DNA of 44,560 bases from Sulfuritalea sp. (GTDB taxonomy: Bacteria; Pseudomonadota; Gammaproteobacteria; Burkholderiales; Rhodocyclaceae), in NCBI RefSeq assembly GCF_017302275.1, contig NZ_JAFLDR010000036.1, positions 1 through 44,560 of the forward strand, given 5' to 3'. Shown piece by piece: positions 1 to 44,560 of the stretch. The notes beneath the pieces are model-generated. The model was not told the origin of the DNA, did not search any database, and was given only the letters and a program-made list of their open reading frames with translations. The translations under genes and the position numbers were made by a program. Within the stretch, counting starts at the first letter, position 1, and each line of letters opens with the position of its first letter.

Positions 1-477
1 CGGCCCTGGCGCGCCCTGGCCATGGCGCTGCTGCTGGCGGGAGCGGCCCTGGGCGGCTGGATCGCCCGTGACCAGGCCGGGATGGGGGGCGACAGCCTCG
101 CCCGCAAGGCCGACACGGGGCATGTGATCCTGCACCTCACCGCCTGGGACGAACAGCGGGCGCGCGTCGCCCTCGACGACGCCGAGGGCCTGCTGCGCAC
201 CGCGCGCGAGGCCGGGCAGCCGATCGCCGTGGAACTGGTGGCCAATGCCGGTGGCCTCGACCTGCTGCGCGCCGGCGTTTCGCCCCATGCCGATCGGATC
301 GCTAGGCTGCGCGCCGAACATCCCAACCTGGCCCTGATCGCCTGCGGCCAGACCGTGGAACGCCTGCGCGAGAAAGGCACGGTGGTGCAGCTGCTGCCCG
401 GCACCCGCGTCGCCAGTTCGGCGCTGGACCAGATTGTCATGCGCATGAGCCAGGGATGGTCCTACGTGCGCGTCTGA
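1..477 (+). CDS. DsrE-like protein with N-terminal membrane anchor (5' end outside window)
   Basis: The reading frame is open to the left edge. The first ATG in view is at 22, but the codons before it (RPWRALA) give the positively charged start of a membrane anchor that continues as MALLLAGAALGGW, so the true start is probably upstream. After the anchor comes a domain of about 120 residues resembling the DsrE/DsrF fold: an LHLTAWDE strand, alternating helices and a single cysteine in LALIACGQTVERL, where the family often has its reactive cysteine. The product is probably membrane-tethered and facing the periplasm. The next gene encodes a related exported protein 41 bp downstream, so the two look like an operon. 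The family includes sulfur-transfer proteins; no specific function can be assigned. Confidence 0.6.
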   Translation, partial: RPWRALAMALLLAGAALGGWIARDQAGMGGDSLARKADTGHVILHLTAWDEQRARVALDDAEGLLRTAREAGQPIAVELVANAGGLDLLRAGVSPHADRIARLRAEHPNLALIACGQTVERLREKGTVVQLLPGTRVASSALDQIVMRMSQGWSYVRV

Positions 478-518
478 CAACCTCCCCGCAACCTCTACCC
501 CAACCGAAGGAGAGAACA

Positions 519-956
519 ATGAAAACCATCACCCGCAGCCTGCGTCTGGCCACCCTGGCCGGTGCCTTGTTCGCCGCCGGCCTGCCGGCCCTCGCCGAGG
601 AACCGATCAAGGTCGTGTACCACCTGAACACCGGGTTGGAGCAGGCCAGCGACGCCCTGCGCAACATCCGCAACCACCTGAGCACCGATCCGAAAGCGAA
701 GATCGCGGTGGTCACCCATGCGCGCGGCATCGACTTCCTGCTCGCCGGCGCCGAGGACAAGGACAAGAACCCCTACCACGTGATCGTCGAGGACCTGAAA
801 AGCCAGGGCGTCGAGTTCAAGGTCTGCAACATCACCCTCGAGCGGCGCAAGATCGACCCCAGCAAGGTGATTCCCGAGGCCAAGATCGTGCCGTCGGGTG
901 TCGGCGAAGTGAGCCGCTTGCAGGCGCGCGAGGGTTACGCCTACCTGAAGCCCTGA
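519..956 (+). CDS. Exported DsrE-like protein
   Basis: The 145-residue product starts at the ATG at 519, preceded by a GAAGGAGAGA ribosome binding site; the in-frame extension upstream lacks one. Residues 1-26 form a signal peptide (MKTITRSLRLATLAGALFAA, cleavage after ALA), so it is periplasmic. The mature part resembles the DsrE-like fold (KVVYHLNTG near the start, a helix with NIRNHL) with one cysteine in FKVCNITLERR. It belongs with the upstream anchored DsrE-like gene and probably shares its transcript. A strong hairpin follows the stop codon. A role in periplasmic sulfur or redox chemistry is a family-level guess only. Confidence 0.65.
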   Translation: MKTITRSLRLATLAGALFAAGLPALAEEPIKVVYHLNTGLEQASDALRNIRNHLSTDPKAKIAVVTHARGIDFLLAGAEDKDKNPYHVIVEDLKSQGVEFKVCNITLERRKIDPSKVIPEAKIVPSGVGEVSRLQAREGYAYLKP

Positions 957-964
957 ATCGCACC

Positions 965-987
965 GGGACGGCGGCAATCGCCGTCCC
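965..987. terminator. Hairpin between convergent genes
   Basis: GGGACGGC pairs perfectly with GCCGTCCC across a short loop. It lies 8 bp after the DsrE-like gene and 25 bp from the 3' end of dctM, so it can serve both strands. There is no T-tract, so its strength is uncertain. Confidence 0.5.
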
Positions 988-1011
988 CCGGGCGCCGACT
1001 CTTCGGTACGG

Positions 1012-2328
1012 CTATAGCTTCAGCGCGATCAGCGCGATCGAAGGCACAAAGACGATCAGCGCGATGCGCAGCACGTCGGAGGCGAGGAAGGGAATGATGC
1101 CGATGAAGGTATCCTTCATCGAGGTGTCCTTGGCCATGCTGCTGATGATGAAAACGTTAAGGCCGACGGGCGGCGTGATCAGGCCGATTTCAACCACCAT
1201 CAGCGAGAGGATGCCGAACCAGATCGCCTTGCTTTCAGGATCCAGGCCCCAGAAATCCATGCCCATGATGATGGGAAAGAAGATCGGGATGGTCAGCATG
1301 ATCATCGACAGGCTGTCCATGATGCAGCCGAGGATCAGGTAGATGATGAGGATCACCAGCAGCACCAGCAGGGGCGAAAGTCCGAGGCCCACCACCCACT
1401 TGGCGAGTTCCGCCGGCATCTGGGTCAGCGCCAGGAAGACGTTCATGATGTCGGCGCCGAGCAGGATCAGGAAAATCATCGCCGTCGCCTGCGAAGTGCC
1501 ATAGACGCATTCGAGGAAGCCGCGCTTGGACAGGCCGCCCGAGCGCCAGGCGACGAAGGCGGTGGCCAAGGTGCCGATCGAGGCCGCCTCGGTCGGAGTG
1601 AAGAAACCGCCGTAGATACCCCCAATCACCGCAATGAAAATCAGCATCACCGGCCAGGTCTCGGCGATGGCCTTGAGCTTCTCGGCGAAGCTGGCCCGTT
1701 CGCCGCGCGGCGCGGCCGTGGGGTCGACCCGGGCGATGATGCCGATCACGACCATGTAGCCGACCATGGCGATGATGCCGGGGATCACCGCGGCCATGAA
1801 CAGCTTGGCGATGTTCTGCTCGGTGAGGATGGCATAGATCACCAGCGGCACCGAGGGCGGAATCAGGATGCCCAGCGTGCCGCCGGCGGCGATCGCCGCG
1901 GTGGCCAGGCGCCCGGAGTATTTGTGGTTGCGAAGTTCGGGCAGTGCCACCTGGCCCATGGTGGCCGCGGTGGCCAGCGAGGAACCGCAGATGGCGCCGA
2001 AGCCGGCGCAGGCGCCGACCGCGGCCATCGCCATGCCGCCGCGCCAGTGGCCGATCAGGGTATTGCCGGCGCGGAACAGCGCCTTGGACAGGCCGCCATG
2101 GGTGGCGAACTGCCCCATCAGCAGGAACAGCGGGACCACCGAAAGATCATAGATCGAGTAGCGCGCCCAGGCCGCCGTCTTCATGTAACTGAGCAGCGGC
2201 GAGGGGCCGGCCATCCAGATGTAGCCGACCACGCCGGCGATCATCATGGCCATCGCGATGTGCACACGCAAGGCCATCAGGCCCAGCATCAGGACGCCGG
2301 CGACGGCGCCGGTTTCAATGCCGGTCAT
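1012..2328 (-). CDS. dctM: TRAP transporter large permease (DctM family)
   Basis: This 438-residue protein is almost entirely hydrophobic with about a dozen membrane segments, the usual length and character of the DctM/ion-transporter subunit of TRAP transporters. Typical stretches are GAICGSSLATAATMG, GGTLGILIPPSVPLVIYAI and VEIGLITPPVGLNVFI, including the paired PP-x2-P/L motifs of the family. It forms the substrate and sodium translocation path in the inner membrane with DctQ and DctP. The start overlaps the dctQ stop by 4 bp (ATGA), so the two are translationally coupled. As the last gene of the pad-side block, it probably imports phenylacetate, phenylglyoxylate or a related acid; that substrate is inferred from context. 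Confidence 0.9.
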   Translation of the reverse strand: MTGIETGAVAGVLMLGLMALRVHIAMAMMIAGVVGYIWMAGPSPLLSYMKTAAWARYSIYDLSVVPLFLLMGQFATHGGLSKALFRAGNTLIGHWRGGMAMAAVGACAGFGAICGSSLATAATMGQVALPELRNHKYSGRLATAAIAAGGTLGILIPPSVPLVIYAILTEQNIAKLFMAAVIPGIIAMVGYMVVIGIIARVDPTAAPRGERASFAEKLKAIAETWPVMLIFIAVIGGIYGGFFTPTEAASIGTLATAFVAWRSGGLSKRGFLECVYGTSQATAMIFLILLGADIMNVFLALTQMPAELAKWVVGLGLSPLLVLLVILIIYLILGCIMDSLSMIMLTIPIFFPIIMGMDFWGLDPESKAIWFGILSLMVVEIGLITPPVGLNVFIISSMAKDTSMKDTFIGIIPFLASDVLRIALIVFVPSIALIALKL

Positions 2329-2849
2329 GCTTCGGCTCCGGTGATGTCGATCCAGACGGTATAGAGGGCCGCACAGCCAAGCAGGAAGAAGGATGGCACC
2401 ATCGGCAGGTAGCCGTACCAGGTGGGCAGGTTAAGCAGCATCGAGGCGTCGCCACTATCGTGCAGATCAAGCATGCCCAGGGTGATGCGCCAGGCGAAGA
2501 CGAAGCCGGCGACAGACAAGGCCAGGCTGGCGACGATATCGCAGGCGCGATTGAACTTCTTCGGCGCGTGGACGGTGAAGAAATCGACGATGATGTGGCC
2601 GCGGACCATCTGGCAGAAAGGCAGCGCCATGGTCACGGCAACCGCCGACATCATCTGCACCAACTCATAGTCGCCGAGGATCGGCTTGCTGAACAGGCTG
2701 CGGCCGACAATGCTGGTCAGGGACATCAGGGACATCAGGATTAGCGTGAGACCGGAGCCGACCGCGAACGCGCGACATACCTTGTTCAGCATCCTACCCA
2801 CCAATGCAGTCGGCTCGGCATCCTTGTCGACATAGAGGGCGTCAGCCAT
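2325..2849 (-). CDS. dctQ: TRAP transporter small permease (DctQ family)
   Basis: The 174-residue protein has four predicted membrane helices, as in DctQ subunits. The start at 2849 (MADALYVDKD) is chosen because GGGAGAGAAAG precedes it; an in-frame extension to 2897 has no such site and would run into the terminator. The segment LFSKPILGDYELVQMMSAVA and the later RGHIIVDFFT fit the conserved DctQ region. It anchors the large permease and contacts the binding protein. A strong hairpin with a T-run separates it from dctP upstream, so it is probably expressed at a lower level than the binding protein. Confidence 0.85.
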   Translation of the reverse strand: MADALYVDKDAEPTALVGRMLNKVCRAFAVGSGLTLILMSLMSLTSIVGRSLFSKPILGDYELVQMMSAVAVTMALPFCQMVRGHIIVDFFTVHAPKKFNRACDIVASLALSVAGFVFAWRITLGMLDLHDSGDASMLLNLPTWYGYLPMVPSFFLLGCAALYTVWIDITGAEA

Positions 2850-2895
2850 CTTTCTCTCCCGTTGCGTTCCGTCCGCGACGCAGGTCGGGGACAGC

Positions 2896-2932
2896 AAAAA
2901 AACGCCGGGGCCGGCGGGGCCGGCACCCGGCG
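2896..2932 (-). terminator. Intrinsic terminator or attenuator between dctP and dctQ
   Basis: Read on the minus strand, a GC-rich 12-bp stem (CGCCGGG then GCCGG, one bulged T, 5-nt loop CCCCG) is followed at once by seven T. It lies 14 bp after the dctP stop and 47 bp before the dctQ start. Partial termination here would favour the periplasmic binding protein over the permease subunits, a common arrangement for binding-protein transporters. Confidence 0.8.
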
Positions 2933-2946
2933 GTGCGTCGAGCTGC

Positions 2947-3978
2947 TTACTTGGTGTACTTCTTGATCAGGTCCTGAGCCGCCTTGAACAGCTTGGGACC
3001 ATCATGGCCGGCCTTGGTCATGTTGGCCATCCACTCGTCATCAAGCGCGTCGGTGGCCTTCTTCCATTTGTCAAGTTCGGCGGCCGGGATCACGTTGATC
3101 GCCATGCCCGCAGCCTTGCTCTTCTCGCGGCCGGGGCCGTCGTCGGCTTCCTGCACGCGGCCGGCCATGGCGGAGAACTCGATGCCCGAATTGGCGTCGA
3201 TCACCTTCTTCAGGTCGGCCGGCAGGGAATCGTACTTGGCCTTGTTCATGGCGATGGTGAACACCGTGGTGTACAGCGCCTTGGACTTGGGATCGGTCTC
3301 CGCGCCGAACTTGGCGATTTCATTGACCTTGATGCTCGGCACCACCTGGTAGGGAATAACGGCGCCGTCGATAACCCCCTTGGACAGCGCCTCGGGCACG
3401 GCCGGAACCGGCATGCCCACGGGCGTCGCGCCCATCGAGGCCAGCATCTTGTTGGTCAGGCGGGTCGGGGCGCGGAACTTCATGCCCTTGAAGTCTTCCA
3501 TCGACTTCATCGGCTTCTTGGTGGTGAACAGGTAGCCGGGGCCATGGACATGGACGGCAAGGACGTGAACATCCTTGAACTCGTGCTTGGCATACGTCTG
3601 GGTAAAGTCCCAGGCAGCGCGGCTGGTGGCTTCCGCGTTGGTCATGGTGAAGGGCAGTTCGAAGATTTCCGACATCGGGAAGCGGTTGGCCGAGTAACCG
3701 AGCACGGTCCATACCACGTCGGCGACGCCATCCTTGGCCTGGTCGAAGAGCTGGGGCGGCGTGCCGCCGAGCTGCATGGCCGGATAAATCTGGCACTTGA
3801 TGCGGTTGTTGGATTCCTTGCCCAGCTTGGCGCACCACGGCTCAAAGACGCCGGTATGGATGAAGGTCTGGGCCGAAAGGAAGTGGTGCACCTTGAGGGT
3901 GACCTCCTGAGCCTGAACCGCGAAGGCGGTGCCGGCGATCGATGCGGCAATCAGGGTTTTTGCAAACAGCTTTTTCAT
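2947..3978 (-). CDS. dctP: TRAP transporter periplasmic solute-binding protein (DctP family)
   Basis: The 343-residue protein begins with a signal peptide ending FAVQAQ and is preceded by GAGGAGACGTAG. The body follows the DctP pattern: LKVHHFLSAQTF at the N-terminus, the block MKFRAPTRLTNKMLASMGA with the arginine that usually binds the substrate carboxylate, then PVPAVPEALSKGVIDGAV. It captures an organic acid in the periplasm and delivers it to DctQM. It is the first transporter gene after padJ, with 222 bp between them, and may have its own promoter. The ligand cannot be read from sequence; an aromatic acid is the context-based guess. Confidence 0.9.
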   Translation of the reverse strand: MKKLFAKTLIAASIAGTAFAVQAQEVTLKVHHFLSAQTFIHTGVFEPWCAKLGKESNNRIKCQIYPAMQLGGTPPQLFDQAKDGVADVVWTVLGYSANRFPMSEIFELPFTMTNAEATSRAAWDFTQTYAKHEFKDVHVLAVHVHGPGYLFTTKKPMKSMEDFKGMKFRAPTRLTNKMLASMGATPVGMPVPAVPEALSKGVIDGAVIPYQVVPSIKVNEIAKFGAETDPKSKALYTTVFTIAMNKAKYDSLPADLKKVIDANSGIEFSAMAGRVQEADDGPGREKSKAAGMAINVIPAAELDKWKKATDALDDEWMANMTKAGHDGPKLFKAAQDLIKKYTK

Positions 3979-4200
3979 CTACGTCTCCTCATTGATGGCG
4001 GCGTCGCCGCCTTATTTAAATTGCGAACAAATCCAGCAGAATACTTGTGATACATGAATCAGCGCACCTTATACCACAACGGAAACCAAGGTATTGCATG
4101 CCAAGCCGCCCAACTAAAATGCACTATATTTCACGTTTATACGCAAGCTATGCGAACAATACTACACCAATTTCCAATTAATGATTTGATCTCCAGCAAT
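3979..4200 (-). other. Intergenic leader of dctP with hairpin
   Basis: This gap is AT-richer than its surroundings, as expected for a promoter, but several weak -10-like stretches are present and none is decisive. A perfect 7-bp hairpin (GGCGGCG, one base, CGCCGCC) lies at 3997-4011, just upstream of the dctP ribosome binding site, and could affect mRNA stability or translation. One GATACA half-site lies at 4049-4054 without a partner. Confidence 0.4.
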
Positions 4201-5520
4201 TTATTTGGGCCTTTTATCGACGACCCGCCTTGCTTTGCCGACCAGGGTGCGCTCGACCTTGTCCGTATCGACCACGTGCACCGTGGACGAAACGCCGACC
4301 AGCACCTTGATGCGATGCTCGACCTCCGCACCGATTTCCCTGCGCCGTTCCTCGCTGGTCTTGTCGGACAGGTCGGCACGCACCTCGACGAAGACATCCA
4401 GCTTGTCGAGATGGCCGTCGCGCGACACCTGCAGCTGGTACTGCGCGCAAAGATTCGGGTTTTTCAGCAGGATTTCCTCGATCTGCGTCGGAAACACATT
4501 GACGCCGCGAATGATCAGCATGTCGTCGCTGCGGCCGGTGATCTTTTCCATGCGCCGCATCGGGCGCGCGGTGCCGGGCAGCAGGCGCGACAGGTCGCGT
4601 GTCCGGTAGCGCAGGATGGGCAGTGCCTCTTTCGACAGCGAGGTGAACACCAGTTCGCCCATTTCGCCGTCGGGCAGCACCTCCCCGGTTTCGGGATGGA
4701 TGATTTCCGGATAGAAATGGTCTTCCCATATGGTCGGGCCGTCCTTGGTCTCGGCGCATTCGCAGGCCACGCCCGGCCCCATGACTTCCGACAGGCCGTA
4801 GATGTCGATGGCGTCGATGTTGAGGCGCGCTTCGATCTCGCGCCGCATTTCATTGGTCCAGGGTTCGGCGCCGAAAATGCCGACGCGCAGGCTGGTCGCG
4901 CGGGGATCGATGCCCGCCTTGATCATCTCGTCGGCGACGGTCAGCATGTAGGACGGCGTGCAGCAGATGACGGTCGGCTTGAAGTCCTGGATCAGCTGGA
5001 TCTGCTTTTCGGTCTGGCCTCCGGACATCGGGATCACCGTCGCGCCCAGGCACTCTGCGCCGTAATGGGCACCCAGGCCACCGGTGAACAGGCCGTAGCC
5101 GTAGGAATTGAGGATGATGTCGTCGGCGCTGCAGCCCGCCGCCCGCATCGAGCGCGCCATCAGCTGCGCCCACATCGCGATGTCGTTCTTCGTGTAGCCG
5201 ACCACCGTCGGCTTGCCGGTGGTGCCCGAGGAGGCATGGATGCGCACCACGTCGCGCATCGGCGTCGCGAACATGCCGAAAGGATAGGTATCGCGCAGGT
5301 CGAGCTTGGTGGTGAAGGGAAACTTCGCGAGGTCGGCCAGCGTCTTGAGGTCGTCCGGATGCACCCCGGCGGCGTCGTATTTCTTGCGGTAGTGCGGCAC
5401 GTTTTCGTAGGCGTGCCGCAGCGACCATTTCATGCGCTGCAACTGCACGGCTTGCAACTCGTCGCGACTTGCCTTCTCGATGGGCTCCAGATCCTTGCCC
5501 TGCTCTTCCTGCTTGCTCAT
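4201..5520 (-). CDS. padJ: Phenylacetate-CoA ligase
   Basis: This 439-residue AMP-forming ligase matches the usual length of the PaaK/PadJ family. It makes phenylacetyl-CoA from phenylacetate, ATP and CoA in the cytoplasm. The P-loop SSGTTGKPT lies near residues 97-105, YGLSEVMGPG is the adenylate-binding motif, and IIRGVNVFPTQIEE begins the mobile C-terminal domain. The start at 5520 (MSKQEEQGKD) follows AAGGGGAGCTAC; longer in-frame starts lack a good site and would cross a repeat element. It is the last pad enzyme gene, downstream of padI, in the order described for anaerobic phenylacetate clusters. It could in principle also feed an aerobic pathway, but no paa oxygenase genes are present. 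Confidence 0.92.
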   Translation of the reverse strand: MSKQEEQGKDLEPIEKASRDELQAVQLQRMKWSLRHAYENVPHYRKKYDAAGVHPDDLKTLADLAKFPFTTKLDLRDTYPFGMFATPMRDVVRIHASSGTTGKPTVVGYTKNDIAMWAQLMARSMRAAGCSADDIILNSYGYGLFTGGLGAHYGAECLGATVIPMSGGQTEKQIQLIQDFKPTVICCTPSYMLTVADEMIKAGIDPRATSLRVGIFGAEPWTNEMRREIEARLNIDAIDIYGLSEVMGPGVACECAETKDGPTIWEDHFYPEIIHPETGEVLPDGEMGELVFTSLSKEALPILRYRTRDLSRLLPGTARPMRRMEKITGRSDDMLIIRGVNVFPTQIEEILLKNPNLCAQYQLQVSRDGHLDKLDVFVEVRADLSDKTSEERRREIGAEVEHRIKVLVGVSSTVHVVDTDKVERTLVGKARRVVDKRPK

Positions 5521-5566
5521 GTAGCTCCCCTTATCGCTCATGACTTCGATGAACCAACCGGCATCA

Positions 5567-5696
5567 TGAAACACCATAACGTAGCAACAGCCAAGGCTGG
5601 CAATTGGGCCCGCCCCTCCCATCCTCCCCCAAGGGGAGGCTACTGATCAGATCGCTTGGCTCGTCAATCACCCCGCGCTTCCAACAAGCGATTTCA
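5567..5696 (-). repeat. Dispersed G-rich intergenic element, copy D (inverted orientation)
   Basis: This copy fills the padI-padJ gap. Read on the minus strand it starts with GTGAAATCGCTTGTTGGAAG, continues through GATCAGTAGCCTCCCC, a GC hairpin and a run of four G-tracts (GGGGG, GGG, GGGG, GGG), and ends GTGTTTCATGAT. The ends TGAAAT and GTTTCA form a near-perfect terminal inverted repeat. The same layout occurs at 14873-14982, with related copies near 27978 and 31840. The element begins one base after the padI stop codon. Confidence 0.65.
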
Positions 5697-5698
5697 CG

Positions 5699-7051
5699 CT
5701 AAATGGCTTCTCGATGCGCCATTTGTTTTACGAACGCGAGATTCTCCACGACCTTGGACTGTATGTGTGAAACCTGATCCGGACTCAGGTGGCGGAAACG
5801 CCCCATCGCCTTGAGATACTCGGTGACAGGCAGCGGATCATCGACCGGCCTGGTGAAGTGCAGGCCGTCGGTCGGGTTGTACTCCCACAGCATGACGAAA
5901 TTGGTTTCGACCGCCTTGCGCGCGACTTCCATGTTCTGGTCGGTCGGAAAGCGCCAGCCCGTGGTGCAGGGCGAATACACGTGCAGGTAGGCAAAGCCGC
6001 GCTTGGAGGCCTGGATCGCCTTGTCGAGCTTGTCGTAGAGGTCGTCCATGTAGGCCGTCGAGGCCGTTGCGACATATTCGCAGCGGTGGTTGACCATGAT
6101 CAGCGGCAGGTTCTTGGCGTCCTGCGTCTTGCCCTGCGAGGGAATGTTGCCCGGGCCTTTGCCGATCGGCGTGGTCGAAGTCCAGGCGCCGTAGGGCGTG
6201 CAGCTCGAACGCTGCATGCCGGTATTCATGTAGCCCTCGTTGTCGACCACCATGAACAGGATCTGCTCGTTGCGTTCGGCGGCGCCCGACAGCGACTGGA
6301 AGCCCACGTCGGAAGCGCCGCCGTCGCCGGCAATGGCCAGCGCCGTGACATCGCGCCCGACCCGCTTGTACTGGCGCTTGACGCCGGCCAGCATGGCAGC
6401 TGTGTTGGTCAGCAGCGGATGGAACACCGGAATCTTGGTCCCGGTGGTGCCGTTGAAACCGACCGAACCCATGCCCGGCACGCAGCCCGGCGGTGTCGCC
6501 AGCACAGTATCCGGCCCGACGCGGCGTAGCGTGTGGCGCATCAGCAGTTCGGTATTGCAGCCCTGGCAGCCGGCGAGGCCGGGAGCGAAGAGATCCTCCC
6601 AGTCGCCGACTTCGTTGTAGATGCGCGAGGTGGTGACGTAGGTCAGCGCATCGTGCGGGCAGGCCGGGACGCAGGCCGGCGCACCGTCGCAGGTATCGCA
6701 CTTGGCGACGTGGCCGGTGCCGGCATCGAGGGCGATGCCGGCATAGGCGCAGCCGACGGTGCACAGCAGGCAATCGACGCACTTGTCCGCGTTCCAGTCG
6801 ATCACGCCGCTCGCGTAGTTCTTGGTCAGCGCCGCTGCCGGACAGACCGTGACGCACTTCGGATCGGCACACTGGCGGCACAGCGCGAGTTCGAAGCCCT
6901 CATCCGCACTGCCGACGATCTGGATGCGCGAGCGTGACTGATCGACGGTACCCGTCTTGGCAGTCGCACAAGCCGTCATGCAATCGCCGCAGCCGTCGCA
7001 TTTGTTGGCATCGAAGGCGATGGTGTTGTAGGCCCCTCCAAACATTCCCAT
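5699..7051 (-). CDS. padI: Phenylglyoxylate dehydrogenase, TPP-binding beta subunit with four-cluster ferredoxin domain
   Basis: The 450-residue protein joins two modules. Residues 1-140 hold sixteen cysteines in four groups (C18/21/24/28, C58/61/66/70, C91/94/97/101, C118/121/127/131), enough for four [4Fe-4S] clusters and resembling DmsB-type electron-transfer subunits. Residues 160-450 are the thiamine diphosphate domain of 2-oxoacid:acceptor oxidoreductases, with GDGGASDVG at 242-250 and DNEGYMNTG at 270-278. With PadG it decarboxylates phenylglyoxylate and forms benzoyl-CoA. The size fits the roughly 50-kDa subunit known for this enzyme. The ATG at 7051 follows TGGAGATAAGC, 2 bp after the padH stop; in-frame codons further upstream lie inside padH. 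Confidence 0.9.
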   Translation of the reverse strand: MGMFGGAYNTIAFDANKCDGCGDCMTACATAKTGTVDQSRSRIQIVGSADEGFELALCRQCADPKCVTVCPAAALTKNYASGVIDWNADKCVDCLLCTVGCAYAGIALDAGTGHVAKCDTCDGAPACVPACPHDALTYVTTSRIYNEVGDWEDLFAPGLAGCQGCNTELLMRHTLRRVGPDTVLATPPGCVPGMGSVGFNGTTGTKIPVFHPLLTNTAAMLAGVKRQYKRVGRDVTALAIAGDGGASDVGFQSLSGAAERNEQILFMVVDNEGYMNTGMQRSSCTPYGAWTSTTPIGKGPGNIPSQGKTQDAKNLPLIMVNHRCEYVATASTAYMDDLYDKLDKAIQASKRGFAYLHVYSPCTTGWRFPTDQNMEVARKAVETNFVMLWEYNPTDGLHFTRPVDDPLPVTEYLKAMGRFRHLSPDQVSHIQSKVVENLAFVKQMAHREAI

Positions 7052-7053
7052 GC

Positions 7054-8310
7054 TTATCTCCACAGCTTCGACATCAGTTCGCGGCCGACGGCCAGGGGAT
7101 TCGCCAGGAAGCGCTCCTTGACCGGCGCCAGATCGACGCGGCGCAGGATCAACTGGCACATCACGCCGCCGTCGAAGAATTCATTTACGCCGTAGATTCC
7201 CGTCAGGCGGTTGTCGGCACTGAAAATCGCCTTCAGGTAGCGGCCGCTGGCTTCGTCGAAACGCGTCACCATCTCGCCGCCCTCGGGCACCTTGCTGCTG
7301 CCGACGGAAATCGCATGGCGGCCGAAGAAGTGATAGGTGTTGAGCGGCACGCCGCCGGGATATTTCTTCAATCCCGGATCCTCTGCCATCGCCATGCCAG
7401 CGATGCGGCCCTGCTCCGTGGCGTCCGGCAGGATCGCGTTCATGATCTTCGCATCGGTGTAGAAGCCCTTGGCCTGGGCACAATCGCCGGCAGACCAGAC
7501 ATTGGCGACGCTGGTCTGCATGGTGTCGCTGACCAGGATGCCGCGGTCGTGTTCGACCCGGCTGCCCGCCAGATACTCCATGTTCGGCTTGACGCCGGTG
7601 GCGACCAGCAGCAGGTCGGCTTCGAGTGTCGTGCCGTTTTCCAGCGTCAGGGTGGCTCCGGTTGCAGAAGGCGCCAGCTTGACTACGCGGCTGCCGGTCA
7701 GGATCAAGGCGCCGTTGTCGGTAAAGGCTTTCTCGATCAAGCCGGCTGCGATCGCATCGAAATAGCCATCGGTCAGCTGCTTGGCCATCTCGACGATGGT
7801 GACCGAGGCGCCGGCCTTGACCAGGTTCTCGGCCGCGTGCATGCCGACCAGACCCGCGCCCAGCACCACGGCCTGTTTCGAGTTCTTGATTGCGGCGTTG
7901 AGTTTCGTCGCATCGTCCAGCGTGCGCAGTACATGGTAGGACACCTGGTCGAGGCCGGGAATCGGCGGAATGGCAGGCGCCGCGCCGGTGGCGAGCAGGA
8001 TCTTCTCGTAGGCGATCTCGCTGCCGTCGGCGAGTTCAGCCGCGTTGCGTTCCGCGTGCAGAGCTTTCAGCGCGGTGCCGCGCTTCAACTGCACCTTCTG
8101 CCTGGCAAAGAACTTCTCGTCGCGCAGAAATATGGCATCGGGCGCCGAGCGGCCGGAGACGACATAGGGCAGCACGGTCGGCGAATACGGCAGGTGCGGA
8201 TCGCGCGTCAGCAACGTCAGGCTGCCGTCGGGGTCGTGCATGCGGATCGCCGTCACCGCTTCGAGCGCGGCGTGGCTGCTGCCGACCACCAGGTATTTGG
8301 TCTGTTCCAT
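7054..8310 (-). CDS. padH: Phenylglyoxylate dehydrogenase, FAD/NADH-binding subunit
   Basis: The 418-residue protein is a two-dinucleotide-fold flavoprotein of the NADH-dependent oxidoreductase class. The N-terminal KYLVVGSSHAALEA binds FAD and the middle QAVVLGAGLVGMHAAENLV binds NAD. A later segment, NVWSAGDCAQAKGF, is the second FAD contact found in this fold. It passes electrons from the iron-sulfur subunits to NAD+. I use the ATG at 8310 because AAGGATTGACC precedes it; an upstream TTG at 8316 is less likely. It starts 2 bp after the padG stop and is followed 2 bp later by padI, so the operon is tightly coupled. Confidence 0.9.
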   Translation of the reverse strand: MEQTKYLVVGSSHAALEAVTAIRMHDPDGSLTLLTRDPHLPYSPTVLPYVVSGRSAPDAIFLRDEKFFARQKVQLKRGTALKALHAERNAAELADGSEIAYEKILLATGAAPAIPPIPGLDQVSYHVLRTLDDATKLNAAIKNSKQAVVLGAGLVGMHAAENLVKAGASVTIVEMAKQLTDGYFDAIAAGLIEKAFTDNGALILTGSRVVKLAPSATGATLTLENGTTLEADLLLVATGVKPNMEYLAGSRVEHDRGILVSDTMQTSVANVWSAGDCAQAKGFYTDAKIMNAILPDATEQGRIAGMAMAEDPGLKKYPGGVPLNTYHFFGRHAISVGSSKVPEGGEMVTRFDEASGRYLKAIFSADNRLTGIYGVNEFFDGGVMCQLILRRVDLAPVKERFLANPLAVGRELMSKLWR

Positions 8311-8312
8311 GG

Positions 8313-9560
8313 TCAATCCTTTTCGTTAAGCCAGACCGGCTCGATCGGTGCCGGATTGCTCAGTAGCTTTTCGGTGGCTTCGATGACGCGATGGAAATGG
8401 CCGACCGTGATGTCGGCGCCGGCCAGGCCGCCGATGAAGCTCATCGACGGAATGTGGCGCCCGAGGCGATACAGCACACCCATGGTTTCCTGATACATCG
8501 GCCCGCAGTTCCAGCGGAAGCCCACCGAACGGTCGACCACGCCCAGCGCCTGGATCTTGTTCAGCGACTTCAGCAACGCCTCGACCGGGAAGGGGCTGAA
8601 GGTCTTGATCTTGATCAGGCCGACCTTCCTGCCGGCGTCTCGCGCTTCGTCGATCGCGTCCTTGGCGGCGCCGGTCATGCTGCCCAGGGTCATGATCGCG
8701 TAGTCGGCGCCGTCGAGGCGGTATTCCTCGACCAGTGGCGCGAAGCGGCGGCCGAAGCGCTGCGCCCACTCCTCGTGGATTTCCTCGATCACGCGCAGCG
8801 AATTCTGCATGCCCTTGCACTGGCCCTTGCGATAGCGGACGAAGGTCGACGGCCCCTTGCCGCCCGAACCGCCGGTCAGCGGGTCGACCGCCATCGGCCG
8901 CAGCGGATCGAGGGCGACGTGCCAATTCACGTCCTTGGCACCCATGAAGGCATCGACGTCTTTCTGGTTCGGCAGTTCGACACGCGAGGTGCCGTAGGAC
9001 AGGTAGTTGCCGTCGAGGCAGACGTTGACCGGCAGCATCACGTCGTGGTGCTCGGCGATCTTGAAGGCCATGATGGTGGTGTCGAGCACTTCCTGCACCG
9101 TCTCGCAATACACCTGCACCCAACCCACTTCGCGCACCGTCATCGCGTCCTGATGCCCGCCCCAGACCGACTGCGGCGTGATGCCGTCGCGCGTGACGAT
9201 GGACATGACGATCGGCAGGCGCATGCCCGAGGTGCGGAAATAGGGCTCGAACATGAAGGCCAGGCCCGGTCCGCAGGTCGCGGTGTAAGTGCGCGCGCCG
9301 GCCAGCGCCCCGCCCTGCAGCACGGACAGCACCGAATGCTCGCCCTCGGCATCGACGATGTCGGCATCCATCTTGCCGTCGGCGATTAGCTTGGCGACAT
9401 GCTCGACCAGCGAGGATTGGGGCGTGATCGGATATACGGCGACCATGTCGGGGCGCGCCAGGGCCACGCCCAGCGCGGCGGCCTCGTTGCCTTCGACCAG
9501 CATCACCTTCTGCCTGGCCGGCGCCGGCGCAGATGGCTTCTCCAATGTGCTTGCGCTCAT
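8313..9560 (-). CDS. padG: Phenylglyoxylate dehydrogenase, alpha subunit
   Basis: The 415-residue protein matches the alpha subunit of pyruvate:ferredoxin-type oxidoreductases. Near residue 43 is VYPITPQSSLVEH, followed by DAEGEHSVLSVLQGGALAGA and TATCGPGLAFM, the region that faces the TPP cofactor of the partner subunit. The C-terminal half carries the usual Rossmann-like domain (GADYAIMTLGSMTGAAKDAI). It works with PadI on phenylglyoxylate, CoA and NAD+ to give benzoyl-CoA. GAGGGAGGCCGC is its ribosome binding site. Upstream, a 13-bp duplication separates it from padF, where most neighbours overlap or are 2 bp apart. Confidence 0.9.
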   Translation of the reverse strand: MSASTLEKPSAPAPARQKVMLVEGNEAAALGVALARPDMVAVYPITPQSSLVEHVAKLIADGKMDADIVDAEGEHSVLSVLQGGALAGARTYTATCGPGLAFMFEPYFRTSGMRLPIVMSIVTRDGITPQSVWGGHQDAMTVREVGWVQVYCETVQEVLDTTIMAFKIAEHHDVMLPVNVCLDGNYLSYGTSRVELPNQKDVDAFMGAKDVNWHVALDPLRPMAVDPLTGGSGGKGPSTFVRYRKGQCKGMQNSLRVIEEIHEEWAQRFGRRFAPLVEEYRLDGADYAIMTLGSMTGAAKDAIDEARDAGRKVGLIKIKTFSPFPVEALLKSLNKIQALGVVDRSVGFRWNCGPMYQETMGVLYRLGRHIPSMSFIGGLAGADITVGHFHRVIEATEKLLSNPAPIEPVWLNEKD

Positions 9561-9622
9561 GCGGCCTCCCTCTGCTGAAAGTCGGCGCTGGGAACACGGC
9601 GATTGTTCATCATGCGGCCTCC
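9557..9622. repeat. 13-bp direct repeats flanking a 40-bp insert at the padF-padG junction
   Basis: TCATGCGGCCTCC occurs at 9557-9569 and again at 9610-9622. On the coding strand each copy reads GGAGGCCGCATGA, a ribosome binding site plus start and stop overlap. The 40 bp between them contain a copy of the 24-bp dispersed motif (9577-9600). The arrangement looks like an insertion with duplicated target, which would have split an original ATGA overlap of padF and padG while leaving the padG translation signals intact. Confidence 0.7.
9577..9600 (+). repeat. 24-bp dispersed motif, copy 1
   Basis: GAAAGTCGGCGCTGGGAACA followed by CGGC. Near-identical copies lie at 19661, 22941, 24201, 31408 and 37063. 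This one sits between padF and padG inside the 40-bp insert. Confidence 0.7.
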
Positions 9623-9906
9623 GGAATCATGGTGATCGCGCGCTGCGGGCATTCGTTGGCGCAGATGCCGCAGCCCTTGCAGGTTTTGAGGTTGAAATCG
9701 AACCAGGCGGGTTTTTCCTCGACGCATTGCACCGGGCAGTAGAGCCAGCACACGGCGCATTTCACGCACTTGTCGCGGTCGACCACCGGCCGCATGCTGC
9801 GCCAGTCGCCGGGCAGCATCGGACTCATGACGGTTGCCACGGGACTGAGGTCGTCGGGCACCTCGGCCTTGACCAGGTCGAACATCGGATAGCTCTTGTG
9901 CCTCAT
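9610..9906 (-). CDS. padF: Phenylglyoxylate dehydrogenase, ferredoxin (delta) subunit
   Basis: The 98-residue protein is a small 2[4Fe-4S] ferredoxin with two complete motifs, CVKCAVCWLYCP and CKGCGICANECP, as in the delta subunit of 2-oxoacid:ferredoxin oxidoreductases. It relays electrons from the TPP centre towards the flavin subunit PadH. The start overlaps the padE stop by 4 bp (ATGA). The last codons (PEAA) and stop lie in the right copy of a 13-bp duplication shared with the padG start region, so the 3' end has probably been altered by an insertion without changing the essential domain. Confidence 0.9.
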   Translation of the reverse strand: MRHKSYPMFDLVKAEVPDDLSPVATVMSPMLPGDWRSMRPVVDRDKCVKCAVCWLYCPVQCVEEKPAWFDFNLKTCKGCGICANECPQRAITMIPEAA

Positions 9907-10475
9907 GCCACAGCCCTTTGCGGAATGGTATGCACCACGGTTTCGTCATAGCCGCGCTGCAGCGCGTCCAGGTTTTGGCGCAGGCCGGCGTCGCGGAAAT
10001 CGGAATCCTCGAGCGAGCGCTTGAGCGCCTCGAGCGAGACGATGCCAGTGGTTTTGGCGAAAGCGCCCAGCATCAGCGTATTGGTGATCGGCTTCCTGAA
10101 AATCTGCAGCGCGATGCCGATGGCGTCGCAAAGCCCGACCGTGCCCACCGTGTCGGCAATGGCGACTTCTTCTAGCGGTCGGTTCGTTGCCTGAACCAAG
10201 GTGCCGCCGGGCTTGAGGCCGGCAAAGATATCGACCGACTTCGCCAGCGTCGGATCGACGCAGATCAAACAGTCCGGGGTATAGATGTTGGTCAGTTGGC
10301 GTATCTCGCGATCGCTGCAGCGCAGGAAGGAAACCACCGGCGCGCCGCGGCGCTCGAAGCCGAAGGACGGAATCGACACCGCATACTTCCCTTCTTCCAG
10401 CAAGGCAGCAGCCAGCATCGCGGCGGCCGTTACGGCACCCTGACCGCCGCGGCCATGAAAGCGTACTTCGTACAT
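9903..10475 (-). CDS. padE: Phenylglyoxylate dehydrogenase, gamma subunit
   Basis: The 190-residue protein is the gamma domain of 2-oxoacid:acceptor oxidoreductases. It opens with YEVRFHGRGGQGAVTAAAML, the signature that contacts CoA, and has IPSFGFERRGAPVVSFLR and CVDPTLAK further on. It starts after a perfect GGAGGAGACGGG site and heads the padEFGHI set, whose order (gamma, delta, alpha, flavin, beta) equals that reported for phenylglyoxylate:NAD oxidoreductase. The 63-bp gap to padD upstream contains nothing I recognise and is compatible with continued transcription. Confidence 0.9.
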   Translation of the reverse strand: MYEVRFHGRGGQGAVTAAAMLAAALLEEGKYAVSIPSFGFERRGAPVVSFLRCSDREIRQLTNIYTPDCLICVDPTLAKSVDIFAGLKPGGTLVQATNRPLEEVAIADTVGTVGLCDAIGIALQIFRKPITNTLMLGAFAKTTGIVSLEALKRSLEDSDFRDAGLRQNLDALQRGYDETVVHTIPQRAVA

Positions 10476-10538
10476 CCCGTCTCCTCCAATGCGGCCGGGC
10501 TCGTGGGCCCCGCCTGATGTCTGCTTCCCTGAATCCGA

Positions 10539-11459
10539 TTATCCCGCTTTGGCGCCCTGGATGGACTTCCATCCGGGTTTCACTTGCGGGCCGGGAACTC
10601 CCCGTCCGCGCGTCGGCAGGCGCGCCATCGACAGACCCTGCGTAAAGGCAGCCCGTCGCACCAGCGTGTACTTCATGAACCAGCCGCCGCCGACCGTCAG
10701 GAGCCCCCCCGCAAGTAGCCACCCACCCCGCCCGGGCGCCCCGGAAACTGCCAACGCGGCGGCGATTGCCGGCGCCGCATGGCCGAGCAGCAGCAGCCGC
10801 GACGACATCCCGTGCAGCACCTTGAGTGCCTCGTCGGGCGCGCCGTCGTCGTCCAGTCGGACGAGGTAGCTCTTCCAGAACCATGCGCGCAGGGCAACAA
10901 GCGCCACCAGGACCAGGGCAATCCATGAACTGCCCGCCGCCCCGAACCAGGCGGCGACGCAGGCCAGAAAGCCGGCGCCCTCCGCGAGCCCGGTGGCCAT
11001 CATCAGCGGCACGCTGGCCGGATGGCGCCAGGCGGGAATGCCCTTGTTCGCGGCCAGAATGCGCGCTTGGCTGTAGAGGAAGGCCAGGCCGCAAATCCCG
11101 GCAAGGACGATGAGTCCCCGCATCCCCGTCAGCAGCGCAAGCCCACCCGTGGCAAACACGACAAGGGCCACCACCGCTTCGCGCGTCATCCACGAGGTGG
11201 CGAAATGCCGATAGACGTTCATCGCGCGCCAGGGGCGCCCGATCTCGAACCAGACGCAGGTCAGGCCGGTGGCGATTAGGGCGAGGCCCAGCAGCAGCGC
11301 AATGCGCGCGGCCGGCGTTTCGATGCCGGCGAACGCGACAGCGAGCAGCAGGCCACCGCCGGCCCCGCCGCAGATGAAGTTGGCGGCGGCACGCCAGTCC
11401 CAGTTGCGCTGTTGCTTGGGCGCCGCCAGCGCGGCCGCGCGAGGGGTTGAAGGCTTCAT
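10539..11459 (-). CDS. padD: Phenylacetyl-CoA:acceptor oxidoreductase, membrane anchor subunit
   Basis: The 306-residue protein is very hydrophobic with about eight membrane helices and resembles the DmsC/NrfD class of quinone-reacting anchors. The stretch FEIGRPWRAMNVYRHFATSW is typical of that class. It would carry electrons from PadC into the quinone pool and hold PadBC on the membrane, in line with the membrane-bound enzyme described for phenylacetyl-CoA oxidation. The start overlaps the padC stop by 4 bp. The C-terminal tail is basic and probably cytoplasmic. The identification rests on gene order together with the membrane profile. Confidence 0.85.
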   Translation of the reverse strand: MKPSTPRAAALAAPKQQRNWDWRAAANFICGGAGGGLLLAVAFAGIETPAARIALLLGLALIATGLTCVWFEIGRPWRAMNVYRHFATSWMTREAVVALVVFATGGLALLTGMRGLIVLAGICGLAFLYSQARILAANKGIPAWRHPASVPLMMATGLAEGAGFLACVAAWFGAAGSSWIALVLVALVALRAWFWKSYLVRLDDDGAPDEALKVLHGMSSRLLLLGHAAPAIAAALAVSGAPGRGGWLLAGGLLTVGGGWFMKYTLVRRAAFTQGLSMARLPTRGRGVPGPQVKPGWKSIQGAKAG

Positions 11460-12103
11460 GACTTGTCCCAGATGTAGTAAACGCTGGGCTCGGTGCCCAG
11501 TTCTTCGTGCATGCGGAAATGCTGCGTCTCGGCCAGCAGGTGCCTGACGCTGCTTGCGCCATCCTCGATGTCGCCGAAGTCCATGGCGCCGGAGATGCAG
11601 GAATTGACGCAGGCCGGCGTGACCTCGGGGTCGACGCCGGGCGTCTGTCCGCTGCGCTCGGCGTGGTCGATGCGGTCAACGCAAAACGTGCATTTCATCG
11701 AAACGCCAACCCGCGCCGGATCGAAGCGCTTGGCCTCGGCGGCCATCGGCGCATCGCCATAGGCGTAGTGCGGCTCATGGACGATGGAACGCGCGTCGTA
11801 GGGACAGGCCATGACGCAGTTGGCACAACCGATGCACAGGTCGTAGTCGATCGCCACCAGGCCATCCGCGCGCTTGGTCGTGGCGCGTGTCGGACAGACC
11901 TGTTCGCAGGGCGGATTGCCGCAATGCATGCAGGCCACCGGCAGGAATGTGCGGCGCACGTCGGGAAACTCGCCGCTCTCGATGTCGAGCACCCGCCGCC
12001 ACTGGATACCGGGCGGCGTCGCGTTGGCGCCCTTGCAGGCGGCGGTGCAGGTCTGGCAACCCACGCAGCGGCGCAGGTCGATGGTCATCACATAACGGGT
12101 CAT
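11456..12103 (-). CDS. padC: Phenylacetyl-CoA:acceptor oxidoreductase, iron-sulfur subunit
   Basis: The 215-residue protein has four cysteine groups of the DmsB/NrfC type: CVGCQTCTAAC, CMHCGNPPCEQVC, CIGCANCVMAC, and a split fourth group CTFC plus a distant CVNSC. These should bind four [4Fe-4S] clusters linking the molybdenum subunit PadB to the anchor PadD. No Tat signal is present, so the complex probably faces the cytoplasm. The ATG at 12103 overlaps the padB stop (ATGA) and padD overlaps its own stop, which makes padBCD one translational unit. A longer in-frame extension lies inside padB and is not used. Confidence 0.92.
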   Translation of the reverse strand: MTRYVMTIDLRRCVGCQTCTAACKGANATPPGIQWRRVLDIESGEFPDVRRTFLPVACMHCGNPPCEQVCPTRATTKRADGLVAIDYDLCIGCANCVMACPYDARSIVHEPHYAYGDAPMAAEAKRFDPARVGVSMKCTFCVDRIDHAERSGQTPGVDPEVTPACVNSCISGAMDFGDIEDGASSVRHLLAETQHFRMHEELGTEPSVYYIWDKS

Positions 12104-14856
12104 GCCGTTGCCCTCCCTTCCATGCGCCGTACCGCCACCCGCACGATATCGGCACCGGATCCGGTGGCGTCGGTCAGGTCCAGCGACATCGGGGCGATAC
12201 TGTTGAGGCTGGGCGCTTCCATCGTCTTGGCGAAGGGGGTGGCCCAATGGTCGAACTGGCCGATGATGACCAGCGTGTCCGGCCGCACGCCCTGCACCAG
12301 CGCGGCCTTGCCGTAGGTGGCGCCGATGTGGGAGCGCACCTCGATGCGGTCGCCCTCGGCGATCCCCAGGCCCGCCGCGGTGTTCGCATTCATGATCACG
12401 CCGGCATGGCCGCGCAGGTTCTGCGCCACTTCATGCATGACCTCGATCGCGGCGTTGCCGCCCGCGTGGTACTGCATGCTCTTGGTGGTCAGCAGCCAGA
12501 AGGGGAAATCCGCCGGCTTGGCGCCGGCCTTCTCCAGGTTGGCGATCCAGCGCCCCGGCACGTCATGCCATTCCGGCAGCGCTGTGTACTCGGACAGCTG
12601 CTCGTCCCACCAGTTCATCTTCTTCTCGTGCAGGCGGCGACCGAGTTCGCGGCCGGCGCGCATCAGACGCTCCTGGTAAGGCAGTTCGTAACGAAGGCCA
12701 TGTTGTTCCATGGTCGGCGTCAAGTACCACTCCAGGCGCGACATCGGCACGGTGTAGAAACCGTTTTGCCTGAACCAGGCGAGGTCGTGTTCCTCTCGCC
12801 CATCGGACAGCGACAGGGTCGCGGCTCGGCAAACCGCGTCCCAGATTTTTTCGGGTGCCAGGTCGCCAGCCGGATCGAGGCTGTAGTCGTAGCCCTCGCT
12901 CTTCAGCGGCGCGACGCCGGAGATGCCCTTGTTGATCGCCTTGACATATTTGTCGAGCAGGCCGGTACGCCGGGCGAGCTCGGTGGTGATCCAGGTGAAA
13001 TCGCGCGCCTCCCCCTGCGGTTCGACAGCCTTGGCGCGCAGGGTCACACCCTTGTGGTCCCAGAACTGCTCCATGTACTTCGTGCCGCCCATGCGGATCA
13101 TCTGCGTCGATTCGAGGTCGGTGGCCTCGGGCAGCAGTACGTCGGCCATGTAGTTGGTTTCGTCCACCGTGTAGGCGAAACAGGCCATGAAGGGAAATTT
13201 GGCCGCGACCTCTGCCAGGTGGCGCGTGTCCCAGAACGAAATCGACGGATTCGAGCGATACACCAGCCAGACCTCGGGCAAGGTCGGCATCGGCATGCTC
13301 CAGTCGTCGGGCCGCTCGTTCTGGAACATCCAGGCCAGTTGCGTCGGCCCCAGCGCCTGGCTCCAGGCGCCGTTGTGGCCGACTATCGGCACCAGGGTCT
13401 GGTGCAGGTTGCGCGTCGAGGGCGCCTGCTGCCATTCTTCCTTGCTGGTCGGATTGAAGTACTGGACCATGAAGCCGTCTTCGCCCGGCGCCACCGAGAG
13501 ATGGCGGTTGTCGCGCGACTTGTTGAGGCGCACGGTGGTGCCGAGCAGGCCGCCCGGATTTTCCAGGGCGCCTACCAAGGCCGCCAGAACCGTGCGTGCC
13601 CAGCAGCATTCGTAAGCGCCCCAGCCGTTGTTGACCGACTTGCCCAGCGTCACCGCGACCGGCCGCAGGGGCAGGGTCTTGCCGTCGATCACGATGGTCT
13701 CGCCGATGCTGGCGGCCTCGAGGTATTCGTTGGCGATGCGGCGGATGGTTTCGGCTTTGACGTCGCAGATCGTCTCGGCCCATTCCGGCGAATACTTTTC
13801 GATGTGCGCGGACAGCATCTCGTAGGCCGTCTTGCCTTGGACGTCGCTGTATTCGCGGCGCTCCTTGTCGGCATCGACAACCAGGGCCTTGCTGACGCGG
13901 AAGCTGCCAGCTACGGCCGGCTTGATGCCCGGCGTGTCGTGGGCGACGGCCGTGGCGCTGTTCTCGTCCCACACCAACGGCTTGCCGCTTTGCGGATCGC
14001 GCAGGTAGAGCCCGTCCGGCGCTACAAGATAGGGCGAGGCGGTACGGTCGCGCAGAAAAGGAATGTCGAGCTTGTTGAGGCCGTTCTCGCGCACCAGGAC
14101 ATGGATCAGGGCAAACAGGAAGGCCGGGTCGGTCTTCGGCCGGATCGGCACCCACTCGGCGGAGCACGCCCCGGTGGCGGAGAGATGCGGCTCGACCTGG
14201 ACGCGCTTGTAGCCACGCACGCGGGCATCGGCATGGCGGATCACGGCGCACGGTCCGCCGGTGACATCGACGTTGGCGCCGACCGCGATGTTGTAGCGGC
14301 AGTTCGGCGTGTCGGCGGCGACGGTGAAGCCGCGGTGCCAGAACTCGCCATAAAGGTGTTCGGAATGCACGCACTTGACGCCCTGGCCGGAACCGAAGCT
14401 GAAATCGACATCGCCCCAGGCGGCGAGGAAGGCCGGGAAGGTGCCCATGTAATTCGACGGCGTGCCGCCGTGGCCGAGGCTCACTGCGACGCGCGGCAGG
14501 CCGGCGTCGTCGACCAGGCCCTTGGCGCGCACCGCCTTGAGCTTGTCGGCGACGATGTCGAGCGCCTCGTCCCAGGATATCGGCACGAAGCCTGGATCCT
14601 CGTTGCGCCCCTTCTTCGGGTTGGTCCGCTTCATCGGCGTGCCGATGCGGTTCGGGTTGTAGGTCTTCTGCACCAGGCCGTAGGCCTTGACGCAGACCTT
14701 GCCCTTGGCCGGATGGACGTCGGCCGCGGCGAAGTTGGGTTCAATCTCCGTGGCGATGCCATCCACTACCTTGACCGTCATCAGGTCGGGACCCGATACG
14801 CAGTTGTAGCAGTAACTGGGCACATGCTTGACCGACTTGGGCTGGGCTGCTTCCAT
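12100..14856 (-). CDS. padB: Phenylacetyl-CoA:acceptor oxidoreductase, molybdopterin catalytic subunit
   Basis: The roughly 918-residue protein belongs to the DMSO-reductase family of bis-molybdopterin enzymes. With PadCD it oxidises the methylene carbon of phenylacetyl-CoA to the keto level, giving phenylglyoxylate. The N-terminal cluster motif is unusual: SYCYNCVSGPD gives C16 and C19, the expected third cysteine is P23, and the last is C55 in KGKVCVKAYG. H11 could be the fourth ligand. The C-terminal half has the family cap domain (GHAGVIMNANTAAGLGIAEG). I favour ATG 14856 because AAGGAA is correctly spaced there; ATGs at 14862 and 14880 are possible. No Tat signal is seen. FdhD, encoded upstream, probably activates the cofactor. 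Confidence 0.9.
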   Translation of the reverse strand: MEAAQPKSVKHVPSYCYNCVSGPDLMTVKVVDGIATEIEPNFAAADVHPAKGKVCVKAYGLVQKTYNPNRIGTPMKRTNPKKGRNEDPGFVPISWDEALDIVADKLKAVRAKGLVDDAGLPRVAVSLGHGGTPSNYMGTFPAFLAAWGDVDFSFGSGQGVKCVHSEHLYGEFWHRGFTVAADTPNCRYNIAVGANVDVTGGPCAVIRHADARVRGYKRVQVEPHLSATGACSAEWVPIRPKTDPAFLFALIHVLVRENGLNKLDIPFLRDRTASPYLVAPDGLYLRDPQSGKPLVWDENSATAVAHDTPGIKPAVAGSFRVSKALVVDADKERREYSDVQGKTAYEMLSAHIEKYSPEWAETICDVKAETIRRIANEYLEAASIGETIVIDGKTLPLRPVAVTLGKSVNNGWGAYECCWARTVLAALVGALENPGGLLGTTVRLNKSRDNRHLSVAPGEDGFMVQYFNPTSKEEWQQAPSTRNLHQTLVPIVGHNGAWSQALGPTQLAWMFQNERPDDWSMPMPTLPEVWLVYRSNPSISFWDTRHLAEVAAKFPFMACFAYTVDETNYMADVLLPEATDLESTQMIRMGGTKYMEQFWDHKGVTLRAKAVEPQGEARDFTWITTELARRTGLLDKYVKAINKGISGVAPLKSEGYDYSLDPAGDLAPEKIWDAVCRAATLSLSDGREEHDLAWFRQNGFYTVPMSRLEWYLTPTMEQHGLRYELPYQERLMRAGRELGRRLHEKKMNWWDEQLSEYTALPEWHDVPGRWIANLEKAGAKPADFPFWLLTTKSMQYHAGGNAAIEVMHEVAQNLRGHAGVIMNANTAAGLGIAEGDRIEVRSHIGATYGKAALVQGVRPDTLVIIGQFDHWATPFAKTMEAPSLNSIAPMSLDLTDATGSGADIVRVAVRRMEGRATA

Positions 14857-14872
14857 GTTCATTTCCTTAACG

Positions 14873-14982
14873 TGAAACAACTTGCTCGAAGGGACGGGTG
14901 ATAGTCGAGCGATGCGAGCCGATCAGTAGCCCCCATGAGGGGGATGGGGGGCGGACCTTCATTTCGCCTTTTGCGTGTTTCA
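14873..14982 (+). repeat. Dispersed G-rich intergenic element, copy A
   Basis: Starts with TGAAACAACTTGCTCGAAG, passes GAGCGATGCGAGCCGATCAG, then TAGCCCCC-ATGA-GGGGG and GGGGGGCGG, and ends GTGTTTCA. TGAAAC and GTTTCA form a terminal inverted repeat. It fills most of the fdhD-padB gap, with its left end about 17 bp upstream of the padB start. Confidence 0.65.
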
Positions 14983-15014
14983 TGATCAGAGGGTGGCTCT
15001 CGCTGCCATGAGCA

Positions 15015-15830
15015 TCAATGAATGCGCTGGGGATGCGTATAAACGCAGTGGCGCTCGCCGCGAACGAACCCCACCAGCGTGACGCCGGACTCTTCCGCGA
15101 CCCTTACCGCCATGCCGGTGGCCGCGGAGACCGCCGCCACTACCGCGATACCCGCGGCGGCGGCCTTCTGCACGATTTCGTAGCTGGCGCGACTGGTCAT
15201 CAGGACGAAGCCGGCGCCGAAATCGCCGCGCTGCGCGGCGACCGCGCCGATCACCTTGTCCAGCGCGTTGTGGCGACCGACATCCTCGCGCACCAGTTTG
15301 ATCGCGCCCTGCGCGTTGCACCAGGCGGCCGCATGCACGGCGCCCGTCAGGCGAAACAATCGCTGCATCGATTCGAGGCTGGCCAGCGCCCGCGGCAGGG
15401 CGCCACTGGATAGGACGGCCTCCGAATCCACGCGGGACGCGCGGCGCTTCAATTGATCGAGGCTTTCGGTACCGCACAGGCCACAACCGGTGCGGCCCGC
15501 CATGCTGCGACGGAATTCCTTGAGCTGCAGGGCACGCTCTGCGGATACCCGCATCTGTATCTCGATGCCGTTGTCGCGCTCCATGACATCGAGGTCGAGT
15601 ATCTCGCCGGGACGGCGGACGATGCATTCGCTGAGGCTGAATCCAAGGGCGAAGTCCTCCAGGTCATCCGGCGTCGCCATCATCACCGCGTGGGAGATCC
15701 CGTTGTACACCAGCGCCACCGGAGTTTCCTCGGCAACGCTCTCCTCGCCGCCAATGACAATGCCTCCGACCCGACGCTGCACGCGGTAGCTGTTGTGTGC
15801 CTCGATGCCTGCGCCTGCCTCGATTTGCAT
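15015..15830 (-). CDS. fdhD: Formate dehydrogenase accessory sulfurtransferase FdhD
   Basis: The 271-residue protein is close to the usual FdhD length. It has the sulfur-transfer motif GCGLCGTESL with its two cysteines, LVREDVGRHNALDKVIG, and MTSRASYEIVQKAAAAGI, all typical of the family. FdhD moves sulfur from a cysteine desulfurase to the molybdenum cofactor of DMSO-reductase-family enzymes. No formate dehydrogenase is encoded here, so PadB is the likely client. The start at 15830 (MQIEAGAG) fits E. coli FdhD in length and follows CAGGTA; a longer frame would overlap the promoter. It is the first gene of the minus-strand pad block and is divergent from paaX. Confidence 0.9.
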   Translation of the reverse strand: MQIEAGAGIEAHNSYRVQRRVGGIVIGGEESVAEETPVALVYNGISHAVMMATPDDLEDFALGFSLSECIVRRPGEILDLDVMERDNGIEIQMRVSAERALQLKEFRRSMAGRTGCGLCGTESLDQLKRRASRVDSEAVLSSGALPRALASLESMQRLFRLTGAVHAAAWCNAQGAIKLVREDVGRHNALDKVIGAVAAQRGDFGAGFVLMTSRASYEIVQKAAAAGIAVVAAVSAATGMAVRVAEESGVTLVGFVRGERHCVYTHPQRIH

Positions 15831-15879
15831 TACCTGACTCACCGGATGGTCGGGGCAGCGTATTGCCCCCAGTGACAAT

Positions 15880-15922
15880 ACGATACAATTTATTTGCTTC
15901 CATAGCAAGCATTTTGTATCAT
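15880..15922. promoter_or_regulatory. Overlapping divergent fdhD/paaX promoters with GATACA operator half-sites
   Basis: Plus strand: TTGCTT (15894-15899), 17-bp spacer, TATCAT (15917-15922), towards paaX. Minus strand: TTGCTA (complement of 15903-15908), 17-bp spacer, TATCGT (complement of 15880-15885), towards fdhD. The -35 boxes are only 3 bp apart. GATACAA (15882-15888) and its inverse TTGTATC (15914-15920) each overlap one -10 box and are 32 bp apart centre to centre, about three helical turns. A dimer or tetramer bound to both could silence both promoters. Confidence 0.7.
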
Positions 15923-16049
15923 ATTAGAAACGCCTTATACGGAATACGGGATACGCCGGCTTCAAATACAATGCCCGCAACGCGGTTGTTGCCAGGCATC
16001 CGGTCCGCGCCACCCCACCGGAGCCGCGCCCTCATCGACGAAAGCCAAC

Positions 16050-17006
16050 GTGAAAAGCCGACACCTGACCCAGTGGATCAAGGACTTCCTCGACCAGCAC
16101 CCGACCCGCGCCAACTCGCTGATCATCACCATCTACGGCGACTTCATCGCACCCCACGGCGGCACGGTCTGGCTCGGCAGCTTCATCCGCCTGGTGCAGC
16201 CGCTGGGTCTCAACGAGCGCATGGTGCGCACCAGCGTCTACCGGCTTTCCCAGGAAAAATGGCTGGTCTCCGAACAACTCGGGCGCAAGAGTTACTACAG
16301 CCTGACCACCTCCGGCAGGCGCCGCTTCGAGCACGCCTACCGGCGCATCTACAGCATCCCGCAGGACACCTGGGGCGGCGAGTGGCAGCTGGTGCTGATT
16401 CCGGGTTCACTGGCCAATCCGCAACGCGACCAGTTGCGCAAGGAGCTGGCCTGGGCCGGCTACGGCGCGCTGGCCTCGGGCATCCTCGCCCACCCGTCGG
16501 CCGATAGCGAAGCCCTGCTCGACATCCTCCAGGAGAGCGGCGCCCACGACAAGGTGGTCGCCATGAAGGCGCTCAACATCAGCGCCCTGACCAGCAAGCC
16601 TTTGCAGGAACTGGTCCATGAATGCTGGAACCTCGACACCCTGGCGGCCAAGTACCTGGATTTCATTGAATTGTTCCGCCCCGTCCTGCGCACCCTGCGC
16701 GCCGCCAACAGCCTCGATCCGGAGCAATGCTTCCTGGTCCAGACCCTGTTGATGCACGATTTCCGCCGCGCCCTGCTGCATGATCCGCAACTGCCTTCGC
16801 AATTGCTGCCGGCGGACTGGAGCGGCGGCGTCGCGCGCCAGTTGTGCCAGGACCTCTACCGGATCACCTACTCGTTGGCCCAGCAGCACCTGCTGCAGGT
16901 CTGCGAAACCGCGAGCGGGCCGCTGCCGGCCGCGGCGCCCTATTTCTATGAACGCTTCGGCGGTCTGGAGCGCGCGCCGGAACCGAAGCCGCCGACCACC
17001 GTCTGA
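16050..17006 (+). CDS. paaX: PaaX-family transcriptional repressor
   Basis: The 318-residue protein matches PaaX in length (about 316) and layout. The N-terminal winged helix contains ANSLIITIYGDFIAPHGG and VWLGSFIRLVQPLGLNER, then MVRTSVYRLSQEKWL, the likely recognition region. The C-terminal part corresponds to the ligand and dimerisation domain, which in E. coli responds to phenylacetyl-CoA. It starts at a GTG codon with only a weak ribosome binding site, so modest expression is likely. It is divergent from the pad block, has half-sites over its own promoter and probably controls pad, itself and the downstream synthetase/thioesterase pair. Confidence 0.88.
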   Translation: MKSRHLTQWIKDFLDQHPTRANSLIITIYGDFIAPHGGTVWLGSFIRLVQPLGLNERMVRTSVYRLSQEKWLVSEQLGRKSYYSLTTSGRRRFEHAYRRIYSIPQDTWGGEWQLVLIPGSLANPQRDQLRKELAWAGYGALASGILAHPSADSEALLDILQESGAHDKVVAMKALNISALTSKPLQELVHECWNLDTLAAKYLDFIELFRPVLRTLRAANSLDPEQCFLVQTLLMHDFRRALLHDPQLPSQLLPADWSGGVARQLCQDLYRITYSLAQQHLLQVCETASGPLPAAAPYFYERFGGLERAPEPKPPTTV

Positions 17007-17024
17007 TTCTGCTGGATATCAACC

Positions 17025-17071
17025 GATACAGTTAATATACTTTTTGATGATATTTCTGTATCTGTTATAGT
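17025..17071 (+). promoter_or_regulatory. Promoter of the synthetase-thioesterase operon with GATACA half-sites
   Basis: TTGATG (17044-17049), a 16-bp spacer and TATAGT (17066-17071) form a good promoter. GATACAG (17025-17031) and its inverse CTGTATC (17056-17062) flank the -35 box, 31 bp apart centre to centre. The half-site sequence and spacing match the pair in the fdhD/paaX gap, so the same repressor probably acts here. Confidence 0.65.
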
Positions 17072-17122
17072 AGCGCACCGACAGGGTGTGAACCGCCCTG
17101 CGCAATCCAGGGAGCAACCACC

Positions 17123-19222
17123 ATGGCAAGCCCAGCAAGCGCCACATCGAGCCGCCCGTCGGCCATCGCCGAAATACGCAACCGCATCCGCAGCGCTGCC
17201 GCAAACGGGCATACGGCGCTCGACCGGGGCGACCTCGCAGACCTGCTGGCAGCCATCGGCGCCAGCTTTGCCCCGAGTGCCGCGCCAATTGCCGCCGGCG
17301 AATTGCGCATCAGCCTGGACAACACGCGCGAGTTCGGCATCGTGATCAGCGCCGGCATCGGCGGCACCGACGCCGAACTCGACGAAGGCAACTTCCGCAA
17401 GGATCGCGCCTCGGTGTACGCGGTCGCCGAGCTGACCGACGCCGCCGACTTCCTCGCCCTGTTTCGCCGCAGCATCGCCTACCAGCGCCTCGTCGCCGCC
17501 TCGAAGCGCACTGGCGGCGTGACGCCCGACGCCGCGCTGACGAGTTGCTTCGAAGGCATGCTGGCACTCGCGCGGGGGCTGTCGCCGGGCAATCCGGAGT
17601 CGACGGTCGTGCTGCAAAGCCTCGAACTCAACCCGGCAACCGTCGGCACCGACATCAGTGTCGGTTCCGCCAGATGCGAGTTCTCGACGGCCGCGCCGGG
17701 CCGCCTGCCACGGCCGATAGCCAAGATCGAGAAGCTGATCCATCCCAAGTCGATCGGCATCATCGGCGTCTCTTCGACCAACATGAACTTCGGCCGCATC
17801 ATCCTCAAGAACCTGATGGGCAGCGGCTACAGCAAGGAACGGATGTGCATCATCCGCCCCGGCGAAGCCGAGATCGACGGGGTCAGATGCGTGGAAAGCC
17901 TGAAGGCGCTCGACCACAAGCTCGACCTCCTGATCGTCGCCGTGGCGGCCAGCGCCGTCTACGACCTCGTCGATGAGATCATCGCCACGGATTCGGTCGA
18001 ATCGGTCATGCTGATCCCCGGCAGCCTGGGGGAAACCCGGGCCAGCCGCGAACCCGCAGCCGCCCTGGCCGGGCGCATAAATGCGGCCCACGCCAATCCC
18101 GGCGGCGGCCCGGTATTCCTCGGCGCCAACTGCCTCGGGGTCGTCTCCCACCCCGGCTCCTACGATTCCTGGTTCATCCCGCTGGAGCGCCTGCCCAAGC
18201 CGAAGAAGAAGGCGGAGCGCAATTCGGTGATGCTGAGCCAGAGTGGCGCCTTCATGATCACACGCATCAGCCAGAACCCCTGGCTCGACCCGCGCTACAT
18301 GCTGGCCTTGGGCAACCAGACCGACTTGACCCACGGCGACATGCTGGCCTGGTTCGCCGAATTGCCCGAGATCGAAACCATCGGCATCTACATCGAGGGC
18401 TTCAAGGACCTCGACGGCCTGGATTTCGCCCGCGCGGTGCGCAAGGCGGTGGCCAAGGGCAAGGACGTGGTGGTCTATAAGTCCGGCAAGACCGCGCCCG
18501 GCATGGGCGGCGTGATGGGCCATACGGCGTCGATCGCCGGTGGCCCGGTGCTGTTCGACTCCGTGGTGCGCCACGCCGGTGCCATCGTCGCCGACGATTT
18601 CAACGCTTTCGACGACCTGTTCTACCTCGCCGGCGCACTTCACGGCAAGAAGATAGGCGGACGACGCCTGGGCGCCATCAGCGGCGCCGGCTTCGAAGCC
18701 GTGGGCATGGCCGACTCCATCGAATCTGAGACCTTCGCCATGGAGATGGGCGCGCTGGAAGCCGCCACGGTGAAGCAACTCGAGGACATCCTCAAGGCCA
18801 AGAAGCTGGATGCCCTGGTCGAAGTGCGCAATCCCATCGACATAAATCCAGGCGCCGACGACGAGGCCCACCTGCAGATCGTCGAGGCCTTCTTGCAGGA
18901 CCCAAACATCGACGCGGTAGTGGTCGGCCTCGACCCCACGGCCCCCTCGGTGCGCGCACTCGAATCGAGCAAGCTGCGCCCGGGGTTCGACCTCACCGAC
19001 CCGAAGAGCACGGCGCACCTGATGCCACCGCTGGTCGAGCGCAACGAGAAGCCGGTCATCGGCATCGTTGATGGCGGCAGCCTCTACGATGCCATGAGCG
19101 CGCGCCTGATGGACCAGGGCGTCTGCGTTTTCCGCAACTGCGCGCGCGGCACGAAGGCGCTGGTGCGCTACGTCGAGGCCCGCCTCAATGCCGACGCGAT
19201 TCGCCGGCGCCGGTCGAACTGA
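17123..19222 (+). CDS. NDP-forming acyl-CoA synthetase-like protein with partial ATP-grasp domain
   Basis: The 699-residue protein follows paaX and a GGGAGCAACCACC site. Residues about 60-190 look like the C-terminal lobe of an ATP-grasp beta subunit (EFGIVISAGIGG at 70-81, SLELNP at 166-171). Residues 205-330 are a CoA-binding Rossmann domain (HPKSIGIIGVSS) and 365-699 the two ligase domains, with H467 in GHTAS as the probable phosphohistidine. The N-terminal ATP-grasp half, which in ADP-forming acetyl-CoA synthetases carries a second essential histidine (HKSD-GGV motif), is not visible in the short N-terminus. It could be a CoA ligase acting in reverse with energy conservation, or a degenerate acyl-CoA-binding enzyme. 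Context suggests a phenylacetate-pathway thioester. Confidence 0.75.
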   Translation: MASPASATSSRPSAIAEIRNRIRSAAANGHTALDRGDLADLLAAIGASFAPSAAPIAAGELRISLDNTREFGIVISAGIGGTDAELDEGNFRKDRASVYAVAELTDAADFLALFRRSIAYQRLVAASKRTGGVTPDAALTSCFEGMLALARGLSPGNPESTVVLQSLELNPATVGTDISVGSARCEFSTAAPGRLPRPIAKIEKLIHPKSIGIIGVSSTNMNFGRIILKNLMGSGYSKERMCIIRPGEAEIDGVRCVESLKALDHKLDLLIVAVAASAVYDLVDEIIATDSVESVMLIPGSLGETRASREPAAALAGRINAAHANPGGGPVFLGANCLGVVSHPGSYDSWFIPLERLPKPKKKAERNSVMLSQSGAFMITRISQNPWLDPRYMLALGNQTDLTHGDMLAWFAELPEIETIGIYIEGFKDLDGLDFARAVRKAVAKGKDVVVYKSGKTAPGMGGVMGHTASIAGGPVLFDSVVRHAGAIVADDFNAFDDLFYLAGALHGKKIGGRRLGAISGAGFEAVGMADSIESETFAMEMGALEAATVKQLEDILKAKKLDALVEVRNPIDINPGADDEAHLQIVEAFLQDPNIDAVVVGLDPTAPSVRALESSKLRPGFDLTDPKSTAHLMPPLVERNEKPVIGIVDGGSLYDAMSARLMDQGVCVFRNCARGTKALVRYVEARLNADAIRRRRSN

Positions 19223-19248
19223 AACCAACACACCAAGGAGGAAACACC

Positions 19249-19650
19249 ATGAGCGACACCCTCAAGCCCGGCCTCAGCACAACCCGCCGCGTCGACGTCG
19301 ACCGCGATCGCACCATCAGCTTCATGGGCGACGACTGCCGCGTGTATTCGACGCCCAACCTGCTCTACGACATCGAGATGGCCTGCCGCGACCTGCTGCT
19401 GGCGAACATCGAGGCAGGCAAGGATTCGGTCGGCACCCGCGTCGAGCTCGACCACGTCGGCGCCACGCTGATGGGTATGTGGGTGGAAATCACCGTGACC
19501 CTGGAGGAAGTCAATGGCGGCGCAGTCTCCTTCAGCTTCACCGCGCGCGACGCGGTCGAAGAAGTCGCCCGTGGCAAGCACAACCGTTTCATCGTCGGTA
19601 TCGAGAAGACGGCGCAGCGCCTGCAGGCCAAGCGCGCCAAGGCCGGCTGA
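19249..19650 (+). CDS. FlK-type hot-dog thioesterase
   Basis: The 133-residue protein follows an ideal AAGGAGGAAACACC site 26 bp after the synthetase-like gene. The fold and motifs match the fluoroacetyl-CoA thioesterase (FlK) family: T35 in YSTPNLL, E43 in DIEMACRD and H69 in LDHVGAT. The spacing T-8-E-26-H equals that of the FlK triad Thr42, Glu50, His76, so the active site looks complete. Paired with a CoA-synthetase-like gene under a PaaX-type promoter, it probably hydrolyses an aryl-acyl-CoA of this pathway, such as phenylglyoxylyl-CoA or excess phenylacetyl-CoA. The substrate is inferred. Confidence 0.8.
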   Translation: MSDTLKPGLSTTRRVDVDRDRTISFMGDDCRVYSTPNLLYDIEMACRDLLLANIEAGKDSVGTRVELDHVGATLMGMWVEITVTLEEVNGGAVSFSFTARDAVEEVARGKHNRFIVGIEKTAQRLQAKRAKAG

Positions 19651-19660
19651 GCGGTACTCG

Positions 19661-19684
19661 GAAAGTCGGCGCCGACGCCACGGC
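19661..19684 (+). repeat. 24-bp dispersed motif, copy 2
   Basis: GAAAGTCGGCGCCGACGCCA followed by CGGC, in the 38-bp gap between convergent genes. The flanks GCGGTACTCG and CCGCTACTCG form an imperfect direct repeat. The palindromic GTCGGCGCCGAC can also fold as a hairpin between the two stop codons. Confidence 0.65.
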
Positions 19685-19688
19685 GCCG

Positions 19689-20216
19689 CTACTCGTCGAC
19701 CACGTCCGAAAGATTGAGGACGTCGGTGAAGCCGAAGCGGCGGAAGTCGCGCACGCGCATCGGATAGAGGATGCCGTCGAGGTGGTCGCATTCGTGTTGC
19801 ACCACCCGCGCGTGAAAGCCCTCGACGCGGCGCTCGAAGCGGCGCCCGCTTTCGTCGTGGCCGGCGTAGTAGAGCCGCTTCCAGCGCGGCACCCAGCCGC
19901 GCAGGCCGGGCACGGAAAGGCAGCCTTCCCAGCCCTCCTCTTCCTCTTCGCCGAAGGGCGTCAGCTCGGGATTGATCAGCACGGTTTCCGGTACCAGCGG
20001 CGCCTCCGGATAGCGCGGATTGGCGAAGCCGCCGAAGATCACCACGCGCAGGTCGACGCCGATCTGCGGAGCGGCGAGTCCGGCGCCCTGGAGGTGGGCC
20101 ATGGTATCGCGCATGTCGTGCAGCAGTTCGGCCAGTTGCGGCGTGGCGAAGGCCGCCACCGGCTGCGCCACGCGTAGCAGTCGCGGATCGCCCATGCGCA
20201 GAACCTCGCGAATCAT
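19689..20216 (-). CDS. def: Peptide deformylase
   Basis: The 175-residue protein has the three deformylase motifs: [18 protein letters not shown] with the metal-binding cysteine, and QHECDHLDG with the two metal-binding histidines. It removes the formyl group from nascent proteins and binds a divalent metal, usually iron. An insertion of acidic residues (GEEEEEGW) precedes the second motif, as in other proteobacterial paralogues. The start at 20216 lies 7 bp from the stop of the phosphorylase gene upstream on the same strand, so the two are probably co-transcribed. Whether this is the main deformylase or a paralogue cannot be told from this window. Confidence 0.92.
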
Positions 20217-20223
20217 GGCGTGC

Positions 20224-20961
20224 TCATGCCTCGCACAGCCCTTCGATGATGCGTCGCACGCGCGCCATGGCCTCCTGCAGCACGGCTTCGAGGCTTTCGA
20301 AGCGGATGCCGTGCAGGGAGTCGGCGCGGCCGGCGGCCCAGTTCGCCACCACGCAGAGCGCGGCGTAGGGCAATTCCAGCTCGCGCGCCAGGCCAGCCTC
20401 CGGCATGCCGGTCATGCCGACGATGTCGGCGCCGTCGCCTTGCATCCGGTTGATTTCGGCGGCGGTCTCCAGGCGCGGCCCCTGCGTCGTCGCATACACG
20501 GCGCCGTCGGTCACCGGCTCGCCGACCCGTGCGGCGACATCGAGCAGCATCCGTCGCACATCGGCATCGTAGGGCTCGGTGAAATCGACATGTACCACCG
20601 GGCCATCGCCGCCTGACTGGAAGGTCATTTCGCGGCCCCAGGTGTAGTCGATGATCTGGTGCGGCACCACCAGCACGCCCGGGCCAAGGTCGGCGCGGAT
20701 ACCGCCGACCGACGCTACCGAAACAACCTGCGTCACGCCCGAGCTTTCCAGGGCATGGATGTTGGCGCGGTAATTCACCAGGTGCGGAGGGATCGTGTGG
20801 CCGTAGCCGTGGCGGGCGATGAACGCCACTTCCCGGCAACCGATGCGGCCGAAGGTGAGCGGGCCGGATGGCTCGCCGTAGGGAGTACGCACGACTTCAC
20901 GGTGTGACACGTCGAGATTGGCGAGTTGGGTCAAGCCGCTGCCACCGATGATGCCGAGCAT
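20224..20961 (-). CDS. S-methyl-5'-thioinosine phosphorylase-like purine phosphorylase
   Basis: The 245-residue protein belongs to the MTAP/PNP family. IGGSGLTQL near the start, [20 protein letters not shown], the GREMTF segment and the [15 protein letters not shown] and VGMTGMPEA blocks place it closest to the MTI phosphorylases known from Pseudomonas. These cleave S-methyl-5'-thioinosine with phosphate in methylthioadenosine salvage. An adenosine-specific variant cannot be excluded without alignment of the base-binding residues. The start at 20961 follows CAGGGGATTTTT; an upstream in-frame extension would overlap the typA promoter region. It is divergent from typA and upstream of def. Confidence 0.85.
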
Positions 20962-21005
20962 AAAAATCCCCTGAAAATTCAAACGGAACGGATGCGGCTG
21001 CGTGC

Positions 21006-21046
21006 TAGAATAGCAGGCTTTTTTTCCGCATTGCAACGCGTTGCAA
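21006..21046 (+). promoter_or_regulatory. typA leader: -10 box and 16-bp palindrome
   Basis: TAGAAT at 21006-21011 is a good -10 box in GTGCTAGAATAGC; no convincing -35 box was found. At 21031-21046, TTGCAACG is followed directly by CGTTGCAA, a perfect 16-bp palindrome in the leader, 16 bp before the typA start. It could be an operator or an mRNA hairpin near the ribosome binding site. Confidence 0.5.
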
Positions 21047-21062
21047 CAACGCCAAGGCCCCT

Positions 21063-22883
21063 ATGTCCCGCGCCCTCAGAAACATCGCCATTATCGCCCA
21101 CGTCGACCACGGCAAAACCACCCTGGTCGACCAACTTCTGCGTCAATCCGGCACCTTCGCCGCCCACCAGGCCGTCGCCGAACGGGTCATGGATTCCAAC
21201 GATCTCGAAAAGGAACGCGGGATCACGATTCTTTCCAAGAACTGCGCCATCGATTTCGAAGGCACCCACATCAACATCGTCGACACCCCCGGACACGCCG
21301 ACTTCGGCGGCGAGGTGGAGCGCGTGCTATCGATGGTCGACGGCGTGCTGCTGCTGGTCGATGCCGTCGAAGGCCCGATGCCGCAAACCCGCTTCGTGAC
21401 GCGCAAGGCCCTGGCGCTGGGCCTCAAGCCCATCGTCGTGGTAAACAAGATCGACCGCCCCGGCGCCCGCCCCGACTGGGTCATCAGCCACACCTTCGAC
21501 CTGTTCGACAAGCTCGGCGCGACCGAGGCACAGCTCGATTTTCCGGTGGTCTTCGCCTCGGCACTGAACGGTTTCGCCATGCTCGACGCGACCAAGCCAG
21601 GCACCGACATGCGCCCGCTCTACGAGGCCATCATCCAGCACACGCCGCAGCCTGCCGTCGATGTCGAGCAGCCGCTGCAACTGCAGATCTGTTCGCTGGA
21701 CTACAACAGCTATGTCGGCCGCATCGGTATCGGCCGCATCCAGCAGGGCCGCATGAAGGCCGGCCAGGAAGTCGCGGTGATGTACGGCGACGAAAACCGG
21801 GGCAAGGCCAAGATCGGCCAGATCATGATGTTCACCGGCCTCGAGCGCGAACAGGCGACCGAAGCCGAAGCCGGCGACATCGTGCTGGTCACCGGTATCG
21901 AACAGGTCGGCATCGGCGTCACGGTCTGCGACCTTGCGGCGCCCGCCGGACTGCCGCCGCTGGTGGTGGACGAACCGACGCTGACCATGAACTTCCAGGT
22001 CAATACCTCTCCGCTGGCCGGCAAGGAAGGCAAGTACGTCACCAGCCGCCAGATTCGCGAGCGCCTGCAGAAGGAACTGCTGGCCAACGTCGCCCTGCGT
22101 GTCGAGGACACCGAGGATGCCGATGTATTCCTGGTGTCCGGTCGCGGCGAACTGCACCTCACGATCCTGCTCGAAACCATGCGCCGTGAAGGCTACGAAC
22201 TGGCCGTGTCGCGGCCGCGCGTGCTATTCAAGGACATCAACGGCGAGAAGTGCGAACCCTACGAACTGCTGACGGTGGACATCGAAAACGACCACCAGGG
22301 CGGCGTCATGGAAGAACTGGGCCGCCGCCGTGGCGAACTGCTCAACATGGAATCCGACGGCAAGGGCCGCGTCCGCCTCGAATACCGCATTCCCGCCCGC
22401 GGCCTGATCGGCTTCCAGGGCGAATTCCTCACCGCCACGCGCGGCACCGGCATGGCCAGCCACATTTTCGATGACTACGGCCCGATGGCCGGCGTCATGG
22501 CCGAGCGCCGCAACGGTGTGCTGATCTCGCAGGACAACGGCGCCGCCGTGGCCTACGCCCTGTGGAAGCTGCAGGATCGCGGCCGAATGTTCGTCAGCCC
22601 GGGCGATCCGCTTTACGAGGGCATCATCATCGGTGTGCACAGCCGCGACAACGACCTCGTGGTCAATCCGATCAAGGGCAAGCAGCTGACCAACGTGCGC
22701 GCCTCGGGCACCGACGAAGCCGTGCGCCTGGTGCCGCCGATCCTGATGACTCTCGAGTCCGCCGTCGAATTCATCGCCGACGACGAACTGGTCGAGATCA
22801 CGCCGAAGTCGATCCGCCTGCGCAAGCGCTTCCTCAAGGAGCACGAGCGCAAGCGCGCCAACCGCGAAGAGCCCGCCGCCTGA
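21063..22883 (+). CDS. typA: Ribosome-associated translational GTPase TypA/BipA
   Basis: The 606-residue protein has the full length and order of TypA/BipA. The GTPase domain shows [12 protein letters not shown] (P-loop), [10 protein letters not shown] (switch I), [15 protein letters not shown] and NKIDRPGA. An EF-Tu-like beta-barrel, EF-G-like domains and the BipA-specific C-terminal domain follow ([39 protein letters not shown]). It binds the ribosome and supports 50S assembly and stress adaptation. The start follows AAGGCCCCT. It is a single-gene transcript with a hairpin terminator at its 3' end. Confidence 0.95.
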
Positions 22884-22906
22884 GAAAGCCGGTCTTTCAA
22901 GAATGA

Positions 22907-22935
22907 ACGGGAGCCGCGGCTCCCGTTTGTTTTTT
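22907..22935 (+). terminator. Intrinsic terminator of typA
   Basis: ACGGGAGCCG and CGGCTCCCGT form a perfect 20-bp palindrome (8-bp stem with a CGCG loop), followed by TTTGTTTTTT. It lies 24 bp after the typA stop. A close relative of this hairpin plus the 24-bp motif is found at 24167-24224. Confidence 0.85.
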
Positions 22936-22940
22936 GGCTC

Positions 22941-22964
22941 GAAAGTCGGCGCTGGCGACACGGC
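22941..22964 (+). repeat. 24-bp dispersed motif, copy 3
   Basis: GAAAGTCGGCGCTGGCGACA followed by CGGC, directly after the typA terminator and 15 bp before the stop codon of the OmpA-type gene. Confidence 0.7.
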
Positions 22965-22979
22965 ACTCACCCCGCCGGG

Positions 22980-24131
22980 TCAGGCAGCGCGCTCGATCTC
23001 GACCACGACGCGGCGATTGGGTGCAAGGCAATCGATGATGGCGCGCGTGCGCCGGCCGGGGCATTCCACAACGGGGAGCGTATCGCCGTGGCCGCTTGCC
23101 GAGATCAGCCCCGCGTCGACGCCGTGCGCAATCAGGGCCCGGCCGACCGCTTGCGCACGCGACTCGGCAAGCCGCCGATTGAACTCCGGACCACTGCGCG
23201 ACAGCCGGTCGGTGTGACCGCCGATGCGCACGGCGAGCAGCTTCGGCGTCGAGCGTATGCGTTGCGCGAGGTCGCGCAGCGACTCGCTGCGCGCCGCATT
23301 CAGCCGCGTCGCACCGAAGGGGAACAGGGTATCGGTAGGCAGAGGCACGATATCCACATGCGTCGCCGCGGATTTGGCGGCGGCGGTTTGTTCCGGATCC
23401 GGCGCGGGTGCCGGTGTCGTCACGGACTTGGGTGCCGGTGCTGGCGCTGGCGCGGCTGCAGGCACCGGCACCAGTCGCGGCACGCTGGGTTGCACCAGCT
23501 CGACTTCCGCCACGGCGAAACAGCGCCGGACCTCTTCACCGGCAGCGTCAAGCGACTGTTGCGCCCGGACTCCGATTTCCTCCGCCGCTTTCGGGTCGCC
23601 GATGTGGGCCTTGTGCCCGGCCCACACCAGCGCCACCTCGGCGCGCGCGAGCGGATCGACGGCACACGGAAAGCCGGCGCTGTTCTTGATCTGATCGACC
23701 GTTGCCCAGAGCTCGGGATTGACGGTGCTGCTGGCAACCACATGCAGGGTGCGCAAGGGTGGATTCCTGCCGCGATCCATGGCGCCAAGCAGGGCCATGG
23801 CCTGGTCAAGCGCGTCCTCGGCGGCGTCGCCGCCCGCCTCGGTGGACCCGACATCGACCGCGAAGTCGAGCCAGGCGTCGGCCTTGGCGAGGTGATAGCG
23901 TTTCGTCGCGGAAGCAGTGGCGCGCTGCGCGGCGATGCGAATGCGGGTGCGTGCAATGCGCTCGGCATCGACACCCGAGGCAATGCTGCGCACCCGTTCC
24001 GGCGGCGGCGGCCCGAACGGCGCCTTCGGCGGCTGCATGCATCCCGCGAGGAGCAAGGCCGCCAGCACGAAATTCCCCGGACGAAGCGCGTTCGCGGCAA
24101 GGTGGCGCGCTGTACCGACGCCGGACGGCAT
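22980..24131 (-). CDS. OmpA-family peptidoglycan-associated lipoprotein
   Basis: The protein of about 383 residues starts near 24131 and has a lipoprotein signal with lipobox LLAGC, so it is probably outer-membrane anchored. The middle region is helical and alanine-rich, then comes a proline/alanine linker (PVPAAAPAPAPAPK). The last 120 residues form an OmpA peptidoglycan-binding domain: LFPFGATRLNAARSESL, VRIGGHTDRLSRSG, NRRLAESRAQAVGRALIAHG. The start lacks a strong ribosome binding site and alternatives cannot be excluded. The gene is bracketed by two near-identical terminator-plus-motif repeats about 1.26 kb apart, which hints at a mobile or captured cassette. Confidence 0.75.
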   Translation of the reverse strand: MPSGVGTARHLAANALRPGNFVLAALLLAGCMQPPKAPFGPPPPERVRSIASGVDAERIARTRIRIAAQRATASATKRYHLAKADAWLDFAVDVGSTEAGGDAAEDALDQAMALLGAMDRGRNPPLRTLHVVASSTVNPELWATVDQIKNSAGFPCAVDPLARAEVALVWAGHKAHIGDPKAAEEIGVRAQQSLDAAGEEVRRCFAVAEVELVQPSVPRLVPVPAAAPAPAPAPKSVTTPAPAPDPEQTAAAKSAATHVDIVPLPTDTLFPFGATRLNAARSESLRDLAQRIRSTPKLLAVRIGGHTDRLSRSGPEFNRRLAESRAQAVGRALIAHGVDAGLISASGHGDTLPVVECPGRRTRAIIDCLAPNRRVVVEIERAA

Positions 24132-24166
24132 CGATGCACTTGCACCTGCATTTTCCGCGCACCCGG

Positions 24167-24194
24167 AAAAACGGGAGCCGAAGCTCCCGTTTTT
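24167..24194. terminator. Bidirectional terminator downstream of tpx
   Basis: AAAAACGGGAGC and GCTCCCGTTTTT pair as a perfect 12-bp stem with a CGAA loop, with A/T ends on both sides. On the minus strand it lies 43 bp after the tpx stop and separates tpx from the OmpA-type gene. Confidence 0.85.
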
Positions 24195-24200
24195 CAGCTC

Positions 24201-24224
24201 AAGAGTCGGCGCTGGCGCGACGGC
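24201..24224 (+). repeat. 24-bp dispersed motif, copy 4
   Basis: AAGAGTCGGCGCTGGCGCGA followed by CGGC, immediately beside the tpx terminator and 13 bp before the tpx stop codon. The surrounding 60 bp resemble those at 22907-22964. Confidence 0.65.
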
Positions 24225-24237
24225 GAACTTCACCCGG

Positions 24238-24741
24238 TCAACCGAGAGCCTTCAGCGCCGCCTCGTAATTCGGCTCGTTCGCGATTTCCGGGACCATCTC
24301 GGCATGGATTACCTTGTCGTTCTCGTCGACCACGACCACGGCGCGCACCGTCAGGCCGACCAACGGGCCCTCGGCGAAGGCGACGCCCCAGTCCTTCATG
24401 AACTCGGGATGGCGGAAGGTCGACAGATGGGAGACATTGGCCAGGCCTTCCATGTCGCAGAAGCGCTTGGCGGCAAACGGCAGGTCACCGGAAACGCAGA
24501 GCACGACGGTGTTCGCCAGCTTGCCGGCGGCTTCGTTGAACTTGCGGGTCGAGGTGGCACAGGTCGGCGTATCGATGCTCGGGTAGATATTGAAGACCTT
24601 GCGCTTGCCGGCAAAGTCCTTCAGCGACACTTCGGCAAGGGTGCCGCTGGTCAGCTTGAAATCGGGAGCCTTGGCTCCGGCAGCGGGAAGATCGCCTTCG
24701 ACGCGCAACGGTGTGCCGCGCAGGGTTACGGTTGTACTCAT
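24238..24741 (-). CDS. tpx: Thiol peroxidase Tpx
   Basis: The 167-residue atypical 2-Cys peroxiredoxin reduces hydroperoxides with thioredoxin. The peroxidatic cysteine is C61 in [10 protein letters not shown] and the resolving cysteine is C95 in AAKRFC, the same numbers as in E. coli Tpx. APDFKLTSG and a C-terminal [19 protein letters not shown] segment are typical. The start at 24741 has a modest site (AGGAGCTATCC). It lies 43 bp downstream of tatD on the same strand and may be read from that transcript or from a promoter in the short gap. Confidence 0.95.
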
Positions 24742-24784
24742 GGATAGCTCCTGTTCCGGGTTGGTAGTGGGGGTGAAAAAACGC

Positions 24785-25558
24785 CTAGTGTAGCCGCATC
24801 AGTCCGGGGAGGACCATCGTGGCGTTGCTGGTGGTGGCTTCGGCGATCGCTTCGACGGCGACGCCGCGCAAATCGGCCAGCGCGCGCGCGATGCGGGGCA
24901 ACTGGTCCGGCGCGTTGCGGGCGCCGGATAGCCACTCCGGCGGGATATCCGGCGCATCGGTTTCAAGCACGATCGCATCGAGCGGCAGGCTTGCGGCAAG
25001 TTCGCGTATGCGGCTGGCGCGCGGGAACGTCATGGCGCCGCCGAAGCCGAGCTTGAAGCCAAGCTTGATGAATTCATCAGCCTGCTGGCGGCTGCCGTTG
25101 AAGGCGTGTGCGATACCCCCGGCGACACGCCAGCGGCGCAAGGCCTTGAGTACGGGATCGATCGCCCGCCTCACGTGCAACAGGACCGGCAGGTCGCTGT
25201 CGCGGGCGATCTGCAACTGGGCGCTGAGATAGAAATCCTGCCGCGCATCGTCGCGCGGCTCGACGAACTGGTCGAGGCCGATTTCGCCGACGGCCACCGG
25301 TCGCTCGCGGCGGACGGTTTCGCGCAGGGTGTCGAGGTCTTCCTCGCGCGCGCGTTCGACATACATCGGATGGATGCCATAGGCCGCCGCGCACCCGGGA
25401 TAGTCCCGGCAGACGGACGCGACGGCGCCGAAATTGGCGCGTTCCACGGCAGGTACCACGATGCGGCCGACCCCGCCAAGCGCCGCCGCTGCCGCCACAT
25501 TCGCCCGATCGGGATCGAATTCCGCGGCGTCGAGATGGCAGTGCGTGTCGATCAGCAC
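24785..25558 (-). CDS. tatD: TatD-family metal-dependent DNase
   Basis: The 257-residue protein begins at a GTG codon with the metal-binding motif IDTHCHLD. Other expected elements are [25 protein letters not shown] and [12 protein letters not shown], which complete the two-metal TIM-barrel site of TatD nucleases. The family acts on DNA 3' ends, including in repair and degradation. The gene starts 3 bp after the iscX stop and therefore appears to be the distal member of the isc transcript, an association I have no functional explanation for. Confidence 0.9.
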
Positions 25559-25561
25559 GGC

Positions 25562-25756
25562 CTATTCCAGTTCGTCGATCCAGGCCTGCTGGATGGCTTC
25601 CAGCTTCTTCTCGCCGCAGTGGGTTTCGTTTTCCTCGAAACCCGGCAGCAGCATGACCCAGCGCATCAGGTCGACGAAGTTGATGCGTGTCGGATCGACA
25701 TCGGGGTGCGCTTCGGAAAGTTCGATGGCGATGTCGAGGCTGTCAGTCCACTTCAT
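25562..25756 (-). CDS. iscX: Fe-S assembly protein IscX
   Basis: The 64-residue protein begins [20 protein letters not shown] and contains DPTRINFVDLMRWV, both hallmarks of IscX. It is acidic and is thought to bind iron and IscS and so tune the rate of cluster assembly. The ATG overlaps the fdx stop by 4 bp. Its position directly after fdx is the usual end of the isc operon. Confidence 0.95.
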   Translation of the reverse strand: MKWTDSLDIAIELSEAHPDVDPTRINFVDLMRWVMLLPGFEENETHCGEKKLEAIQQAWIDELE

Positions 25757-26100
25757 TTCTTCGAATGCCCTTCCTTGACCATGTTGATCGTGTACTTTGG
25801 AATCTCGATCACCAGCGGCGTGCGGCCGACGATGGCCTGGCAGGACAGGCGCGAATTCGGCTCCAGACCCCAGGCCTTGTCGAGCATGTCCTCTTCCAGC
25901 TCCTCGGCGTCGGCCAGGGATTCGATACCCTCGCGGACCACGACATGGCAGGTGGTGCAGGCGCAGGATTTCTCGCAGGCGTGCTCGATTTCGATGTCGT
26001 TGGCGAGCAAGGCGTCGCAAACCGAGACACCGGGTTCGGCGTCGAGAACGGCGCCATCGGGACACAACTCGACATGGGGCAAAACGATGATCTGGGTCAT
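25753..26100 (-). CDS. fdx: ISC-type [2Fe-2S] ferredoxin
   Basis: The 115-residue protein carries the adrenodoxin-type cluster motif [14 protein letters not shown] plus the distal cysteine in [10 protein letters not shown]. It supplies electrons for cluster assembly on IscU. The start overlaps the hscA stop by 4 bp and iscX overlaps its own stop, so the three genes are coupled. Length and sequence pattern are normal for the family. Confidence 0.96.
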
Positions 26101-27962
26101 GTAATCTGGTCCACGTTGCGGCCCGCGAGCGCGCGCTGCACGCTCTGGTTCATGCGTCGCGCGGCAAACTCGTTGGTGGCGGCGCTCAGGGCGCGCATCG
26201 CGTCGTCGATCTGGCGGCGGTCGTCGCCGATCATCACCGCCTGCATCTTGGCCAGGGCGGCGTCGATGTGGGCGCGCTCCATGACGGAAAGGAGGTCGGC
26301 GGAATCCTGCAGGGCCGACTGGGTGGCCTCGATCAGGCGCTGCGCCTCGACCTGCACCTCGCGCAAGGCGCGGCGGAAGGCGTCGTCACCGGCATGGCTG
26401 AAGCTGTCTTTCAGCATGCCCGCGATTTCGTCGTCGGAAAGGCCGTAAGACGGCTTGACCTCGACCCGAGCCTCGCGCCCGGTGGTCTGCTCGCGGGCCG
26501 TCACGGAAAGCAGGCCATCGGCATCGACCTGGAAGGTCACCCGGATCCTCGCCGCGCCCGCCACCATCGGCGGCATGCCGCGCAACTCGAATCGGGCCAG
26601 GCTGCGGCAATCCGCGACCAGTTCGCGCTCCCCTTGCACCACATGTATGGCCATGGCGGTCTGGCCATCCTTGAAGGTGGTGAATTCCTGCGCGCGCGCG
26701 ATGGGAATCGTCGAGTTGCGCGGAATGACCTTCTCCACCAGGCCGCCCATGGTCTCAAGGCCCAGCGAAAGCGGGATTACGTCGAGCAGCAGCCAGTCGT
26801 CACCGGCGGCGCGATTGCCCGCCAGCAGGTTGGCCTGGATCGCCGCACCCAGTGCCACGACCTTTTCCGGGTCGAGGTTGTTGAGCGGCTCCTGCTTGAA
26901 CAGTTCCGCCACGGCATGCTGGATCTGCGGCATGCGCGTCGAGCCGCCCACCATCACCACGCCGCGCACCTCGTCCACCGTTAGCCCGGCGTCGCGCAGG
27001 GCCTTGCGGGTGGGGGTCAGGGTCTTCTGCACCAGGGTGCGGGTGATCTCGGTGAATGCCTCGGTGGTCAGCGTCAGGTCTACGTATTCCCCGCTGCCCA
27101 GCTTGACGGTGATCGGCGCCCGGCCATGCTGAGACAACTGCTCCTTGGCCTCGCGGGCGCGCATCTGCAGCAGTCGCGCATCCTGCGGCGAGAGCGGCGC
27201 CAGATTGGCCTGCTCGATGATCCAGCAGAAGACCCGATGGTCGAAGTCGTCGCCGCCGAGCGCGGAATCGCCACCGGTGGCCATGACTTCGAAAACACCT
27301 TTGGACAGGCGCAGGATCGAAATATCGAAGGTCCCGCCACCGAGGTCGAACACGGCATAGATGCCTTCGGCGGAATTGTCCAGCCCGTAGGCGATGGCGG
27401 CTGCAGTCGGCTCGTTGAGCAGGCGCAGCACGTTGAGGCCGGCCAGTCGCGCCGCATCCTTGGTCGCCTGGCGCTGCGCGTCGTCGAAGTAGGCCGGCAC
27501 GGTGATCACGGCACCGGTCAGTTCCCCGCCGAGCGAAGCCTCGGCGCGGTTGCGCACGGTGCGCAGGATCTCGGCCGAAATTTCCACGGGACTCTTGACG
27601 CCGGCGATGGTGCGCAGCTTGACCATGCCTTCGGCATCGACGAAGTCGTAGGGCAGGGTTTCGATGTGCGCAATATCGCGGCGGCCGCGCCCCATGAAGC
27701 GCTTGACCGAGACGATGGTGTTCTTCGGATCGATCGACTGCCTCGCCTCCGCACCATACCCCACCTCGACACTGCCGTCGGCGGCATAGGCGACGACCGA
27801 AGGCAGCAAAGGCCTGCCCTGGATGTCGTTGAGAACCACGGCCATGCCGCTCCTGACGGTGGCGACCAGGGAGTTGGTGGTTCCCAGGTCGATGCCCGCT
27901 GCGAGACGATGCTCGTGCGGTGCCGCGGATTCCCCCGGCTCCGCTATTTGAAGAAGTGCCAT
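26097..27962 (-). CDS. hscA: Fe-S assembly Hsp70-type chaperone HscA
   Basis: The 621-residue Hsp70 protein has [15 protein letters not shown] at the N-terminus, [33 protein letters not shown] and [11 protein letters not shown] in the ATPase domain, and [12 protein letters not shown] at the linker region, followed by the substrate domain and helical lid. It uses ATP to help transfer the cluster from IscU, recognising the LPPVK motif. A dispersed G-rich repeat (copy B) lies between it and hscB, its left end about 16 bp upstream of the ATG, so the two genes are less tightly linked than the others in the operon. Confidence 0.96.
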
Positions 27963-27977
27963 ATCTTGTCGTTAATG

Positions 27978-28085
27978 TGAAACACCTTGTTCGGAGTCCC
28001 CTCTGATGGACGCGCGAAGCGCGCCGGCTAGTAACCCCCCCGCGAGGGGGGAAGGGGGGCGGGTGACCAATTAGCTTTTCGCGGG
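27978..28085 (+). repeat. Dispersed G-rich intergenic element, copy B
   Basis: Begins TGAAACACCTTGTTCGGAG, then GCGCGAAGCGCGC, TAGTAACCCCCCC, GGGGGG-AA-GGGGGGCGGG and CAATTAGCTTTTCG. It matches copy A from the left end through the G-rich core; the right terminal GTTTCA is not clearly kept. Together with the tail up to 28122 it fills the hscB-hscA gap. Confidence 0.6.
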
Positions 28086-28122
28086 TCTCGTCCTCAGCTG
28101 GCGTCAGTCGGTACCATGAGCG

Positions 28123-28665
28123 TCATGAAGTGACGGCCTCGAGAGCGTCGTCGATTTCGTGCAGCAGTTTTTCCTGGAACATTAGCTGGCGCACAAGAAT
28201 TGCCGCCGCACCGAAATCCTTCCGGATGTCGATCAGTTCCGCCAGTCGCACATAGTCGGACCTGATTTCGCCGAGCAAGCGGCTGCGCACGGCGTCCAGC
28301 GCAGCTTCGTCAGCGGCCGCGCGCGCCTCCATGACCGCTTCGCGCAACTCCATCTGGTCCATCAGGAATTCGGTCGGCATCGCCGTGTTGCTTTCGATCT
28401 GCGGATCGTGACCGAGCAGGCCGAGCAGGTAGCGTGCCCGCAAACCGGGGGACCTCAGGATCTGGAAGGCCTCGTTGACCCGCGTCGCCCACTGCATTGC
28501 CAGGCGCCGGTCGGAATCGCCCGCATGGGCATGCTTGTCCGGATGCACTTTGGCCTGGATGGCGCGAAAGCTGTCTTCCAGACGCGCAAGGTCCAGCGCC
28601 TGCGCCCGCGGCAGGCCGAACAGCGTGAAGTGGTCGGCGGCAAAGTTCAGGTCGAACGTGGTCAT
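28123..28665 (-). CDS. hscB: Fe-S assembly co-chaperone HscB
   Basis: The 180-residue protein has an N-terminal J-domain with the HPD motif in KVHPDKHAHAG, and FTLFGLP near the start as in other HscB proteins. The C-terminal three-helix part (SNTAMPTEFLMDQMELRE) binds IscU. It recruits IscU to HscA and stimulates its ATPase. It lies 21 bp downstream of iscA and follows the standard isc order. Confidence 0.94.
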   Translation of the reverse strand: MTTFDLNFAADHFTLFGLPRAQALDLARLEDSFRAIQAKVHPDKHAHAGDSDRRLAMQWATRVNEAFQILRSPGLRARYLLGLLGHDPQIESNTAMPTEFLMDQMELREAVMEARAAADEAALDAVRSRLLGEIRSDYVRLAELIDIRKDFGAAAILVRQLMFQEKLLHEIDDALEAVTS

Positions 28666-28686
28666 TGCGCGGTCAGCGAATACGCA

Positions 28687-29010
28687 TCAGGTATTGAACG
28701 ACTCGCCGCAGCCACAGGCATCCTTGACGTTGGGGTTGTTGAACTTGAAACCCTCGTTCAAGCCTTCCCGCGTGTAGTCGAGTTCGGTGCCGTCCAAATA
28801 AGGCAGGCTCTTGGGATCGACCAGCACCTTGACGCCATGGCTTTCGAAAACCAGGTCCTCGGGTTCGGATGCATCGGCGAACTCGAGCTTGTAGGCCATG
28901 CCCGAGCAACCCGAAGTCTTGACCCCCAAACGAATGCCGACGCCCTTGCCACGCTTGGCGATGAAGTTGGCGACGTGCTTCGCCGCGGGTTCGGAAAGTG
29001 TCACCGCCAT
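28687..29010 (-). CDS. iscA: A-type Fe-S carrier IscA
   Basis: The 107-residue protein has the three conserved cysteines of A-type carriers, one in [10 protein letters not shown] and two in ACGCGESF. It probably accepts or delivers Fe-S clusters or iron. The ATG at 29010 lies 2 bp after the iscU stop; longer frames reach into iscU and are not real. Sequence and position are normal for the operon. Confidence 0.95.
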
Positions 29011-29012
29011 GA

Positions 29013-29396
29013 TCAGCCCCCTTGTTTCTTCCGGTAATCGGCCACCGCGGCCTTGATCGCATCCTCGGCGAGGATGGAGCAGTGGATCTTGACCGGCGGC
29101 AGCGCCAGCTCCTCGGCGATCTGCGTGTTCTTGATGTCCAGCGCCTGATCCAGCGTCTTGCCCTTGACCCATTCGGTCACCAGCGACGACGAGGCGATGG
29201 CCGAGCCGCAGCCGTAGGTCTTGAACTTGGCATCCTCGATGATGCCGTCCTTGCCGACCTTGATCTGCAGCTTCATGACGTCGCCGCAGGCCGGCGCGCC
29301 GACCATGCCGGTGGCGACGCCTTCGTCATCCTTGGCGAAGGAACCCACGTTGCGCGGGTTTTCGTAGTGTTCGAGTACTTTCTCGCTGTATGCCAT
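29013..29396 (-). CDS. iscU: Fe-S cluster scaffold IscU
   Basis: The 127-residue scaffold has the three cluster cysteines in APACGDVMK (with the adjacent aspartate), [10 protein letters not shown] and [10 protein letters not shown], and the HscA-binding LPPVK sequence. Clusters are built here from sulfur supplied by IscS. AAGGAAACCATC is the ribosome binding site. It lies 10 bp after iscS and is in the usual order. Confidence 0.97.
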
Positions 29397-29406
29397 GATG
29401 GTTTCC

Positions 29407-30630
29407 TTAGTGTGCAGCCCATTGAACGGAATTCAGATCGACGCCGTCCTTGAACATTTCCCAAAGCGGGGACAACTCGCGCAGCTTGCCCAGCTTGTCG
29501 TGCAGCAGTTTGATGGTGAAATCGACATCGGCTTCTGTCGTGAAGCGGCCGAGGGTGAAGCGGATCGAACTGTGCGCCAGTTCGTCGGAGCGGCCGAGCG
29601 AACGCAGCACGTAGGACGGCTCCAGGCTGGCCGAGGTGCAGGCCGAGCCGCTCGACACGGCGATATCCTTGATCGCCATGATCAGCGATTCGCCCTCGAC
29701 GAAGTTGAAACTGACGTTGAGGTTGTGCGGCACGCGCTGCTCGATGTCACCATTGATGTAGGTTTCCTCGATGTCCATCAGGCCCTTCAGCAGCTTGTCG
29801 CGCAGCATGCGGATGCGCTCGTTCTCGGTAGCCATTTCCTCCCGGGCGAGGCGGAAGCACTCGCCCATGCCGACAATCTGGTGCGTGGCAAGGGTACCGG
29901 AGCGCATGCCGCGCTCGTGGCCGCCGCCGTGCATCTGCGCTTCGAGCCGGACGCGCGGCTTGCGGCGCACGTAGAGCGCGCCGATGCCCTTGGGTCCGTA
30001 GGTCTTGTGTGCGCAGAAAGACATCAGGTCGACCTTCAGCTTGGAGAGGTCGATCGGCATCTTGCCTGTCGCCTGCGCCGCATCGACGTGGAAGATCACG
30101 CCCTTTTCGCGGCAGATCTCGCCCAGTTCGGCGATCGGCTGGATCACGCCGATCTCGTTGTTCACCGCCATCACCGAAGCGACCACCGTATCGGGACGCA
30201 ACGCGGCCTTGAACTGCTCGACGGTGATCAGGCCGTTTTCCTGCGGCGTCAGGTAGGTGGCCTCGAAGCCTTGGCGTTCCAGTTCCTTGACCGTGTCCAG
30301 CACCGCCTTGTGCTCGGTGGACACCGTGATGATGTGCTTGCCCTTGGTGCCGGCGTAGAAGTGCGCCGCGCCCTTGATGGCGAGGTTGTTCGATTCCGTC
30401 GCGCCCGAAGTCCAGATGATTTCCTTGGAATCGGCGCCGACCAGCGCTGCGACCTCTTCGCGCGCATCTTCGACGGCCTTTTCCGCCTCCCAGCCATAGG
30501 AGTGGGAACGCGAGGCCGGGTTGCCGAAATGCTCGGTCAACCAGGGAATCATTTTTGCCGCTACGCGCGGATCCACCGGCGTGGTGGCCGAGTAGTCGAG
30601 ATACACCGGCAGTTTCATGCCTGCAGTCAT
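29407..30630 (-). CDS. iscS: Cysteine desulfurase IscS
   Basis: The 407-residue PLP enzyme takes sulfur from cysteine for IscU and other acceptors. Key regions are [42 protein letters not shown] with the PLP lysine, and [18 protein letters not shown] with the catalytic cysteine. The start at 30630 has GGAGACTTTGGTA upstream. The ATG at 30618 (MKLPVYLDY) matches the E. coli start but lacks a good site; either is possible. It lies 16 bp after a second cysteine desulfurase gene. Confidence 0.96.
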
Positions 30631-30646
30631 TACCAAAGTCTCCAGT

Positions 30647-31804
30647 TCAGCTTGCCAGGGCGGTCATGCCCTTGAGTTGCAAGATTGTAGTATCTAGTAC
30701 GGATATAAAATCGCGCACCTGCGCAACCGTGTTGTCCGCGCCGAGGCTCACGCGCACCGCGCCGCGCGCCCGCGAGGAAGGGACGCCCATCGCCAGCAGC
30801 ACATGCGAGGGCTCCGGATTGGCGCTGGAACAGGCTGCCCCGGCCGCCACCGCAAAACCGGCACGATCGAGCCGGCCCACCAGTGTTTCCCCATCGATGC
30901 CATCGATGGCGAAGTAGCAGGTGTTCGGCAGGCGTTCGGCGCCCGCGCCGAACAGAGTCGCCCCCCGATGCAACAGGCCCGCCTCAAGTTCGCCGCGCAG
31001 CGCCGCGAGATGCCTTGTACGGGCATCGAGATCAGCCACCGCAAGTTCCGCGGCAAGGCCGAAACCGACGATCGCCGCGACATTCTCGGTACCCGAACGC
31101 AGGCCGCGCTCGTGGCCGCCGCCGGCCATCAACGGCTGCATTTCCACACGCTTGTCCACCACCAGGGCCCCAGCGCCCTTGGGCCCGCCCAACTTGTGGG
31201 CGGAGAGCGTCAGGGCATGCACGCCCGCGGCGTTGAGCTTGCGGAAATCCAGCGCACGACGGCCGAAGGCCTGCACCGCGTCGGTATGGAACCACGCCCG
31301 GGCCGGGGCCGCTGCCTGGGCCAGTGCGACCACGTCCTGGACGACTCCGGTTTCGTTGTTGGCCAACATCACCGACACCAGGGACGGCCGTCCATCCATT
31401 GCCGCCTGAAAGTCGGCGCCGACGACACGGCAATCCGCATCGACGGCTAGCTCGCGCAGGCGCCATCCGGCTCGCCGCAAAGCCTTTGCCGGCTCGCGCA
31501 CGCAGGGATGTTCGATCGCGGAAACCGCCACCAGCCCCGGACTCAGGCAGGCCGCCGCGCCCTTGATGAACAGGGTGTTCGCCTCGGTGCCGCCACTGGT
31601 GAAAACCACTTCCGTCGGATGGGCTCCAACCGCATGGGCCACCCGTTGCCGCGCCTCGTCGATCGCCCGCCGCGCCGCGCGGCCGTATTCGTGGCGGCTG
31701 GAAGCGTTGCCATGCTGCGTCGTCAGGTACGGCAGCATGCCTTCCAGCACGCGCGCGTCGAGCGGCGTGGTGGCGTTGTGGTCGAAATAGACGGGGGCGA
31801 ACAT
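30647..31804 (-). CDS. Second NifS/IscS-family cysteine desulfurase in the isc operon
   Basis: The 385-residue PLP enzyme lies between iscR and iscS. It has [44 protein letters not shown] with the PLP lysine, and [21 protein letters not shown] with the catalytic cysteine, so the active site appears intact. It is closer in style to NifS-type enzymes than the neighbouring IscS and its start lacks a strong ribosome binding site. A copy of the 24-bp dispersed motif lies inside (31408-31431), encoding VVGADF on the coding strand without changing the length relative to IscS. It may supply sulfur to other acceptors, such as FdhD or tRNA enzymes; this is inference. Confidence 0.9.
31408..31431 (+). 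repeat. 24-bp dispersed motif, copy 5 (inside a coding region)
   Basis: GAAAGTCGGCGCCGACGACA followed by CGGC, within the second cysteine desulfurase. It stays in frame and replaces rather than adds residues compared with IscS. Confidence 0.65.
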
Positions 31805-31839
31805 CGCGTGCTCAGGCGTTAGTGCCGATACGTCCGAAG

Positions 31840-31930
31840 CACCCCGTCACGATCGAGCGCAGCGAGCTTACAGTCACCCCCGCCCGGGCGGGGGTTGGGG
31901 GGTGGGGGCGTCCAATTCGCTTTTTCATGG
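31840..31930 (+). repeat. Dispersed G-rich intergenic element, copy C
   Basis: Contains GTCACGATCGAGCGCAGCGA, CAGTCACCCCCGCCC, a run of four or more G-tracts (GGGCGGGGGTTGGGGGGTGG and onward) and CCAATTCGCTTTTTCATG. It matches copies A and B over the core and right side; the left end is degraded. It fills the gap between iscR and the second desulfurase. Confidence 0.6.
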
Positions 31931-31934
31931 CTGG

Positions 31935-32426
31935 TCAGGCGGCCGCCAGTTCCTCGGCCGGACGGCGCACGCGGCGCAGCGGACGTTCGTCGTGCAGCAC
32001 GGCGCTGGTACCGGTGCGCTCGCGTTGCTGCGCCACGAGTTCGGCGAGGGTGACCGAACTCAGGTACTCGAACATCTTCTCGTTGAGGCTGGTCCACAGC
32101 TCGTGCGTCATGCAGGGGCGCTGGTCTTCGGCACAGTTACCCTTGCCGCCGCAATTCGTCGCGTCGAGCGTTTCATCCACGGCGTGGATGATCTCGGCCA
32201 CGGAAACGCCCTCCAGTGGCTTGGCCAGGCAATAGCCGCCGCCCGGGCCGCGCACGCTGGACACAAGTTGGCGGCGGCGCAGCTTGCCGAACAACTGTTC
32301 CAGATAGGAAAGGGAAATCTTCTGCCGCTCGCTGATGCCGGCCAGGGTCACCGGGCCGGCGTGCTGGCGCAGGGCAAGGTCAATCATTGCGGTTACCGCA
32401 AAACGTCCTTTGGTCGTCAGTCTCAT
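31935..32426 (-). CDS. iscR: Fe-S cluster-responsive regulator IscR
   Basis: The 163-residue Rrf2-family regulator has an N-terminal winged helix ([33 protein letters not shown]) and the cluster-binding segment [20 protein letters not shown] with C92, C98 and C105 plus H108, one residue longer between the last two cysteines than in E. coli. Holo-IscR should repress this operon. An IscR-type site overlaps its own promoter just upstream, so autoregulation is expected. It is the first gene of the isc operon. Confidence 0.95.
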
Positions 32427-32493
32427 GGGAATTCTCCATCGGGGAAAAACATTCGGGAAACGCTTCGGCCTAAATACCTGAGCGTTTCCATCG

Positions 32494-32527
32494 ACTATAT
32501 GGTATCCCGACAGTTTTAGTCAACTAT
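32494..32527 (-). promoter_or_regulatory. iscR promoter with type 1 IscR-binding site
   Basis: On the minus strand, TTGACT (-35, complement of 32518-32523), an 18-bp spacer and TATAGT (-10, complement of 32494-32499). ATAGTTGACTAAAACTGTCG and following GGATA (32503-32527) fits the type 1 IscR consensus, as I recall it, at about 21 of 25 positions and covers the -35 box. The -35 part overlaps the last codons of cysE. Confidence 0.7.
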
Positions 32528-33268
32528 CTTCGACAGATAATTTGGATCGAACTTGTCTGCTGTTGCGACGTCGTCTTCGAGCGTTACCCCGCAGCGCTCC
32601 ATGGTTTTCAGCAACGCCTCGATGCGGCGGTCCGTTTCGACCGCGTGGTCGAGCAGGCCATGGATCGCCTGGGCCAGCGGATCGTCCTGTGCGCGTGTCA
32701 CCGCATAGGCCGAAAAGCCCATCTGGCCGGCCTTGACCTCGCGGTCGATCTCGCTGCGATCCTCGATGATGCGTGCCGGAATGCCCACCGCCGTGCCGCC
32801 CGGCGGAACATCGCGCACCACCACGGCGTTGGAACCAACCTTGGCGCCCACTCCGAGGGTGATGGGGCCGAGGACCTTTGCACCAGCGCCGATTACCACT
32901 CCTCGCTCCAAGGTCGGATGGCGCTTGCCCTTGCTCCAGGAAGTACCGCCCAAGGTCACGCCGTGATACAGCGTGACCTCGTCCTCGATCACGGCTGTCT
33001 CGCCGATGACCACACCCATTCCATGGTCGATGAAGACCCTTCGCCCTATGGTGGCGCCGGGATGGATCTCGATCCCGGTCAGCGCGCGCGTGACATGCGA
33101 CAGGAAGCGCGCCAGCCAGCGCAAGCGTGCGCTCCACAACCAGTGCGAGATGCGATGCAGGGTCAGTGCGTGGAATCCCGGATAGCAGGTCACCACCTCC
33201 CAGGTGGAACGGGCGGCGGGATCGCGTTCGAAAACGCAGGCAATATCTTCGCGCAGGCGGGAGAACAT
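32516..33268 (-). CDS. cysE: Serine O-acetyltransferase
   Basis: The 250-residue protein has the N-terminal helical region of SAT followed by the left-handed beta-helix with [20 protein letters not shown] and [30 protein letters not shown] and the catalytic and binding loops of the family. It makes O-acetylserine for cysteine synthesis and so supplies the substrate of the desulfurases next door. I place the start at 33268 (MFSRLREDI), typical for the family, although the ribosome binding site is poor. The C-terminal tail is longer than in E. coli and ends in the iscR promoter. Confidence 0.9.
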
Positions 33269-33344
33269 GACAGGGGACCGCTGACAGGAATGGAGGGCCA
33301 AGTATACCGGCGCTTGGCATCGCCACGCCTCCGGCTTTCAGCGT

Positions 33345-34139
33345 TCAGTCATCGGACGCCCGCCGCATGCCAGGCGATTTGCCGCCCGGCATCCGCGGAC
33401 CGGCTTCCAGCGAGGCGAACAAGCCGCGCAGGATGGCGACTTCCTCCTTTTCCGGACCGGCGCGGGAGAACATGCGCCGCAGGCGCGGGATCAGGCGCTT
33501 CGGGCGGGCCGGGTCGAGGAACTCGCTGGCGATCGCGGCGCGTTCGATGTGCGCGATCAGGCCTTCGACCTCGTCGTGGCTGGCCAGCGTCCCGGCGCCT
33601 GAAATCGCGGGCGGCAATCCGGGATCGATCGCGGCCAGCCGCAGTTCGTAGCACATCACCTGCACCGCCGCCGCAAGGTTGAGCGAACTGAATTCCGCAT
33701 TTACTGGAATCATCGCCCAGCGCCGGCACATCGCCAGTTCGTCGTTGGACAGCCCGGACGTTTCGTTGCCGAACACCAGCGCAACCTCGCCGATCGCCGC
33801 CATGCCCACCAACGCCGCCGCGCCGGCGCGCGCCCACAGCGCCGGCACCGCGAGCTCGCGCCGACGGGCGGTCATCGCCATCGCCAAGCTGGTGCCGCGC
33901 AAGGCCTCGGCAAGCGAGTCCACCACTTCGGCGGCCACCAGCAGGTCGGTGGCGCCGGCCGCCATGGCGTCAGCCTGGGTATCGGGGAATGCTTTCGGAT
34001 TCACCAGCACCAGGCGCGACAGGCCCATGGTTTTCATGGCCCGCGCCGCAGCGCCGATGTTGCCCGGGTGGCTCGGATGGGAGAGCACGACGCGAATGCG
34101 ATCGAGGACGGCGGGAGCGGATTGTGGCGTGGCGTTCAT
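33345..34139 (-). CDS. trmJ: tRNA (cytidine/uridine-32-2'-O)-methyltransferase TrmJ
   Basis: The 264-residue SPOUT-type methyltransferase has [37 protein letters not shown] and the knot-forming [19 protein letters not shown], which bind S-adenosylmethionine. It methylates the ribose of nucleotide 32 in several tRNAs. The start at 34139 follows AAGGACATGAC. The C-terminal tail is basic and longer than the core domain. It is divergent from suhB, a pairing common in proteobacteria. Confidence 0.92.
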
Positions 34140-34278
34140 GTCATGTCCTTGGACCTGCGATGGCGGCGGTGCTAGGCATATCCGCGACACCGCGACTCAG
34201 GCGGGCGTCCGCGGGTGCGATAGAATCGTGGACTTCCCGCGCCCCTGCGCCCCCCGGCCTGCCCCGCCCAATACACCC

Positions 34279-35085
34279 ATGCATCCCACGCTGAACATCG
34301 CCGTCAAGGCCGCGCGTCGCGCCGGCACAATCATCAACCGCGCCAGCATGGACGTCGACAAGTTGCGGGTCGATGTCAAACAACAGAGTGATTATGTGAC
34401 CGAGGTTGACCGTGCCGCGGAAGCGGCGATCCTCGAAGTGCTGCGCGAGGCCTATCCCAGCCACGGAATTCTAGCAGAGGAGTCCGGACTGGCCGGCACC
34501 GCCGCCGACAGCGAATACCAGTGGATCATCGACCCGCTGGATGGCACCACCAACTTCATCCACGGCCTGCCGCAATATGCCATTTCGATCGGACTGGCAC
34601 ACAAGGGAATCATTACCCAGGCGGTGGTATACGACCCCAACCGCAACGAGATTTTCACCGCCAGCAAGGGCGGCGGCGCCTACCTCAACGAAAAGCGCAT
34701 TCGCGTCGCCAAGCGCGTCAAGCTCGACGAAGCACTGATCGGCACCGGCTTTCCCTATCGCATGTTCGACCACATCGATACCTACCTGGCAATCTTTCGC
34801 GACGTGGCGCAGCGCACCGCCGGCATGCGCCGCCCGGGCGCCGCCGCGCTCGACCTGGCCTGGGTGGCGTGCGGGCGCATGGACGGCTTCTGGGAGCTCG
34901 GCCTCTCGCCCTGGGACATGGCTGCCGGCAGTCTGCTGATCACCGAAGCCGGCGGACTGGTCGGCGACCTCGCGGGCGAATCCACCTACATGCAGACCGG
35001 CAACATCGTCGGCGGCAATCCGAAGATCTTCGCGCAACTGCTGCAACTGATTGCGCCGCACCGGACCGCGAAGCTGCAGGCCTGA
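34279..35085 (+). CDS. suhB: Inositol monophosphatase family protein SuhB
   Basis: The 268-residue protein has the metal-binding motifs [21 protein letters not shown] and [17 protein letters not shown] of the inositol monophosphatase family. In E. coli SuhB acts mainly in rRNA transcription antitermination besides its phosphatase activity. The ATG at 34279 ([13 protein letters not shown]) is the family start; an open frame upstream has no coding character. A TAGAAT -10 box lies about 50 bp upstream. It faces away from trmJ. Confidence 0.93.
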
Positions 35086-35096
35086 GCCTTGATGTC

Positions 35097-35112
35097 GGCC
35101 GTCTTGACGGCC
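35097..35112 (+). terminator. Hairpin after suhB
   Basis: GGCCGTC-TT-GACGGCC forms a perfect 7-bp stem 11 bp after the suhB stop. It lacks a T-tract, so it may be a weak terminator. Confidence 0.4.
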
Positions 35113-35166
35113 GCCGTGGTTCGAAATCCGGTTGCGCGAGCTTGAATTCGTTCGGCCATGGGAATA

Positions 35167-35195
35167 CCATAAATACCGTAAGCCCATATTTATGG
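35167..35195 (+). promoter_or_regulatory. Operator-like inverted repeat upstream of the toxin-antitoxin operon
   Basis: CCATAAATA (35167-35175) and TATTTATGG (35187-35195) are perfect 9-bp inverted arms 20 bp apart centre to centre, ending 10 bp before the antitoxin ATG. This is the usual place for the autoregulatory operator of ribbon-helix-helix antitoxins. Confidence 0.65.
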
Positions 35196-35205
35196 AGACC
35201 TTGAA

Positions 35206-35484
35206 ATGAAAACCACCATCGAAATGCCCGACGATCTCTTTCGCCGCGCAAAGGCCGTTGCCGCCTTACAGGGCCTGAGCATGAAAGATTGGCTGACGAA
35301 CCTCCTGCGCAGGGAAGTCGGCGCAGGCACACCGGCACCCCCATCAGATCAAGACCGGGAACAGGAAGCCGACGCATTCATTCAGGAACTCAATCGCCTA
35401 GCATCGGATATTTCGGCGAATTGGCAAGGACCGCATGATGCCGTTGCTGCCATACGCGAGCAGCGCCGGGACCTTGGCGCATGA
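35206..35484 (+). CDS. Ribbon-helix-helix antitoxin (VapB-like)
   Basis: The 92-residue protein begins MKTTIEMPDDLFRRAKAVAA, the pattern of a ribbon-helix-helix DNA-binding domain, followed by an acidic tail suited to binding a toxin. It overlaps the PIN toxin gene by 4 bp (ATGA). An inverted repeat just upstream fits autorepression. The segment at 35313-35336 resembles the 24-bp dispersed motif but with several mismatches. The operon is inserted between suhB and mutS, and its start follows GGAGACCTTGAA. Confidence 0.8.
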   Translation: MKTTIEMPDDLFRRAKAVAALQGLSMKDWLTNLLRREVGAGTPAPPSDQDREQEADAFIQELNRLASDISANWQGPHDAVAAIREQRRDLGA

Positions 35485-35903
35485 TCGTCGATGCATCGGT
35501 ATGGGTCGCCAACGTTCTTGAAGTGGACACGCACCATGAAATCAGCCTTGCGTTCATGCATCGATTCGTCAAGGAACGCCAAACTGCGACCCTGCCCTTG
35601 CTGGTCTGGGCGGAGATTGCCGGGGCAGTCGCACGCCGCACGGGAGACACGGACCGGGGCCTGAAAGTGGCCACAATGATCTCCGCCCAAACCTGGGTGA
35701 GAGGCGTACCACTGGACGCGGCATTGGCCAACGAATCCATGCGCCTCGCCGCGAAATTGAGACTGCGCGGCGCCGACGCCATCTATGTCGCACTCGCAGC
35801 CACCTACCGAGAACCGCTGATTACCCTGGACTCGGAAATGCTGGAACGCGCGCGTGCTGTCGCGGAAGTGTTCACGCCCGAACAGTGGCTGCAACAACGC
35901 TGA
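35481..35903 (+). CDS. vapC: PIN-domain toxin (VapC-like)
   Basis: The 140-residue protein has the four acidic positions expected of PIN ribonucleases: D4 in MIVDASVWV, the glutamate in [13 protein letters not shown], the first aspartate in [11 protein letters not shown] and the last in LITLDSEML. VapC toxins cut specific RNAs such as initiator tRNA or rRNA. The target here is unknown. It is translated from an ATGA overlap with the antitoxin and ends 2 bp before the mutS start, so mutS may depend on read-through from this operon. Confidence 0.85.
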
Positions 35904-35905
35904 CG

Positions 35906-38497
35906 ATGCCACCTGCCATCACCGCCGCCGAACTTGCGGCGCACACCCCCGTCATGCAGCAATGGCTGCGCGCCAAGGCGGACCATGCGGACAAGCTGCT
36001 GTTTTTCCGCATGGGGGATTTCTACGAGCTGTTCTACGACGATGCCCAGCAGGCCGCGCGCCTGCTCGACATCACGCTGACCGCGCGCGGCCAGTCGGCG
36101 GGCAAGCCGATTGCGATGGCGGGCATTCCTTACCACGCGGTCGACGGCTATCTGGCGAAACTGGTGAAGCTCGGCGTCTCGGTGGCGATCTGCGAACAGA
36201 TCGGCGACCCGGCGCTGGCCAAGGGCCCGGTGGAGCGCGCCGTGACGCGCATCGTCACCCCGGGCACGCTGACCGACGCCAACCTGCTCGACGACAAGAC
36301 AGACAGCCTGCTGCTGGCGCTCTGCATCGACCGCCAGCGCACCGGGCTGGCCTGGCTCAACCTCGCCAGCGGCGACCTGCGCCTGCTGGAAACTTCGCTC
36401 GATGCCCTGCCCGAGCAATTCGAGCGCCTGCGTCCGGCCGAATTGCTGCTGCCGGATGCCCTGCGCTCGGGCCTGCCCGAGACGCGCGCCGTCACCCAGC
36501 ACCTGCCCGACTGGCATTTCGATGGTCGCGCGGCCGCCCATGCGCTGGCCGAGCACTTCGGCACCCGCGACCTGGGCGGCTTCGGCGTGCAGGACGAAGA
36601 GCTCGCCCTGGCCGCCGCCGGCGCGCTCTACCGCTATGCCCAGGCCACGCAACGGGAAGCGCTGGCGCACCTGACGCAGCTCACGGTCGAGCACGAAGGC
36701 AGCTTCCTGCGCCTTGATGCCGCGACCCGGCGCAACCTGGAAATTTCCGAGACGCTGCGCGGCGAGCCCGCACCCACCCTGCTCTCGCTGCTCGACACCT
36801 GCGCCACCAGCATGGGCTCGCGCTGGCTGCGCCACTGCCTGCACCATCCCTTGACGGATCGCGGCATTCCGCAGGCGCGGCAGGCCGCGGTCGCCGCGCT
36901 GATCGGCGACGCCGGCCGTGGCCCGCATGCAGCGCTGGCCACGGCACTCTCGGGCTTTGCCGACATCGACCGCATCGCTGCCCGCATTGCCCTGAAGAGC
37001 GCCCGGCCGCGCGATCTTTCCTCATTGCGCGACAGCTTGGTCCGCCTTGGCGATATCCGTGCAAGAGTCGGCGCTGACGGTACGGCGGTCCGGCTCGACG
37101 AACTCGCCGCCGCGCTTGGTACGCCGCAGGCCTGCGTCGAATTGCTGATGCAGGCCGTGGCGCCGGAGCCCGGCGCGCTGATCCGCGATGGCGGCGTCAT
37201 CGCCCCCGGCTACAACGCCGACCTCGACGAATTGCGCGCCATCCAGGACAACTGCGGCGCCTTCCTGATCGAACTGGAAGCCCGCGAACGGACCCGCAGC
37301 GGCATCGCCAGCCTCAAGGTCGAATTCAACAAGGTGCACGGCTTCTACATCGAAGTCACGCACGCCAATGTCGAGAAAATCCCCGAGGACTACCGCCGGC
37401 GGCAGACGCTGAAGAACGCCGAGCGCTACATCACGCCGGAACTGAAGGCCTTCGAGGACAAGGCCTTGTCGGCCAACGAACGCGCGCTGGCGCTGGAACG
37501 CCAGTTGTGGGACGAACTGCTGGGCGCGCTGGCGATCCACATTCCGCTCCTGCAGCGCATTGCCCGCGCCATCGCCGAACTCGACGGACTCACCGCCTTC
37601 GCCTGCGCCGCGGTGCGCCACGACTACCGCCAGCCCGAGTTCTGCGAGGAAGCGGCGCTGGAAATCGAGGGTGGTCGCCACCCGGTGGTGGAACGCCAAC
37701 TCGTTGCGCAGTCGGCAAGCTTCATTGCCAATGACATGCGCCTGTCGGCCGCGCGCCGCATGCTGCTGATCACCGGCCCCAACATGGGCGGCAAATCGAC
37801 CTACATGCGCCAGGCGGCCTTGATCGTGCTGCTGGCGCACTGCGGCAGCTTCGTTCCCGCGCGGCGCTGCCGCCTGGGACCGGTGGATGCGATCTACACG
37901 CGCATCGGCGCCTCGGACGACCTCGCCTCGGGGCGTTCCACCTTCATGGTCGAAATGACCGAGGCCGCCGCCATCCTCAACGGCGCTACCGACAAATCTC
38001 TGGTGCTGATGGACGAGATCGGGCGCGGCACCTCGACCTTCGACGGCGTCGCGCTGGCCTTCGCCATCGCCCGCCACCTGGTCGAAAAAAACCGCGCCTG
38101 GACCCTGTTTTCCACCCACTATTTCGAGCTGACGCGCCTGGCGCAGGACTACCCGGTCTGCGCCAACGTCCATCTCGACGCGGTCGAGCACGGCCACAAG
38201 ATCGTCTTCCTGCATGCGGTGGAGGAAGGTCCGGCCTCGCAGAGCTATGGCGTGCAGGTCGCCGCGCTGGCGGGCATGCCCCCGGCGGTGGTGCGCGAAG
38301 CAAAGCGCCGCCTGGCGTTGCTGGAAAACCGCGAAGCCGGATCGCTGCTGCAACCCGACCTGTTCGCCAGCGCCCCGCCGCTGCCCGAGCCGCCGCATCC
38401 GGCGCTGGATGCGCTGCGCGACCTGAATTGCGACGAGCTCAGCCCGCGCGAAGCCCTCGACACGCTCTACCGGCTCGCCCGTCTGGCGAAGGATTAA
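35906..38497 (+). CDS. mutS: DNA mismatch repair protein MutS
   Basis: The 863-residue protein has the expected length and all MutS features: the mismatch-reading motif in [15 protein letters not shown], the core and clamp domains, [15 protein letters not shown] (Walker A), [16 protein letters not shown] (Walker B) and [14 protein letters not shown]. It recognises mismatches and starts repair with MutL. I take ATG 35906 as the start because it aligns with the family. The start is 2 bp after the toxin stop and has no clear ribosome binding site. Bases 37063-37086 carry a copy of the 24-bp dispersed motif, in frame as RVGADGTA. Confidence 0.96.
37063..37086 (+). repeat. 24-bp dispersed motif, copy 6 (inside mutS)
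   Basis: AAGAGTCGGCGCTGACGGTA followed by CGGC, in frame within mutS and encoding RVGADGTA. Confidence 0.6.
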
Positions 38498-38518
38498 GGC
38501 GGGCGCCTTCCTCGCGCC

Positions 38519-38950
38519 TCAGTGCAGTTCGTCGTCAGGCGGCACGGGCGCCGGAAGCACCGCAATGCCTTCTTCGAGAAGTTCGCGCGTCTCATCGACT
38601 GTTGCGATGCCGCGTATGCTGCGCGCGGGAGCCTCGTCGTAATGGATGCGCCGCGCCTCCTCGGGAAACGCCGTGCCGACGTTTTCGGCCTTGCGCGCCA
38701 TGCTCGCAAGCGCTTCGTGCAGACGCGCCAGCGCAGGCTCCGGGGCGACCGATTGCGTGGACGCGGACGGCGCGAGTTCCGACGCACCGCGCTTCAGATG
38801 CGGTGCCGAAGGCAACTGGCTGACGCTCGAAGTCTGGCAATGCGGACAGAGCACCAGATGACGCTGGCTCTGGTCGCGAAACGCCTCGCCGGAAGCGAAC
38901 CAGCCTTCGAAGCGGTGTCCCTGATCGCAGAGGAGATCGATGATTATCAT
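38519..38950 (-). CDS. DUF1178 family protein
   Basis: The 143-residue protein starts MIIIDLLCDQGHRFEGWFAS and has LVLCPHCQTSSVSQLPSAP, the two cysteine-containing parts of the DUF1178 family, probably a small zinc-ribbon fold. The central part is low in complexity and the C-terminal half is helical. No function is known. It is convergent with mutS, 21 bp away, and is the last gene before the non-coding region that opens the putative mobile module. Confidence 0.85.
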   Translation of the reverse strand: MIIIDLLCDQGHRFEGWFASGEAFRDQSQRHLVLCPHCQTSSVSQLPSAPHLKRGASELAPSASTQSVAPEPALARLHEALASMARKAENVGTAFPEEARRIHYDEAPARSIRGIATVDETRELLEEGIAVLPAPVPPDDELH

Positions 38951-39190
38951 ATGGTGCCGGAACCGGAATCGAAAATACTAGCCAACGCCAGCAACATCAA
39001 TGGTTGATGGAAGTGAAGTTTTTAGAAATGCCCCCATCGATGCCCCCTAGATCCACGCGCTTTGCGGTGCTGCGCAGTATATCCGCGAGAAACCACCTCC
39101 CTGCCGAGCGATCCAGGGGACGCGGGATTGACGATCAACAACAGTGAAGCCCGGTCACTCCAGGGACCACACAGGCAAAAAAACCGGCCG
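38951..39190. other. Non-coding stretch at the edge of the replication module
   Basis: No convincing gene is seen here. It contains the repeated ATGCCCCC-ATCG-ATGCCCCC near 39030-39049 and becomes AT-richer to the right. It may hold the DUF1178 promoter and the junction between chromosome and mobile module, but I see no tRNA, integrase or clear attachment repeat. Confidence 0.4.
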
Positions 39191-39439
39191 ATTCCGTGGA
39201 AAATGCATAAAGCATTCAATATCCGCCAATACAACAATACGTTACATAAGTATCACTATCCACGGATTCCCCTGTAATTCTGTGGATCATCCACAGGTCG
39301 ATTTACGCACCTAGTCAAATCAATAGCTTACGTTGCCGCTGTTCCACGGAATTCCCCTGATTTGGGCCAAAACTCCACGGAATCGTTTTTCCATGACATT
39401 TGGATTCTGTGGATTGCGCCGCTCCCATCAAATGCCTGT

Positions 39440-39495
39440 CTTTCTTCTCTTTCTCTTTGATTTTATTAAAAGAAGAAGAAGAAGAGCGGAGAAAG
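39440..39495. other. Pyrimidine/AT/purine tract in the origin region
   Basis: A pyrimidine run (TTTCTTCTCTTTCTCTTT), then GATTTTATT, then a purine run (AAAAGAAGAAGAAGAAGAG and onward). In this GC-rich genome it is the least stable DNA nearby and a good candidate for the unwinding site of an origin. Confidence 0.5.
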
Positions 39496-39505
39496 GCGAA
39501 AAATC

Positions 39506-39589
39506 GACCCGTGGAGAAAACAGGCGATTCCGTGGAGAATTGAACCAATTCCGTGGAGATTGAGAACGATTCCGTGGAACAGAAAAACC
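39506..39589 (+). repeat. Four tandem 21-bp iterons
   Basis: The repeats begin at 39506, 39527, 39548 and 39569, each exactly 21 bp from the next, two helical turns, so bound proteins would lie on one DNA face. The first copy is degenerate (GACCCGTGGA); the other three begin ATTCCGTGGA. Confidence 0.75.
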
Positions 39590-39749
39590 CGTTTGTGGCG
39601 TCGTATAGCGGTTTCGGTCAATAAATCCACGGAATCCACGGGTTTTTCATTTTCTATGTGACCTCCAAGCGCCCGTTCGCTACCTGCGAAACCAAATCGC
39701 GCGCCTCGGTTGACGGTATGCAGGGGTTCCTGGACGAAGCCAAGTCAGC

Positions 39750-39768
39750 ACCCCTCAAGTTGAGGGGT
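39750..39768. promoter_or_regulatory. 19-bp inverted repeat
   Basis: ACCCCTCAA-G-TTGAGGGGT is a perfect palindrome around one base. It lies between the iteron array and the last small gene of the minus-strand operon and may be an operator or a terminator stem. Confidence 0.5.
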
Positions 39769-39842
39769 ATAGCTCCGATGGGATGGCGGTGCTCTCCGGC
39801 GAAGCGCATCCAGTAGCGGACAGATTGACCGCTGCCGGCGCC

Positions 39843-39935
39843 TCAGATCGCCAGGGCGACCAGGAACGTGATCGCGCCCAAGGCCCGCAGCGTAGCCAGA
39901 CCGAACACAATCCCGTTTAGAAATGATCGAATCAT
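39843..39935 (-). CDS. Possible 30-residue membrane peptide
   Basis: MIRSFLNGIVFGLATLRALG and the following AITFLVALAI form a single hydrophobic helix with a basic start. GGCAGAGAGAAA precedes the ATG. It is read in the same direction as the primase operon. Its size makes it uncertain; small toxin-like or accessory membrane peptides occur in mobile elements, but there is no direct evidence for such a role. Confidence 0.35.
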   Translation of the reverse strand: MIRSFLNGIVFGLATLRALGAITFLVALAI

Positions 39936-39999
39936 TTTCTCTCTGCCTTCATCGAAAGCGCAGCCACGGATTCGGCGCCGGTAGAGGTCGCCGGCGTCG

Positions 40000-40215
40000 C
40001 TACGATTCCTCGATCGATGCCGAGGGCTCGCCACGGCCGCGATGTTTTTCCCAGATTGATAGGACAACTGCCGCCATCAGCTTGATCGCCAGCTTACGGT
40101 CTGGCAATCCGACCGGTGGAAGCAATGTGAAGGTCTCTGCGGCCTTCGTAGGCGCTGCACGCCGCTTTGGTCTGCCCGCTCCAGGGGCGTCGCCACCCAG
40201 GTTCCTGTTGCCCAT
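40000..40215 (-). CDS. Small protein of unknown function
   Basis: A 71-residue basic protein whose ATG follows the stop of the preceding gene without a gap (TGA-ATG), with AGAGGCTGTGA upstream. It begins MGNRNLGGDAPGAGRPKRRA and has a hydrophobic stretch LAIKLMAAVVLSIWE. I do not recognise it. The tight spacing behind the primase gene supports expression as part of one operon. Confidence 0.5.
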   Translation of the reverse strand: MGNRNLGGDAPGAGRPKRRAAPTKAAETFTLLPPVGLPDRKLAIKLMAAVVLSIWEKHRGRGEPSASIEES

Positions 40216-40404
40216 TCACAGCCTCTTTCTTTGACCGCCGATCGGCGCGACGCCCGGGGGATCACTTATCCGGTCCGGTTCAATCGGCTTGTTACCTGGC
40301 CGCGCCTGCGCAAGCATCTCCTGTTCGGCAAGATATTCTGCGACGATCCGTTCGGCTAACAGATCGATCAGCATTTGCCGCCCGCGAGCTCGGTTGCCAG
40401 TCAT
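40216..40404 (-). CDS. Small protein of unknown function
   Basis: A 62-residue protein starting at 40404, 10 bp after the primase stop, with CCAGGGCG upstream. The first half (QMLIDLLAERIVAEYLAEQE) is a likely amphipathic helix and the rest is rich in proline and charge. No known domain is recognised. The position directly after the primase suggests a helper of replication or copy control, which is inference. Confidence 0.5.
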   Translation of the reverse strand: MTGNRARGRQMLIDLLAERIVAEYLAEQEMLAQARPGNKPIEPDRISDPPGVAPIGGQRKRL

Positions 40405-40414
40405 CGCCCTGGAC

Positions 40415-43198
40415 TCACTTAACGTACCTGTCGAATTTCGGCGTCGCGTGAAGGCCAAGCCGGTCAAGCTTGGCCAGGCTGATCGCCGTCAGGTGCGCTG
40501 TCCTGTTGCCTCGAATCGATCGCTCAGCATCGTCATCGATCACCACGCCGCTCGCCTGGAGCTGCTGCTTGAACACACGCCCGGTTTTGATCGGCAAGGC
40601 GTCGAATTTGCCCCGCAGGTGCGGCGCGGTCGAGATATGGTCCATGACGTGCGATGGCCGAATGAACAGCGCCGGCTCGATAGCGCCAGGAGAAACCGGG
40701 ATGGTGTCCCAGCAGTGGGGATGCTCGAACCGGTTCGCATCGATTTCCGACAGCAGGATCTCCATGATCCAGACCCATGGCAGACGGATGCCATCCGTTT
40801 CGGCGATATGTTCATTCATTTCCGCAACCAGATCGCCGGCAAAGCCACCTTGTTCGATGTCGATGTCGGCGAACTCGCACAGCAAGTGCCAGGCCATGAG
40901 AATCACGGCATAGTTTTCCATCATCCGGCGGCCGGTGGCGTCGTCGACACTGGTTCGCGAATGCTGCTGGCAATACTCCTGGCATTGCCGATACATCGCT
41001 TTCACCTTGTCCGTTCCGGTCTTTTCCAGAAACTGAAGCCACTGCCAGACGGGGAACTGGGGCAGATCATGCGGAATCAACGGCCCCTGCTTTGCCGAGG
41101 TCAACGAGCTGCGGCAGATCTTCGATTGCAGCGAGGCGACATCCACTTCCTCGCCGGCGAGCAGCACCGGGGCACACATGAGGTAAGGCGTAAGGCCTGC
41201 CCCCACGCGCGTGAATTCGAAGCGATAGGTCGACTGCAGCAGTCCGTCGATTTCAGAAAGCACCATCTTTGGCAGCTTGGAGAATTCGTCCCAGCCTACC
41301 GGATGGCTGGTATAGCTGACTGAGGCGCGGCGCCGATGGTCCGTCTTGAGCATCTGGCCGGATAGCACCTGGAAGGCGAGCGCCGCTTGCATGGACTCCA
41401 GTAGCTTCGATTTTCCGGACCCCTTTTCGGCCTGCATCTGGAAATGCGGATAGAAGCCCAGGATCGCCTTCAGATGGGCACCCAAGGCCCATACGAGGGG
41501 AATGGCGGCGGCATTGGCCTTGAACGTGGCCTGGTAAGCCTCAACCACGCGGCGAGCGTCCTGAACGCTGCCACGGGGGAAAATCATGTTGTGGTAGAGA
41601 CACTGCTTGGCCGGTTCGATGAAGAAGCAGTCATTCCCCTCCAGTGCCGCCGGCGAGCCCGCACGCCAGGCCAGCCCGACGAAATTGACGACATCCCGGG
41701 CACCGAGCGCAGCAGACCGCTCCAGGATGTTCAGCATGCGCTGGAACTGCGCCGGCTTGAAGATCGCGCCAAAGCGGGATCGCCACCAGTCAAGATTGAA
41801 TAGCTGGCGATCGTCGACAACTTCCCGCTGCAAGATCACTCCATGCCGCGGCGATTGCGCGCTGATGCCGAACACCGTTTCCGATTGGGTGTCCGGGGTG
41901 CCATTGATCGTGGCCAGGTGGCCCTGTACACGCAACCGCGAGAATCCGGCCAGCCGAAACGAGCACAGATCGCCGATCGTTTCTCTCCGCTGGCCGCCTT
42001 CATCATCCTTCCACTCGTCGACGTACTGGGTGAAATCCTCGCGCACCCGGTAGCGCCAATACACCTTGAAATCGTGTTCAGGGAGAAATATCCGGCGCGT
42101 GCCCTGCAGGCCTTCGCCACCGCCCGGCATCCCTGGAATAAGCCATTCCTCCAGCTTGCGCAGGCGCCGCCAGAGGTCATCGACTCCGCCGGTCTTCAGC
42201 ACGTCGTTGATGTCCTCGCCCTCTTCCCAATCCTGCATGTCCACCAGCATGGCGCTGATCTCGCAGGCCGTGAGCCGTTCGGAAAGTCGCCATGCGGCGG
42301 CGAGCCCCGGGCGCTGCCCTGTCCGCTCGTTCACCGGGTCGGTGTGATCCAGGGCGATGATGAGGCGCTTGCCCTTGAGAAAGGCCAGATCCTGCTTGTC
42401 GGCATTGCCGGTGCCCCGCAGCGCCAGGACGGCTGTTCCATTGGGGATGGGACAGCTCTCGACCGATAGCGCGTTGATCGGCGACTCGACCACGTACACG
42501 GTGTGTGCCCGCGTCAATCGCGGCAGATCGCTTGTCCATGCAATGCCTTCCTTCCTGCCCTGGCACTGAGTCTTGACGCCGCCGTTTAGCGCAGGATCCG
42601 CGAACCTCATATCCACTGCCTCGACCAGCCGGGTCTCGATCGAGCGGACGATAAAGGCGGCGGCCGGCCCGCCGTGTCCCGCTTCATTGGGCGCAATCTT
42701 GTCGTTGGTCCAAGTGTTCCAACCAAGGGTTTTGAGCTGGATGGCTTTCCTGATAACTGCATCGTCGATGCCGCGCCCGGCCAGGTAGGACACTACCGGT
42801 TCCGGGTTCTCGACACAGCGATCGGCGATGTACTCGGGAATGCTCTTCTGGCTACGTTTGCCCTTGGCCTGCGGGCTCTGCCGTGGAAGACTGATGCCGT
42901 ACCAGTCCCCCAGCAACAGGGCGGCATCCATTGCAGACTCGATCTCCGGCCGGCAATACAGCACGAGGTCAATGCAACTGCCTCCGGCGCTTCCATCCGA
43001 AGACCAGTCTTTCCATCCGCGAGCGTTGGGAGTTATCGACAGCGACGGCGTCTTGTCGCGATGGTGCGGACTCTGATAGTTGCCGTTGTCGCCCTTCCTG
43101 CGCAGCCCCAGGCGTTCCGCCAGGTTATGCAGATCGATCGAGGATTTCAGCGCATCGAAATAGCCGGATGCGGGCTGCGCAGGAAGGTTGGCGCCCAT
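40415..43198 (-). CDS. Toprim/P-loop primase-helicase of a mobile replicon
   Basis: The protein of about 927 residues starts best at 43198 (MGANLPAQPASGYFDALKSS). Residues about 40-75 follow the CHC2 zinc-finger outline of DnaG-type primases (YQSPHHRDKTPSLSI) but lack the four cysteine ligands. Residues about 232-330 form a Toprim domain (TVYVVESPINAL, RLIIALDHTD, GEDINDVL). Near residue 592 is a P-loop, EKGSGKSKLLES, with LSEIDGLL further on as a likely Walker B, suggesting a helicase or ATPase domain. Similar primase-helicases initiate replication of satellites and integrative elements. The iteron array 0.8 kb beyond its 3' end is a plausible target. The precise family is not identified. 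Confidence 0.75.
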   Translation of the reverse strand: MGANLPAQPASGYFDALKSSIDLHNLAERLGLRRKGDNGNYQSPHHRDKTPSLSITPNARGWKDWSSDGSAGGSCIDLVLYCRPEIESAMDAALLLGDWYGISLPRQSPQAKGKRSQKSIPEYIADRCVENPEPVVSYLAGRGIDDAVIRKAIQLKTLGWNTWTNDKIAPNEAGHGGPAAAFIVRSIETRLVEAVDMRFADPALNGGVKTQCQGRKEGIAWTSDLPRLTRAHTVYVVESPINALSVESCPIPNGTAVLALRGTGNADKQDLAFLKGKRLIIALDHTDPVNERTGQRPGLAAAWRLSERLTACEISAMLVDMQDWEEGEDINDVLKTGGVDDLWRRLRKLEEWLIPGMPGGGEGLQGTRRIFLPEHDFKVYWRYRVREDFTQYVDEWKDDEGGQRRETIGDLCSFRLAGFSRLRVQGHLATINGTPDTQSETVFGISAQSPRHGVILQREVVDDRQLFNLDWWRSRFGAIFKPAQFQRMLNILERSAALGARDVVNFVGLAWRAGSPAALEGNDCFFIEPAKQCLYHNMIFPRGSVQDARRVVEAYQATFKANAAAIPLVWALGAHLKAILGFYPHFQMQAEKGSGKSKLLESMQAALAFQVLSGQMLKTDHRRRASVSYTSHPVGWDEFSKLPKMVLSEIDGLLQSTYRFEFTRVGAGLTPYLMCAPVLLAGEEVDVASLQSKICRSSLTSAKQGPLIPHDLPQFPVWQWLQFLEKTGTDKVKAMYRQCQEYCQQHSRTSVDDATGRRMMENYAVILMAWHLLCEFADIDIEQGGFAGDLVAEMNEHIAETDGIRLPWVWIMEILLSEIDANRFEHPHCWDTIPVSPGAIEPALFIRPSHVMDHISTAPHLRGKFDALPIKTGRVFKQQLQASGVVIDDDAERSIRGNRTAHLTAISLAKLDRLGLHATPKFDRYVK

Positions 43199-43277
43199 CA
43201 ATACCACCGCCGCAACAATCTCAGGTATCCGACCGCGAAATTGGCATTGATCACCTGGCGATTGAGCGGCGCCCTGG

Positions 43278-43664
43278 TCACACTGCCACCATGCTGTCGA
43301 ACTCTGTGTTCGCCTCACGGAATTGTCTGCTCAAAGGCATCAACAAGCACAGCACGCTGCCCGCGTTGATCTCGCTCTCGGTCATATGAGAGAGCATCTC
43401 GATGAGGCCGTTGAGCCCACATTGAAACGATTTGAATTCGTCATCGATCGCGTCAACGACAATGCACAATGTCGCTATCCGATTGCTTATCTCGTTGATT
43501 TCAGCTTGAGCCTTGTCCTGCGCGCTCAGCGAACCGCCAATCTCGCCGATCAGTTGAGCAAGACGACGGTTAGATGAAAAGATTTTATTGATCAGGTCAA
43601 AATTTTCCTGACGGTCCAAATTCCTGAGTTTCTCGTGCAGCGTTGGGTATCCAGGGTTGCTCAT
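43278..43664 (-). CDS. Helical protein of unknown function
   Basis: A 128-residue, probably all-helical protein (MSNPGYPTLHEKLRNLDRQE at the start, coiled-coil-like centre QAEINEISNRIATL). It has an excellent AAGGAGACACAAA ribosome binding site and its ATG overlaps the upstream stop by 4 bp. I do not recognise it. It lies immediately before the primase gene in the same direction, so a role in regulation or replication is possible. Confidence 0.6.
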   Translation of the reverse strand: MSNPGYPTLHEKLRNLDRQENFDLINKIFSSNRRLAQLIGEIGGSLSAQDKAQAEINEISNRIATLCIVVDAIDDEFKSFQCGLNGLIEMLSHMTESEINAGSVLCLLMPLSRQFREANTEFDSMVAV

Positions 43665-44455
43665 TTTGTGTCTCCTTGGTAATTTCCCAGCCTGTTCCTG
43701 CGCAATAGGGCGCTGAGCGTGGCGCAGAGGATGTCGCGGCCCTTGTCATTGCAGCGGCGCAGCAGGTGTATCAGCTCCACTTCCCGTGGGTTCGTCCGCC
43801 ACCAGCCCAGCTCCATGGCCAGCACGCGGGCGGCGTTGTGCCATGCGCCGGTCAGGCGTTTGGATGAAGCCTCCATATCTGGCAGGGGGGGCGCTTTCAG
43901 CGGTGCGTGGCCGAGTTCCTGGTAGGCGTAGATACCGACCTGTCTTAAAACGGCGAACATCGCCTGCTCACGCGGCGTGGCCGGCGATACCGGCGGCAGC
44001 TCGCTGGTGCAGTAGTGCGGCACCTTGTAGACGCCGGCGCAGCGTTCGGCGAGGCTGAGCTGCCACGGGTGGTCTTTCTGAATGCAGATGGCGACCTCAT
44101 AAAGGTGGCCGATGCCGTCTTGCGTGAGTCGGTTCCGCCCTAACAGGAAGCTGGCTTCGTCGTTTGAGATCGCCTCCCAGCCCAGCTTCCAGGCGGCCAT
44201 GAACGTGGCCTCGATCTGCTCGGCGGATGGCAGCGGCGTGCTGGCATTGACCGGTACGGACTCGGGGGGCGGACGCCGGGTACCGTGGGCGTGTTCCATT
44301 CCGGAACGCCAGCCCAGCGTGCGCAGGGCGACGAACAGGGCATGAATACTCGCCGGGGTCGGCGCGGGCAGGGTACGGCGGGCGGGTTTTTTCGGTGCAG
44401 CGGTGGATTTGCCCTTGGTGGGCGTCTTGAACCTATTGAGACTTCCGTAATTCAT
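43661..44455 (-). CDS. Protein of unknown function
   Basis: A 264-residue basic protein. The N-terminal 35 residues are rich in lysine, proline and threonine (TPTKGKSTAAPKKPARRTL). The rest has two similar-looking segments, ALFVALRTLGWRSGME and TFMAAWKLGWEAIS, followed by LLGRNRL and later LLRRNRL, which suggests an internal duplication. No known domain is recognised. Both ends overlap the neighbouring genes by 4 bp (ATGA), so it belongs to one operon with the primase. Confidence 0.65.
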   Translation of the reverse strand: MNYGSLNRFKTPTKGKSTAAPKKPARRTLPAPTPASIHALFVALRTLGWRSGMEHAHGTRRPPPESVPVNASTPLPSAEQIEATFMAAWKLGWEAISNDEASFLLGRNRLTQDGIGHLYEVAICIQKDHPWQLSLAERCAGVYKVPHYCTSELPPVSPATPREQAMFAVLRQVGIYAYQELGHAPLKAPPLPDMEASSKRLTGAWHNAARVLAMELGWWRTNPREVELIHLLRRCNDKGRDILCATLSALLRRNRLGNYQGDTK

Positions 44456-44560
44456 GACATCACCACAGCGTAGCCTGCATCCAGCACGCAGCGATGATCG
44501 AAGGGCGTTTCTGAGCGCTCTTGAGTTTGTTTCGCGCGGTCGCGTGCAACTCGCCCAGGT
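44452..44560 (-). CDS. C-terminal end of an unidentified gene (5' part outside window)
   Basis: An open frame enters from the right edge and ends with a TGA that overlaps the next ATG (ATGA). The visible 35 residues end FDHRCVLDAGYAVVMS. The overlap matches the other junctions of this operon, which is the main support. No function can be given. Confidence 0.45.
   Translation of the reverse strand, partial: PGRVARDRAKQTQERSETPFDHRCVLDAGYAVVMS

Follow-up and report, generated by a model that had tools for sequence, protein, structure and literature searches.

A probable iteron-type replication origin beside a primase-helicase gene in a phage-derived element of Sulfuritalea sp.

Introduction

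The closest described systems are the self-loading helicases of two groups of mobile elements, Rep of the SaPIs and Cch and Cch2 of SCCmec. According to the excerpted text of a study of these proteins (PMC7581432), SaPI Rep helicases recognise downstream iterons via their C-terminal domain, and the isolated C-terminal domain of Cch2 binds its putative origin; in the same excerpt, the short-repeat origin lies just downstream of the helicase gene, as it does in the locus described here. This locus was found in a stretch of 44,560 nucleotides from Sulfuritalea sp., analysed as a whole and called the window below. It differs from SaPI Rep and Cch in that its helicase carries a Toprim primase fused into one polypeptide and shows no DUF927 sequence match, and in that the iterons are CC-centred, about 8 bp long and placed around a pyrimidine/purine tract. 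The named hosts differ as well, being what we take to be Betaproteobacteria, save for one Microcystis phage without the tract.

The alpha protein of satellite P4 also combines primase and helicase activity in one protein, as here; its primase class and its iterons differ from those of the present system. In P2, protein A forms a rolling-circle origin system, which fills the same functional slot in P2-like phages. The gene table in the available part of one article (PMC3091744) carries no homologue of P2 A or B for phages KS5, KS14 and KL3, which fits replacement of the rolling-circle system. There KS14 is described as a plasmid prophage, and its listed genes include RepB (PMC3091744); gene 37 of KS14 (NC_015273) is this RepB initiator, and since it is listed alongside the primase and origin, KS14 may have two replication systems. 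A search of the open-licence literature found no description of the origin reported here.

Results

A short-repeat array flanks a pyrimidine/AT/purine tract

Within positions 39191 to 39635 of the window we found seven exact copies of ATTCCGTGGA, four on the forward and three on the reverse strand, together with three sites of one mismatch and one site of two mismatches. The array comprises the following features.

39191..39200, + strand: iteron, exact ATTCCGTGGA, at an offset of about +261 from the tract in primase-strand orientation
39259..39268, - strand: iteron with one mismatch (site search)
39277..39286, + strand: iteron with one mismatch (site search)
39343..39352, - strand: exact iteron (site search)
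39374..39383, - strand: exact iteron (site search)
39404..39413, + strand: iteron with one mismatch, corresponding to the site near +48
About 39440..39495, no strand: pyrimidine/AT/purine tract that recurs across the family; proposed site of opening and priming
39506..39515, + strand: degenerate iteron ACCCGTGGA, first of four in the 21-bp register
39527..39536, + strand: exact iteron, 21-bp register
39548..39557, + strand: exact iteron, 21-bp register
39569..39578, + strand: exact iteron, 21-bp register
39626..39644, - strand: two abutting inverted iterons, one exact (from 39626) and one with two mismatches (from 39635), corresponding to the inverted site near -175

Sites with at most one mismatch numbered ten in this 454-bp region, against a mean of 0.03 and a maximum of 1 in 300 single-base shuffles of the region, and the remainder of the window held three. 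Among the matches listed for the 4,409,354-base assembly, eight were exact copies of ATTCCGTGGA, of which seven lay inside the array. The initial annotation had spoken of about a dozen sites: ten are clear, and the number rises to 11 with the two-mismatch site and to 12 with the degenerate register site. Its four sites spaced by exactly 21 bp were recovered, the motif CCGTGGA starting at 39509, 39530, 39551 and 39572; three of them are exact sites and the first is the weaker copy. The tract that the sites were said to flank is also present, with the register sites beside it.

The array lies in a phage-derived element inserted at a tRNA-Leu gene

The surroundings of the array had been taken for chromosomal sequence. 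This proved incorrect, as the array sits in a phage-derived element that starts at a copy of the att site. The limits of the element in the window are as follows.

38952..38973, - strand: att site, 22-nt copy of the 3' end of tRNA-Leu(UAA), boundary between element and chromosome
44434..44560, no strand: end of a repeated element, assembly break inside the repeat

Sequences from three loci of the same genus (L051 to L053) match the window across the end of MutS and DUF1178, as far as position 38973. In one of them (L051, genome G014), the sequence past the end of homology continues into a tRNA-Leu(UAA) gene. In the genome of the window, the intact tRNA-Leu gene and the chromosome that follows it are on a separate contig, C1. 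The att copy aligned with the 3' end of this intact gene (G000:C1:8528-8550) over 23 nt with one gap (95.7%), the copy being one base short of the intact gene sequence. Beside the C1 tRNA gene we found a tyrosine integrase, whose ORF is full length, a Psu-like protein, an E-type tail chaperone, a tape-measure protein and an Ogr-like regulator. From the att copy, the stop in homology and these phage genes it follows that the window ends inside an inserted phage-derived element; the att sequence is common to both contigs, and we therefore infer that their two ends belong to one element. The array thus belongs to a phage-derived element that has integrated into a tRNA-Leu gene at its 3' end.

The presumed other end of the element (positions 1 to 8368 of locus L086, on C1) also encodes a HAD-like protein next to the tail genes, and a small ORF beside the tRNA gene looks AlpA-like by eye and has no match to any family. 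Its gene content corresponds to a reduced P2-like or satellite-like set. The families of the sheath (PF04984, Phage_sheath), of D (PF05954, Phage_GPD) and of the P2 capsid (PF05125, Phage_cap_P2) gave no match across the assembly, so that, of the genes expected of a P2-like prophage, the E-type chaperone, the tape measure and the Ogr-like regulator were found and those three were not. The element is accordingly decayed, satellite-like or incompletely assembled. The last 127 bp or so of the window (44434 to 44560) recur at ten other places among the matches listed, mostly at contig ends (contigs C34, C28, C55, C1, C74, C69, C45, C42 and C44). This segment is a multicopy repeat that breaks the assembly, perhaps an insertion sequence.

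The adjacent gene encodes a Toprim primase fused to a Cch-like helicase

Near the array, and on the reverse strand, lies the gene of a primase-helicase with the following features and neighbours.

40415..43198, - strand: primase-helicase, 927 residues from the ATG at 43198 (phrog_5629, Toprim, AAA+ by fold)
40478..40657, - strand: C-terminal winged-helix domain, residues about 848-907, from predicted secondary structure (the name winged helix is our reading)
40496..40519, - strand: wing segment from Ser894 to Ala901, of which the two end residues covary with iteron positions 1 and 4
43278..43664, - strand: small ORF upstream of the primase, weak similarity to DUF1484 below the cut-off
43661..44455, - strand: ORF upstream of the primase without family match, first bases overlapping the repeated element

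The primase ORF as listed extends to a GTG at 43318 (967 residues). It matched phrog_5629 with 1055 bits over residues 55-962, that is, over the full protein, and its reading frame is uninterrupted across the length of the family. A Toprim_3 domain was identified, the match to a CHC2 zinc ribbon was weak and below the Pfam cut-off, and the AAA+ helicase was recognised by fold. Twenty phage records, some of them duplicate accessions, carry relatives of 46-51% identity; 19 of the records belong to Burkholderia phages and the remaining one to a Microcystis phage. A further 14 relatives came from genome contigs, all with titles that we assume to denote Betaproteobacteria. Among whole genomes, 12 of the 399 from the order and 2 of the 369 from the class had a match, the genome of the window being counted in both. 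The phrog_5629 primases of KS5, KL3, KS14 and AP3 are homologous (46-51% identity) and share the origin layout; their iteron variants differ. A plasmid replicon of the RepA, RepE or Pi type was considered and rejected, since three family scans of the window proteins around the array (7, 5 and 6 proteins) revealed no plasmid Rep family.

A first structure model of the protein had a pLDDT of 64.7 and was poor in the helicase. It was replaced by a model of residues 341-927 (m0ad5b4c1ad64, pLDDT 88.7) built on a deeper alignment of the window protein with 64 of 67 references (L124, L232 and L275 were left out). Its best match in the PDB was the SCCmec helicase Cch (5dgk_A; E 1.8e-12, TM 0.50/0.55, 13% identity), which assigns a Cch-like AAA+ fold; the structural matches that followed Cch include MCM helicases and NrS-1. 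No match to DUF927 or Primase_Cterm was obtained in 65 family members (E up to 1, within the filters of HMMER), and in the absence of a DUF927 match the window primase is not classed as a member of the SaPI Rep/Cch group. In the model, residues 894 and 901 (554 and 561 in model numbering) are on the two strands of a hairpin (546-555/558-567) that comes after a helix (533-543). We read this predicted hairpin as the wing of the C-terminal winged helix.

The origin layout is conserved beside homologous primases

The initial annotation had paired an iteron-type origin with the nearby primase-helicase and proposed a search for similar arrays near homologous primases. This search supports the pairing, and the absence of such arrays, which would have counted against an origin, is not what was found. 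After a first, stricter cut, 82 of 105 loci had the tract downstream of the primase, and in 61 of these 82 the distance to the end of the primase match was at most 500 bp. In a larger set examined with a looser cut, it was present in 146 of 174 unique loci. To obtain this set, four of 243 loci were removed where the match did not reach residue 900, identical C-terminal DNA was collapsed (239 to 174) and L049 was dropped in favour of a joined stretch of KS14. The loose score cut probably admits at least one false tract, that of L124. Read in primase-strand orientation, the tract in several relatives is approximately TCTTTCTCTTTTTCTTTAAAAATCAAAGAGAAAGAGAAAGAAAGC. It was undetected in 28 of the 174 loci, seven of which have less than 700 bp of downstream sequence; among the other 21 are the Microcystis phage, three loci of about 61% identity (L044, L104 and L105) and numerous contigs with 46-51%.

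We searched for the 21-bp iteron motif with a finder that accepts a place only where two sites lie about 21 bp from each other. It succeeded in 132 of the 146 tract-bearing loci and, within those loci, at 49 of 438 random places. Its scores exceeded the random 95th percentile in 123 of the 146 loci and the random maximum in only seven. Among the upstream spacings listed, 185 of 213 successive ones were exactly 21 bp. A plain count of the best 8-mer separated the two partly (5-13 in origin windows, 3-11 in random windows). Site positions were compared in 37 loci, made up of 34 primase clusters together with KS5, AP3 and KL3; L124 and most non-representative members of multi-member clusters were left out. 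Sites recurred near -175 (inverted), -117, -96, -75, -54, +48, +80, +110 (often inverted) and +175, and the offsets from the tract were alike in 34 of the 37 loci despite the varying motif. Part of the Burkholderia group shows this pattern displaced by between a few and about 20 bp. The best 8-mer had no relation to the motif in L101, L112 and L117, and one motif picker chose unrelated motifs in several Burkholderia-group loci. These comparisons show a conserved geometry of the sites and a drifting repeat sequence. The layout is that of the P2-like Burkholderia phages KS5, KL3, AP3 and KS14; the window repeat, which had matched no plasmid or satellite family known to the initial annotation, is therefore one variant of a family found in P2-like phages.

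An AT box, most often of the form GCCTATTTTTT (74 cases), was found 40-160 bp past the tract in 98 of the 146 loci, a count taken without background. In AP3 (L071, 6781-7392), Momento (L074, 6868-7479) and Mana (L077, 6820-7506) the origin region is annotated as protein-coding, as a 'putative baseplate J family protein' or as hypothetical. The ORF that covers the tract in these phages may be spurious.

Repeat bases and primase residues change together

Iteron positions were numbered N1-C2-C3-N4-C5-G6 (for example T-C-C-A-C-G). Among 21 related primases of the Burkholderia group, grouped by eye into 14 with GCCA and seven with GCCC iterons, six protein columns separated the two groups fully, all of them within residues 815-901. 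Pairings were then counted in 129 loci with at least four sites (14 of 146 loci without the motif and 3 of 132 with fewer than four sites were left out). A crude substring rule for the iteron class was dropped because it mis-framed runs of C (for instance in L036, L205, L206 and L220), and a frame set with position 4 masked was used in its place. Where position 4 was A, residue 901 was Ala, Pro, Gly, Ser or Asn in 103 of 103 loci. Arg901 occurred with C in 16 of 17, the seventeenth (L221) also having C when framed by its flank. Of the eight loci with Gln901, six had T, and the remaining ones, L184 and L186, had TCCTCGG sites when read by eye. One exception, L224, has C-type iterons with Gly901. 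Its relative L202, also Gly901, carries mixed A and C iterons, those of L224 being mostly C, and from their sequences the two look like an intermediate in a change of specificity. At position 1, G was accompanied by Arg894 in 57 of 57 loci and T by Thr, Ser or Val in 61 of 61; in the nine loci with C, residue 894 was Ile, Arg, Ser or Thr, three of them having Arg. The iterons of the window fit its own Ser894 and Ala901.

When the 898 columns were ranked by normalised mutual information, 901 came out on top for position 4 and 894 for position 1. The leading columns for positions 5 and 6 were weak, and most of them fell outside the C-terminal domain. In a tree calculated from residues 1-800 (256 branches), 12 of 13 changes at position 4 coincided with a change of class at residue 901, in about five separate lineages, the remainder being switches within the KS5/AP3 group. 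At position 1, four of seven changes coincided with a gain of Arg894. When full residue alphabets were used in the branch test, columns 847 and 819 were stronger than 901 for position 4, and column 91 was stronger than 894 for position 1. The associations were also examined in clusters, each base-residue pairing being counted once per cluster. In 59 clusters at 90%, a base other than A at position 4 was associated with Arg or Gln at 901 (7/1 vs 0/54; Fisher p 1.6e-8), and G at position 1 with Arg894 (11/0 vs 3/45; p 1.3e-9). In clusters at 70% the associations were weaker yet persisted (p 1.8e-5 for position 4 and 1.1e-3 for position 1). The frames of L184, L186 and L221 had been set by eye before the branch and cluster tests. 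This covariation suggests how the enzyme recognises its own start site.

Discussion

As judged from sequence comparison, the array is very probably an origin of replication belonging to a P2-related prophage or phage-derived element, whose adjacent self-loading, primase-fused initiator would read the iterons with its wing. In this protein a Toprim primase is combined with an AAA+ helicase like those of Cch and SaPI Rep and with a predicted winged helix at the C terminus. Once the element has excised, this last domain would bind the iterons on both sides of the tract, where the 21-bp register, equal to two helical turns, would bring four sites onto the same face of the double helix. Rings of the helicase would then assemble on both flanks and, opening the tract, load themselves; the first primers would be made by the primase portion. 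In this manner the iteron/primase system would take the place of the rolling-circle protein A of P2. The system appears to work like SaPI Rep and Cch2, by analogy with the recognition of origin repeats by their C-terminal domains, and a repeat origin downstream of the gene, as in the SaPI Rep/Cch type, was found here in most relatives. An initiator helicase with an iteron origin is thus of a known kind; the residue-base pairing and the fusion of a primase with this layout look new.

A more detailed scheme is offered tentatively, and we would sooner doubt it than adopt it. The scheme comprises a two-position wing code and a tract that would set a bidirectional start and so switch a P2-type phage from rolling-circle to theta replication. 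Residue 894 would read base 1 and residue 901 base 4, with Arg facing G, Gln facing A and small residues making no contact. The tract has a two-fold pyrimidine/AT/purine form and would offer a pyrimidine template where the outward leading-strand primer of each strand starts; as both strands would receive such a template, one small element would set a bidirectional start.

Could the covariation reflect linkage only, the 3' end of the gene and the adjacent origin being exchanged together without direct contact? The tract is usually close to the end of the primase match, the iteron type flips repeatedly among near-identical primases of the Burkholderia group, and the many switches inside the KS5/AP3 group could be due to recombination moving both at once. 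However, the pairing of Arg901 with C recurs in separate lineages of the tree (AP3-like phages, the Thauera locus L036, L205/L206/L220 and L221) and that of Arg894 with G in four; such recurrence is not expected from linkage alone. The pairing also holds where the array is 2.1-4.6 kb from the gene (KS14-like loci, L205/L206/L220, L221 and L036). We therefore regard linkage alone as unlikely. We consider it more improbable still that the sites bind another protein, such as host DnaA, a phage repressor or an integrase, the primase being merely a neighbour. The DnaA-box consensus is TTATCCACA; some iterons are ATCCACA-like and resemble part of it, and a DnaA-box-like site was found near the tract in 37 of the 146 loci. 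Such sites nevertheless look like an extra feature and not like the iterons themselves, 22 of them being near offset -190, beyond the iterons (background in these loci 0.007 per 600 bp). Moreover, the iteron core shifts to CCCCGAG, TCCTCGG or TCCCGCAA, unlike a DnaA box and in step with residues 894 and 901. A cluster of DnaA boxes was rejected, as these cores of homologous arrays depart from the consensus.

Recognition of the iterons by the adjacent primase-helicase thus remains our preferred reading for the family. For the copy in the window itself, the element is decayed or incompletely assembled and this copy may be inactive. It may even be dead, given that sheath, D and P2 capsid families are unmatched in the assembly, and the element is interrupted by a multicopy repeat. 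That the array is a relic with no present function in this genome is a serious possibility, which we hold to be somewhat less probable than its opposite: the primase frame is uninterrupted over the length of the family, the iterons of the window fit the primase's own Ser894 and Ala901, and the integrase ORF at the other end is full length.

For P2-like phages that lack protein A, in which the open-licence literature examined describes no origin, these results provide a candidate origin with a precise layout. The array and the primase family form a natural record of an initiator and its origin changing together. With this record and the candidate layout, origin recognition by self-loading helicases becomes testable residue by residue and base by base. 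The results may also have a bearing on whether given related prophages are able to share a cell.
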